This document shows, one piece after another, positions 1 to 64,000 of a DNA stretch of 64,000 bases. The notes under the pieces were generated by a model, which saw nothing but the letters and a program-made list of their open reading frames with translations, was not told the DNA's origin and did not search any database. The translations under genes were made by a program, and so were the position numbers. Positions within the stretch are counted from its first letter, which is position 1, and the number at the start of each line of letters is the position of its first letter. Origin of the DNA: Halichondria panicea (Eukaryota > Porifera > Demospongiae > Suberitida > Halichondriidae); contig NC_087391.1 of the NCBI RefSeq assembly GCF_963675165.1, positions 3,956,646 to 4,020,645 of the forward strand. The letters run 5' to 3'.

Positions 1-3000
1 ATGGTTCGGGCTGCATCATAATCAGGCAGTAGCTGCATGGAGTCATACTGCTGAGAGTGGGAATTGTCAGTTAGAAACTTCCTCTACAACCTACTATTTA
101 TTTTCCTCGAACAAGAAACCCAGCTACAGTACCAAACAGACTACATACAATCCAACAGACATTTAGTAACACCGTTAGTGGGAATTGTCAGTTAGAAACT
201 TCCTCTACAACCTACTATTTATTTTCCTCGAACAAGAAACCCAGCTACAGTACCAAACAGACTACATACAATCCAACAGACATTTAGTAACACCGTTCCA
301 GTTAGATATTCCCTGGAAGAGAGCAATAAAATGTATGAAGGAAATATGCACACATACGTACTTCCAGGTCTTTGAAATGAATAGCTTAGTGGGCCAGCTG
401 AACAGTAACATGATATGTCTACAAGTCAAGTCTACATCATTTTCACGCCCATAAAAATAATAATGACAAATGCGATATTATTATACGAGAAACACGTACA
501 CAATTGAATCATTAGAATAGTGTGCTCGTTCTAATACAGCCATGTAATCAATAGGACAGCGGGTAATTTCCGTTGCAGTGCATATTTTCGTGTGAACTAC
601 GTTTTCTAAATATTCGCACAGCTCAGAATAGTGACGTAGATTCAATATCTCATTTACAACTAATGCTCTAAATACGAAAATAACCCGCTATACGGTAGTT
701 AGGTTATGATAATTATGAATATATGCACCTCCATATATACCAGTAAACTACTCAAGGTACTGTGTGAGCACGATTGTTATGGCTATGGGGACAATAGCAG
801 GAGTACCACAGGACAGGTGGACAACCCACACTTTAATTGACAGCTGCAATTACCACACAACAGCAAAAGTCCCACACATTCAGCTCATTGTATTAACACC
901 CCCACTATACACATTGTGAATGCTGCATGGCTACTGCAAGCTGTTGTACCTATCAACACTAGCTCCTTGTATACACTGTGAATGTTTACACACGTATACA
1001 CAGTTGCATGGTTGTATATACATGTATGTATGACTCAGAATTCAGTAGGTGGGGGCACAGATTATTTCATAGCGTGGGAAAAAATAACTAAAAACTCGCA
1101 ATGAGCTTTAAAAGGGGATGAAAAACATTGCTGTGGTTCCATACAAGGAAGTTTCAAGGATATGTGAGACAATACATTGATGTGAATAACTGAGTGGGTT
1201 TAAAATAAGGTTTTAATTGGTGGTGGTTTCACTATGAATTCCCTTAGAGTGAGAATGTATACCCCTTGAAAACAGGTTGTAATTTCAGTATTTTGTGTAC
1301 ATGTAGTAGAAACGACATGTAGTAGAAACGATTTCACTTTGGGTATATACATTGTACATTGTAGTACTCTCCATGTATTTTCTACCAAGTCTGATCAAAC
1401 TGACCCGGATCAGATACTCTACGCTGTTCTCTGCAATGAGCCTAAACCTAAGCGTCATTATGCAAGGATTGAAATTAAGTTTGCTACTCTCACTTTGCTA
1501 CTCCCAGCTCTCAGCCCTATAATGGATAATTCCCTTAATTTATATAAGGTGTATAAGTGGTGCCAGTAACCTTACAACTCAAAGGCAGTTCTACAGTAAG
1601 TTAGAGTAGGGGATTACGCCAGACACATAGGGCAGCACCCCTAGAGAGTAGGGGACTACACCAGACACATAGAGCAGCACCCCTAGAGAGTAGGGGACTA
1701 CACCAGACACATAGGGCAGCACCCCTAGAGAGTAGGGGACTACACCAGACACATAGGGCAGCACCCCTAGAGAGTAGGGGACTACACCAGACACATAGGG
1801 CAGCACCCCTAGAGAGTAGGGGACTACACCAGACACATAGGGCAGCACCCCTAGAGAGTAGGGGACTACACCAGACACATAGGGCAGCACCCCTAGAGAG
1901 TAGGGGACTACACCAGACACATAGGGCAGCAACCCCTAGAGAGTAGGGAACTACACCAGACACATAGGACAGCACCCCTAGCAAGAGAGTAGGGAACTAC
2001 ACCAGACACATAGGCGGGCAGCACCCCTAGAGAGTAAGACTACACCAGACACATAGGCGGGCAGCACCCCTCAAGAGTAGGGGATACAGATATGAGTATG
2101 ATAGTGTATTATTTGCAGTCCTTGTGCCAAGAGGGAACTTACACTCTGGAACTAACAGGGCACCTCCCTGCACTGAAGTATTCACCCAGGGGAACAACCA
2201 ATGTGTAGGGGGGTTGTATGGGGGGAAGATAGTGTATGGGCTAGCCCCTTGGTTAGACCAGGGGAGAGTCTCTTGACAATTAAACTATTGTGACAATTAA
2301 GTGCATGAGCTTTGTCTAGTTACCACAGCATATGGTGTTAGATTACTTCTTAATCAACCATCCATTAAATGTGTAGCATGTTGTATATGTACCACACATA
2401 CTTGTGCAATTAAACGTGTCCACTGCGTCCACCTACATTGTACATGTACATGTAAACTGTACACAGGAAATCTCCTTATTACAGCCACCGTTAGCCTGGC
2501 CCAAGGGTGATCTCTATAAATTGTAGTATACATACATGTACGTATGACCCCAAGGAAAGCATATGCAGCTGTGTGGGAGAGGATAGTTAAGTATGCAATG
2601 GAAATAGTGCATGGGCCTAAAATGATAGCTAGTATTATGAACAGTAATTGATACTTTAACATTACATGAAGGGGCTTAATTTGTACAATAATCCCCATTT
2701 TAATACACGAAAACATCACTTGAAATAAATACGGAAGTCATGCATTCGATAATCATCATGGTAGAGCTAACTACGTACGTATTAACATCTAAGTGGAATC
2801 ATTACCTCATTAATTAAGAGTATGCTTTGAATTGAACACTAGGAAAACACAGCTGGGAATATTGAGCTAGGAAACTGAGAATAGTGGGGAATTGCGCACA
2901 TGCGCACGCTACAAGATCAAAGATGTTAATTCCTTAATGTGTCGTAGTCACGTACGTCTCAAAAGTATACACAATACTGCAAAACAACCAGCCATCATAT

Positions 3001-6000
3001 AAGATATTGTACGTGTGTTCTTCAATGCAGTGCCTGCGGACTATACAATATCAACATGTTACTTGTATACGTTTACTCACAATAGGGTGTTTTGAAAACA
3101 TACAATGTAAACTTTTGCACCCTAAGTACGTAGCTATACATGTATGTGTATGTGCATATAATATATACCGCATGCACACCCATGTGCTTAAGTTACAGTT
3201 GTATAACCTACGCCGTATCAGTGTATGTAAACCAATAAACATAATCAATACGAGTCAACCAGTTTCACTAGCAAGAGGGAATGTTTACAACTGGTAGGAG
3301 AAACAGTCAGAAGACAAAGGTCAAATAAAGAGGGATGACACAACTTACGGTCTATATTTAGAAGCTATATTATAATTATAATAACATTGAACTGTGCAAA
3401 AGCAATGTCATAGTTCAGTAGTTCAGTAAAACCAATCACAATAATTATTTATATATCCACATACATGTATGTATATAATCCCCCTGGTTATTGCGTATAT
3501 TACATGTACTAGGCAGGTACAGCATGTGCATGATTTCATCAGATGTATAGGACCAGTAATGACCTTATTTAGTGCAGCCTTTCTGGACCTAGCCTAGACC
3601 ACATCCTAATTACAACAGGACATACGTCATCAGAAACATGAAAATTCTTCACAAAGTCTTCAAAAGCTTGCACAAGCACACACAACAGACCCCCTATAAG
3701 AATTCTTACGTACATTTAATTGGGACAGAATAAATCCACCACAGCCAGGACACAGTTTACATACCATCAATAGTTGCCTTGTAAACAATAACACTGTTAC
3801 TAATATTATACTCATAAATATAAATAGAATATAATTATACATGGCTATAAAAGTTTACCTGAACACTCTCAATATTCAGCATTCCTATGTGATTCAAGAA
3901 CAGCCGTGCCGTGTTCACGCACTCTTGAACCCTGTGTGTGTGCGGGGGAGGAAGTTATGGTAATATTCAACCCAGGCCTACTTTACAGTGGAACCTCTTA
4001 CATGCATAAAAACAGTCAGACCAGAAAATTCAACCAAGTCATATCATTACATCAGTACTTTTACTGGTGAACCGGTTCGCGAGCCAACAACCTTTGACCA
4101 TTGCACACGTGCTCGTATACATGTTATACTTATTGTCCACTACATCAGAATTTATGGCAGTAAACCTCCGAGGACGAGGGCGAAGCCCCGAGGCCAAGGA
4201 TAGTTTACGTTTGCCATAAAATTCGAATGTAGTGGACAATAAGTGTTATATACCCACTTGAATGAAAAGTACTTGCTACCTAAGCTACCTCACCTTGGAT
4301 ACAACTAGCAAACAGTCTCAAAAACTATTGAAAACGAACAAAAAGCTTGTGCGTATAGCTTGAAGCCAGTGCTAAGCTTCTAGCTCTACGCACTAACTCG
4401 TCAATGTCCAAGCAGTGAGCCCCACCCTTCCTCATGTTTAGCGAGCCCCACCCATCTGTCCTGCCCTTGTCAACAAGTGTCTAGCTTCTTTTTGGCTGTG
4501 TAGATCTAGTATAAAATCAGTGCGCCCTCAACGCAAGGGAATTATGAGGAATGTGCTCCAGGGCTGGGGTTTATGGTAGTTAAACCCCACCCAGTTGCTA
4601 TGATACAGACCCCAAGTGGGGAATATGTAGGTATATTTTTGCAAAGCCATTGGAACTCGCTAAGTATGCATAATTATGTTTGATGCTCGCAATTTTTGTT
4701 GTAGTAATCTGCAGCCCCCTAAAATCACACCTCTTCGTTTAGAGGTTGCATTGCCTAATATTAGAGCAAAGCAGTATAGCCGGAATGTGTGTGTGTGTGT
4801 GTGTGTATGCAGTTCGTTTTTACTTGATGAAATACTTTGACAGTAGGTACCATACGCATAGCAACGATGCATTAATTCTTGATTTCTGAATTCTTCCCCT
4901 ATTGAAAGTTTGGGAACCTAACAATTTCCTATACATGTACCTCTTTTATGAAACTAGGAAAATGAAACAATATTTACCCACCACCAGAAATCCAATTAGT
5001 GTCAATTAATTAATCCACAAGCATGCACATTTGTATGGTACATGTACATGTATGTATAGTCAACAAAAAGTGCACACGAACCTGGTAGGCTCCAAAGCTA
5101 TCGTAGGGTCAGGGTATGTCACACTGTCTCTACGGAGACGAGCCTTATTGTGAACTTTGACCTCCTCCTCAATCTACACAGGAAAGCAAGTAATCACCGT
5201 GGATACATAGCATACGATATGTGCAGTCACTGGATCATGGGAAAGCAAACAAATAAACTTTTGGATTCCAGAATTAGACAAGTATATTATAATACATACA
5301 ATTTAGCTCTAGGTAGTGTTGAAACCTGCTCTGAGAAATTGAGGCATGTCGTGTGAGAATAAGAGCAATGGCTGACCTGCTGAGTGGTGAGTGCAGCAAT
5401 GGCCGTGTGTAGAGGCAGGGAGATATCGTCTAACACCTCCTCCAGGTCAGGGATACTCTGGTTACTGTAATGGGGGCAAACCACACGCGTATACAGGAAG
5501 GGTCATTGATAACTGGAGACATCACATCACCATTTAAAGATTGTGGGACTACTGCATGCTCAGGTTGATTGAGATTGGCTCGTGTCCGTACTACCTACAG
5601 TACCAAACATTATGGTGGTGTTCAGGGCAATTAATGACCCCTAAACAACGGGTAAGTACTTGTAGATCCGTTGCAAGAGCATTGTCTACAAGAACACCCA
5701 CTCAACACTAGGAAGGTTAACTGCAACAGTTTAGTTACTACTGACAGTGTCAGGTTGAAGGTGACCCTTACAACCACACAATAAAGTGACGGAAACCCTA
5801 AACAACGGGTAAGTACTTGTAGATCCGTTGCAAGAGCATTGTCTACAAGAACAACCACTCAACACTAGGAAGGTTACTGCAACAGTTTAGTTACTACTGA
5901 CAGTGTCAGGTTGAAGGTGACCCTTACAACCACACAATAAAGTGACGGAAACCCAATATCAGATAATGTTTATGTCAACATGAGTACCTGTGTTGTTGAG

Positions 6001-9000
6001 GGTATTCTCAAAGCAATTTATGTCTTAATCAGACTATTTACAAACATTAAATGGTACACAAAGTAATCGAATATAGCCCTAATCAAATACAGAGAATGGA
6101 GCTATAGATATGTTGGGCATAGAAGCATTAGAAGAGAGACGGAATGCCCCTAGAGAAGTTCACAGCCCAAAACAAAGTACTAATCAGGATCAAGTCAATC
6201 ATAGGTATGATCTTCATACGTAATCTAACGTAAAGAAGCTCCATTTTAATCATGCCCTATAGCTGTACATACATCCCCTGTGGGTTTCCTGTTTAGGCTA
6301 CAGTACACACTTTGACCTCCATGCACTGCACTGACAGTGACACCCTGACAGGTGTATACCCAGAAAGCCCTAATCACTAGAGCTAACCAAGCACTCCCGA
6401 CAACTTAGTAAATAGAAGTGCCAAATACATGTACAAGGGATGTGCTGTTATTGTCTCTTTGATAAACAGAGCTAGAAGAAGCAACACTGCTGCAGCATAA
6501 TTATTCTACTTTGATTAGTGTCTCTGAAAGCTGCCATTGTGGTCACATTGTCATATGTATTCTTCCTCTTTGTTCGTTTTTTTACAATTTGTATTATGAA
6601 ATTGCTGTCAATTATCGCATACCAGGCGGCCTTTCTCTTCGCGGCCTGGAATCGAGGCTAACATGTACACTGCACTATTGACACAACACCCACATATACA
6701 TGTAACACCCTGTTTACAATGATAGCTGAGTCACATGACTAGTGACAATATTCATGGGTGGTGAAATCACCTCCCCATCCTACAGGAAAACGACGGGAAT
6801 CAAAACAAATGCACGAGAATGTAAACAACATGATCTACATGTATAGGATGTAAACACACTAGAGCTAATGAGCTGTAGTTTATAGGGAGTTCTCTTATAC
6901 ATGTACGGATATATACGGATAATCAAAATCAGGCACAGTCATTATTAATTTTGCTGACTGAGCCTAGTGAAACTCTAGTGCCAGTCAACAATGACATAGT
7001 AGTTGACAGACATAGTAGTTGACAGACATAGCTAATGGTATTAACGGCTGGGAAATATGAGTGCAACTCAATTAAAGCTCTAACCTACATGTAATCCATA
7101 TGTCACAAAGAATAGATGTTACCACAACACACAGCTTTGTAATTACAGCTTAGACACAACGTTTCTTCTCTGCACCCATTCAACTGTGTCGCAATCAGAT
7201 ACCATGTCAGTACACTAGCTAGCATCAAAATACTGAGATTGCAGAGGTTAGGGCAAAACGAGTAGACTAGTACCACGGCAATCACAATGATGTCCTGCAA
7301 ATAGTCTCAAAGGATTTCATTGCAAAGAAAGTCACATACGTATTAACTCACATTTTCATGATGGGCTCCTGGTCGACTTGTTCTGGCCATGGCCTCCGCT
7401 CCAAGTCTGACTGAGGTATTGTGCGAGGGGTCCTTGGATGTGGGCGGGGCTTGCTGATCATATGATCAGTGGAAACCTGCAGGACCAAAAAGATACTCTT
7501 TAACAGGGGTACATTTCTACTAGGTAGATGCGTTTATGAGTTTCCTGTACTACCAGGAGGCATGAATATTCATGCACTCCTGGTAGCCCATCAAAACACC
7601 CTCATTAAGGTGAATAGTCTTGCTGTCTACATGGCAGCTCAAGGGAGAATTCACTCAAAGGAGTTTACACTGACATATCACATAGTGTGGGGGTGGACAG
7701 GGAAAATGGGAAAATAGGGAAAATACAAGAATGGTGGTGCATTTCTATAAAGGAAATGCTTCTATAATCAAAGGAAGTAAACAAACCAATGTATGCATGT
7801 ATTGTACACTGCTATCTATTAATGGATACATCACTATATAGAAGCTGTCAGGAAACCCTTCCCTGTGGTATCTGTGGTATTGAAAGGGAATGTGTGTACC
7901 CAAACAGATAAGGGACGATGCACTTTCCCTTCTCACACTAAATGCGCTTGCCACAGGCAAGTACAAATACAAACAAACTTAGCAACCAATAATATTAGGA
8001 GCCAAGCTGCCTCCTCTCATTCCCATTACATCATCATGAAACATGCTTACTGTCACAGCTGCACACTTACGTATGCATGATAATGTTATAGTACATTAGG
8101 TGTCGGCAAGTCTCATTTTAAGCTATTCCGAGAAAACTACTGTCAATGGAAGGAAGGCAAAAATAGCTGCCTTCCACTATTGTTATACCTAATTCCTAAT
8201 CTATGGTATTTCCGATGTGCATACCGAGTGCATATGTTTTAATAGGGAGCCAGTTTTACCTGCTGTGATCGAGGGTTATTCCGCAGCTGCATGCTCCACA
8301 CGTGTCTTCCAGTGAGGCTGCGGACAACAGCTGTCACTGTAGGCAGTGAGCTTGCATCGTCGTCATGGAATGCACCCTCCAATAGACCAAGCACCAGTGA
8401 ATTGTCCATGATGAAGTACTGGAACTTTGCATTTTCCTGTTATGCAAGGACAATTGAAACAGGTCGCAAAGTTGTAGATGGTACCTTTGTTTCAGGCCGA
8501 AGCTTCGATATAATGTCTTCTTCGGAGAGCAAAGAAGATAAAGCCTCAGCTCCACACGGTGATGGGAATGCACCCTGTGATGGAATAAACATACCATGTG
8601 CAAAAAAAAAAAAAACATGAAATTGTGACACAGAAATGAATAATGCTATCCTATCCCTATTATTTAACCTTGAAAAAAGAATGGGTCAGTAGGAGGAGGA
8701 CATGGACTGAAGAAAAATAATAAATAAAATAAGTGTGTGCTGTAAGAAAAAATAGAGTTGAGTCAGACTATATTGCTCGGGCTGCTAACTGATACCTATT
8801 CACAGATGCTATCCCCCTACTGCCTATCACGAAACCTTTTGCCTGCTGCTTTTCAGCCCTGGGCCAGTACGATTTTCATTATTCAACCTGGACATTTTAG
8901 ACTCATCTGAAACACCCATGTTGATGCTAGACTTAGAGCGGACACCCGATCGACATAGAATATCAACCACCAGGATTCCCGACCTCAAACCCTTCAACAA

Positions 9001-12000
9001 CTCTAGCTCTGGAAGCTCCAGTTACAGCCACACGCGACCTTGGCCAGCTGACATTTATGGACACATATTTTGCTTATAACCACCTCAAAACTCATTTCTA
9101 CTACAGTAAAACACCTACAGCCTTCTCCATGACACAGGAGAGTATGAATTCAGCCATTTCTTTCACTCTTCCAGAAATTGGCTTCATCTCCTTGTTGCCT
9201 ATTTCAAGAATAAAGCAAAAAAACACAAAAAAAACACTGAATACATAATTCTAAATGGTTGAGGCCTTCTTCACCTTTGTACACCTTCTCCCCATTTGCC
9301 ATCTGCAGAAAAGAAGGGAAGGTGCAGTGATTAAAATCAGGCAACTCGGGCATGTACCATCTCTTCTAGTGCAGAGAAACTAATCAAAAGATCACAGCAT
9401 GTGTCCCAATCATGTATCGGTATTATCGATATTAAAACTGCATGTACATATGCATTATGCTATAATAATTACAGAGGTCAAGAGTACAGTGAATATCTAT
9501 ACTCAGACTCACAGATGACACTGTGCCTGACACACCCAGTTCTATCACCTCCATTACAGCTGTCAGTGACTCCTGCAAGGGAGGTTGCACTATGAGCACC
9601 ATCGTTTAACATATTATATGCACTAGCTCATGCATGCAGTTGCCATAATGTACGTCCTCGGAACCAGAACTGTACGTGTACAGTTATTTCACACACAGTG
9701 ATCACAGTTCCCAACACCAGCCTCTGTTATTATAGATCACCATGCACCGCCCACTGTGTTTGCTATACTACACTTAATTGTGTTCCTGCCGCCATTGAGA
9801 GGGGGACCACGACCTTTGAAGTAATTACATCAGGAATGTAGTAATGTCCTTAGCAAACGGATTAACCCTAGATAAATTGTTAGGTTGCCTGGGTTTCATT
9901 CAGTACCCACATACACGTATACTGTCTCCAGTACGTAGGGGATTTACCAGATACAATACATATACATGTACATGTACGTGTAGACCTCATACAAATTTAG
10001 TCACACAACTCATTGGAACTATTACCAGGTCGCCCACACACATAGTACACAGTCTAAACAACAGAAAATACACAATGTGTAACAATCAGATCGACATCTT
10101 GAAACCTGTGTGCATGCATGTGTACACAGATGAAGCTAGTGTGAGCCACCTTGTAACCTAGGAGATAGGGGTGTGCATTGATCCAGCGTAGCAGGGTGTT
10201 GAGAGCAGCCACTATGGACGTGTGGAGATCCTTGTTGTGTTGAGGCCTGTCCTTCATGGCTTGGTGCTGGATAAAGCTACACACCAGCAGCACAGGATGC
10301 TGACAGTCACTGCGATCTGTGGGAGTAGAGATTGTAAAACGTTGACAATACCGTATTTGTACAAATTGCTAATAAACAGACTGCATCAGGTTTAACAAAA
10401 GATTGTGCTGATAAGTAGTTTATCAAACCGTATCTACAGGTATCTTTGGTATAATTACCCCGTACAATTATTAATAGGAGCCCTACAACTAACTACACAT
10501 CTCCCCGTACTAATGTCCTCGATTTGCAGCTCTGCCAGTCCCCCAAAGAGCTCTAGTGCAGCCAAGGCCACTTGCACGTTAGTCTCTCCCCACTCAGTCA
10601 GACAGTAGTTGCCCGATGTCACAGCCTGCTGGAACAGAGACGACGTTGAATAGACTGTGTGTGTGTGGAGGGGGGAGGGGATGTGTGTATGTGGGGAGGG
10701 TGTGTGGGTGGGGGATGCATGTGTGGGGTGGAGGGTGGGGGAGGATGTGTGAGTGGGGGATGCATGTGTGTGGTGGAGGGTGGGGGAGGATGTGTGGGTA
10801 GGGGATGCATGTGTGTGGTGGAGGGTGGGGGAGGATGTGTGGGTAGGGGATGCATGTGTGTGGTGGAGGGTGGGGGAGGATGTGTGGGTAGGGGATGCAT
10901 GTGTGTGGTGGAGGGTGGGGGAGGATGTGTGGGTAGGGGATGCATGTGTGGGGTGGAGGGTGTGTGGGTGGGGGAGGATGTGTGGGTAATTGAACATAGG
11001 TAAGGGGCAAACAGTAGCTATTCATGACTGAGCCTGATTGTACGCCCACGAATAAAATGTTTTCCCCTACAACAACAAACAGGCACCTACAACTACAACA
11101 AACAGGCAAGGTTTCTGCATTTTGGACGCCCTCATATTTCTAGGAAGAGGCCTGTAATACATTAACACGCATGAATTGATTTATGTGATAAAACGTATCA
11201 CTGTAGTAACCACTACATACATGTACATGTACATGTACATCCAACAATTCACCTAGTCAACAAAGAGGCATAATTGCTTTCAAACGGGCCTTATTTGGAA
11301 TGAGCGTATGGAATTTTAATTTTAAGCAATTAAGTAATTAAATAATATGGGTGCACCAGGACATACGTACATGTACATACGTATCTAATAAGATACGCAT
11401 AGATTTTCAAAGTAACAACAATCCATGGATAGTTCCAGGATGAAGACATGCCACATGAAACATTGTGTGGGCGTTCAGTGGACATACCGGTGCCATTTAG
11501 CCATAATTATAACAGAATATTCACTCCCCAATCTAACATACACCTTGATATTTTATCCACAGTTCCAACTTCCAATTTCAATAAGATGGTTTAATTTATC
11601 AATTGATAGCAGCACTAGTGCAAGCACGCACACACACACAATTATTAGTAGATTGGCAGTGGGTTCGTAGGTGTTCAGACATAATTATTTTCACTCATGT
11701 TCAAACTGTTATAATGTATCTCGATTCTGCAGAGAAAGGCTTGATCTGAAAACGGACTGGACAGGTTTATTTAGCCTTTTCTGTGTATGTATGTCTGATA
11801 TTATAATCTATAATGAATGAATACTGTCATTTGGAAGAATACAGAACTTGTACTATCTTGGTTAATAGGTTAATTCGTCATTCAGATCAGAATAGAATAA
11901 GGCAAGAGTACTCGGGATTTGCTGAGGTATGGGCCCTCAGCATAGTGTACACACCAAACACACAGTGTACTGTACACAAACAAGTCTGGAAGTATTTGAA

Positions 12001-15000
12001 GAGTAATATCAGCCACTAGAAACAACGTAGGGGAGGTATACATTGTGTATATAACTACAGGATGTATGTACATGTGTACAACCCCTCCCCTTCCTCCCTT
12101 GGTGATAGCTCTGATTGAAGTGTAAACCACAATAGAAAAACAGATACTGTACAGTACTGCACCCTTTTGAACTTCTATAAATTTATACTACACAAAACGA
12201 TTATCAAATAAATAAATTGCATCGCTGGTACACGTACAGCTTTCCCAGCATAATTAGGGAGATACCCTAATCTTACATCATATAATTACTTGCACTGTAA
12301 GAAATTGAAGGAAGGAGACAGAAGTCTGCCAACACTCTATGAAGAGAGGCAGCAGCCCTCTAACACACAAAACGAATACAGAGTCGCAGTTTTGGGGCTT
12401 ACTTTCTTTATAATGCTGTTCAAACATCATTGCCTACAACAACCTTACATACCAGCACTAACCGACCAACCAAAGCACACACTCCTTATTCTATACCTCG
12501 GTGATAACTGACCAGTTGGTGAGAGGGTGATCTGTGACTGGACTGAGGCGTCACTCCGAGTGGCACCGAGGGGACGATGGGGGGCATTGATGGATGACAC
12601 TTCCACATCCTCCTCACTCTCAACAGAGATCATCCGAGACACGGCATTCTCATAGCACACTGTAGGGCAAATTACATAACACAATAAAGTGCAGCTCAGC
12701 TAAACAAGAATGTATAGACCACGATTAAAACACGAGACAAAACGAAGGAAGTACAATGTAGAACAAGAAACTGAATGGGAACTTTCTCAATACATAGCAA
12801 ACTATTCACTATGTGTGCAATATGCAAGAGAAAAGTGCAATAGACAGACAATTAATACAGTGGGATAAAAGAAACAGGATATTCATATTTCTTTGCTGCT
12901 CTCCCAAAGCATTTCAGTTTGTTTTCAGTTTGTATAGAAGACTAGCAACAAGGATGCTTTCAGTATTGCAGGTATGTAGGATTTCAGGTGGTTGAATGTT
13001 AAGTGCAGCCACTCATCGCCACTAATTAAATCAGTCTGGTAAACATACAACGTACATGTACGTACAGTGATCGAATGACATGGTCATGGGTGGCAGCACT
13101 TTAACCTTAATTTGCATCACATCCTTTGCATCAGTTGCACACTGGTACACTAGCTATTGAGTAAACAGCAGTACACACCCCCTCACCTATGTCCTGCATG
13201 AAGGTCATGAGTGCGTGGAGCAGCATCTGCACATTAACCGGATCCTTCTCACTCTCCACTGCTCTAAAGAGAATGTTGAGGAGCTTGTCTTTCAGTGAGA
13301 CAAATGTGAGAGGAGGGCCGTCCGTGGTATTGTGGGTGGAGCTGGGGTCAGAGGTCAGGGTATTTGCAGACAAGGAGCCTCGATGGGAAGGAGTGGGTGG
13401 GACTTGGAGATCAGGGACTACCTTGGACAAGTCTGAGGGAGGGGTTGTGTTGATAACTTAACATAGGCGGGAGAAGCCGCATACAGACCATACATGTACG
13501 GATTAATAAATGAGAGAAAAAGATCATTAGAGAGGAGGGTCAACAGCATCCCAACAAGGACCTGTTATATTTATCATACAAACCTATTATGCCAGTAGGC
13601 TTCTAGCGTACATGAAAAGAGGGTATTTTGTGCCACATGTGCCACATGTATTGCATACAACATCTGTAGTATCTTTGAAACCACAAAACACTGCCGCCTC
13701 TGTTGGCTACACACTGGCTAGGGAAAACAGGAGTTGCTAGGTAATGGGCCACTCCACCTCATGCACACTACTTATATAGTCTATTTAATGAGCAATATCA
13801 CCAAGAGAAGCCACCCAATCACGGTGCACGGTGCTGTCATGTGCCCATGCACCCATTTTACCTTATATAGACATATATGCACTGAAAACAGAGATAAATT
13901 TTGTTGCAAGCAATGCCGCCCACCCACACCTACTCACCGGGTAGAGGCTGGTCGAGGAAGTGCAGGGGCAGAGAGAGCATGGAGAGGAGGAGATCAATGG
14001 AACAGTTACGCAGCTCAACACTGTCCACAGCGCACCTAGTAAACAACAGTACATGTGAATATAAGTACATGTGAATATACATACATGTATATGTAGGCTC
14101 ATTTGCTGTACCTAGAGGGACACTATAACAAAAGTCATATGGACATTAAACATTAATAAGCACTACACAGCCAGAAACTGCTTTAACATTATACGTCACA
14201 CTTAACTGCTACTACTGTAACAGTGCAATGTAACACTTGGGTAAGGATCATTAACTTAACATTCAATATACATAATAACAAGGAGTAGTACAGCACATAC
14301 AGTAACAGTGGAACCTGTTAGGCAAACCAATAATGACTGTAAAATTCTGACAGCACAGATCGAAATAATTATACACACTTTATAAGCTTACATGTAGGCA
14401 AGTATCCAGGCTGTATTATACAGAGGGTGAGATCTGCTCTCAGGGTGACCACAATACCGGTACAGTACAAGTGGGCATGCACTTACCTGAAGGAGACTTC
14501 GTTGGGTGGTAGAATGATTTCAAGGGCCTCTATGAGATGGGGCACCACCATGTTGATGCTCTTCATGTCCTTCCTGAGTAGGCCACGTGAGTTCAAGATG
14601 ATCTTGGTCAGCATTTGACCATGGCAGATCTAAGGATAGAGTAACAGTTGTTATACTTGGTATCTGGATAGAAACAGGGGTATTTACTGTAAACTTAGAG
14701 AGGTCACACAACTTAAAAAGACATGTAGACCAACTCTACTTTGGTTCACGAAAACAGCTAGCTAATTTTAAGAGGTCATACATGTAGATTGAGTATAAAG
14801 AAGATACAATACATTCTGGAGACTGTTCTTAAATCACACTACACTGTCCCTCACCGCCTCGTTGAACTGCAGCCCAACTGTGAGGGCGTGATAGAACCTG
14901 CCCAAGTAGACGGGCAGAAATGGTTCACCACACTGCTGGGAGGTGAAGATAGAACAGAGAGCACCAAGGGCTTCAGCACGACCCTCCTCATAGTCCCCAA

Positions 15001-17236
15001 TGTTCACCAGGTCAGCTGACGCACCATGGGAATGCTCTGAAGTCACATGACTAAGCCTCTTCTTCTCTTTCTCTTCAGCTATTGGAAGAATGTTTAGAAT
15101 GTCATGTACACATGTACAGTGTATAGTATTCTACGTGTATTATAATAATTGGCGTCAGAGACATTATTACACAATGGGATAATTTCTCATAGTACTAAAT
15201 ACAGTAGAACCTCGATTATCCGGCCCTCCATTATCCGGAACCTCGATTATCCGGCTTGGCAGTTTTATTCTTATCAGATCAGAAAATGGGTGTGTCCCTC
15301 AAACGAGCATGAGGGTTGCAGCTGTTACCATGGAGACATCCCTGCTTATCTTCTGCGCATGCGCAGACAACCATGTGGCACTGCTGTTTATCAATAAAGT
15401 GGGTGGATCAAGGCGTGGTTTATCTATTCGATTATCCGGCATATTCACTTATCCGGCCTGCTTCTGGAACCAAGGTGTCCGGATAATCGAGGTTCTACTG
15501 TATACACATCACAACACGGATGGAGATCTAAATCTGAGTCCAAAGTACTAATGTAACTCACAGGGCCAGATGGCTGCCTCAAAGAGCCACTCTCCAAACA
15601 AGTGGAGAAGTGTGTTTCCTCTCGGCTTTCCCACCTCCCCAAATAAGGGTACAGTAACGGCCCGGGGAGCAGAGGAGGGGGTGGAGGGGGCGGAGCTTAC
15701 AGAGGCCGAGGAACCAGGTGACACAGGAGTCACATACCAGGTGCTCACACGATTGCCTGTGGCTGAGAGAAATCCAAATTGTTAGAAATCCGAATCGTTG
15801 CTACATGTATGTACATGTTGCTAATCTTAAAAATATGGAGATGAACAGTAAATACAGAAAATTAAATAAAAGTGCGGGAGGAAGAAAAATAGAAACACCT
15901 TTGAAAATGTGTGATAGATCTACACAAATGCATTGTATTTACATTGCTTCCCATCATGACATAAAGATGAGCGTATACTAACTGCACCTTGTCTGAGTCC
16001 ATCCCGTATAGCCCTGACACCCGGAGAGCCATGCGCAGTCCTAACCACAGGGAGCTCCACCTTCTTGACCACTCGACTTGGCATCCGCTCAGCTAGAAAC
16101 AGATACACAAGCTTTGCAATACCAGACATCACTTCTTGGAATATCTTGGGGAGGTCGGTTAAGCAGGTTTGGATAGAGGAATGGATCTTGTGCTTGGGTT
16201 TGCTTGACTCGAACTCACTGAAAGCTGCTTGAAAGGCAGGGGATTGAAAAATTCTGCTAGGGTAGGACAATTCCACAGGGTTCCCGATTGTGTGTAGCAT
16301 TCTAAACCAGCACTGGACAAGCACGTCTTTTGGCATTCCATCGATAATCGCTTTGAAATCTTTGTCTTGTTTTTCCAGTGATTGCTTGATGCCACTTAGG
16401 TAGCTCGGTCCGTAGAGGTGAGCGATGACACGCAGAGATAGTGAGTAGACGGCTTTATTCCATTGCTCAACTACACAATGGTGATGTCTCCAGTTGGCAA
16501 AAAGCTCTCGAAGTGTCTTCCAGAGAGAAGGACTTGGGAAACAGGTGTTACAGGCACATAGCCATGCCTCAAACAGAACGTGAATGAGAAGACTACAGAG
16601 AGTGACCCCAAGGCTATTCGCCTCAGGGGGTGGGGAGAGAAGTGTGTCCAATACTTTGAGGAGGTATTTGAGCAGAGCTTGCCACGTTTCTCGAGAGAAC
16701 ACAGCGTTAGCATTACGGATGACATAGTGTGTAATTTGCAATGCTCTGTTGCCCAACACAGCATGGTTGTGAGGACCCATACTGTGATGAAATCCTGTAG
16801 ATCCACTCGAACTCGAACCAATCCCTGTGTGTGGAAGCTCAGGAACTCTCGGCATGAAAAGTAGCGATAACTGCTCAAATATTATCTGGGCATAGTGATT
16901 CGGGTCAGCCAAAACAGGTGCAGGTATTGAACCTTTCTTAGTCGTCAAGGCGTTCAACCAGATGTCATAGACGTCAATACAACTGGCAATGAGCTGCTGC
17001 TCATTCAGTGGTAGTGTGAGACCGTATCCAATAACCTGCATGGTCCAGTGGACTTGTTCAGCCGTTGACAACGGGTTAGGGGAAGGGACCCTAGTGGAGT
17101 TGGTCGTCTCGCTGAGTGGTTTCAGGACGGCGTGGACCACGTCTCTACCAACCGTGGGAGGGAAGGTGGTGAGAACACTGTTAGGGTTTGGCTCATTTTG
17201 GACGGCTTCGGTGAGAGATTTCCACTCACTGTACAT
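1..17236 (-). CDS. RALGAPB: Ral GTPase-activating protein subunit beta (partial, 3' part outside window)
   Basis: Non-catalytic/scaffold beta subunit of the RalGAP complex, which switches off RalA/RalB and is structurally related to the tuberin complex. Start chosen at 17236 because the protein opens MYSEWKSL, as vertebrate RALGAPB does. Exons read (minus): 15988-17236, 15562-15762, 14855-15078, 14487-14629, 13938-14035, 13187-13432, 12513-12659, 10511-10625, 10150-10316, 9513-9572, 9275-9302, 9119-9198, 8485-8574, 8260-8436, 7352-7476, 5377-5464, 5082-5173, 3859-3931 and 1-50. Diagnostic matches include ANWRHHHCVVEQW, LFGEWLFEAAIWP, YEEGRAEALGALC, VALAALELFGGLAEL, VMEVIELGVSG, FQYFIMDNSLVLGLLEG and TARLFLNHIGML. 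The C-terminal Rap-GAP domain lies left of the window. Phase and family comparison suggest one exon unlocated between 12513 and 10625 and one between 3859 and 50. The intron at 8437-8484 is only 48 bp. The donor after 10150 (GTGGCT) is weak but keeps phase. Confidence 0.9.
56..297. repeat. Perfect 121-bp tandem duplication in RALGAPB intron
   Basis: Positions 56-176 and 177-297 read as the same 121 bp, with no difference seen. This implies a recent slippage or assembly duplication. It begins 5 bp beyond the splice acceptor of the last visible RALGAPB exon, so the polypyrimidine side of that acceptor is duplicated too. Confidence 0.9.
551..3858. other. Long RALGAPB intron with degenerate MITE and minisatellite
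   Basis: No convincing exon was found here, although one short RALGAPB exon is expected. Contents seen: an element at about 551-697 with the inverted ends of the CGTATAGCGGGTA family, the 42-bp minisatellite at 1606-2082, and AT-rich unique sequence with scattered ACATGTAC palindromes. Short ORFs in this stretch have no family resemblance and are treated as chance. Confidence 0.6.
1606..2082. repeat. 42-bp minisatellite, about 11 copies
   Basis: The unit reads AGTAGGGGACTACACCAGAC followed by ACATAGGGCAGCACCCCTAGAG. Central copies are nearly identical; those at the right end carry small insertions. Because 42 is a multiple of three, more than one frame stays open on the minus strand as a 14-residue repeat (YVSGVVPYSLGVLP). 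That ORF is a by-product of the array and not evidence for a gene. Confidence 0.9.
4123..4250. mobile_element. Hairpin MITE (about 128 bp)
   Basis: The left end TTATACTTATTGTCCACTAC is matched in inverse by GTAGTGGACAATAAGTGTTA at the right end. The inverted repeat continues inward through ATGGCAGTAAAC and GTTTACGTTTGCCAT around a GC-rich centre. There is no ORF. It is a non-autonomous element in the RALGAPB intron between exons 5082-5173 and 3859-3931. Confidence 0.75.
5465..7351. other. RALGAPB intron with 158-bp tandem duplication
   Basis: This 1.9-kb intron lies between the exon for VSTDHMISKPRPHP (7352-7476) and the exon for NQSIPDLEEVLDD (5377-5464). Positions 5638-5795 and 5796-5953 are near-identical direct copies of about 158 bp; the first has one or two extra bases in an AC-rich stretch. 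The remainder is AT-rich and shows no coding signal. Confidence 0.75.
8575..9118. other. RALGAPB intron with possible retroelement scrap
   Basis: Between exons 9119-9198 and 8485-8574 the minus strand stays open for about 64 codons (roughly 9020 to 8827). It reads ILVVDILCRSGVRSKSS and then SRLNNENRTGPGLKSS before a stop. No splice signals flank it and it has no counterpart in RALGAPB. The NNENRTGP-like segment faintly recalls degenerate retroelement ORFs, but I cannot assign it. Confidence 0.25.
10655..10990. repeat. 45-bp G-rich minisatellite, about 6-7 copies
   Basis: The unit reads GGATGCATGTGTGTGGTGGA followed by GGGTGGGGGAGGATGTGTGGGTAGG. The array starts about 30 bp upstream (in gene sense) of the splice acceptor of RALGAPB exon 10511-10625. 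In the transcript it is therefore a C-rich CACCC/CCCTCC tract beside a 3' splice site. Long ORFs on both strands here come from the 45-bp (15-codon) period. Confidence 0.9.
10991..12512. other. RALGAPB intron, no confident exon found
   Basis: Family comparison predicts coding sequence between exon 12513-12659 and exon 10511-10625, and the phases of those two exons do not join directly, so a small exon is probably here. I could not locate it. Visible content: ACATGTAC repeats near 11219-11239, a short CA run near 11630, and AT-rich unique sequence. Confidence 0.4.
15201..15502. mobile_element. pogo/Tigger-like MITE (about 300 bp)
   Basis: The left end is CAGTAGAACCTCGATTATCC and the right end is its inverse, GGATAATCGAGGTTCTACTG. 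Sub-terminal repeats of TTATCCGG follow. Ends of the form CAGTNGAACCTCGNTTATCCGG are typical of pogo/Tigger-group Tc1-mariner elements. There is no transposase ORF, so it is non-autonomous. It sits in the RALGAPB intron between exons 15562-15762 and 14855-15078. Confidence 0.8.
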
Positions 17237-17692
17237 CCTGCATTGCATGACCATAGATAGATAACACACACATTTAATATACACACGTACACAGGGTTGT
17301 TTGGTATGGTAATATGTCCAAATGAAGCACACCACGCTATAGTATGTTAATGTTGTGAGGCTATTATAAAACTAAAAGGCTTACTTGTTTATTCTCTTAT
17401 ACAATCCACTTGAAAGTTTGTCACTTCAAAAGGGCCGGCCAACACTAATCTGGTATTGGTCGACAATAATTACAGACTGGTATAGGTCGACAATTACAAA
17501 AGGCATAATTATCTGGTGTGTGTGGGGGGGGTCCATATAAGTAGCTATTCAAAATTTGACTCAAGATTGAAATCACATCCTCAAAATAATTATTTTGAGT
17601 AGATCTACATGTAAGAAATTTGTTTTAACATGTTTCAATAATGTAATTGTGATGATTGAAGAAGTCATTAATAATTAAAAAGTGGTGGGTTA
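17237..17692. other. Intergenic region between RALGAPB start and SPRTN end
   Basis: 456 bp separate the SPRTN stop from the RALGAPB start codon; both genes run on the minus strand. It should hold the SPRTN 3' UTR and the RALGAPB promoter and 5' UTR. AATAAT/ATAATTATT-rich sequence lies near 17580-17680. A G-run is at 17522-17531 and two CTGGTATNGGTCGACAAT-like direct repeats are near 17450-17495. No further gene is seen. Confidence 0.6.
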
Positions 17693-19752
17693 TCACTCGT
17701 CGTCCCAGTCCTCTTCCTCTAAGCAGAATGCAACATGAGCGTTAATGATAACTGCTGGGATTGTGTTCATCCCACACACTGGGCACGTCTTAAACTCCAC
17801 CCCATCCACCACCACCACTTCATCGTCCAGCCCACCCTCAATCATTAGTTCATCAATCACAACTACTCCATTGCGATCGACAAACACCTCTTGGCTACTC
17901 TTATCATCACTTTGGACGACTGTTTTCGTTGTTTCAGTAGAGCTACTCTGAGAAGGCCCTGGTGAACGGTCATAAGTATCCTCACAAAGGTCAATGACTG
18001 TCGGTGTAGTAGTAGTAGTAGAATGGTCGAGTATTTTGCACTCTTCAGGTACTACTAGGGTCGGAGATGAACTTTGAGTTTTTTCTGGACCACCTTCTGA
18101 TATGGTCAGTTTACGTCTCTTGATAGGCCCTCCATACTGTCTGATATCCCTAGGAGAACCGTGTGATAAAAGTCTCTTCTCTGTTTTCATTCCTCGATTT
18201 TCATTTTGTGCCAATCTTTTCTCGACAGCTGCCAGTATTTTACTCCTGCGCTCGTTAGTAGAAGAGTCTGACAGACTACTCTCTGAATCGTCCCCTACGT
18301 GTATCAAGTCTACTTTGTCTTTAGCATTTGCCTTTGGGAACATTTCATCAATCTTCTTATTTTTGTCGAGATCAATTATGGGAGGACTTTTTTGTTTTCC
18401 TCGTTTGTTCTTGCTCTTAGCTTCACCATTAAGTATATTTCCTTTGTCCTCTTTTACTTTTTTTTCTCCCTTTTTTTTGTAGCCTTCTGGTTCTTTAATC
18501 TTTGAGTAGGAGCCACCACACGTTTTCTGATGCTCCGCCCACCAGGGGTCTCGGCAGGAGGGTGCTCTGTTCATGGATCGCCTCACAATTCCAAAAAATG
18601 GTGCTCTTCTCTGACAAGGACCATCGCACTTCCACCAGTGTTTTCGGCACTCCCTCACCTGTGATAAGTCGGAAAATAATTGTTATTCAAGCTTGCTGGT
18701 TGAAAAACAGACTTTCCATGCAATATATAATTATATGCTAATTGCTTTTCGTCACAAACGTCATAATTTTCACGTTCTTAATCACAGAACGTGTGATGTT
18801 GATTTGCAAGTAAGTCTTACCTCATCATGGAAGCTGTGGTATATCTAGAAGGAAAACAATAACGAATTAAACTAGACACCCAAAATATGCACAAGAGCGT
18901 GTACAAGTACATGTAGGTACAGGTATGTAGGCTCCATAATTATGGGAACAACTCACTGTGATTTTGGCCCCAGTTAGATGATTTATCCGGTGCATGTGAG
19001 TCTGGAAGTTGGGTCCATGTCCATCATGATCCTACACAAATCAACACGGGTAAGTATAGACTGTATTATAGTATGAGTGCTTCAACTTACAGTGTTGTTA
19101 TGGGTTACAAAGAGGTAGGCATGGATCATCTCGTGCTGGGGGAGGAGCGAAACACAAGTAGCTATATTATAGTAGTACAGTAGAAGATAAACACTTCGTG
19201 TTGTAATAGAAAATGCCCAAAAGCTCGAGAATATTGAATTGGTGGTTGTGGCACTAACCAGTAGAGTCTGTACGAGGTCTCTCCTTGGTCTCATATTTAA
19301 GAGTTTCCCACTCAGTCTAATGGAACAGAAACCCTCTCGCCCCCTGTAAGAACACACTCCAGCACACCTGCATCGATGAAGGCGGTACCATAGATACTTA
19401 GTATTGTGGTAGACAACAAGGATTAGATCCTACAGATACGTACTTACAAAGTCATTCTGTTGCTCCAACTGACGGCTACCCCTCTAGATACAAGTGTCCC
19501 CTCAAAAAACATCAGATCAAACTGGATAAACAGGTTATGAATGTCAGGGTTGGGATCAGCCAGCTCCCAACTACTGTCGACAACAGTCTTAGGGTCATAC
19601 TCTTTCAGGCCCTGAGTGATTGGTGCTCTGTGATCACGGGATGAAGATGGTTGACACACTCTGTTGAGCTCCTCTGAAGTAGTTTCTCTGGAAAATTGCT
19701 CCTGGAGGGACAGAGCCAAAGCAAAATCTAAGTCTTGAGCATGTTCAGCCAT
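17693..19752 (-). CDS. SPRTN: SprT-like metalloprotease Spartan (DNA-protein crosslink repair)
   Basis: DNA-dependent metalloprotease that cuts proteins crosslinked to DNA at replication forks (nucleus). Six exons join in phase: 19448-19752, 19259-19367, 19091-19135, 18957-19031, 18821-18844 and 17693-18658, giving 507 residues (human about 489). The N-terminus has MAEHAQDLDFALALSLQ, followed by the SprT domain (about residues 60-230). The zinc/catalytic motif HEMIHAYLFVTHN is encoded by the small exon 3. The stretches HGPNFQTHMHRINHLTGAKI and WWKCDGPCQRRAPFFG match the family closely. The last exon carries a long charged linker and ends in a UBZ4-type ubiquitin-binding finger (CPVCGMNT, then HVAFC, spacing C-x2-C-x11-H-x3-C). 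All zinc ligands are present, so it should be active. I could not pick out a clear PIP box. It is divergent from the START gene. Confidence 0.96.
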
Positions 19753-19950
19753 GATGTGTCCTACTCAGAATTGGTAATGATCCTTCTGCCTCCTTATAGA
19801 AAAGGAAAAGAGGGGGAGTGGCTGGTAGAGGAGCTATAAGGTCAAGGTACTGACTGACTGTAACTAGCTATCACTGCACACCGTACCGGTAGCTACTGGG
19901 TTCTGGGTTGCATGTTGTGCTAGCTAGCTAGCTTTTGGATATCTGCAGAT
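19753..19950. promoter_or_regulatory. Divergent promoter between SPRTN and START-domain gene
   Basis: Only 198 bp separate the two start codons, which point away from each other. The stretch must hold both 5' UTRs and a shared or overlapping promoter. It contains AAAAGGAAAAGAGGGGGAG near 19800 and a GCTAGCTAGCTAGCTT run near 19920-19935. No TATA box is evident on either side. The inference rests on gene geometry, not on a recognised factor site. Confidence 0.6.
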
Positions 19951-22900
19951 ATGAGCTCCCCAAGGCTTCAGATAGAGCTGCCTCACAGTAAGTTAAAGTG
20001 TAGATCTAACCCGTAGTGGCCTTACATTGTGAGTGCTCTTACACTTAGGTAAAGTGTGTTTTTTGCTCATGTACCACTTCTTCCCTTCCCTCCCCATTCA
20101 GATGCAAGTGAGATTGACTGGAAGACTCTTGGAAACATGCTTTCAGCTCACATTTTAGGAGAGGTAAGGGATACACGCTTATAGGGTTTCTTACACTTTG
20201 TGTATATACAAAATGTACAATGTCGACATGCCCTGGCCCTCTACATAAGCTTCTAGCTGTAGAAAATAATGAGCAGTCATAACCTTTTTTTATATCTGCG
20301 TGGTGATATAACCTTTGCTTTAGATCGTGTCACCTGTTCCTAAAAAGTATGCATGCTCATTGTTTTGTACGTATCAATTGTCTCGATAAATTAAACAATG
20401 GCATTATTGACATGCATGGAGGTATATAAATTCAAGCTAGTACATTTTTATGGTACCGACAGTGCTTATAGCTATGAACAGTAACCTTTGGTGCTTTTCT
20501 ACAATCTCTCCTCCTTTATTCTTCTCTCCACTATCCCTACACTGCACTGTTACCCATTTGTGTGTTTACTCAGGTGTTGCAAGCTTCGTATGTAGACTAC
20601 AAATATGGTCGCAAGACCAGTGAATTCGAGGCAGCCACGGACTGGGAGTAAGTGAAATGACAAATAGCCACGCTAAACTAACGCACATTCTGTCTTCATA
20701 AAATAATTTGAGCAGGTGTCTCTGTTGTTTAAATTATCTCCCAAAACTGCTGTGACCAACTGTGATTACCTTGCTAAGCTTATGTATATAATTTACCTTG
20801 CTAGCTATGTATATAATTATGGGCCATTTGCTTGAGGTGGAACCTCAACTTTTGAGCCCCTTTCTCGTCGGTGCATGTGGTTTTCAAAATTATTAGTCGA
20901 CGTCTACTTTCCTTTCCTGCAGATTTTTCTATGAGGAACACGATGTGATGGTGTTTAGGAAACGGTTTTCAGACTCACCTATCTATGCGTGAGTTATATG
21001 CACCACCACGAGCTAGTATGCAAATTTAATCAGTAGCCACTACTTAGAGTATAAATGTTGACGCTACATCTTGCAGAAATGTATACATAATTATCTTTGT
21101 ACTAGCTTATTATCCACAGTTGTTTCAGTAACTAACATGTGTGATGTACTAAGCCACCATAGAGCTCGGACTTGCTTGTACACGTACAAATTATTACAGG
21201 TGTGTGTTTTTACTTCAGGTGGATGGGTCGATGTGTGATTGATCTCCCAATGGAGGATGTAGCCAAGTTTGTATCAAATCTCGAAACCAGAAAGTACTGG
21301 GACAAGTATCTGTCGGTGAGCTTTCATCTGGCAATTGAATATTGAACGGTGTGTTAGTGGCATTTATTTACTCTAGGAAATTCGTGTTGATCGTCAAATA
21401 TCTGACACCGACTTCATCTGTAAGTTTCTTTTACCAACACCCATTCACTCACACACTGTACATTTACGCGTCCCATTCAAAAAACACAATACCTCCTCCC
21501 CCATTTGTTAAATACAGTCTACCTACACCTTGTGGCCACTCAGTGTCTAGTCAAACAGCATAGAGACTTCACTTACTATGAGAGAATTGGCTATGTGGTG
21601 AGTTTTTAGCTGAAGTGCCACTTCATAAGCCCCAGCATCTTATGTTGTCCGTGTACATTCAGTGTCCGCGTACATTCAGTGTGTGCATTGGGTGTAGCAT
21701 TATATTATTTTCAATCCGTTCCTTCGCATTTATAATTAATTTTGTAGGAAGGCAAGTATGTGATGTCGGCATTGTCTATTGACCTTCCAGAATTTCCCAG
21801 AGTTTCAAGAATCACAAGAGCCCAGGTCAGTGCTTTCGTAGTAACTCGATGTCATGCATTATGTGAATCTTTCCCCTCCTTTAGATACTCCCAGGCACTG
21901 GTTGGGTGCTGGAGCCGTATGAGAGTAACAAGACTTTGATCAATTTCCTTGCACATGTGAGTTAACTTATGAACTTGCATTCATTGAATATATGGGAGTA
22001 CGGGTAATACACGGGACAGTACATTATATAGTGCATATCACTGTTACAGTACCTCAACTAAACTTTCTACTTCATACAGACTGACTTGAAGAACCTCCCT
22101 CCTCTCATCATCAACCGTGCCGCCCGTCGCTCTCCAATGACTGTCTATCACATCAGAGAGTTTCTCACCAACCCTGTCTACCGCGCAAAGTACGAGAAAG
22201 CACCTCCTGTTGAGAGAACCACCACAGACACCTTCACTGAAAGTGACCTGGCCTATTTGAATGAGCAAAATTCACGTCAGGAAACCCTGCAGGCCAACAG
22301 CGCACAATTGTATCAGCGACAATTTCTTGCAGACCAGCAGCTCTCCGTTCGAGATTTCTTACGAAACAGACCCAGTTTAAGAAGAAACAATTCCGAGCCA
22401 TTCAATCTGGCATCTTCGTATGACGATGATGATGAGTCTATCAAGCGGAGATCGCATTCCCATGATGGTGAATCTATGGATAGGGATATTGATGAATATG
22501 TGGAGCATGTAGGAAGTAGTTTCGATGATTCTCAGTCAACTCCCAAAGCAGTGCATCATTCGGCACTTGACCCTCCAACCAGTGGTTTGCATATTGACAG
22601 CTCACTGTGGAAATCAAATGAGAGGAAGCCAGACTTACTTAAGAAACCAAACAGTGACCAAACTAGCAATGAATCTAACGTGGAGACCAAACAAGATGAT
22701 GACGAAGTTTTGAGTCAGTATACTGCCCCAAAAACGAACACTAGTGAGCTGCCATTTCTAACACCCCAGGCCAGTGAAGACGAGGCCTCCCTCCCAGCTT
22801 CCCTGTACGAGTCTCCACTCAACTCTCCCGACAATTTGAGTATTGATATGGATCCCACACCTAACCTCGATGTGAGTGACGACACTGAGCATGCACTACT

Positions 22901-23057
22901 ACCCGAACCATCCCCTGAGGTATCTAATGGACCATCCCCTGAGGTATCTAATGGACCATCCCCTGAGGTATCTAATGGACCATCCCCTGAAGTATCTAAT
23001 GGACTTGAATCTCATGAGAATCCCAACAACTCGTTAGATCACCAGGGCACAAAATAG
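19951..23057 (+). CDS. START-domain lipid-transfer protein with long acidic tail
   Basis: Ten exons join in phase into a 528-residue protein: 19951-19987, 20102-20163, 20574-20647, 20923-20988, 21219-21315, 21377-21419, 21518-21597, 21748-21825, 21885-21956 and 22080-23057. Residues about 15-215 read as a StAR-related lipid-transfer domain: DWEFFYEEHDVMVFRKRF, WMGRCVIDLPMEDVAKFV, TRKYWDKYLSEIRVDR, TYYERIGYVEGKYVM and GTGWVLEPYE. This fold binds one lipid or sterol in a hydrophobic pocket. I cannot assign the STARD subfamily. The rest, encoded by the last exon, is low-complexity, rich in Ser, Asp and Pro, and ends with four tandem PSPEVSNG repeats (about 22910-23010). No signal peptide or membrane segment is seen, so it is likely cytosolic. 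The start follows the first ATG after the divergent promoter and leads directly into a good donor. Confidence 0.85.
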
Positions 23058-23319
23058 CAATACTTTAATATAGGTTTAGTTTGATCTACTGTGTCAGTTT
23101 GTGGAATTTTCTTTCTATGTACATGTGCAAACCCCAACCCTTACACCTCTTTTTTAAACCCTCTTCAAAAAAAGTTTGTATGAGTGAGTTTTATTGAGGG
23201 AGAGCGGCTGATTCATGAGACTAGGTCAAAATCACCACATGTGATATGTCAGCTCAACACCCTTTACCAGAATTGAGAGACCTTTTAGAGAGCAGCTCAG
23301 GAGTTCATCATCATTGGGT

Positions 23320-26300
23320 ATGGCTACGTCTTCAGCTTATGGTGGACGCTCTGCTCAACAGAACAGCCTTAGAAACAGGCAGATAGGTATAAAACTCATC
23401 TGTTGTGTTAAAATCCCACATGGTTGAGCTTTACTTGTATGAAATGCATATATAATATGGAGCTAGATCGAGCTAAATAGAACTACCTAGCTAGCTATGG
23501 ATGAAGCTTTCCGATACAAACTATCTATATTAATAATCTACGGCTTGTCACAGCTGCCTTACAGAGGATGCTCAATCTGAACGAGCACACAGTCTCCAAG
23601 TCGACAGTTGCCGTGGAACCAGTGTGGAAGGTGAGGGTAGCACGTATATTATTTATTTAAAAATTCGTTTTCCCCCGCAGGTACTTATCTATGACAAGAA
23701 TGGATCTGACATCATCTCTCCTCTTCTCACTGTCAAAGAGCTACGTAGCTTAGGAGTCACTCTACATCTGTGAGCATTGCTTCCGGAAAATAATTATGTT
23801 GACGTTTGTGTACATGTACATGTATCCTTGGTACCTGATAGTGACTGTTCTTATTTCGACTGAGCCAAAACCCTTAATTAGGCACTCGCTAAGTCTTGTG
23901 CAAACGTCAGTGTTACAGCTCCCCTTATTTTATTCTCCTCCATTCAACCTTACTTTATCATCCCAATTAATTATGCGCTGGAACTTACTGTACTGTAGTA
24001 CTATGTAGACCAACACTTCATAGCCCACGCCCCCACACACACTAACACTTATAGCCCATGCCACCACACACACTAACACTTATAGCCCACGCCCCCACAC
24101 ACACTAACACCTATAGCCCACGCCCCCACACACTAACACTTATAGCCCACGCCCCCACACACACTAACACTTATAGCCCACGCCCCCACACACACTAACA
24201 CTTATAGCCCACGCCCCCACACACACTAACACCTATAGCCCACGCCCCCACACACACTAACACTTATAGCCCACGTCCCCACACACACTAACACTTATAG
24301 CCCACGCCCCCACCTCAACTCCCCTCATTTTATTCTCCTCCATTCATCCTTAACTTTATCGTAACTATGCACTAGAACTTACTTTACATACTATGTACCA
24401 ACACTTCATAGCCCACACACACACACACACAGACACACATTTGCACCCCCCCACCACACACACACACACACTAACACTTACAGCCCACGCCTCCACCCAC
24501 CCCGCTACACACACACACACATTTGCACCCCCCCACCATACACACTAACACTTATAGTCCACTCCTCCACCCACCCCGCTACACACACACACACATTTGC
24601 ACACACCCCACAGACTCATTGACTCCCCCCGTGAGCAGATCAGAGACGCTGTGGCAGTGTACTTTGTCCTCCCAAATCGTGAGAACATAGCCAAGATCTG
24701 TCAGGACTGCAAGGCCCAGCTCTATGACAACTATTACTTTAACTTCATCACCCCCATCTCACGCTCCCTCCTGGAGGACCTGGCCAAGGCTGCTGTTGAG
24801 AGCAACTGTGTGGCACAAATATCCAAGGTATACTGCTGGGTATGTAGGAGGGGGGGGGGAGGGGGCACTAAGACTGTGTGGTATAGATATCCAAGGTTTA
24901 CTGCTGGGTATGTAGGAGGGGGGGGGAGGGGGCACTAAGACTAGGTATACTGCTGGGTATGTAGGAGGGGGGGGGGAGGGGGCACTAAGACTGTGTGGTA
25001 TAGATATCTAAGGTATACTGCTGGGTATGTAGGAGGGGGGGGAGGGGGCACTAAGACTGGTATACTGCTGGGAGTGTCCAGGGGGGGGCACTAAGACTGT
25101 GTAGTATAGATATCTAAGGTATACTGCTAACAGTGTCGGGGCGGGGGGGTCACTAATATCAACTGTGTGGCACAGATATCCAAGGTATACTGCTGAGTAG
25201 GTAGTAGGGGGGGGAGGGGGCACTAAGACTGTGTGGTATAGATATCTAAGGTACACTGCTGGGTATGTAGGAGGGGGGGGGGGAGGGGGCACTAAGACTG
25301 TGTAGTACAAATATCCAAGGTATACTGCTGGGTATGTAGGATAGGGGGGCACTAAGACTGTGTAGTACAGATATCTAAGGTACACTGCTAACAGTGTCGG
25401 GGGGGGGGAGGGGGTCACTAATAGCAACTGTGTAATGCAAATATCCAAGTATACTTAGCTGGGTGTGTAGGGGGGAGGAGTGCTCTTACTGCGTAGCACA
25501 GATATCTAAACTATACTGCTGCTGAGTGTGTTATAGAGGGGAGGGGGGACTAACTGGGAGTGAGAATCAGTATTCTAGGCTACAAAATTTCCCACGTTCA
25601 GTTGCAATATTCAATTCATTCCTCTGCTGTATTGGTAAGATTTATGATGCTGTTTCTCGTGTAGGTGTATGACCAGTACTTGAACTTTATATCTTTGGAG
25701 GAGGACCTGTTTGTCTCCCGACACCATGACACTAGAGAGCTCTCTTACTACGGTAAGTTAGTGCTCACACTGACTGTATGTAGCATGGCTGACCTGTACT
25801 GTGGGCCCAGTGTTTGGTAGACACAGTAAATGCTACATAAACTTGTGTCTCCAGAATGATACTTTAGAGTGCTTACAAGAGTGGTAAATACAAAGGAGGC
25901 TGGCTTTAAGTTACAACAAGAGTTTCAAGATGGTGGCTTGTTACATTACAAGACTTGGTTGTCGTAGTTTACAAGAGCCACAGGCAGAGTTTGTTAGCAC
26001 CAGTCCTACATGTGTATATAAGACCGTACGTGTAGACCTTGCTGTAGAATTTTACTAATGTGAACAGAAAGCAATCCAGGCCTGATTCGAGGCAAAGAAA
26101 GTACCACGTGATTCACATGTTACACACGTGCGTAACTTTGAGCTATCGGTATTAATCAGAGGAGTGTTACACTGTGCGTGTTTTGTGTACCCAAGAGGAA
26201 ATGATGATATTCTTTCCCTGTGCAGCTCTAAATCGTACTGATGCGCAGGACACTGACGTTCAGAGCATCTGTGACACACTCGTGGAGTCTCTCTTCTCCG

Positions 26301-29300
26301 TCTTTGTCACTGCAGGTGGGTGTGGTCAGTATTTTACTGCATAGTTCTGCCTTCCTGCATATACCTCCTTATGATTCTTACAAGCCCTCCTAAATATCAC
26401 GCTCTCATGTACCCCTCGAACCACACTCGATCATTCTACATGTACATGTAGTCTACTGTTGAGTAGACATCACTTCTAATACTGACATTCACATACATTA
26501 TGAAATTTCAACACCATAGCAGTATTTTCCATACATGTAGGTCCGAAACTGCATTTTTCGGTTCCGCTATAATTATTTATCTTGCACTCATAATTATTAT
26601 TCCACCACACACCCTCAGGCTCTATCCCGGTGATCCGATGCCCCAAGGGCAATGCTGCAGAGATGGTGGCAATGGGACTAGACAAGAAGATACGAGACAA
26701 CTTGAGGGACCCCAGGAGCAGCATGTTCACCGGGGACAATATGGCACAGATAAGGTCAGGGTGGTGTGTGCACACTCTCTGTGTGCCCCAATTCTGCACT
26801 TACGACACAAACGTTTTGGGTATGACTCGTAAATTCAGTAACTAGTACAGGGTTTTGCAAAATCCTTGCAACATTAACAAAAGCGTGGCGTTTCTTATAA
26901 TTATGGAAGAAGTGTTGAGGGTTGAGCGTTCCATATTAAAACATTCAACCCTCAACGCTTTTTGTTGATGTTGCAAAGATTCTGCAAAACCCTGTACCTA
27001 TTCACTAGAATTGTTTATAGACGTGTAATTAATTTGCTAAAGTACTGTTCTCTTTCTGTTCTCTTTTTGCTCCTATAGTAGCTTTTCGTGATAATGTACA
27101 ATTATTAAGCGATATAAGGAAAGACAATTAACCGGTCTCACCCAATAACACATACATGTACGTAGAAGGAAATTTAACAGAATCGTGATTGTCAGTTTAG
27201 AGTTTCATACTCAATTCTTGCTTGTCTTTCCAAGGCCTTTCCTCTCGTACTTTCCCTGTTTGCTGCTAGGCAATACACCTTTGTTTCTGATCACAGGCGT
27301 CCTCCATCTCCTGACAGATTTGTCTGACTTTCCAATAATACTAGAAACCAGTATGGCTGCGTCAGTCGCCTGCATGCTGAAGTGTTGGGTGAACAAGTAA
27401 CAGAGAAAAACACCCAAGCTTTGAAGATCATGATGATTCAGCTTAGCCATCCACTCATTGCAAAATTGTCTCAAAATCTCATCCTTTGTTCTTGGATCGC
27501 TGCCATTATCAGTTGAATCTGTGTCACTATCTGGTTCAGAGTCTGTGTGTTCTTGTGTGCTTGCAGTAGAGGGATTCGTAGACGTTGCGGATATTTCTGG
27601 CTTAGAGGAGGTAGAATAAGCAAGACCTCGTGCTGTTGATCTAGTCTGATTGGGACAACTTATGCTCACAGTATGAGAAGATGAGAGGGCAGTATTTGTT
27701 GCCACCATGTTTGGATTCTCTGCTTCTTTTCTTCTTCTTTTTGCAGCTATAGCAGCTGCTCTAGCAGCAGCACACTGCAGCTGTCTCTTACTCTTGCGTG
27801 GCATTTGTACTAAAATTGAGTGGTAATTAATGTGGGAAGATGCATAACTATAGCAACCAACCACAGGCCTTGTGAAGGAGGCTAACCACATTCCTGATAA
27901 TGTCACTTCCTGACAATCTCATTCTAAAGTGACCAATGAGTATTGATTATTTTGCTCCTTGTGCAGTTTCACTCGCCCCCTCTTGGTGATACTGGACCGG
28001 AACATTGACCTGGCCACGCCCCTCCACCACACCTGGACCTATCAGGCCCTCACACACGACGTACTTGTGAGTGGCAAGTCAGACTACTATAGAGATGTAC
28101 ACCTCCACCTTTGTGCATGTCTTTGAGTATTGGTGTGATACTTCATGTGTACTTTTCATTGTGCTGGCTGCCCACGTACGACGTCATGTGTGTACTTTGG
28201 GATTCTTTTACCGATTAGAGAATTTTTAGTGATACGTATACAAATATGCATTTGTACATGTATACACTACACAATTTTGATTGATTTTCCCATTCATAAT
28301 GTTCTCGATCCATAGCAAGTTATAGGCACATACGAATACTTCATGCATGTATTGTATTTTATTGTATACACCATACTGCATGTCCAGCTGTAGTCCATGT
28401 AGTCCAGGCATTCTTGCGTACTATAATATCTAACCCCCCTCACAGAGCCTGAACTTGAACCGTGTGACCATTCCCCCCTCGACAGAGCCGGGACAGCCCT
28501 CACTCGAGCAAGAGAAGACGTACGACCTCTCGCCAGCTGATAACTTTTGGATGGGCCACAGAGGAAGGTGAGTGGGAGTCATGCACTTAAATATTACATG
28601 CACATGTAGTGATACTAAGGTTTGTGAAGAACAGTAACATCGTCATTTGTACAGACGTACAGTATATCGTAGCCTATAAAAGTTACTGGCCCTTTGAAGA
28701 TCTACGGAGAAAATTATGGAATGTCATAAAACAACACTAATATTCAGAGTCAAGCTTACGTACGTAGACATGACGGCTGCCCCCTCCACTCGCACCACGG
28801 CCTCTGCCCCCACCCCCGCCACCTGCACCACGGCCTCTGCCCCCACCCCCGCCACCTGCACCACAGTTCCCTCCACCTCCACCCGTATTGCGGCCTCGAC
28901 GACTTTTCATTGGAGGAGGAGGCAGATCCTCCTCTTCGAGACTAGACTCCGACTGTGTCGGGGATGGCAAGACCTGCTGAGGACTGTCCTGGCCCAAGCT
29001 GTTCTCCACTTTTATACATGTAGGGGGTCTAGGATTGTTGACTATATTAAAAATGGACCACAAACATGTAGCAACTCGCTTACCTTTTGACATCTTCCTT
29101 CTTTGTTATGTTAGAAAGCACTGACAGGTATATTCTCAAAAATAATTATAGAATAGTATATATACTGCTCTATATTTAGACTATACACATGTACAACATG
29201 TAGTATCATGGCTACTCAACCTCGAATGCTAGATCTACATGTCTGGAGTGAATGAACAAACTATTTGGCTGGCTAGCATAAGCATAAATACTTTTGTAGC

Positions 29301-32300
29301 ATAAGCATAAAAATTAATATTGTTACTGATAGACTACATGTAAAAGAAATAAAGGGAATCTTTCCACATACATTGTATGCAATGTGAAAAATTGCTGGGG
29401 GAAGCAGAAAGCAGGAAGAGCTGTACAGCAATCTGTTACTGTCATGAACATGTGCAGCTATAGTGTTGAAACATTGCATTCGCATTTCCAATTGACATTT
29501 ATTATTTAAGCCTAAATTGATGTAAATTAATGTTGTAGAAGGTACATTAGTCACCCACAATGTCACATCTCCCACCCACATTCCTCCCATCCTCACAGCC
29601 CATTCCCGACGGTGGCGGATGCAGTGCAGGGGGAACTAGACGAGTACAAAAAGTCAGAGGAGGAAGTGCTCAAACTCAAGTCTGTGATGGGAGTGTCCGA
29701 AGAAGATGATCCTGATGTAGTAGCGGGGGCACTCACTGACAACACAGCCAAGCTCACATCAGCAATCAGGTGTGTGTAGAATAACATAGCTTATGGTTAG
29801 AGGAGTGTGGCTAACCTTAAAACGTATGCTCTTCAGATGGTAATCTAGAGTGTGTGAGTGAGTCATAGTACTTGTAGTACGTATGTGTACAGTGCATGTA
29901 TGGTGTGGCTGAGGGTACTCACTAAAACACATACAGCAAAGCTCTTCTCTTTGCAAATGTACTAGCACCAGTTAGTTATTAAGTTAGTTGGGTTCCCTAA
30001 CTGGCAGTGTGCATGAAGACACCATCCTCTAGTTACTGTTTGTTCTCTCCCCACACATCTCCACCACACCATCAATCGTCAATACCTGTTTAGTTCTCTA
30101 CCTGAGTTGCTGGAGCAGAAGAAGAGGATCGACATGCACACCAACATAGCCACAGCTCTACTCGAGGAGATTAAGGTACACAGCAGCTAGCACTGTGAAT
30201 TCTTATGATCTGAGGAGTTGCTAAGTTCATGTTCACTTCTACTTGCTATACGCACTGAATTGGGAAGTAGGTTCTTTTAGGCTAGCTTTAGAGCAGTACG
30301 TCTGAGTCAGTTAGTGTTGTCCAGAAATCTGATCCCCATAATCCCCTTACATTGTTTGTTGACCCTTCTCTTGGTACCGTAACCTCTATTTTAACACCAG
30401 ATGTTAAATATCTGTCTAAAGTGAACACTATTTTTATGTTATTTCCAGGAGCGCAAGCTGGACACCTTCTTTGAAATGGAGGACAAGATGATCACAAAGT
30501 CATCACTGGTTAGTGGCTCTGCATTCTTAATTTAGATGCATTTAATGCCTTGTAGTAGTAACTTGGTGCCCTTACAAGTTACTTTTGGAGTACATGTGTA
30601 CAGTACGTAGGTCTAGAGCATTTTTGAGTTTGCTCAAATGACTCGTACCACGATGATGAAGGACTAGCATAACCATTCTGACTCTATAGGACAAGTCAGT
30701 GTTGGACATAGTCTCTGATCCTTCCGCCGGTACACCCGAGGACAAGATGCGACTTTTCGTTATTTACTACCTCCTCTCCCCTGACATGACAGAGGGAGAG
30801 CTGACTCAGTACACGGCTGCCCTGGAGAGTGTGGGGGCGGATGTGCGGCCACTGGAGTACCTCAAGAAGTGGAAGTGAGTGATAGTCTGTGTACTGACAG
30901 TATTACATCGCATCTTAGCAGAAGTGTATACAACTGTACAACTGTGCAATAATACACTTAGATCTGTGTGTATAGATTGAGCATGGACTGTACAGAGCTA
31001 GCTCAATGTTTACCTTTCTTATGATTCGTGTCCCTTTTCACCTCACCTCACTTGAAATACACCGAGTTGTTACAAAACAGAAGTTGACCACTAAGTTTGC
31101 ACATTGGAACCATTGCTCATTGTCCTAACTTTGTACACAACTATTTATTTCTTCATTTAAAGTGAGTGAAAAGGATTGTATATATTTGAGGACATTAAAC
31201 GAACGTGTTGGCTTTAATTACGGCATTAGTTGGTTCCGGAATTCTGAGTGTAATTAAAAAAGTCGGGGACGCCCTTTTACACTCAAAATATAATTATATC
31301 TGCTCAGGCAATATTTGACAAATTTATTATTGACTGTGTTCACATCGTATCCCCCCAGGGCATACACCAAGATGGCCGCCAACCCGCAGGCACAGCGTCT
31401 CGGCTCTCAGACCGCCTCCACTTCCTCCATGAGCACCATGTTCTCTAAGATGATGAGCACTGGGTCAAAGCTCGTCATGGAGGGTGTCAAGAGCTTTGTT
31501 GTGGGGAAAAAGGTGAGTTTTTATTAATATCAGAGACTGCTGTATATATATTATGTGTGGTACCATTATATTTCTTTAGAATTTGCCTGTAACTCGGATA
31601 GTTGATCAGCTCATGGAGCTCAAGAGTTCGAAGGTCAGTATTAGTGGCTCGCTTAAAGCTCTCAATCCCATATGTTGCACTGTCTCAAGAGTGGCCGAAT
31701 TAACGAGAGTCTATAATACTGCATCTGTATGTACACGCAATTGTTTATCTTTTCTTTAGACAACTGACGACTATCGTTATCTCGACCCTAAGATTCTAAG
31801 AGTAACTGACAGGTACGTGGTATTACATGTACATGTACTACCGTGAAGAAGAAAATGTGACTTTTTTGTACACATTTTTCCCGTCCAGCTCATCAATTCC
31901 TAGGAGTAAAACACCTTTCCAAGAAGTGAGCATTTGTGCTGGTGTAATAATTTATTTTGTTCATGATGAACCTTTAGTATTTCACTATATTTATAGGCAC
32001 TGTATACTTTGCAGTCTGATGATACACAACTGATTTTTTTCAGCTCCCATTTCGATGTACCTATAATTATTGTGACTATGCTTCCCTCGCAGGCATATGT
32101 GTTTGTGGTTGGCGGGGGCAACTACATAGAGTACCAGAATTTGTTGGAGTATTGTCGGCGAGGCCAGGGGATCAAGAATGTCACGTATGGAACAAGTGAA
32201 CTCATGAACGCCAGTCAGTTCCTCAGTCAGGTGGGTCTCAGCTTCTCAAAATGTATACTGTTTTGTTCTTACATGTACATACCGTATATCGTATTACTAT

Positions 32301-32880
32301 AATATTTTGCTGATGAAAAACCTTTGCGAATGAGCCAAATCAGCAGAAAATTTAACTTTTGCAATCTAACTATTGCATTCTGGCAAGGATCGTGTGTATT
32401 TACTAGTACTAATTTAGGTTTTGCGATTTTATTGTTGCGAATTGATCAACCCTCGCAAATTTCGCATATAAACGATGCTCGCAAAACATTTTAGCAATCG
32501 GTGGCGGGTATAATATTTCGAGGGTATAAATGTTTGTGGTTTTTGCTGATTTAGCACATACTGCAAACATTTATACTCACAAATTTATACCCTCTAAATA
32601 TACCCGCTATACAGTAGTCAGCTGCCTATGATGAACTACATCTATGTAAAGTATTACGTACATGCTTGATGCACGTACAATAGTGTGTGTGTGAATTTTG
32701 TAATTGCAATTTCTTTTACACGACTGGGGCGTAGTGACTTAAAATGATAACTATTATACCAGCTGCATTTTAAACTCTCGGTATTAATTCATGTGATCCC
32801 TATTATGGCTAGCACTGATAAGCAGTCCATTACATAATGCTTTTCTTCCCATGCAGCTTTCCAAGCTCGGTCAGATTTGA
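23320..32880 (+). CDS. SCFD1: Sec1/Munc18-family protein SLY1 (ER-Golgi SNARE regulator)
   Basis: SM protein that binds syntaxin-5-type SNAREs and promotes ER-Golgi vesicle fusion. Nineteen exons join in phase to 646 residues (human 642): 23320-23386, 23554-23630, 23681-23769, 24614-24827, 25665-25752, 26226-26315, 26619-26754, 27967-28066, 28446-28567, 29599-29769, 30094-30175, 30449-30508, 30690-30874, 31359-31512, 31580-31633, 31760-31812, 31889-31925, 32093-32230 and 32857-32880. Diagnostic segments: [95 protein letters not shown] and the C-terminal LSKLGQI. The start at 23320 is chosen because [23 protein letters not shown] mirrors the vertebrate N-terminus; an upstream ATG near 23249 is in another frame. 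Introns 3, 4, 7 and 9 carry repeats or nested elements. Confidence 0.97.
24006..24310. repeat. 32-bp minisatellite in SCFD1 intron 3
   Basis: The unit CTTATAGCCCACGCCCCCAC followed by ACACACTAACAC is repeated about nine times, with a few substitutions and short deletions. Degenerate CA-rich relatives continue to the exon 4 acceptor at 24614. The whole stretch is C/A-rich on the sense strand just before a 3' splice site. Confidence 0.9.
24828..25560. repeat. Minisatellite that copies the SCFD1 exon 4 splice donor
   Basis: About ten imperfect units of 50-75 bp follow directly on exon 4. The exon ends GCACAAATATCCAAG with donor GTATACTGCTGGGTATG. The array repeats GATATCCAAGGTATACTGCT or GATATCTAAGGTATACTGCT, each followed by poly-G and GGCACTAAGACTGTGT. 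The copies near 25160-25190 and 25425-25450 also carry exon bases (CAACTGTGTGGCACAGATAT and a degraded form). The unit therefore includes the exon-intron junction. The reverse strand is open for long stretches only because of the repeat. Confidence 0.9.
26846..26996. mobile_element. 151-bp palindromic MITE in SCFD1 intron 7
   Basis: The ends TACAGGGTTTTGCAAAATCC and its inverse GATTCTGCAAAACCCTGTA pair over about 40 bp, including CAACATTAACAAAA and TTTTGTTGATGTTG. An inner inverted repeat pairs TTGAGGGTTGAGCG with the inverse near 26945-26960. No ORF is present. A TA may be duplicated at the insertion site. Confidence 0.85.
27211..27804 (-). pseudogene. N-terminal fragment of a DNA-transposon-encoded protein, nested in SCFD1 intron 7
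   Basis: The ORF is antisense to SCFD1. The start [10 protein letters not shown] at 27804 is preferred, although the frame is open further upstream. It has a strongly basic, alanine-rich N-terminus ([16 protein letters not shown]), a Ser/Thr/Asp-rich linker, and then [20 protein letters not shown] with [19 protein letters not shown] and [10 protein letters not shown]. That last pattern resembles the helix-turn-helix region before the DDE domain in a transposase family that I recall from sponges and other basal animals. No DDE catalytic region follows; the frame stops inside the intron. So it is a 5' remnant or a captured fragment. Family assignment is from memory of the motif pattern and is uncertain. 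Confidence 0.55.
28737..29093 (-). other. Gly/Arg-rich ORF nested in SCFD1 intron 9
   Basis: The ORF opens MSKGKR and runs antisense to SCFD1. A 5' splice site (AAAAG/GTAAGC) follows the third codon, and TGTATAAAAG/TGG upstream of [12 protein letters not shown] could be its acceptor. A second donor-like GTACGTAAGC follows SRHVYV. The body has an acidic/proline segment ([12 protein letters not shown]), a basic MKSRRGRN, then Gly-rich RGRGAGG-type repeats. It may be a small nested gene, a mobile-element exon, or a chance ORF stabilised by GC-rich repeats near 28795-28865. I do not recognise a family. Confidence 0.3.
32283..32617. mobile_element. MITE-like element in SCFD1 intron 18
   Basis: The left side begins ACCGTATATCGTATTACTAT and the right side ends TATACCCGCTATACAGTA, so the ends are those of the CGTATAGCGGGTA family. 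The interior shares AAACCTTTGCGAATGAGCC and TTTTGCGATTTTATTGTTGC with an inverted partial copy at about 49040-49205. No ORF is present. Confidence 0.65.
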
Positions 32881-33105
32881 GAAGGGTGCTTGTGGACACT
32901 GACTGTACATGTACAATCAATTAACTCCTGGTCTATTTGTATGCATGCCTTAACTTTTCATCGTATATGAGCAAGAATTATGGCAATTGATAACACAATC
33001 ATAATTATTATTACATTGAGAGATGATTGATTACAAGAAGATCGAAATTGAAAATTAACTAAAAATCACAAACAGTCCTGACACAACTACACTTTCGTAC
33101 GTCTG

Positions 33106-36100
33106 TCATCTCTTGTTGTCTTTGTCACCGTGACTACGACCAGTCTCGGCTGCCCCGTACCCTATCCCACTCGTCCCCAGTAATCCCTCGCTCTCTGCTA
33201 ACTTGGTGGAGGCCTCAGAATCGTCACCTATGCATGATTTATTTATAGGGTCACAACATTATGTACCCAACACCGATTACCAATTTAATGCCACAGCAAA
33301 GAAACTGTCACATGCTGGTATATCCAGTGTTAACCATTAGCGTCAAGCAATAATAAATTAATTATAATTATAATTATAATTATCATAATTGTATAAATAA
33401 TTAATTATAATATTAAGATAATTGATGTCGATCTCCAAACGAGCTAGAATACAATTTACCTCTGTTGACAGACACGAAGTCTTCAATGTTGACCAGTCGT
33501 CTGTTGGCCATTCGTCTCTTAGGACAGCACCTAAGGCAGCAGACATCCAGTCTGATGACTCGTTTGCCCGAACTCAGTCTATCATCCTGTGTGTGTGAGG
33601 GGTGGGTTGTATTGGGTGCAGAAAAGAGCTGATATATTTTTCACAAGAGGAAGGTGTCATTTAATACATTATAGTAATGTAATGATGATCTACTATCTAT
33701 CTCTAATGCTTGTACACTATCTGAAAAGCAAAGCAACTACCGTATAGCGGGTAATTTCGTGGAGTAAAAAATTCGTTAAACTCAAAAACGGTGATTTTTG
33801 CGAGTAAACATTTTGTTTAACTGCATTGCATGCGTTTCGCGGTAAACCATGCCTACGTTTTCGTGGAGGTCAGCTTGCCCACGAAAATTACCCACTATAT
33901 ACGGTATATCAGTACAGTGTGTAACTGTACACCATAAGCTACACCCCTCACCATGTAGCTTGAGAAGAGTACCATGAGCAGCCCAGCTAGCAGGGCCACT
34001 GTCCCTACATATTGCCAGGGGGCAAATGACTCTCCGACCAATAGGAACGCAGCAATACCAGTCACCAACACCTATGGTACAGGGGATACAAACGTACAAC
34101 ACTTGTAAATCTCAAATAGTCAACAAGAACAGCTACACAAGAGGCTCGCTAATTTTGAGTGCTTTTTTAAATTAAGTTTGGATCATAAGTGTGTTTTGCA
34201 GCTCTCAGGAGCTCCATGTGATGTAATATAGATGTAAATCCAACTCGTACGAGTAATCTAAGAGTGTGTGTACCTGCAATGGCCAGAATGCTGTCACGAT
34301 GGCCGAGGAGAGATGGAGATTGGCCCATGTGAGGAGAAGGTAGCAGAGGCAAGACGTCACAAAGATGGCATACACTAGAGCATAGATACTCTGTAAGAAA
34401 AACAAACATTCACTATAACTATGGCAAAAGACATAATGTTAATTCTTGTGGGTTGAATGTCCACTCACATCTGGCGGTAGGTAGAAGGCATCAGTTTGTC
34501 CAGTGAAGACAAAGTAGAGTGAGGCTATTGCCATGAACAATGCTCCAAATCCATAGCTATATGCCGTCACGGCAACCGGATGCTCTCTCCATTTACCTAG
34601 AGGAGAGAGGTCAATATTTGGAATTGGGTCCATGGTAAAAAGAGGGTGTACATTGTATAACCTAGCTATGTGACTGTATATTCACATGCACATGCCAATA
34701 AATTCAGACGACATCCCAACAAATTATGGTATTGTAGATTTAATGCATAAATTAACTCACAGTCCATTTTCTTGAAGATAAATCTCTTTTGCAGAATGAC
34801 GTAGGTCGCCTATACACACATACAGTTCATAGTAGACAATGAAGCATGCATGAAATCAACATGTATGTGTTGTAGTAGTAAGTACACACTCACTGTTAGA
34901 AACGTATTGAAGAAGACCATAATGTACCCTATAAATTTCTGTCCGGTCCCCCTATCACCTGCAATGGAAAACTATGAGATTTTCGACCAACAAAACTACG
35001 GAAGCAGTCAAAAGAATCGTGTGCTATAAGCTTATTGGTGAAACAACTGAAATTCTTCACACGTACACCACATTAATACTTTGATGCCAGAAACCTGGTT
35101 GAAATATCGTGTTGTGTCTCGTATATACCGTATAGCGGGTAATTTTCGGGGGACAAAATATTCGTGGTTCAGCAATATTGAGACATTTCGTGGGTAATAT
35201 TTTCGTGGTTGGAGCTTGCACTGCAGGTAAAGGTAGGCAAGGTCGCTTCATTCGTGGGTAAAATATTCGTTGTCAGACCTCCAACCACGAAAACAACGAA
35301 TATTTTGCCCCACGAAAATTACACGCTATACGGTAGCATGCAATACTATAGACACACATCTTGTACAGAGGGTACTCTCACCTGGGTCAGTGGAGTTGGA
35401 TCCGTTGGCGGGTGTGATGTACGATGACTCATCATCCGCCCCCGTCAGTGCCACCTCGATGGCCCCAGCCACTGACAGCAGGATACCCACAAACCGCGCC
35501 CAAGAGTGCAACTGTACAATAGAGAAAAGCGAGTGAAATTTAGCGTGTAAATAGTTACACTCAAATCCGAAAATGCACATACAGGTGAAATACCTAGCAA
35601 ACAATCTATGCAGTTCGGGGAATTTGAAATTACTGCTCGAGATTTAGTCTTTCATGGACACATGATCAACTATGATAATCACTCACGTGTACAGCCCTGG
35701 GCAGTTTCTCGGTGCATGTGACCATACTCAGTAGTACTGCCCACACTGGCATTATTGGCTGAGGGGACGAGATAAATGATGTACCTTTAGTCAATAGTGC
35801 CACACTTATGTGACTCTTCAATATTTTATTATACATTCTAATTATTTTTACAACACTCCAATTTTACTAAACTTCTAATCACAAATATGTACATGGTAAC
35901 CAGGGACGACAATGGCTAAGAACACCTGTATAAGCAGTGTAACAATACGAAGAACACATGCACACAACTACATGTAAACAGGCCGACACATATATAGAAG
36001 AGAAGGCTGAAACATAAAAGCGCTACCACTGTGTTAGAGTGGTAGCCGCTCATATTGATTCACGTTACACACAACAGCACAGTGTACCTGATACGCTGAT

Positions 36101-37126
36101 GCTATATCAGCTCCCAGAAACTTCACTCCAGAAATATAGAACAACTACAAACGAGGAGAGGTACAGTCAGTCAAGATAATACATTAGGCAAAAACCGCAT
36201 TGTAACACTACATGGAGGTTAGGTTCTATAAGGGCCTACATTACCAGCATCAGTGATATGGAAATATATAGTGATAAAGTTACCTGTGCAGCAAACATTC
36301 CTGTGAAGCCCAGCACAGCAAATAACTGCAGAATAAAACACATTTGTGACGTTATATCCACTGAATGACGAGAGTATGGATTCAATTATTCAACTCGCCA
36401 GTAGCATTCTCCAGCTTGGGATCATGAGTTTTCTCTCTGCCACAAGAGTACAAAGCAGGAGAACTGGAAAAGCAGCTACATCTCTGCATTCGAGGGAGGG
36501 GCATGGTGGAAGTCAACAGCACAGCATAGTACCACTCGTATGTAAACATACACAAGGACTTATTTCACAAATAGTGTGTCATTATGAAGAGTTCTAAACT
36601 TTTCTACCCTGGTGTCCGTTTTAGCTTATCATAACAGCACTAACTAAATCACATAATTATGTATACTACAACAAACTGACCGTCTCTTCTTCATTCCCGC
36701 TAGCTGCACTCACTCACCTGTAGAAGCTGAAGATGTATGGGTCGGCTTTCTTAGCGCTGTTGAATGCAAACAGCTCCACTACAACCGGGTAGAGACCAAA
36801 ACCAATCTGGGGAGGAAAGAAACAATGATAAGATAAAAACAAAATTAACGTATTATTTGCAGAGATGGGACTCCGCCCAATTTAACAGTGATCAGCGGTT
36901 GATACACTTTCTCTGATTAGTAGATCTAGATAGATAGTAGATTGAATGTATACAATCTATGTACAGATCTAGTCCACTCGTAATTTCATGATCAGAATTT
37001 GTACATGTAGCTTGCCTGTACAAGAATAGCAGCACAGATCACGACCCACAGAGGAGGAATCTTAGTGACCCAGCACTTACAGCACCACCTCCTCTCAAAC
37101 TCATCACAGCCTGACTTACAAGACAT
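33106..37126 (-). CDS. WAT1/UMAMIT-like EamA-family transporter, copy A
   Basis: Ten-TM member of the drug/metabolite transporter (EamA) superfamily. It probably exports small metabolites across a membrane; substrate unknown. Fourteen exons join in phase to 437 residues: 37016-37126, 36718-36806, 36399-36483, 36284-36325, 36088-36144, 35687-35758, 35382-35511, 34894-34958, 34761-34809, 34469-34596, 34274-34390, 33952-34071, 33460-33586 and 33106-33227. The two EamA halves show IGFGLYPVVVELFAF, DVAAFPVLLL, LHSWARFVGILLSVAGA and, in repeat two, SSAIVTAFWPLQ with LVGESFAPWQYVGTVALLAG. This layout is like plant WAT1/UMAMIT proteins. Exons 35382-35511 and 33952-34071 correspond to fused exon pairs of copy B. 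Two introns (after 37016 and after 36399) appear to use GC donors. The C-terminal tail is cytosolic and Cys/basic-rich. Genes A, B and C run head to tail, 132 bp (A-B) and 309 bp (B-C) apart. Confidence 0.8.
33738..33907. mobile_element. CGTATAGCGGGTA-family MITE in transporter A
   Basis: The left end is ACCGTATAGCGGGTAATTTC and the right end reads AATTACCCACTATATACGGT, an inverted pair of about 20 bp. TTCGTGG and CCACGAA elements follow inside. It lies in the intron between exons 33952-34071 and 33460-33586. Confidence 0.8.
35126..35335. mobile_element. CGTATAGCGGGTA-family MITE, best-preserved copy
   Basis: The left end TACCGTATAGCGGGTAATTT pairs with AAATTACACGCTATACGGTA at the right end. 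Inside it pairs CAAAATATTCGT with ACGAATATTTTG and TTCGTGGTTGGAG with CCAACCACGAA, so most of the 210 bp can fold into a hairpin. It lies in an intron of transporter A. ORFs crossing it are spurious. Confidence 0.85.
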
Positions 37127-37257
37127 TATATTTATTAAAGAACTCAGCTAGGTCTACATGTAGTACTAGCAGATCTGAGATCTGTTGTATTAATTATGTG
37201 ATTGTCCTAGATTTTTATTGGGTTATGATCATTAATAGAAACAAAACAAATACAGGT

Positions 37258-40249
37258 TTACTTGGGAAGACTCAACATTGAACTGGTACTAAATAACAAT
37301 GTTAATTTCCTGCAGCAAGTTCTTAAGCCCAAGGCTGTGCTCTCTGATGATCGGTTCTCCTCCTGCACATAAAAAGATTACAGCGATAGCTAGATCTTGT
37401 CAAATTGAGTTCGAAGCATCAACTCACCATCCAATTTGAGTAAAGTACGAGTCCGACTCCACACACTGCAATGAACGCGGCCAGGCATTGCTGTCAGGAG
37501 GTGAACGTATTCATTGAGGGTTAGTAAGTAATAATGAATCATCTTACTGTGGGTGTGAGGGTGTCTCCAAACACAAGGTAAGCAGCAACAAACGTCCCAA
37601 TAACCTGCAAAGTAACAACACAAAACGTTACTTATCTTTCTATGTTATACTTGAGTTTACTTGTGTACTAATTGTTCAATCATTTAGAGGCAAAGACAAG
37701 CATGCTATTGAATGCTAGCCATCGGCCGGCCATAGTACTCACCTGTATAGGTCTAAAAGCAGCCACTATTGTTGAAGGGAGATACTTGTTTGACCAGGTC
37801 AGGAGGAAGTAGCACAGGGCAGAGGTGATGAAAATACCGTAGAGAAGGGCTGGGTAGGACTGTAGAGGGAAGAACTAGGATATAGAATTTGTAAACAAGT
37901 AGATATATACCTCTGTTGGAATCCTGAAGAGGTGAGTCTGCCCAGTGAGTGTGTAATATTGAACAAAGATGCACATAAATACTGAGCCAAAAAGGTAGCC
38001 ATAACCGGTAACTGCTAAGGGGTAGTTCTTCCATTTACCTGAATATACAAATCAAATCATGACAAGAATAATTATCGGTAAACTTGCACTTACAGTTTCT
38101 CTTTCTGAAAATACATTTCTTCTGAAGTGAATAGAACAACGCCTGCATGCATATAGTATACAGTCATGTATATATGAGTATAATTATACTCAAGGTGGCT
38201 TACCATTGTCACAGTGTCAGCAAATAGACAGATGGATCCAAACTGCTGTTTCCGATGATATTGGTCAGTATCTGTACACGGTTTAAGTCTAAAGCATCGT
38301 GCATCGTAATAAATGTAATTTACCACCACCATTATCCTGTGGGCTACTTCCAAACAGGCTGAGGAAAACAGCTCCAACTGGAAAGGTACAGAAATTGATT
38401 TAGTATGCACAATTTATGTCGATATTATTATATTCTTACCCACGGCCACAGTAATTCCAATAAACTTGGCCCAAGAATGGAGCTGAAAGAGTCCAATATA
38501 AAAGATAGCTACATACAGGACAACACTCACCTTATAAATGGATGGAGGGCTTTCCGTGCACATTAGAACGGAAACGATAGAAGTAGATACTGGAAGAATT
38601 GACTGCATGTGAGATTACGCAATAAAGAATTAGTTAGCGGCAGGTATCGGCAGAACAAACCATGATGGCTGTGGCAATGTCTGGATCAAGGTTGAAAGCA
38701 CCAGAAATATAAAGAAACTATTATGGAAAAAGTGAGTTATTCAAATAGACCAATAACAAAAGAAGCTTACATGGCTAACAAAAGTCCCTATAAATCCGAG
38801 CAGCACAAGAATCTGTGGAAAGTTTCAACAACACATACAGTATAATCGTATAGATTTGCTTACTGCTCCCATTTTTCTGTCCGGGATTTGAATAGGGCCC
38901 TCAAATATGTACGATGCTAGGAACAGAACTGGAACTGCTCCTGCATCCCTACAGACATATACACATAACATAATATGAAACATATTATACTGGTACACTG
39001 TGTTTACATATCAATGCATGCATCCAGTATGTACTGTAGAGCATGTAGAGCTACCATAGTTGATGTAATCAAGAAATGAAAGCACCGCAGGTGCTGGTGC
39101 CTCGGTGGAGGTGCCAAAGCTACATAACATAAAGCTACTAATAGCTAGCTTTTATACACACATTGATTATAATTATCATGATGAATATTTTTAATTTTAC
39201 TGCATGCAAAATCCAGAATCACAGGGAAACTCAAAGAGTTGGTAATGATCGACGATGATTGTTGTTAAAACGATCGATGCCAAAAGTTCAAGTCTAAAAT
39301 TAATGGCTGCAGAGATTTGCAACTCTCTTCTCACTCTTGCAGCTACTAATAGCTAGTGTTCTAGTGCAGAGCTAACTACTAAGTAGAGTAGGAACACTCG
39401 GTGAACAAGTTTTGCTATGGACTCTTCTGAAAAGGCTGCAATGGCATTCCAAGTAAGCAAAACTAGGCATAACTCGAGAACGAAGCTTTATTTTGCAAAT
39501 CCACAAATACGAATCCTATATAGAAAACATGACTAGAAGCCTATAGAAACTCTTACTTGCACTTCATTGATCCTTGAGCAGCTGTTGCAGTCTACACAGA
39601 CAGACAGACACACAAACACACTACCGTGTACCTCGCTTGGGCATGCGCACCGAGGCATAATTAATCAATGGCGCATCTTTTAGAACCCCAACATTTTGTT
39701 CAGTCCGAGCTGGTGCTTAAACTATCATGGTGGCGCTATGGTCTAGTGTTGAAGTGCAATCTCATAGGTACACTCGATACTTGGTTTCTGTATTTACAGC
39801 TGCATTCAGACAGTTGTAATACACATACACTACAGCTATATGCATCAAAATGCATAAAGGCGACTTCACAAACACGCCTATTAAAGCCTCAGAAAAATGA
39901 ATTGCAGTAATAGTTGGCGCGTTTTTTTAGGACCTAAAAAGTTGCATTTAGTCCGAGCTGGCGCTTAAAATTCATAATGGAGGCACGGTAACTACATAAA
40001 CTACGGTATTATCATTAACAGACCTGTAAAAGGTAAAAACATATGGATTTGCCTTCTCTTTAGCTTGGCTCAGGAAATACTTGATAACCACAGGGTAAAG
40101 GCAGAACCCAGACTGCAGGGAGATACCATATAGACTATGTAGTTGGCATAGTATTAATGTAGAGGGGCCTGCCTGGAGTAACTCACACTCAGCAGAAGTG
40201 GCCCACACAGCACAAACCACTTGGGAGGAGCTCCACCCCTTACAGCCAT
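37258..40249 (-). CDS. WAT1/UMAMIT-like EamA-family transporter, copy B
   Basis: Paralogue of copy A. Fifteen exons join in phase to 363 residues: 40187-40249, 40024-40112, 38864-38948, 38771-38812, 38661-38717, 38531-38602, 38440-38482, 38324-38377, 38204-38271, 38094-38142, 37911-38038, 37743-37859, 37548-37604, 37428-37490 and 37258-37362. It starts MAVRGGAPPKWFVLC with a very short cytosolic N-terminus. Family segments are FCLYPVVIKYFL, DAGAVPVLFLASYIFEG, LHSWAKFIGITVAVGGAVFL and STIVAAFRPIQVIGTFVAAY. Exon lengths 89, 85, 42, 57, 72, 49, 128 and 117 are shared with copy A, so the genes arose by tandem duplication. Two donors (GTCTGT and GTTTGT) are weak. The second intron (38949-40023) holds a dispersed repeat. 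The tail is shorter than in copy A. Confidence 0.8.
39070..39660. repeat. Dispersed repeat, copy 1 (transporter B intron)
   Basis: This stretch matches, in the opposite orientation, about 47245-47760 in ATG14 intron 10. Shared landmarks are GGCTGCAATGGCATTCCAAG (inverse of CTTGGAATGCCATTGCAGCC), GACTAGAAGCCTATAGAAAC, TAGTTAGCTCTGCACTAGAA (inverse here) and terminal ACCTCGCTTGGGCATGCGC. Ends pair loosely as GCCTCGG...CCGAGGC, suggesting a transposable element of about 0.55 kb. No ORF of note. Confidence 0.75.
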
Positions 40250-40558
40250 AACTCAAACTGTTTACTGCAGACACTAGAATATCTACGATACTATGTACTA
40301 CCGTACTTAACTTCTCTCCTGTCTATTCATGCAGCTGCATGCTTTCTCTAGTTACAGTATCCATGAGCACAAACTGTGGGGTGTGTCTGGTAAATGATGT
40401 GCTGATGATGAGCCCAACCACAAACAATGTAAACATATGCACCCCCTAACTACAGAGGTGGACAGTGGAATGAATCGATAATAATATGAAATGCCTGAAT
40501 AGAGAATAACTGAATGGAGATGAATCAATTTGCCATGCTATAAGTCAAGCACTTGCTG

Positions 40559-43500
40559 CTAAGATCCGTTAGATTTGTGGTGTCCATAGCAACTATCCAA
40601 TCGTATTCCACCTTCACCAGTCTTAGAGATTTTCTCATCCTATATGAACAAAAAAAAAATTAACTATTGCACACAACAAAAATAAGTCAGTTACTAATTA
40701 GCCCGGACATTTTTTCTGGGCAATTTTCGTTGTTCTAATACAGCAGACACTCTGGTGCTTTAATTTTACATCCGGACAATACCTTGAAAAGTTGAGATAC
40801 ATTCCAAGCAAGAGTGCTACAAGTTTATAGAGAGCTCTGAGTTTTAGATAGCTAGTGCAACTATTCAGTCGCACTCTGTTCTATTAAACTTAGCTAGCTA
40901 GCTCGCATGCAGCTGCATGCTTGTTCTAATTATTCCGGACACTTCGCGTGCTCTATAAAGATCTGTTCCAATTATACCCGGACAATTTCCAAAATAATTA
41001 TTAATTTTTGCTGTCTGATAAATTAGAACATATGCGGTAGTATTCTTACATAGATACAGTCAAAGTAAATAGATGATGTTTGCAATTTTTTGGCTTGTGC
41101 ACAAAAAATAACACTGAGCATTGAATGTAAGCAATGTGAATGTCACTTACAACTCTGTTTGAGTAGATCACCATAGCAAGACCTGCGATGATGACTGATG
41201 CTGAGAGTAATTGCTGAGCAGGGCGCAAGAGACAGAGCATAGTTATTGACATTCAATTGCACGTGTATATAATAATATGTACTCCATTGGCAACTAGACC
41301 ATAACGAAAGTGAAATACTTACTGTAGGAGTGAGAGTATCTCCAAGCAGTACATACGCAGTCACAGCTGTGGTGACAACCTAATGAAGCAAGGGGGAGCT
41401 ATAATTATAAAACCACTGATTCTACTCTACAAGCCCCTCCCCCAATTACATACCTGCACGGGCCAGAAGGCTGTCATTACGCTTGAGGGGAGGTACTTGT
41501 TGGACCAGGAGATGAGGAAGTAGCAGAAAGCTGAAGTCATGAATACAGCATACACCAGCGCAGGAACAGACTGTAAGGGGAGGGATATTACCTTCTTTTA
41601 AGTGGAATTTTAAAGTGGAGTATCAATTAACTATGGCGATGGATAGACAATTTTTACAGGGTATCCATGTACATGTAGGTGTTATAGGGACATTAACGAT
41701 AGCACAGATGCAGCAAATAGTGAGCCACACAACTTCAGCTGTGTCTGCTCCTCCAGGTACAATGTAGGACAAATTAAAGAGGGCACTTCTTTCATTAACC
41801 CACAACTAACTTCTGACCCCGCTAAAAGAGACTCACCTGACGTGGCAGATGGAAGGCGTCAAACTGCCCTGTGACAACAAAGTAGAGACAGAACAGACCT
41901 TCGTACACACATCCAAAAAGATATGCGTATCCAGTCATAGCCATAGGGTACTCTTTCCACTTACCTGTGTTGGAGGGAGAATTTAATGACGGCGTTATGG
42001 TGGAAAATATCTTACAATCTTCAACTTGGTACACGAATTTCTTCTGTATGATGTAATACATAGCCTGTAGGAAATGAGTCATAGTAGTCGGCTATAGAGT
42101 AGAGAATAGACTTACCCCCAACATGGTCTCCATGACGAGACACAGGTAACCCACTGCTTGCTTGCTCACGTGCACACCTGAGGGTGTGTACATGTACATG
42201 CATCAGGCAGAACAGGTAATATTGTAGAAACTAAAACTGTATGCTGGACACACATAACTACGTAACACACCTATTTGCTCAGCCTCTGGCTCGTACCCAG
42301 CTAGTGCCAGCCTCACTGCTCCTCCTGAAAGATATATAGAGATCGAGAGAGAGACAAAATATCAATGGCCCTAAAAACTGAAGCCCATTTTATGACGTCA
42401 TGTGCACAAAACAAGGATTCACAGACTGAAATCAAACATGGCATCAAATAGACACTCTGTATTCACGAAAATCCACCACTGTTTTTCCTTCACTAACCTG
42501 TGGCAACAAAGACTCCAATGATCTTTGCCCAAGAGTGTAGCTACCATCGTATAAAAAACAACAACTTAAATTACCGGTTTCCAATAATTCTATGGAAACA
42601 TACCATGCATAGTGAGGGCATCTTCTCTGTGCATGTGGCTATGGCTATCAAAGTTGTCCAAACTGGAATGAGGGGCTGTATGGGAAAACAATCACAACAT
42701 CTGATATTTTCCCCTCCTAACACTATAATTATAGTGACACAAATGCGAGGTACTCGACAATCCTAATGTGCATGATATGTCATGAACAAGTAACAAGAAC
42801 AAGCTCTCACAGTAAATGTACAGCAAGAGGTAAGGCCTTACAGCCTCTGATTAATTCAGCTAGTACCATATGTGATGTGATGTGAGGTGGTATAGACATA
42901 CCTGAAAAGCACTGGCGATATCAGCAGGAAGGATATAAGCTCCAGTAATGTAGAGAAACTGTAAGTCATTATACAGTTCAAGTGTATGTAAATTATAGAA
43001 CTGAACGGTACAATACAATTATGGGTAAAGCCATTAAGCAAAATAAGATGTACTGTACAATAAAGTATAGTCTATCGCTTGAGTGAATTGAACACAGCCT
43101 ATAATGGTGTATGTGTATGAGAGAATAGATTAAGACTTCACTAGACTAGATGACAGACTCACTTGGCCTCCGGCTATTCCAGTCAAGCCCAGTCCAAAAA
43201 ACACCTGAAAGAGAAAGAATAAGCTCACCAGAGCACACACCACATGACACAGTACCAGGACGACGGCTATCACACAGCAAGTGGTCGCGGAGCACACAGC
43301 ACTACAATAAAAGATACTGCACATGCTACTGTGGTTATGAACAACAATTACATATTGACTGAGTTCACAGGTTCCTAAATGCTTCAACAAAGCTCTAATT
43401 AAAAGCATTAATAGCTAGATATACAGGAATTTTTAAATAATGACTATTTTTGCTCACCCCACTCATCCTCAGGTCTGGAATAGGAATGACCTTCAACAAA

Positions 43501-44050
43501 GTACGAGGCTAGGAACAGAACTGGAAATGCCCCAAGACCTCTAATCAGTCACAAACATAGAAGTGAATACAATAATTATGATATCAGTGAAGTTTTTCCG
43601 AGAAATGTAATCAGGTTCTAATATGTACCTATATAAGGTGAACACGAAGGGATTGATGTGGTGAGTAGATTGACCACCAGCAAATATCTTGATGATCACT
43701 GGGTAGAAGCCGAATGCAATCTGGAAGGGATGTGGAGAATATCACAATTAATAGTAGTCTCTACCTCCAACTATACTTATGGACTCAGTTTACGGCATTT
43801 TATACACATAGACTAATATCATATGTTAGACATTTTAATGGGCGACCTAGACTCGACTAGCTAGATAGCAGGTACTCCAACACACGTTTAGTGCAATGGT
43901 TGCCATTATGACAAGCCATTTAGGGGGAGTCCCAGCCTTCCAAGAGAAGCATCGTCCCAGAAAACCTCGGGGTGGTGTGATGTTGATGGGCATATTGTCA
44001 GGGTTCAAGTGATCTGTGCTCTGTGATTGGTGGTCAGGAGAATGGCCCAT
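40559..44050 (-). CDS. WAT1/UMAMIT-like EamA-family transporter, copy C, with frame break in exon 3
   Basis: Third paralogue, about 15 exons from 43886-44050 (start MGHSPDHQSQ, a 50-residue cytosolic N-terminus) to the stop at 40559. Recognisable exons include IAFGFYPVIIKIFAGG (43629-43720), VFFGLGLTGIAGGQ (43163-43204), LHSWAKIIGVFVATG, GKWKEYPMAMTGYAYLFG, SSVMTAFWPVQVVTTAV and a final DEKISKTGEGG exon near 40620. Exon 3 (43458-43540) is 83 nt, whereas its counterparts in copies A and B are both 85 nt. The first part reads LGAFPVLFLASYFVEG; the family-like continuation IPIPDLRMSG is in another frame. As written, the main ORF is broken there. This may be a sequencing error, a null allele or early decay; the remaining exons and splice sites look intact. 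It is divergent from ATG14. Confidence 0.72.
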
Positions 44051-44336
44051 TCAACGCTCCCACAGACAGCCAACCGCAGCTAAACAGCTGACAGAAACGC
44101 AGACCTCCTGTAAGGGGATCGACTGTGGTATATAAATTAGGTTGAAGGTGATTTCTTTTGTTCCTAGGCTCTGGTAAGAATCGTGTGTGCTAAGAGCTAA
44201 GAGTAGGCCTAGGATCAATGAATCAACGCCCATCTGCAGACAAAATTAAGGGAAATTCCCTAAAGCATTCTCAGAAAAGTTGCTTAAATTTTATGTTTAT
44301 GTTTGTTATTGTCTTTGGCCAGAGTTTCTGAGTTTG
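44051..44336. promoter_or_regulatory. Divergent promoter between transporter C and ATG14
   Basis: 286 bp lie between opposed start codons. It holds both 5' UTRs. A possible acceptor-like GTCTTTGGCCAG lies just before the ATG14 start, so an upstream non-coding ATG14 exon cannot be excluded. No TATA box or known factor site is evident; the call is from geometry. Confidence 0.5.
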
Positions 44337-47300
44337 ATGGAGGGTCCGTGTTCACCAGAACCAATAGAGGACTGTCTGGAGCACCAGCTGTGTGAGAGTT
44401 GTAGGGAGAAAGAGCTGGAGGAGAAGATACACAAGTGAGTGGTTCAGTGTTGCTTTATGTGCCACTAGCTGATGGTGTTCCTAACTCCAGAATCGTGGCA
44501 GAGAAGCAGGTTGAGATGGATCGATTGAATGCAGATATAACTGTCAAGAAAGAAAAGTAACAGAGTGTATATCAATGTATTTTCTTTTGTCAGTATTTCT
44601 TCCCTTTAATAATCAGCATTCACACCCCCCTACACACACACACACACACGTGCGCAGACTAAAAGAACTGATGAAGTGTCAGCAATCTTTGGCTAAGATG
44701 TGGGGGGAAGTTCTAATGGCGAGACTAAGGGTCAAGCTGATGAGACAAGCCTATGAAACAGAAAAGACCTCTCAACAACACGGTAATGTCATTTCATAAA
44801 GTTTGTGTACTGTGGTAACTCACTCTAATCTACTCCATTTTACAGAGTTAGAAGAACTCAAGGTTTTGAAGAAATCCAACTCTCGTCGTGATGACCGTTT
44901 GGCTCGCGTACGAACCAAGAACCTCCGCAGCAAGGAGGTCACAGCTGAACGACAGTACGCTGATACACGCAATTTGGCCGTCTCACAAATGGTGGAGCTA
45001 AAGGTATGTAGTATAGTAATAATTATTACTGTAGTTGAGTTTTTGTAATTGTGACAGCAGTTTATTTATAACTATGCTGCTTTCTTTATATCAGTGCAAT
45101 CAAACGTCTAGACTGACTTACGTTTCTAACTGCTCACTTCACACTAATTAATGTTTTTAGGTGCTGCGTAGACGGCTGGTGACGGATGTTTTCAGGGGGG
45201 TGTTCCCGATAGAGGTGGAGCCATTGAGTGAAGCCGACGCCGGTGACGATGGTGAGTGGGTATGGCAACTAGCTTGTGCGGAATTTCAACATTTATTTCT
45301 TCTGATGCTCTCAATAACCAACCTGAGAGTACTAGTATTTATGGAGTGTACCGCTCCAGACCTATCTCAAACTATGAGGATTAAATAGCCTTCTTAATCT
45401 CAACAGTTAGGAAGTACACACAATCTGTTTCATTTTATACTATAGTTTGTGCAGTCTTCTGACAAACAAACTGTGCTCCTTGTGAGTCAGTTAGTTCTGT
45501 GACAGCACTCTTAGAGGGAGAGGGTGGACCTATTCTTTGCATTCTGCATGAAACTCTCTTTCTTTCCTGCAGATTATGAGGCCTCTGTGACCATAGACTC
45601 TGTGTTGGAGGTGGACGACGGCTGGATGCTCAGTGGAGTGCATCAACACACCCTCCCCAACATACGCATTGTCACCGCCTCCATGCCTGCCGCCGGTAAC
45701 TACTCCTCATTCCTCAAGGCTGGTGAGTTACATGTAAATAGTTGATTAATGATTAGAACCACTGTATCGATACAATATGCAATGCTGAATATAGCATTAA
45801 ATTTTTATGATTTCTCCCCCTCAACACTAAACCTGAATGCTTGGAATGTATACATGTCTGTGAGACTATTTTTTTAATGCTCTATTGGGATATCCCCCCA
45901 TGCAGTGTCTGAGAAAAGGAAAGCTCGACAAGAGACCATGCAACAAGGAGGTGAGTCTTAAAGCATCACATTGTCACACTTGATGCCCATATTTAGCTGT
46001 ACAGTGTACATTGCCATAATTACAGTCTATATAGCCATTCTCTCGTTTCTCCTTCAGCAGTGCCTGCGGTAACCCCAGATGGTGACAAGTCAGTTCATCC
46101 CCTCAAGAATTCATACCAGTCTACTCCAGCAGGATTGGTGTTCACTGCCTTGCTCACAGAGATACTGGCCACCACCCTTGACCAACCCCTCCCATACCCT
46201 CTCTCACGGAGGACAGCCATCGGGTGAGTTTGATCCCACACTAGCTGGGTATAGTTATGCTCACTTCTTGTGAGGGATGTGCCCACACTGGTCGGTGGTT
46301 GTTTGTACTAACCACCTCTAGACAAAATATAACCACCTCTTATGCCTAGTTTACTACATATAAAGGAGACAATTAAATGTGTGTTGAGTTGAGGATTGAA
46401 ATAGCCACCACTTCGATTATTCTGGTCACATCACTGTGTGTGTGGCATAGGCTTTTACTGTCATCTGCATAGAGTAAATGCATAGCTTTGTCTGCTCAAA
46501 TGTGGCCTAGGCTAATAATTATATTTACGTTTGTCTCCACAGAGATATTTCTTGGCCTAAGGCAATCGATCAGTCCTAGTAGTAGTGTTGCCTGTGTTTG
46601 TATTTGGCTGTCTATAATATATAACCCCCCGACCATGCAGTGAGTATGGCACCCCGAGCAGACGTAAGAGAGACTTCCTCAACTCTGTTGCTAAGCTGGA
46701 TGACAACATTCTCTTTCTCTGTTTTGCACAGGTACTCCTACCACACATATTGCTATACTACTAGTATATTGAGAGTATTAATTTTGTCCATGTCCTTAGG
46801 CCTTATACATGTACATACAAGTACAGGTATAGGTGTATCAAATAAGTACTGTGTAGATTTTAGTGCGTTGCCCAAAACTCAAACTTTATGTATAATTTTA
46901 TGTTCATCAATCAACATAAGTATAGGGAACACCTAAATGTACTGTACCTATGTATAAGTATAATATTGTTGCTATAATTATGCTACTAAGTGCACACATG
47001 CACTCACATTAAGCACCAACCATTCACCCTCTTTCTAGAATGTGCCGTTGAGTGCCCTGACTCCAGGCCACACCCTCCAAAATCTGCTGGCCCTCGTCAC
47101 TCACACACAGTTAGGCAGGTGAGCAACCGAAGCTAATGAACCTACATGTAGTTGACCATTGGTCTATGCATGCATTTAATTTTTAGGGCTTCTGTTTTTT
47201 AACAGTATGTATTCTACCAGGTATGCACTCCTGATACTATTAATTATGCCTCGGCTGCGCATGCGAAGCGAGGTATACAGCAGTGTATTTGTGTGTGTCT

Positions 47301-48786
47301 GGACTGTTTGTTACAGCTGCTCAAAGTGCAAGTAAGAGTTTCTATAGGCTTCTAGTCACGTTTTCTTCAATTTTAATTTGTGGATTTGCAAAAATTATGT
47401 TTTCAAGTTATGCCTATACTTGGAATGCCATTGCAGCCTTTTCAGAAGAGTGCGTAGCAAAAATTGTCCATGGAGAGTATTGCTACTCTACTTAGTAGTT
47501 AGCTCTGCACTAGAACGCTAGCTATTGATATACCTGCAAGAGTGAGAAGAGAGCTGCATGGCTCTACTGATGCAGCAGCCATTACTTTTGGCATCCTTTT
47601 TAGCGACAATCATTTCCTACTCTTCGATTTTTCTGTGATTATGCCTGCATGCAGCAAAATTAATGCAAAATGTTTATCATGATTATGTATTAGCAATAGC
47701 TGTTAGCTTTGACACATCCACTGAGGCATGCATCAGTACCCGCGGTGCTTTTATTTTTTCAGCAGTTTATGTTAAGTTACAAGTGCAGTGTAAGGTGTCA
47801 CATGATACATGTACTCTTACTAACTAAGAATTATAGTAGATTCTTGATATACCGGTAGTTTCGCCCTGAAATGCAACCACTCGCTATTTCGTATAGTGGC
47901 CAGTTCAGACTGCCCCAAACGAGGTTTTTAATGTAATCCTATACGTTTATTATGGGCGGATATGACGTTTTGGCGTTTTGGGTGTGGCTTGGCAGATAAA
48001 ATTGTATTACACTTAAATAGAAAGAATAATGATTCATTATCCTCAAGACAGAACGGCAAATTAGTGATTATATTCGAGGTAGGGATCGCTTTTTAGCCAC
48101 GGCTATTCTCTGAAATGCAGCCACCTCGCTATTTTGGCCAAACTGCACTGCCCCAGGGTGACCGGATTAACGAGAATTACTGTATGTGCTTGTACTATAC
48201 TACTCATTAATTATTTGTTAAAATTCCTCTACTCTACAGGTCTGGTGCCTTTGAGTGTTTCCCTGAGATGATGCGATACAGAGGTCGTCATGGGTCACCT
48301 GTCCTCCCTACACTGTCACATGACCTGGAAGATAGCGAACCACCTGCCGTTGTGTACACATCCGACCAATCAAAACAACCGGACATTGAACTAGCCGAGA
48401 GCAGCAGTGATCCCGAGGATAATTTCTACTCAAAGGATCGTGAAGAATTTGATGAAATGTACGATTGGGAATATTTGGAACCAAATATCAAAGAGCTGAG
48501 ACTGTTTGAAGAGGAACAGATTCGAGCCCAATTGACAGAGAGGACCCAAGCAACTGGATCACAGAAGATGACCGGTGAGATTGAGGCTCGCAGGGACAGA
48601 CTGAGAAGACTGGACTATGACAGTACCTACCTAGACTACACTGCTGCCATGGCTAGTACAAGGAGCTCTACGGTTTCGACAGAGAGTACCAAGACAAGTG
48701 ACATTTCTGAGAGCAGTGGTGGTTTCTTTGGTACTCTGAGCAGCTTGTGGTCGTCCGCCTGGGGCAGTCATCCTTCCAGTACCTAA
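44337..48786 (+). CDS. ATG14: Autophagy protein ATG14 / Barkor (PI3K complex I subunit)
   Basis: Targets the class III PI3-kinase (VPS34-VPS15-Beclin 1) to the ER/phagophore to start autophagosome formation. Eleven exons join in phase to 538 residues (human 492): 44337-44434, 44491-44556, 44658-44782, 44846-45003, 45161-45251, 45573-45722, 45906-45950, 46058-46223, 46641-46731, 47039-47118 and 48240-48786. The N-terminus has a Cys-rich motif ending CESC, as in ATG14. Residues about 25-155 are strongly charged coiled coil (KELEEKIHKIVAEKQVEMD, AERQYADTRNLAVSQMVEL). Then FRGVFPIEVEPL and, diagnostic for ATG14, KLDDNILFLCFAQNVPLSAL with HTLQNLLALVT and GRSGAFECFPEM. The end, FFGTLSSLWSSAWGSH, resembles the amphipathic membrane-curvature (BATS) helix. 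The start is the first ATG in frame before the Cys motif. Confidence 0.9.
47245..47760. repeat. Dispersed repeat, copy 2 (ATG14 intron 10)
   Basis: Inverted relative of the repeat at 39070-39660. It opens TGCCTCGGCTGCGCATGCGA and contains TATAGGCTTCTAGTCACGTT and GGAATGCCATTGCAGCC. The two copies differ by many substitutions, so the insertions are not recent. No coding capacity. Confidence 0.75.
47834..48183. mobile_element. Second pogo-like MITE, in ATG14 intron 10
   Basis: The left end AGTAGATTCTTGATATACCG pairs imperfectly with the inverse of CCGGATTAACGAGAATTACT at the right end. Two internal halves share GAAATGCANCCAC...CTCGCTATTT and ACTGCCCCA. It resembles the CAGTAGAACCTCGATTATCC element at 15.2 kb in end structure but not in interior. 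Non-autonomous. Confidence 0.6.
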
Positions 48787-50207
48787 ACTGTCAGGCGGTG
48801 TTGTTGTTTATCAATTAATTGCTGTGAAAATGCCTCTGTTACATGAATATGAATATCATAAAGGTGATTTTGTATACCGTATAGCAGTAATGGGGTCAAA
48901 ATATTCGTGGTTGAGTCGTGCAGTTAGTGTATGGGATATATATTAATTTCGTGGTTGCTGCATGCACTGCAGGCCAGGGTGGTCAATGAGCGCTTCAATC
49001 GTGGGTAATATTTCCCTCCCTAAAATCATCTTCTACCGTATTACTAGAATGTTTTATGAGGGTTGATCAATTCGCAACAATAAAATCGCAAAACCTAAAA
49101 TACACACGATCCTTGCCAGAAAGCAATAGGTCACAAAAGGTCAATTTTTCAGCTCATTCACAAAGGTTTTTCACTCACCAAATTAATATTCTAGTAATAC
49201 AATATACGAAAACCACTCCCCTTCTCTCGGGAGAAAGGAGCCCAGACCGAAGGGAGTGGTTTCCCATAGATACTATAAATTTATAGTATCTATGGGTTTC
49301 CAGTCTAATAATTATACGATATGTTTACTTGTTTTGCTAAAACAATTGAATTTCATGAAGTATGGCTTACCATTAGTTTGGAGACAATTTGTATTTATTA
49401 ACGTCACAGCACAATGTCTCCCAATAGTTATAATCATAACTGCTATCTCTGAATTTACTTTTATGTACCTATCCTTGCATTCTAGCTTTTTTGTTGACGG
49501 TCCTGCTTCTGTTTCACAAAACAGGAAGACAGTTGCCTAGAACACTGGTTTAACAGGTCAAGCTGTAAAAATGGCAGGCTGTATGCAAGGCTAGAGATCA
49601 TAATTATGACAGCACTGGAACACAGGTAGCCAAAATTGCATATTTTAATGCTGGTGCACTCGGCACACAGATTAAAATACTTAATCTTCGCTAGGTGTGT
49701 TCTAAATAATGTGTTTTAATACATAAATCCATGCTCCCCAAAAGATTTGGTCCGCCCAGATTTTGCCCTTTATATTATAAGGGGTGCTGTTTTTGGAGCT
49801 AGCTTTGATGGCCGTATAATATGATTCCCAGTTACCAAACTGAACAATGGATATTTCTATAATTTGGCGTGCTTAGGTATTGATACTTGCATACACTGGC
49901 ACACCCCCCCCCCCAAATGATATGTTTTGAAAGGTAGTTTTGAATTGATGACCAATTCTATCGCAAATTTATAGACCGATCTGCACTAATTTGCTCATAT
50001 AGGAGTTGCATGCCCTCTCTTCTTTTATACGCCCTTGTACACCCTTGACATAAGTATCACTTACTGTTCATATCAGTAGTATACTAGCCTCGATTCCAGG
50101 CCGAGTTGTTTCTAGCTAGGGCGACAACTTCGTTCTATTAAAAAAAAATCAGCCTGGGACCGAGGCTAATAGTATACATGAGCAAAAACTACAATAGTTA
50201 CTCTATA
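48787..50207. other. Intergenic region ATG14 to TRAF-pseudokinase 1, with repeats and hairpins
   Basis: Convergent gene ends. Contents: a decayed CGTATAGCGGGTA-family MITE at about 48875-49018; an inverted partial copy of the SCFD1 intron 18 element at 49040-49205; an inverted repeat AACCACTCCC/GGGAGTGGTT (49211-49260) followed by a perfect palindrome (CCCATAGATACTATAAA and its inverse, 49263-49296); the left edge of the segmental duplication near 49545; and a small inverted pair CCTCGATTCCAGGC / GGGACCGAGG near 50090-50170. No gene is supported. Confidence 0.65.
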
Positions 50208-51995
50208 CTAGTGCGTGTTTGTGTATTTGTGTGAGTCTTTGACATGATCGAGTAAGTCAGCCACTGCTTCAAATGCTAGCCTAGTTAGGGGTTCTTGTTT
50301 CCAGCAACCCAGCATGATGTCATAGAATGTCTCTGGGCAATTTTCAGGTCGAGGCATTAGGAGTCCTGTTTTTATTCTCTGTATGGCTGAATCGTTTGTA
50401 CTGTCTGAAAATGGCTCTTTGCCTGTTATAACTTCCCAAATTAACATTCCATACGACCATACATCTGATTTCAAGGATTGGTACTGTTCAATGAACGTTT
50501 CTGGAGCACACCATTTTATTGGGGCCCTAAAACCTTGAGTACTGACAGTTTGCTCATAATCATCAAGCTTTACCGCTGAACCGAAATCGCTCAGTTTGCA
50601 TGTGACATTTTCACCTACGAGTACATTAGTAGCTTGTATTTTTCTGTGCATACATAGTTTTTGCTGGAGATAGTCAAGCCCAAGTGCTACTTGCTTGCAT
50701 ATCAATACATGCTGGTGCAGTAAGAGAGGGTTTGTTCTCACGTAGTTTTGCAGATTTCCATTTGGTACCAGCTCCAAAATCATGCACACTGTTTCTTCTG
50801 TTACAAATAAATCGTACAGTTGAACAATATTTTCATGCTTAAGGTTCTTCAGAATATCTGCCTCTACCAAAATGTGTTTAGTAGAACCAGTTGACAAGTG
50901 TTCCTTTTTGATTACAACTTCCTTGTCGTTATATGTGCCTTTCCAAATTTCTCTTGTGCTTTTGCTATAAAGTATTGAAGTCAGTAATAGATTTGTATCT
51001 TGTTGAACAGGCACATCATCCAATTTTTTAGAGTTACTTTCCAGATTCTTTGATCTAGCCATGAAATTGTTTGTTATCTTCTCTAGTCGTTGTTCAATGA
51101 GTTTCTTGTAATCCTTAAAATGTTTTTCTGATTGATCCTTCAACTCTTGTATTATTCTATCTTTATTCTTGAGCTGATGTGTGTGCAACTCCCTTAATCT
51201 TTTAAAATTTATTTCTTGTTTTTTCACCAATTGTACAATTTCTTCATCTTTTTTCTCAATTTCTTCTGCAAACAATCTCGTTACAAGCGATAAGTGGGTC
51301 TGTGCATCTTCTTTTAAATGTTCAAGTAAGTTTCCTCGCTCTACTTGATTTGTACAGCCAGCACATTGGAAATCACACTCAACTACTACTTTTGGACATT
51401 CTGCAAAGTGTTGTTGCAAGTACATTTTTTTGATGTCACGCTCTCCACAGCTGTTGGGGCAATCAACGGGCAGCTGGGAACACTCGGATTTATGTTGTCC
51501 AGTGATCACCTCCTTTTTATCTTTCTCGTTGCAGTGAGGGCAGGTGACTAGTCGATATGGGCATAGAAGCTCCAAATGTTCTTCCACCTCATTTTTCTCC
51601 AGTTTTTCTCCGCATCCATTTACGCAGACGGTTCTAAGGTATTCACAATCTCCATTGGATGAGTCAAGATGAGCTCCTCGTGCTCTTAGCTCTCCCGTCC
51701 AAAGACAGCCTCGATTAGTAAACGGGCATTTCACATCAAGTTCGAGAATTTTCCCCCATTTTTGTTTGTCAAGTATAGCAGTGATATTATCCTGTTCACA
51801 TTTAGGGCACTCATACTCATTTCCATAAGATTTTTCTACGCAAGGTGCACAGAAATGATTTCCACAGCACTCGGTTAACATTGGCATTCTCATAACTTCC
51901 TTGCAGTATCCACAGATATACTCATTCTGTGGAGGATCTATGAAGTCCCATTTGTGGCGTAAGACGTCCCTGTTGTGCAGGTTTTTTACATCCAT
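50208..51995 (-). CDS. RING/TRAF-zinc-finger protein with C-terminal pseudokinase, copy 1
   Basis: Intronless, 595 residues from the ATG at 51995 (MDVKNLHNRDVLRHKWDF). Order: RING-like finger about 28-66 (CGYCKEVM, TECCGNHFCAPC, CPKC); TRAF-type zinc fingers about 90-235 (CPFTNRGCLWTGEL, CVNGCGEKLEK, CPNSCGERDIKKMYLQQH, CDFQCAGCTNQVERGNLLEH); coiled coil about 235-325 (EEIEKKDEEIVQLVKKQE); protein-kinase fold about 335-590 in the position usually held by MATH. Kinase checks: the ATP-binding Lys is present (VVIKKE), helix-C Glu present (VEADILKNLKHENIVQL), the HRD motif reads HRKIQATN (catalytic Asp to Lys), DFG kept (SDFGSAV), and there is no Gly-rich loop. So it is a predicted pseudokinase. 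It likely acts as a cytosolic E3/scaffold whose oligomerisation is set by the coiled coil; function is inferred. The neighbour upstream is copy 2, 668 bp away or more. Confidence 0.88.
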   Translation of the reverse strand: MDVKNLHNRDVLRHKWDFIDPPQNEYICGYCKEVMRMPMLTECCGNHFCAPCVEKSYGNEYECPKCEQDNITAILDKQKWGKILELDVKCPFTNRGCLWTGELRARGAHLDSSNGDCEYLRTVCVNGCGEKLEKNEVEEHLELLCPYRLVTCPHCNEKDKKEVITGQHKSECSQLPVDCPNSCGERDIKKMYLQQHFAECPKVVVECDFQCAGCTNQVERGNLLEHLKEDAQTHLSLVTRLFAEEIEKKDEEIVQLVKKQEINFKRLRELHTHQLKNKDRIIQELKDQSEKHFKDYKKLIEQRLEKITNNFMARSKNLESNSKKLDDVPVQQDTNLLLTSILYSKSTREIWKGTYNDKEVVIKKEHLSTGSTKHILVEADILKNLKHENIVQLYDLFVTEETVCMILELVPNGNLQNYVRTNPLLLHQHVLICKQVALGLDYLQQKLCMHRKIQATNVLVGENVTCKLSDFGSAVKLDDYEQTVSTQGFRAPIKWCAPETFIEQYQSLKSDVWSYGMLIWEVITGKEPFSDSTNDSAIQRIKTGLLMPRPENCPETFYDIMLGCWKQEPLTRLAFEAVADLLDHVKDSHKYTNTH

Positions 51996-52004
51996 CTTCA
52001 ACAA

Positions 52005-52671
52005 TCTATATAATTATGCTGCCTGTCTCTAATAATTATTATATTAAGTCGATGTTGATATAGGTGTATATGCATGGTCTGTTTGGTTTTACAGTTTATG
52101 TTTGTGTTTCTATATAGTGATTGCAAACTGTTAACTACAACATTTATTATGTTTCAATGTTGGTGTTTCCATAGTGATCGCAAACTGTCAACACCCTAAC
52201 ACAAGTTATATCCTGCATGCAGCTATTTTAATAGAGTTCAATGTTTGTGTTTCCACATGCAGTGATTGCAAGCTGTCACGATTACTGTATAGGTGGCAAA
52301 CTTTTAACTATAGGCCTTGGCGGATTTCACAGCACCGCCACGATTTTAGGTGCCTTTTGCTTTTGAGCATAGTCTGACTTTTATCAAATGAGAGCAAAAA
52401 AACACTGACACAGCCACATGAATCAAGGCTATAGGCTACATATAGTGCTGAAATTTGGTTCTACTGGCTTTGTGCAATTATGGCTTCCAGAATTCCTTTA
52501 ATTTGAGTGACTTTGTGACTCACTGCTGAATAACATAAACTTAGATCAACTTAGATACATTTGTGTATAATTTTCAGAATATTATTAATGAAAAAGCAAT
52601 TATAAATAGATGGATAAAAAAGGTGAATAGATGTAACTAAAAGTTGAGCAAAATCTTCCAAGGCTATAGAT
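52005..52671. other. Spacer between TRAF-pseudokinases 1 and 2
   Basis: AT-rich. It carries three related direct repeats, each with TGTTTCCATAGTGATCGCAA-like sequence (near 52110, 52165 and 52250), and is duplicated at about 60001-60670. It must contain the gene 1 promoter and gene 2 terminator. No gene is seen. Confidence 0.6.
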
Positions 52672-54462
52672 CTACGCTTGTACCTGTTGTTCAGTCAGTT
52701 TTTGCATAGAGCTTTGTATGATATCAGAGAGTGCACTGAATGAAGGTCTAGAAGTGGGATCTCTGCTCATGCATTGAAGAATAACTTGGTGTATGTGTTC
52801 AGGACATTCCGGAGGACGGTCAATTGCTTGTCCTCTCGTGATGAATGTTTCTGCTTTTGAATTCGACATTTTCACAACTTTTTTTGTGATGATTTCGTAT
52901 TGCACAATTCCAAACGACCATACATCTGATTTGGTGGTACATTTACTCTCGATAAGAACTTCAGGTGCAGACCATTTGACAGGTGATCTCTCTCCTTGTG
53001 GGACTCTATATTCCGATTCACCTTGCTTCAATATTTTTGTTAATGAGAAGCTTCCTATTTTGAACTGTAGTGTGTTTGAAACTAAAACAGCACGAGATGT
53101 GATCCCCCTGTGTATGCAATTCAATCTCTCAAGATAAGACATTCCAGTGGCCACTTGTAGAATAATGTCAACCTGTCGTTTTTGAGTTAAAGCTTTGCCA
53201 TTGCTTTTGAGGTAGTTAGCGAGATTTCCATGCATCATGTACTCAGTGACGATCAGATAAGGTTCTTTCTTTGTGCATACTCCACATAATTGGATAATAT
53301 TTATGTGATCAAAATCTCTTAGCAAAGAAGCTTCCCCAAGAAATTTGGATGAAGTCATTGATCCTACTTTGTGCATTTTAATAGCAATTTGATATTTTCC
53401 GTACTGTTGTCCTTTCCATATCTCATTGAATTGACCTGACACTAGTTTTGAATCGAGTTGAACGGTGTCGGGATCAAGCTCCCAAAACAGACCAGGAAAT
53501 TTTGCAAATGTTTTTTTTACTGTATCTTCTCTGTATTGAAAAAATATGTTTAGCATGTCTTCTGTTTTGTTAATTGTGTCGCTAATCTCTTCTTTATAAA
53601 AGTCAATGCTTTTGATTTGTTCAGGATTTTTCTTTATCATTTTATTATCTCCTGTATCCTGTGTTGCTTTCAGCTGCTGCATAAATTTTGTGTCACTAAT
53701 TTTTTCATAGTCCTCGAACTTAAAACGACTCAGCATTCGTTTCTCCTGTATGAATCTCGAAACAAGATGAGCGTGTTTTTGAATACTCTTTTGGCGATGG
53801 TCGAGTATTTGCTTTCGTTTCAGAACCACATCACATCCAGCATATTTAAATTCACACCGAGTAATATATTCAGAGCATATGCTCATATGTTCATCAAAAT
53901 ATTCAAATTTGAAGCACTCTCCACAGCCATTGGGGCAAGCAACATTGCGATTGGGGCACATACAGTTATGCCAACCATCGTATTCACCACAGAGCTGGCA
54001 TTTCTCGGCAATGTTATTGTCCACCCTTTCTTCACCGCACTCAACGTGTGTGTGCACACAATCACCAATCAGGTGATCGTGGCAATTTTTGATATCTCCC
54101 GTCCACTGGCACCCCTTCACATGCATTGGGCATATCACTTTGAGGTCAAGAATTTTTTTCCATTTCGGTCTATCAAGAATGCATGCTACAGATGTCTGCT
54201 CACATGCAGGACATGTCAAGAGCTTGTTATTTTGAATATTTGGCTCTGCACATACTTTACAAAGGTGTGCTCCACAACATTCTATTAGCATCGGTTCTTT
54301 AAGTATCTTCTTACATTGCGAGCAGAAGTTATCTTCTGAAGGGCTTTCCACAAAAAGCAGTTGACATTCATGGATATCAAAGTGTTTGACTGAATCTATA
54401 TCTGTCATGCTGATATTTATACTACAGTTACTTCGAATTAATGTGCCTTGATCAACTAACAT
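52672..54462 (-). CDS. RING/TRAF-zinc-finger protein with C-terminal pseudokinase, copy 2
   Basis: Intronless, 596 residues from ATG 54462. The internal ATG at 54408 (MTDIDSVKHFDIHECQ) aligns better with copies 1 and 3 and may be the true start. RING-like CSQCKKIL with IECCGAHLCKVC and CPAC; TRAF-type fingers (CPMHVKGCQWTGDI, CPNGCGECFKFEYFDEHMSIC, CEFKYAGCDVVLKRKQILDH); a shorter helical linker; kinase fold from about 335. The glycine loop is partly kept (LVSGQFNEIWKG) and the Lys is present (IAIKMHK). HRD reads HRGITSRA (Asp to Gly, Asn lost) and DFG reads SFS, so this branch is more degraded than copies 1/3. PVKWSAPEVL and SDVWSFGIVQYEI show the C-lobe is intact. About 40% or less identical to copy 1 by eye, so copies 1 and 2 are an older duplication. 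Confidence 0.87.
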   Translation of the reverse strand: MLVDQGTLIRSNCSINISMTDIDSVKHFDIHECQLLFVESPSEDNFCSQCKKILKEPMLIECCGAHLCKVCAEPNIQNNKLLTCPACEQTSVACILDRPKWKKILDLKVICPMHVKGCQWTGDIKNCHDHLIGDCVHTHVECGEERVDNNIAEKCQLCGEYDGWHNCMCPNRNVACPNGCGECFKFEYFDEHMSICSEYITRCEFKYAGCDVVLKRKQILDHRQKSIQKHAHLVSRFIQEKRMLSRFKFEDYEKISDTKFMQQLKATQDTGDNKMIKKNPEQIKSIDFYKEEISDTINKTEDMLNIFFQYREDTVKKTFAKFPGLFWELDPDTVQLDSKLVSGQFNEIWKGQQYGKYQIAIKMHKVGSMTSSKFLGEASLLRDFDHINIIQLCGVCTKKEPYLIVTEYMMHGNLANYLKSNGKALTQKRQVDIILQVATGMSYLERLNCIHRGITSRAVLVSNTLQFKIGSFSLTKILKQGESEYRVPQGERSPVKWSAPEVLIESKCTTKSDVWSFGIVQYEIITKKVVKMSNSKAETFITRGQAIDRPPECPEHIHQVILQCMSRDPTSRPSFSALSDIIQSSMQKLTEQQVQA

Positions 54463-54857
54463 GCTTCAGCTAATATGTGCATCTACTATTTATTGTTAAT
54501 CAATACTGAAAGTAAAACTGAAGCTATGTATACACTAGATTTTACATGCACTTGAACTCTATTGTAAACATTGACAGATCAGTGTAATACTGCAGTTTTA
54601 TAACAATTGTCAAAAAACTAAACACGATCTACACATGTGCAGGAATGAGTGCACAACATTATTGGAAAAAGAATCACTGTAAGAAACGTAAACATCCTGC
54701 TAATTTACTAATTACATCCTGCTAATTTACTAATAACATCCTGCTAATTTACTAATAACATCCTGCTAATTTACTAATAACATCCTGCTAATTTACTAAT
54801 TTACATCCACTAGATACCAGTTTTAGCAGATCCTTTAGTTCTCTGCATGTCTATCGC
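54463..54857. other. Upstream region of TRAF-pseudokinase 2 with 22-bp minisatellite
   Basis: It holds a five-unit array, TAACATCCTGCTAATTTACT plus AA, at about 54691-54800. The same array stands at about 62655-62764 in the duplicate with no change seen. The promoter of gene 2 should lie between the array and 54462. Confidence 0.8.
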
Positions 54858-55036
54858 CTACACAAATCTGACCGTTCCTCTAGTCTCGGATTGTTCGCTT
54901 CTCTTTCCTTTTTGTGTGCCAGGCTCTTGGTCTTTATTTGGTTTGGGTGGGGAATCTGTCTTCCGACGTTTGTCCATTCTTCGTTTAAGTTTCATGCCAA
55001 TTCCTTTCTGAGTTCTATCACTTGTTGTAAATGTGA
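54858..55036 (-). other. Possible Lys/Arg-rich terminal exon
   Basis: A good polypyrimidine/acceptor (TTTTTCTTTTGCAG) precedes an open frame of about 58 codons ending in TAG. It reads TSDRTQKGIGMKLKRRMDKR with PPKPNKDQEPGTQKGKRSEQ. It looks like the last exon of an unrecognised gene. No upstream exon could be linked. An identical copy lies at 62822-63000, which gives no conservation evidence because the whole surrounding DNA is near-identical. The longer open frame (to 55478) crosses repeats and is not believed. Confidence 0.3.
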
Positions 55037-55279
55037 CTGCAAAAGAAAAATACAACACAGATCTGCATAACACAAGGAAAACAGCGATTATAGAGAACCT
55101 TAACCCCTCCCCCCCCCAACACATGCACTGTTGTGTTGTTGTTGGTAGATTAATTGCTGTGATTTGTGTTATAATAATAATAATAATATCATCTAAGTGA
55201 TTTGTTGCGTCAGAAACAAAGTATATACTTGCTATAAGAATCTTCATTTGCATGATAATATAATGCATGAAGGAGCTAT

Positions 55280-55300
55280 CCCTAACCCTAACCCTAACCC
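55280..55300. repeat. Interstitial telomere-like repeat
   Basis: Three CCCTAA units plus CCC, the animal telomere hexamer. The same array is at 63244-63264. It directly abuts the left end of a CGTATA-family element (55301-55545). Confidence 0.8.
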
Positions 55301-55545
55301 ATTTATAAAGCGTGTATATTTCGAGGGTATAAATGTTTGCGGTTTTTGCTATTAAACATGTACCGCGAACATTTATATATACCCACGAATTTAATATCGC
55401 ATCAATGCATGCTGCAGAAAGGCTGCATGCTATTATGCGAAAATTAAAATAATCCGCAAAAACCTTTTTAACGGTCATTCCGCGAAAGTTTATATATACC
55501 GTCGGAATATACCTGCTATATTAAAATTATATATATACGGTATAT
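55301..55545. mobile_element. MITE-like element of the CGTATA family
   Basis: It contains TATTTCGAGGGTATAAATGT, GTTTGCGGTTTTTGCTATTA and an inverse CGCGAAAGTTTATATATACC, and ends near ATATACGGTATA. Related in parts to the element at 32283-32617 (shared GAGGGTATAAATGTTTG). A near-identical copy is at about 63265-63508. Confidence 0.55.
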
Positions 55546-56041
55546 AGATAGCACTTGTGTGTATGCGTTGTGGGTGTGTCGTATACTGCATGATGTGTCT
55601 TGCAGCCTTTGTTTGTTTGTTTTTTTGCAGTGCTGGACCTTAACTCTAGTTCATGGTGTTTATGATGAATGAATCAAAATGAGTAGATATATAGTGATAC
55701 TGCATGTTTGACTCATGTTACGTTTTTTTTTTCTTTTTTGGGTCGCATATAATTATGTGTCTGCAAGCATTACAAAGGACTTCAAGTGGATTGACTGTTA
55801 GTTTATGCAATGACCACTGTAATTGCATTAACAAAGGAAACACAATGTACAGTGTGTGTTATAGTCATGTTTCAACTTCAGTCAACCAACCTAATCCAAT
55901 TGCAGCTGCACTGTACCAGTAACCACACAACTAGCATTGTAGACCAATAATATACGACTATATGATATGTGTATTTTGCCTACGCTTCACTTTCCCTTTC
56001 TCGTTTCTACATGCAGGATGGCACTTTTATGGACCAGTTCA

Positions 56042-57526
56042 CCATCATCAAACACTATATACCTGGACCCTACAATATGACTTTATAATTCATCGAATCG
56101 ATCTCTGTTCATCTCTTCGATTTTGCATATTAAAAAAAAAATTATATATACATGTATGATGATGACAATCAGCAAAATAAAAATTATAATGGACAAGTTT
56201 ATAATTATTGTTGAAGTTTGTTCACTAACTAGTATAAGTGTTAATAAATGTCCTCTCGATATTGTTGGCTAGGGCCCCTCCCTCCACCCCATGGCCCCTC
56301 AAAGCCTCCACCATGTCTGACCAGCTCGGAGATCCTTTCTTGAACCATGCCTCCAGCATTGCAACAAAACACTTCTCTGTGTTATTGTAGTTAGTCTCTC
56401 TGATACTCTGCATAAAAAGCGAGTATATTATAGAAGATTATAGGATAGATTAGAGCGATTATCTATAATTAATATTTATAATGACTGCATGCTATAGGTT
56501 ACCCCCCCCCCCCCCCCCCCCGATCAATTCACCTAACACATTCTATAACAAACTAATTTGGATATACTACTTCACACAACCCAAGCATGCATGCAATACT
56601 TACAATCAATAGTTCCACTGTCCACATCCAAGTTAATGGCCAGGTGGTACCACTTTGCACGAGCATCCCAAGTAGCATCTTTGACAGTCTTGAGAGTTAT
56701 GTCACCACCTGTAGCTGTGGCCTCATCTGGACAAAGGGTGGACGTGATTTGGTAACGAAAACAAGTAGCAAAATGTAACAGCCAGAACATGTAAGGAATA
56801 CTTATACAGTGTACAGTTGTCAAAACAAAGGTATGACGTACATACATATATCTTGTAAATAATTAAGTAAAAATAGGCACATTAATTTAGGAGTATGCAG
56901 AGCATGTTTAGGGCGAGCGAGCAATTTTTTATTTGTTGTACAGTGATTAGCCTAATCATTGTACCTATACAATGTCGTAATTTTAAGTAGTCTATATTGT
57001 TTATTTATTTATGAAATTAGTATTATTATTATTATTGTTTATCGTGATTGTGAATAACCGAGTAGTCTGATGTAGATACGACTTCGCTGCATGTGCCAGA
57101 TGTATACCCGTGACAATTATTCTGAGTGCATGGTGTAGGGTTGTTGTGGTCTTTGACTGTGCATGGTGTAACATCAAGTTGACTTAGAGTGAAACATAAT
57201 TATCTATGAGTGAAAGTTCAGCATGAAAGAGCTGGCTGTACAAACTAAGCAAGGAGATATTATAACTTTTTGCTGGACCCAAATTAGAACAAATTACAAA
57301 GGCTATACTGTCAGTGTAAACAATCCTAGTAAGCTACTCTGACCTGTTGTAAGCGTGCCTGTGTGGCCTCAGAAGTTTTTATCTGAGCTGGTCTGACCTG
57401 CCAGGCCGTAGTGTCAGTACGTATATATATCAGTAGATCTATATATACAGACAGAATTGTGTGCCAATATTGAATACAGCGGCTATTCGAAGCTATGATT
57501 GAGACATTAAAGGAACAGGTAGAAAA
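56042..57526. other. Spacer between duplicated blocks
   Basis: No counterpart in the window. It holds the two death-domain-like exon pieces (56225-56726), a poly-C run of about 19 near 56503-56521, and AT-rich sequence with ATTATT runs near 57020. From 56730 to 57526 nothing coding is seen on either strand. Confidence 0.6.
56225..56726 (-). pseudogene. Two exons that together resemble a death domain
   Basis: Exon 56604-56726 (acceptor TTTGTCCAG, donor GTAAGT) reads LKTVKDATWDARAKWYHLAI with NLDVDSGTID; exon 56225-56407 (acceptor TTTTTATGCAG) reads NNTEKCFVAMLEAWFKKG with WSDMVEALRGHGVEGGALAN and ends NTYTS-stop. Joined, the pattern W..LA..L......I / C...ML..W...G..W..L..AL is that of a death domain. 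But the first exon ends in phase 1 and the second reads in phase 0; a canonical join gives an immediate TAG. Either the sequence has an indel, an exon is missing, or the gene is decaying. No upstream exons were found before TRAF-pseudokinase 3. Confidence 0.5.
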
Positions 57527-58158
57527 GTGGTTTAACAGGTCAAGCTGTACGCAAGGCTATAGAGATCACATAACAGCACTAAATTCTTTAGAACACACCT
57601 ATAGCCAAAATTGCGTATTTTAATGCTGGTGCACTCGGATGGACTCAAGGTTAACGTGGTGCACTCGAGTTAAAACACTTATAATATTCGCTAGGTGCGT
57701 TCTAAATAATATAAATCCATGCTTCCTGAAAGATTTGGTCCGCCCAGATTTTGCCCTCGTTATAGGGGGTGCTGTTTTTGGAGCTAGCTTTGATGGCCTG
57801 TAAAATTTGAGCATATAATTACCTAGTTACCAAACTGAACAATGCATTCTGTAGATATTTCTATATATAGGTTTGATTTACTTGCTGGTCACAAAAGCTA
57901 TACACTGGCACTCCCCCCCCCCCCCCAAATGAGAAGCTAGCTTTGAGTTTTGAATTGATTACCAGTTATCTATAACTGAGCAAATTTAGACGAGTCACAC
58001 TAATTCATGACTGTGTCCATCCCTTCATTGTCGTAATACTATCCACTTTGCCCCTCCCCCCTCTAAATGCATCCCTACATGTTAAATAAGTATTCACATT
58101 TACTGTTTATATACTGTTTATATATAATTATAGCATACATAAGCAAAAACTACAATAG

Positions 58159-59943
58159 TTACTCTACTAGTGCGTATTTGTGTGGGTCTCTGACATGATC
58201 GAGTAAGTCAGCCACTGCTTCAAATGTTGGCCTTGTTAGGGGTTCTTGTTTCCAGCAACCCAGCATGATGTCATAGAATGTCTCTGGGCAATTTTCAGGT
58301 CGAGGCATCAGGAATCCTGTTTTTATTCTCTGTATGGCGAAATCGTTTGTACTGTCTGAAAATGGCTCTTTGCCTGTTATGACTTCCCAAATTAACATTC
58401 CGTATGACCATACATCTGATTTCAAGGATTGGTGCTGTTTAACAAATGTTTCTGGAGCACACCATTTTATTGGGGCCCTAAAACCTTGAGTACTGACAGT
58501 TTGCTCATAATCATCAAGTTTTACTGCTGAACCGAAATCGTTAAGCTTACACGTTACATTTTCACCTACGAGTACATTTGCAGCTCGTATTTTTCTATGG
58601 ATACATAGTTTTTGCTGGAGATAGTCAAGCCCAAGTGCTACTTGCTTGCATATCAATACATGCTGGTGCAGTAAGAGAGGGTTTGTTTTCACGTAGTTTT
58701 GCAGATTTCCATTTGGTACCAGCTCCAAAATCATGCATACTGTTTCTTCCGTTACAAATAAATTGTACAGTTGAACAATATTTTCATGCTTAAGGTTCTT
58801 CAGAATATCTGCCTCTACCAAAATGTGTTTAGTAGAACCAGTTGACAAGTGTTCCTTTTTAATTATAACTTCCTTGTCGTTATATGTGCCTTTCCAAATT
58901 TCTCTTGTGTTTTTGCTATGAAGTATTGAAGTCAGTAATAGATTTGTACCTTGTTGAACAGGCACATCATCCAATTTTTTAGAGTTACTTTCCAGATCCT
59001 TCAATCTAGCCATAAAATTGTTTGTTATCTTCTCTAGTCGTTCTTCAATGAGTTTCTTGTAATCCTTAAAATGTTTTTCTGATTGATCCTTCAACTCCTG
59101 TATTGTTCTATCTTTATTCTTGAGCTGATGTGTGTGCAACTCCCTTAATCTTTTTAAATTGAGTTCTTGTTTTTCCACCAATTGTGCAATTTCTTCATCT
59201 TTTTTCTCAATTTCTTCGGCAAACAATCTCGTTACAAGCGATAAGTGGGTCTGTGCATCTTCTTTTAAATGTTCAAGTAAGTTTCCTCGCTCTACTTGAT
59301 TTGTACAGCCAGCACATTGGAAATCACACTCAACTACTACTTTTGGACATTCTACAAAGTGTTGTTGCAAGTAATTTTTTTTAATGTCACGCTCTCCACA
59401 GCTGTTGGGGCAATCAACGGGCAGCTGAGGACATTCGGATTTATGTTGTCCAGTGATCACCTCCTTTTTAGCTTTCTCGTTGCAGTGAGGGCAGGTGAAT
59501 AGTCGATATGGGCATAGAAGCTCCAAATGTTCTTCCACCTCATTTTTCTCTAGTTTTTCTCCGCATCCATTTACGCAGACAGTTCTAAGGTATTCACAAT
59601 CTCCGTTGGAAGAGTCAAGATGAGCTCCTTGTGCTCCTAGCTCTCCCGTCCAAAGACAGCCTCGATTTGTAAATGGGCATTTCACATCAGGTTCAAGAAT
59701 TTTCCCCCATTTTTGTTTGTCAAGTATAGCAGTGATATTATTCTGTTCACATTTGGGGCACTCGTACTCATTTCCGTAAGATTTTTCTATGCAAGATGCA
59801 CAGAAATGATTTCCACAGCACTCGGTTAACATTGGCCTTCTCATAACTTCCTTGCAGTGTCCACAGATATACTCATTTTGTGGAGGATCTATGAAGTCCC
59901 ATCTGTGTCGTAAGATGTCTCTGTGCAGGTTTTTTATATCCAT
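58159..59943 (-). CDS. RING/TRAF-zinc-finger protein with C-terminal pseudokinase, copy 3
   Basis: Duplicate of copy 1, 594 residues from the ATG at 59943 (MDIKNLHRDILRHRWDF). The frame is open to an upstream ATG at 60000, but the extension has no counterpart in copy 1. Same domain order and zinc ligands. HRD reads HRKIRAAN (Asp to Lys) and DFG is kept (NDFGSAV). Most differences from copy 1 are single residues spread along the protein, with one residue less near the start and a different last few codons (ending DPHKYALVE). The retained open frame after this much divergence argues that the protein, including its non-HRD loop, is maintained. Confidence 0.88.
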   Translation of the reverse strand: MDIKNLHRDILRHRWDFIDPPQNEYICGHCKEVMRRPMLTECCGNHFCASCIEKSYGNEYECPKCEQNNITAILDKQKWGKILEPDVKCPFTNRGCLWTGELGAQGAHLDSSNGDCEYLRTVCVNGCGEKLEKNEVEEHLELLCPYRLFTCPHCNEKAKKEVITGQHKSECPQLPVDCPNSCGERDIKKNYLQQHFVECPKVVVECDFQCAGCTNQVERGNLLEHLKEDAQTHLSLVTRLFAEEIEKKDEEIAQLVEKQELNLKRLRELHTHQLKNKDRTIQELKDQSEKHFKDYKKLIEERLEKITNNFMARLKDLESNSKKLDDVPVQQGTNLLLTSILHSKNTREIWKGTYNDKEVIIKKEHLSTGSTKHILVEADILKNLKHENIVQLYNLFVTEETVCMILELVPNGNLQNYVKTNPLLLHQHVLICKQVALGLDYLQQKLCIHRKIRAANVLVGENVTCKLNDFGSAVKLDDYEQTVSTQGFRAPIKWCAPETFVKQHQSLKSDVWSYGMLIWEVITGKEPFSDSTNDFAIQRIKTGFLMPRPENCPETFYDIMLGCWKQEPLTRPTFEAVADLLDHVRDPHKYALVE

Positions 59944-60000
59944 TTTGAACGGTCTATTACACTGAAGGCAGATCGAACTCTTTATAAGTATTATATACAT

Positions 60001-60670
60001 GCATGCTTGCCTGTCTCTAATATTATTTAAGTCGATATTGATATAGGTGTATGGTCTGTTTGGTTTTACAGTTTATGTTTTTGTGTAATTGTGTTTCCAT
60101 AGTGATAGAAAACTGTCAACTCGTGACAACATTTATTTATGTTTCAATGTTGGTGTTTCCATAGTGATCACAAACTGTCAACACCCTATATCATGCAGCT
60201 ATTTATTATTACTAGATAGGGTTTCAATGTTTGTGCTTCCACAGTGATTGCAGGCTGTCACAATTGCTTAATATCACTTTCAACTAACTTAGCGGATTTC
60301 ACTATAGCACTGTCCGCCACAATTTAGATGCCTTTTGCTTTTGAGCATAGTCCGACTTTTATCAAATAAGAGTTAGAGAGCAAAAAACACTGTCACAGCC
60401 ACACGAATCAAAGGCTAGGCTACATAGTGTTGAAAGTTAGTTCTACTGGCTTTATGCAATTATGGCTTCCAGAATTCCTTTAATTTGAGTAACTTTGACT
60501 CACTGCAGAATAATAATAATTTTGTACATAAATTATATAACATAAACTTAGATACGTTCGTGTATAATTCAGAAAACTAGATAGAAAAAGATGGGTGAAT
60601 AGATGTAACTAAAAAATGTAAATTTCAGCAAAATCTGCTAGGCCTATTATAGATCTACGCTTGTGCCTGT
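60001..60670. other. Spacer between TRAF-pseudokinases 3 and 4
   Basis: Counterpart of 52005-52671, with several indels. It repeats TTTCCATAGTGAT-like units near 60095, 60160 and 60240. No gene is seen. Confidence 0.6.
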
Positions 60671-62428
60671 TCAGTTAGTTCTTGCAAAGAGCTTTGTATG
60701 CATGATACCAGAGAGTACACTGAATGAAGGTCTAGAAGTGGGATCTCTGCTCATGCATTGAAGAATAACTTGGTGTATGTGTTCAGGACATTCCAGAGGA
60801 CGGTCAAGTTCTGGTCCTCTCGTGATGAATGTTTCTGCTTTCGAATTTGACATTTTCACTACTCTTTTTGTGATGATTTCGTATTGCACAATTCCAAACG
60901 ACCATACATCTGATTTGGTGGTACATTTACTCTCGATAAGAACTTCAGGTGCAGACCATTTGACAGGTGATCTCTCTCCTTGTGGGACTTTATATTCCGT
61001 TTCACCTTGCTTCAATATTTTTGCTAATGAGAAGCTTCCTATTTTGAACTGTAGTGTGTTTGAAACTAAAACAGCATGAGATGTGATTCCCCTGTGTATG
61101 CAATTCAATCTCTCAAGATAAGACATTCCAGAGGCCACTTGTCGAATAATGTCAACCTGTCGTTTTTGAGTTAAAGCTTTGCCATTGCTTTTGAGGTAGT
61201 TAGCGAGATTTCCGTGCATCATGTACTCAGTGACGATCAGATAAGGTTCTTTCTTTGTGCATACTCCACATAATTGGATAATATTTATGTGATCAAAATC
61301 TCTTAGCACAGAAGCTTCCCCAAGAAATTTGGATGAAGTCATTGATCCTACTTTGTGCATTTTAATAGCAATTTGATATTTTCCGTACTGTTGTCCTTTC
61401 CATATCTCATTGAATTGACCTGACACTAGTTTCGAATCGAGTTGAACGGTGTCGGGATCAAGCTCCCAAAACAGACCAGGTAATTTTGCCAATGTTTTTT
61501 TTACCGTATTTTCTCTGTATTGAAAACTTATGTTCAATATTTCTTCAGTTTTGTTAATTATGTCGCTAATCTCTTCTTTATAAAAGTCGATGCTTTTGCT
61601 CTGTTTAGCATTTTTCTTTATCATTTTTTTATCTCTCAGCTGCTGCATAAATTTTGTTTCATTAATTTTTTCGCAGTCCTCAAACTTAAAACGACTCAGC
61701 ATTCGTTTCCCATGTATGAATGTCAAAATAAGATGAGAGTGCTTTTGAATACTCTTTTGGCGATGGTCGAGTATTTGCTTTCGTTTCAGAACCACATCAC
61801 ATCCAGCATATTCAAATTCACACCGTGTAATACACTCAGAGCATATGCTCATATGTTCATCAAAATGTTCAAATTTGAAGCATTCTCCACAGCCATTGGG
61901 GCAAGTAAAATTGCGATTGGGGCACTTACGGTTGTGCCTACCATCGTATTCACCACAGAGCTGGCATTTCTCGGCAATGTTATTGTCCACCCTTTCTTCA
62001 CCGCACTCAACGTGTGTGTGTACACAATCACCAATCAGGTGATCGTGGCAATTTTTGATATCTCCCGTCCACTGGCACCCCTTCACATGCATTGGGCATA
62101 TCACTTTGAGGTCAAGAATTTTTTTCCATTTCGGTTTATCAAGAATGCATGCTACAGATGTCTGCTCACATGCAGGACATGTCAAGAGCTTGTTATTTTG
62201 AATATTTGGCTCTGCACATACTTTACAAAGGTGTGCTCCACAACATTCTGTTAGCATCGGTTCTTTAAGTATCTTCTTACATTGCGAGCAGAAGTTATCT
62301 TCTGAAGGGCTTTCCACAAAAAGCAGTTGACATTCATGGATATCAAAGTGTTTGACTGAATCTATATCTGTCATGCTGATATTTATACTACAGTTACTTC
62401 GAATTAATGTGCCTTGATCAACTAACAT
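60671..62428 (-). CDS. RING/TRAF-zinc-finger protein with C-terminal pseudokinase, copy 4
   Basis: Duplicate of copy 2, 585 residues from ATG 62428 (alternative start 62374). Domains as in copy 2. HRD reads HRGITSHA and DFG reads SFS, so it is a pseudokinase. Compared with copy 2 it lacks six residues in the linker after MQQL (in-frame deletion near 61635). A 4-nt insertion (ATGC near 60700) shifts the frame at the very end, replacing the last roughly 18 residues by HTKLFARTN. The kinase C-lobe up to RDPTSRPSF is intact, so the change may be tolerated. The N-terminal third is almost identical to copy 2. Confidence 0.86.
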   Translation of the reverse strand: MLVDQGTLIRSNCSINISMTDIDSVKHFDIHECQLLFVESPSEDNFCSQCKKILKEPMLTECCGAHLCKVCAEPNIQNNKLLTCPACEQTSVACILDKPKWKKILDLKVICPMHVKGCQWTGDIKNCHDHLIGDCVHTHVECGEERVDNNIAEKCQLCGEYDGRHNRKCPNRNFTCPNGCGECFKFEHFDEHMSICSECITRCEFEYAGCDVVLKRKQILDHRQKSIQKHSHLILTFIHGKRMLSRFKFEDCEKINETKFMQQLRDKKMIKKNAKQSKSIDFYKEEISDIINKTEEILNISFQYRENTVKKTLAKLPGLFWELDPDTVQLDSKLVSGQFNEIWKGQQYGKYQIAIKMHKVGSMTSSKFLGEASVLRDFDHINIIQLCGVCTKKEPYLIVTEYMMHGNLANYLKSNGKALTQKRQVDIIRQVASGMSYLERLNCIHRGITSHAVLVSNTLQFKIGSFSLAKILKQGETEYKVPQGERSPVKWSAPEVLIESKCTTKSDVWSFGIVQYEIITKRVVKMSNSKAETFITRGPELDRPLECPEHIHQVILQCMSRDPTSRPSFSVLSGIMHTKLFARTN

Positions 62429-62654
62429 GCTTCAGCTAATATGTGCATCTACTATTTATTGTTAATCAATACTGAAAGTAAAACTGAAGCTATGTATACA
62501 CTAGATTTTACATGCACTTGAACTCTATTGTAAACATTGACAGATCAGTGTAATACTGCAGTTTTATAACAATTGTCAAAACTAAACACGATCTACACAT
62601 GTGCAGGAATGAGTGCACAACATTATTGGAAAAAGAATCACTGTAAGAAACGTA

Positions 62655-62764
62655 AACATCCTGCTAATTTACTAATTACATCCTGCTAATTTACTAATAA
62701 CATCCTGCTAATTTACTAATAACATCCTGCTAATTTACTAATAACATCCTGCTAATTTACTAAT
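62655..62764. repeat. 22-bp minisatellite, duplicate array
   Basis: Same five units as at 54691-54800. Identical copy number in the two blocks is notable for such a fast-changing sequence and supports very recent duplication or conversion. Confidence 0.8.
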
Positions 62765-62821
62765 TTACATCCACTAGATACCAGTTTTAGCAGATCCTTT
62801 AGTTCTCTGCATGTCTATCGC

Positions 62822-63000
62822 CTACACAAATCTGACCGTTCCTCTAGTCTCGGATTGTTCGCTTCTCTTTCCTTTTTGTGTGCCAGGCTCTTGGTCTTTA
62901 TTTGGTTTGGGTGGGGAATCTGTCTTCCGACGTTTGTCCATTCTTCGTTTAAGTTTCATGCCAATTCCTTTCTGAGTTCTATCACTTGTTGTAAATGTGA
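62822..63000 (-). other. Possible Lys/Arg-rich terminal exon, duplicate
   Basis: Identical at protein level to 54858-55036, with the same TTTTGCAG acceptor. See that entry for the limits of the call. Confidence 0.3.
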
Positions 63001-63243
63001 CTGCAAAAGAAAAATACAACACAGATCTGCATAACACAAGGAAAACAGCGATTATAGAGAACCTTAACCCCTCCCCCCCCCAACACATGCACTGTTGTGT
63101 TGTTGTTGGTAGATTAATTGCTGTGATTTGTGTTATAATAATAATAATAATATCATCTAAGTGATTTGTTGCGTCAGAAACAAAGTATATACTTGCTATA
63201 AGAATCTTCATTTGCATGATAATATAATGCATGAAGGAGCTAT

Positions 63244-63508
63244 CCCTAACCCTAACCCTAACCCATTTATAAAGCGTGTATATTTCGAGGGTATAAATGT
63301 TTGCGGTTTTTGCTATTAAACATGTACCGCGAACATTTATATATACCCACGAATTTAATATCGCATCAATGCATGCTGCAGAAAGGCTGCATGCTATTAT
63401 GCGAAAATTAAAATAATCCGCAAAAACCTTTTTAACGGTCATTCCGCGAAAGTTTATATATACCGTCGAAATATACCTGCTATATTAAAATTATATATAT
63501 ACGGTATA
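63244..63508. repeat. Telomere-like repeat plus CGTATA-family element, duplicate
   Basis: CCCTAA x3 at 63244-63264 followed by the counterpart of 55301-55545. Only one substitution stands out (GTCGAAAT here, GTCGGAAT in the left copy). Confidence 0.7.
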
Positions 63509-64000
63509 TAGATAGCACTTGTGTGTATGCGTTGTGGGTGTGTCGTATACTGCATGATGTGTCTTGCAGCCTTTGTTTGTTTGTTTTTTTGCAGTGCTGG
63601 ACCTTAACTCTAGTTCATGGTGTTTATGATGAATGAATCAAAATGAGTAGATATATAGTGATACTGCATGTTTGACTCATGTTACGTTTTTTCTTTTTCT
63701 TTTTTGGGTCGCATATAATTATGTGTCTGCAAGCATTACAAAGGACTTCAAGTGGATTGACTGTTAGTTTATGCAATGACCACTGTAATTGCATTAACAA
63801 AGGAAACACAATGTACAGTGTGTGTTATAGTCATGTGTCAACCAACCTAATCCAATTGCAGCTGCACTGTACCAGTAACCACACAACTAGCATTGTAGAC
63901 CAATAATATACGACTATATGATATGTGTATTTTGCCTATCTTCACTTTCCCTTTCTCGTTTCTACATTCATGCAGGATGGCACTTTTATGGACCAGTTCA

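What the first reader, a model, noticed from the sequence alone, without database searches (positions are those of the whole stretch)
50208..62428. Four TRAF-like proteins in which a pseudokinase replaces the MATH domain
Each protein has a RING-like finger, TRAF-type zinc fingers and a coiled coil, then a kinase fold where TRAF proteins carry MATH. Copies 1 and 3 have HRK for HRD with DFG kept; copies 2 and 4 have HRG and SFS. Loss of the catalytic Asp in every copy, with the ATP-site Lys kept, suggests selection for a signalling scaffold or allosteric pseudokinase coupled to ubiquitin ligation. I do not know a described animal family with this exact order, but could not search.
Basis: partly seen in the sequence, partly recalled or inferred. 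Interest (0 to 1): 0.85.

Follow-up and report, generated by a model that had tools for sequence, protein, structure and literature searches.

The report
TRAF-like proteins carrying dead Src kinases
An animal genome holds a small family of paired genes in which the front half of a TRAF-type signalling adaptor is joined to a Src-type kinase that has lost its key catalytic residue, suggesting a signalling scaffold built from a retired enzyme.

Summary
Four intact minus-strand frames encode a RING-like finger, zf-TRAF fingers, a long predicted helix and a tyrosine-kinase domain, without MATH. They belong to a family of 17 copies at five loci in this genome, in two old subfamilies: A (copies 1, 3) and B (copies 2, 4). 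HRD Asp is lost in 16 of 16 readable copies; ATP-site Lys and alphaC Glu are kept in 15 of 15 tabulated. The domain is Src-type; the nearest intact kinases found in the genome are SH2 kinases. Kinase dN/dS of 0.28 between diverged copies (p about 1e-9) shows the dead domain is maintained. Every locus holds A and B, three as divergent pairs. The nearest sampled N-terminal relatives include macrodomain proteins. A TRIM-type protein gained a Src-like pseudokinase separately. Against: three of 8 B copies are frame-broken; the window's own B copies show no significant constraint; the link to ubiquitin ligation is weak (usual hydrophobic E2-contact residue absent in 17 of 17). No expression, binding or activity data exist, the AlphaFold models failed, and animal proteomes could not be searched. 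My reading: a paired, non-catalytic TRAF-like scaffold in Src signalling.

The parts
50208..51995 (-). Copy c1 (subfamily A): RING-like, zf-TRAF, long helix, Src-type pseudokinase, 595 aa
51798..51914 (-). c1 RING-like finger
   Evidence: zf-C3HC4_2 below cut-off; ligands readable
51318..51494 (-). c1 zf-TRAF, best stretch
   Evidence: PF02176 E 4e-17, two stretches
51030..51338 (-). c1 long helix, possible coiled coil
   Evidence: AlphaFold single-sequence model, residues 220-322, block pLDDT 49-87; rest of model unusable
50256..50951 (-). c1 pseudokinase domain; Asp of HRD replaced by Lys at codon 50640-50642
   Evidence: PF07714 E 3e-64; motif table; residue numbers
52672..54408 (-). Copy c2 (subfamily B), 578 aa from MTDIDSV
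53797..53970 (-). c2 zf-TRAF
   Evidence: PF02176 28.6 bits, cut-off 27
52723..53460 (-). c2 pseudokinase domain; HRG, SFS, Tyr kept at the position of the intact kinases' activation-loop Tyr
   Evidence: PF07714 E 1e-72
58159..59943 (-). Copy c3 (subfamily A), 594 aa
59269..59445 (-). c3 zf-TRAF
   Evidence: PF02176 E 4e-16
58207..58902 (-). c3 pseudokinase domain (HRK, DFG)
   Evidence: PF07714 E 1e-65
60671..62374 (-). Copy c4 (subfamily B), 567 aa
61763..61936 (-). c4 zf-TRAF
   Evidence: PF02176 29.5 bits, cut-off 27
60713..61444 (-). c4 pseudokinase domain (HRG, SFS)
   Evidence: PF07714 E 1e-70

Best explanation
SHOWN by sequence: these are members of a two-branch family (A and B) that joins the RING/zf-TRAF/helix front half of a TRAF-like protein to the kinase domain of a Src-type tyrosine kinase. 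The catalytic Asp is gone from every readable copy, an A and a B gene sit together at every locus found, and selection keeps the protein sequence of the dead domain in the older pairs. INFERRED mechanism: the front half oligomerises the protein as in TRAFs. The pseudokinase takes the place of the receptor-binding MATH domain as the docking end and binds Src-type kinases or their partners. A and B act as partners, and phosphorylation of retained tyrosines (activation loop in B; activation loop and tail in A) by active Src-type kinases switches assembly. The output would be scaffolding or allosteric control of a Src-type kinase, not phosphorylation, and probably not canonical RING E3 activity.
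For: Kinase and zf-TRAF in 13 of 13 A/B proteins scanned, MATH in 0 of 13 (the other 4 copies were not scanned). PDB sequence search gives mostly Src/Fyn/Lck/Lyn/Hck chains. Own-genome SH2 kinases with HRDLAARN and DFG are the best-scoring kinases of normal sequence, 36-45% identical to the main A/B matches. HRD Asp lost in 16 of 16 readable copies (15, B_C5_1b); Lys and alphaC Glu kept in 15 of 15; all three loop glycines lost in A, two of three in B. Kinase dN/dS 0.28 for A_C5_2/A_C3 (p 1e-9), 0.28 for B_C3/B_C5_2 (p 4e-10), 0.20 for A_C15_1/A_C5_2 (dS near 2, saturated); intact kinases K1/K2 give 0.21. All five loci hold A and B; no solitary full-length A or B was listed (only 73 of 1242 and 73 of 1177 candidates were scored). 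Divergent pairs have 223, 243 and 254 bases between start codons; the gaps align best in the homologous orientation and share an invariant CTATATAAAC. Activation-loop Tyr in 5 of 6 tabulated B and 9 of 9 A copies, tail Tyr in 8 of 9 A. A TRIM-type protein on C17 joined a Src-like kinase separately and also degraded it.
Against: No expression, binding or activity data. Three of 8 B copies have a disrupted frame in the kinase domain (C5_1, C11, C15_3), against 0 of 9 A, so part of B may be decaying. c2/c4 show no significant constraint (whole protein 0.64, p 0.06; kinase 0.73, p 0.34), B_C15_1/B_C15_4 give 0.55, and the two C11 A copies give 0.56 on the kinase. A+B as one clade has 91/95 support on the kinase but 62/46 on the N-terminal module. 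Same-strand order at C15 and C11 does not demand co-regulation, and the shared promoter element is absent from the window. The A tyrosines do not align exactly with those of the intact kinases. Trimerisation, and any contact with Src kinases, was not tested.
Confidence: 0.5

Rival explanations
1. A Cbl-like E3 adaptor: the pseudokinase recruits Src-type kinases or their substrates and the RING ubiquitinates them.
For: RING zinc ligands readable in 8 of 8 B and 6 of 9 A copies; a TRIM-type RING protein in the same genome joined the same kinase type separately. Missing His is not telling by itself: 5 of 12 sampled TRAF-like paralogues also lack it.
Against: The residue two after the first RING Cys is I/L/V/M in 0 of 17 A/B copies, against 9 of 12 TRAF-like paralogues and 3 of 5 of the C2 group. 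Its role in E2 contact is recalled. Three A copies lack the RING His.
Confidence: 0.2
2. An immune decoy pair: the Src-like domain is bait for microbial factors that attack Src kinases; one partner senses and the other signals, as in plant paired NLRs with integrated decoys.
For: Linkage of two diverged partners at five of five loci, divergent arrangement at three, a four-unit tandem array, and large TRAF-like and TRIM-like expansions in the genome.
Against: Purifying selection rather than diversification on the older pairs; no interacting partner known; analogy only.
Confidence: 0.12
3. Local decay: a failed kinase fusion drifting to pseudogenes.
For: 3 of 8 B copies frame-broken; no significant constraint between c2 and c4.
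Against: 14 of 17 copies keep a full frame; kinase dN/dS 0.28 with p near 1e-9 in both subfamilies; Lys, alphaC Glu, His and Arg of HRD and Glu of APE kept in 15 of 15, the P+1 Trp in 13 of 15.
Confidence: 0.08
4. A kinase with unusual catalysis that still transfers phosphate without HRD Asp.
For: A copies at C15 keep Lys, Glu, the catalytic-loop Asn and DFG Asp.
Against: HRD Asp lost in 16 of 16, loop glycines lost in A; B also lost Asn and DFG Asp.
Confidence: 0.06

Closest known systems
TRAF family (RING, zf-TRAF, coiled coil, MATH; order recalled)
   Same: RING-like finger, TRAF-type zinc fingers and a long predicted helix, in that order
   Different: Src-type pseudokinase instead of MATH; usual hydrophobic RING residue absent
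RING/zf-TRAF proteins of the C2 loci of the same genome
   Same: Nearest sampled N-terminal module; A, B and these five group apart from 12 other TRAF-like proteins (99/99)
   Different: Macrodomain (PF01661) in two of three scanned
SH2 kinases of the same genome (C2:7249263 and neighbours)
   Same: Src-type kinase domain; activation-loop Tyr shared with B
   Different: SH2 in the two scanned, intact HRD and DFG in four of four; A/B have neither SH2 nor HRD Asp
Src-Aque1, a sponge-specific Src family (PMC8662651, passages read)
   Same: Lineage-restricted Src relative
   Different: Said there to share the SH3-SH2-kinase order; A/B have RING/zf-TRAF instead. Its sequences were not compared.
TRIM-type/Src-like fusion at C17:4784487-4786442
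   Same: RING-type front half plus a degraded Src-like kinase, same genome
   Different: B-boxes; keeps HRD, has Arg for the ATP-site Lys and no DFG; groups with the SH2 kinases on a long branch
Tribbles pseudokinases (recalled; PMC5382568 seen only in a search listing)
   Same: Pseudokinase scaffold linked to ubiquitination
   Different: Different kinase group; recruits an E3 rather than carrying a RING

Membership tests
TRAF family | zf-TRAF fingers after an N-terminal RING | tested here: met
   zf-TRAF over cut-off in 13 of 13 A/B proteins scanned; RING models below cut-off or absent in all 13, so the RING rests on readable ligands
TRAF family | C-terminal MATH (TRAF-C) domain | tested here: not met
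   0 of 13 scanned, while paralogue L028:860-2272 scores PF21355 at 1e-25 in the same library
TRAF family | Trimeric coiled coil | tested here: inconclusive
   One long helix in a poor AlphaFold model of c1; no oligomer modelled
Src family of tyrosine kinases | Src-like kinase domain | tested here: met
   the tree holds kinases of this genome only
Src family of tyrosine kinases | SH3-SH2 before the kinase | tested here: not met
   No SH2 or SH3 in 13 A/B proteins; SH2 found in both C2 kinases scanned
Src family of tyrosine kinases | Catalytic HRD Asp | tested here: not met
   Absent in 16 of 16 readable copies
Pseudokinases | Kinase domain lacking at least one of VAIK Lys, HRD Asp, DFG Asp | tested here: met
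   HRD Asp absent in all 16; DFG Asp also absent in 6 of 6 tabulated B and 2 of 9 A
Pseudokinases | No phosphotransfer activity | not testable with these tools
   needs purified protein
RING E3 ligases | Complete zinc ligands | tested here: inconclusive
   Complete in 8 of 8 B and 6 of 9 A; His missing in A_C5_1, A_C5_2, A_C3, and also in 5 of 12 sampled TRAF-like paralogues
RING E3 ligases | Hydrophobic E2-contact residue after the first Cys (role recalled) | tested here: not met
   I/L/V/M in 0 of 9 A and 0 of 8 B, against 9 of 12 TRAF-like paralogues and 3 of 5 of the C2 group
RING E3 ligases | Ubiquitin transfer activity | not testable with these tools
   needs purified protein

The most novel reading that the evidence does not exclude
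A and B are an obligate two-part animal sensor built on a TRAF chassis, with a Src-mimic pseudokinase as the sensing end: Src-type phosphorylation, or microbial attack on Src kinases, is read by one partner and relayed by the other. It would be an animal counterpart of paired plant NLRs with integrated decoys, and the exchange of MATH, macrodomain and pseudokinase ends on one front module would be a general way of making such sensors in this genome.
Probability: 0.12. Interest if true: 0.88.

Novelty: new variant of a known kind. Interest (0 to 1): 0.62.

Why it matters
No described protein known to me has this order, and none of the ten literature searches listed one. It shows tyrosine-kinase domains being recruited as non-catalytic parts into RING-type adaptors in an animal, apparently in two separate fusions in one genome (TRAF type and TRIM type). 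The A+B linkage at five of five loci predicts a heteromeric complex that can be tested directly. If it holds, it is a clean natural case for asking what a kinase fold is kept for once catalysis is lost.

Tried and rejected
AlphaFold on c1 alone (mean pLDDT 40.7) and on the c2 kinase domain aligned with the other three window kinase domains (40.7) gave models too poor for a fold search, so none was run.

Scans for relatives of A in bacterial/archaeal genomes and viral contigs found none. Both used two short N-terminal patterns, and neither collection is one of animal genomes, so they say nothing about how far the architecture is spread among animals.

The idea of a TKL/RIP-like kinase was dropped: Src-family chains fill the PDB lists (in both the first row is an EGFR chain whose score is the sum of two stretches). 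The idea that MATH was replaced in a MATH-bearing ancestor is not favoured, because the nearest sampled N-terminal relatives include macrodomain proteins, but ancestry was not reconstructed. A single fusion before the A/B split is suggested by the kinase tree (91/95) and not shown by the N-terminal tree (62/46). The CTATATAAAC element of the divergent pairs has 0 matches in the window, so it is not a family-wide promoter. Whether other zf-TRAF genes are spliced to kinase exons across introns was not examined.

In the N-terminal tree 12 rows are labelled MATH. A MATH match was seen for two of them (L028:860-2272; the 461-aa frame of L028). L029:544-1809 was scanned and gave no MATH at E 0.01; the other rows were labelled by eye. 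Read the label as TRAF-like.
Full report
OBSERVATION. One search lists four long minus-strand frames at the stated place, with likely starts giving 595, 578, 594 and 567 aa. Pfam finds a tyrosine-kinase-type domain and zf-TRAF in all four, a RING model below cut-off in c1 and c3 and none in c2 and c4, and no MATH. The four are two pairs one tandem unit of about 7.95 kb apart. The array continues to about C15:4034689 outside the window, giving four A and four B copies, one B broken. Units 2 and 4 are very close: their A genes differ by 0 synonymous and 2 nonsynonymous changes.

FAMILY. Searching the window's own genome with c1 and c2 gives relatives spanning zf-TRAF and kinase at four more loci: C3 (one A, one B), C5 twice (A+B each, about 34 kb apart) and C11 (two A, one B). 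With C15 that is 9 A and 8 B. No solitary full-length A or B was listed, but only 73 of 1242 and 73 of 1177 candidates were scored. Against c1 the other A loci are 40-48% identical; against c2 the other B loci are 43-47%; A against B is 34-40%. Thirteen of the 17 were scanned with Pfam: zf-TRAF and kinase in 13 of 13, MATH in 0 of 13.

DEAD KINASE. In the motif table (15 rows, with B_C15_3 and both parts of B_C5_1 left out) the HRD Asp is Lys (4), Arg (3) or Asn (2) in A and Gly (3), Ser (2) or Arg (1) in B. B_C5_1b has Cys, so 16 of 16 readable copies lack it. ATP-site Lys, alphaC Glu, His and Arg of HRD and Glu of APE are kept in 15 of 15. All three loop glycines are lost in A; B keeps the middle one. 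DFG Asp is kept in 7 of 9 A and 0 of 6 B. Four of four C2 kinases of this genome have every one of these motifs. Src, Fyn, Lck, Lyn and Hck chains fill the PDB lists, below one EGFR chain that ranks first by summing two stretches. In the kinase tree (25 rows, only kinases of this genome) A is 100/99, B 100/99 and A+B 91/95.

SELECTION. Nei-Gojobori counts: kinase dN/dS is 0.28 for A_C5_2/A_C3 (p 1.2e-9), 0.28 for A_C5_1/A_C5_2 (p 2e-5), 0.28 for B_C3/B_C5_2 (p 4e-10) and 0.23 for c1/c3 (p 1.5e-5). Intact K1/K2 give 0.21. Against this, c2/c4 give 0.64 overall (p 0.06) and 0.73 on the kinase (p 0.34), B_C15_1/B_C15_4 give 0.55 overall, and the two C11 A copies give 0.56 on the kinase. Three of 8 B copies are frame-broken within the kinase (longest single-base run near any break is 4), while none of 9 A copies is. 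Part of B may be relaxed or dying. Sequencing error was not excluded.

PAIRING. Each of the five loci has A and B. At C3 and both C5 loci they diverge, with 254, 243 and 223 bases between start codons. The gaps align better in the homologous orientation (72% mean column identity) than in the opposite one (67%), a modest difference on three sequences of which two are close, and share an invariant CTATATAAAC. C15 and C11 have B upstream of A on one strand. The A and B kinase trees both read (C11,(C15,(C3,C5))), with 89/80 at the B node; in the N-terminal tree that B node is unresolved. This fits duplication of the pair as a unit.

FRONT HALF. In the N-terminal tree (34 rows, B_C5_1b left out) A, B and five C2 proteins stand apart from 12 other TRAF-like proteins (99/99); A+B alone is not supported (62/46). 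Two of three C2-group proteins scanned have a macrodomain. A MATH match was seen for two of the 12, and one scanned row gave none. The RING position that is I/L/V/M in 9 of 12 TRAF-like proteins and 3 of 5 of the C2 group is so in 0 of 17 A/B. The RING His is missing in three A copies, but also in 5 of the 12. Ubiquitin ligation is thus doubtful, not excluded; the role of that position is recalled.

SECOND FUSION. C17:4784487-4786442 encodes RING, two B-box stretches and a Src-like kinase. It keeps HRD but has Arg for the ATP-site Lys and no DFG, and groups with the C2 kinases (95/93, long branch). One copy was listed, with 68 of 642 candidates scored. Two different RING-type front halves thus carry Src-like kinases degraded by different losses.

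MECHANISM AND RIVALS. The sequence shows a maintained, non-catalytic kinase domain on a TRAF-type front half, kept as A+B pairs. That it scaffolds or regulates Src-type kinases, that A and B associate, and that their tyrosines are phosphorylated (activation-loop Tyr in 5 of 6 B and 9 of 9 A, tail Tyr in 8 of 9 A) is inference. Rivals: Cbl-like E3, immune decoy pair, decay, unusual catalysis (see fields).

LITERATURE. Ten searches listed no paper whose title or abstract start describes this order. PMC8662651 was read in passages only: it describes Src-Aque1 as sharing the SH3-SH2-kinase order. PMC2837644 was read in passages and is about FYVE/PX domains. All others were seen only as search listings. 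The library lacks most subscription papers, and the Amphimedon genome paper and a pseudokinase survey were not held, so novelty in print is not established.

ORGANISM.

Noticed in passing
L025:1488-3443 (G000:C17:4784487-4786442): TRIM-type protein (RING, two B-box stretches) ending in a Src-like pseudokinase with HRD kept but ATP-site Lys and DFG lost; apparently a separate fusion of the same kind.
   Followed up: partly
L020:4514-7732, L019:3285-4763, L034:159-2768: RING/zf-TRAF proteins ending in a macrodomain (Pfam for L020 and L019; L034 read by eye).
   Followed up: partly
G000:C11:6008197-6011181 (L016:2198-5182): A-type protein of 995 aa with extra RING-like/zf-TRAF-like stretches ahead of the standard set.
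   Followed up: no
L014:4694-6718 and L015:2169-4298: B copies at C5 and C3 have long acidic tails with tyrosines in acidic context (EEEIYEKF, DEDIYTTM) that recall Src-kinase substrates; c2, c4 and B_C15_4 lack such tails.
   Followed up: no
window 54691-54808 and 62655-62772: A 22-bp tandem repeat of 5.3 copies upstream of c2 and of c4, duplicated with the unit.
   Followed up: no
window 8752-9048 (-): Complete metazoan SRP RNA, 222 bits.
   Followed up: no
G000:C3:5.88-6.31 Mb: Dense array of TRIM-like frames (many about 745 aa), 44-47% identical to the RING/B-box part of the C17 fusion.
   Followed up: no
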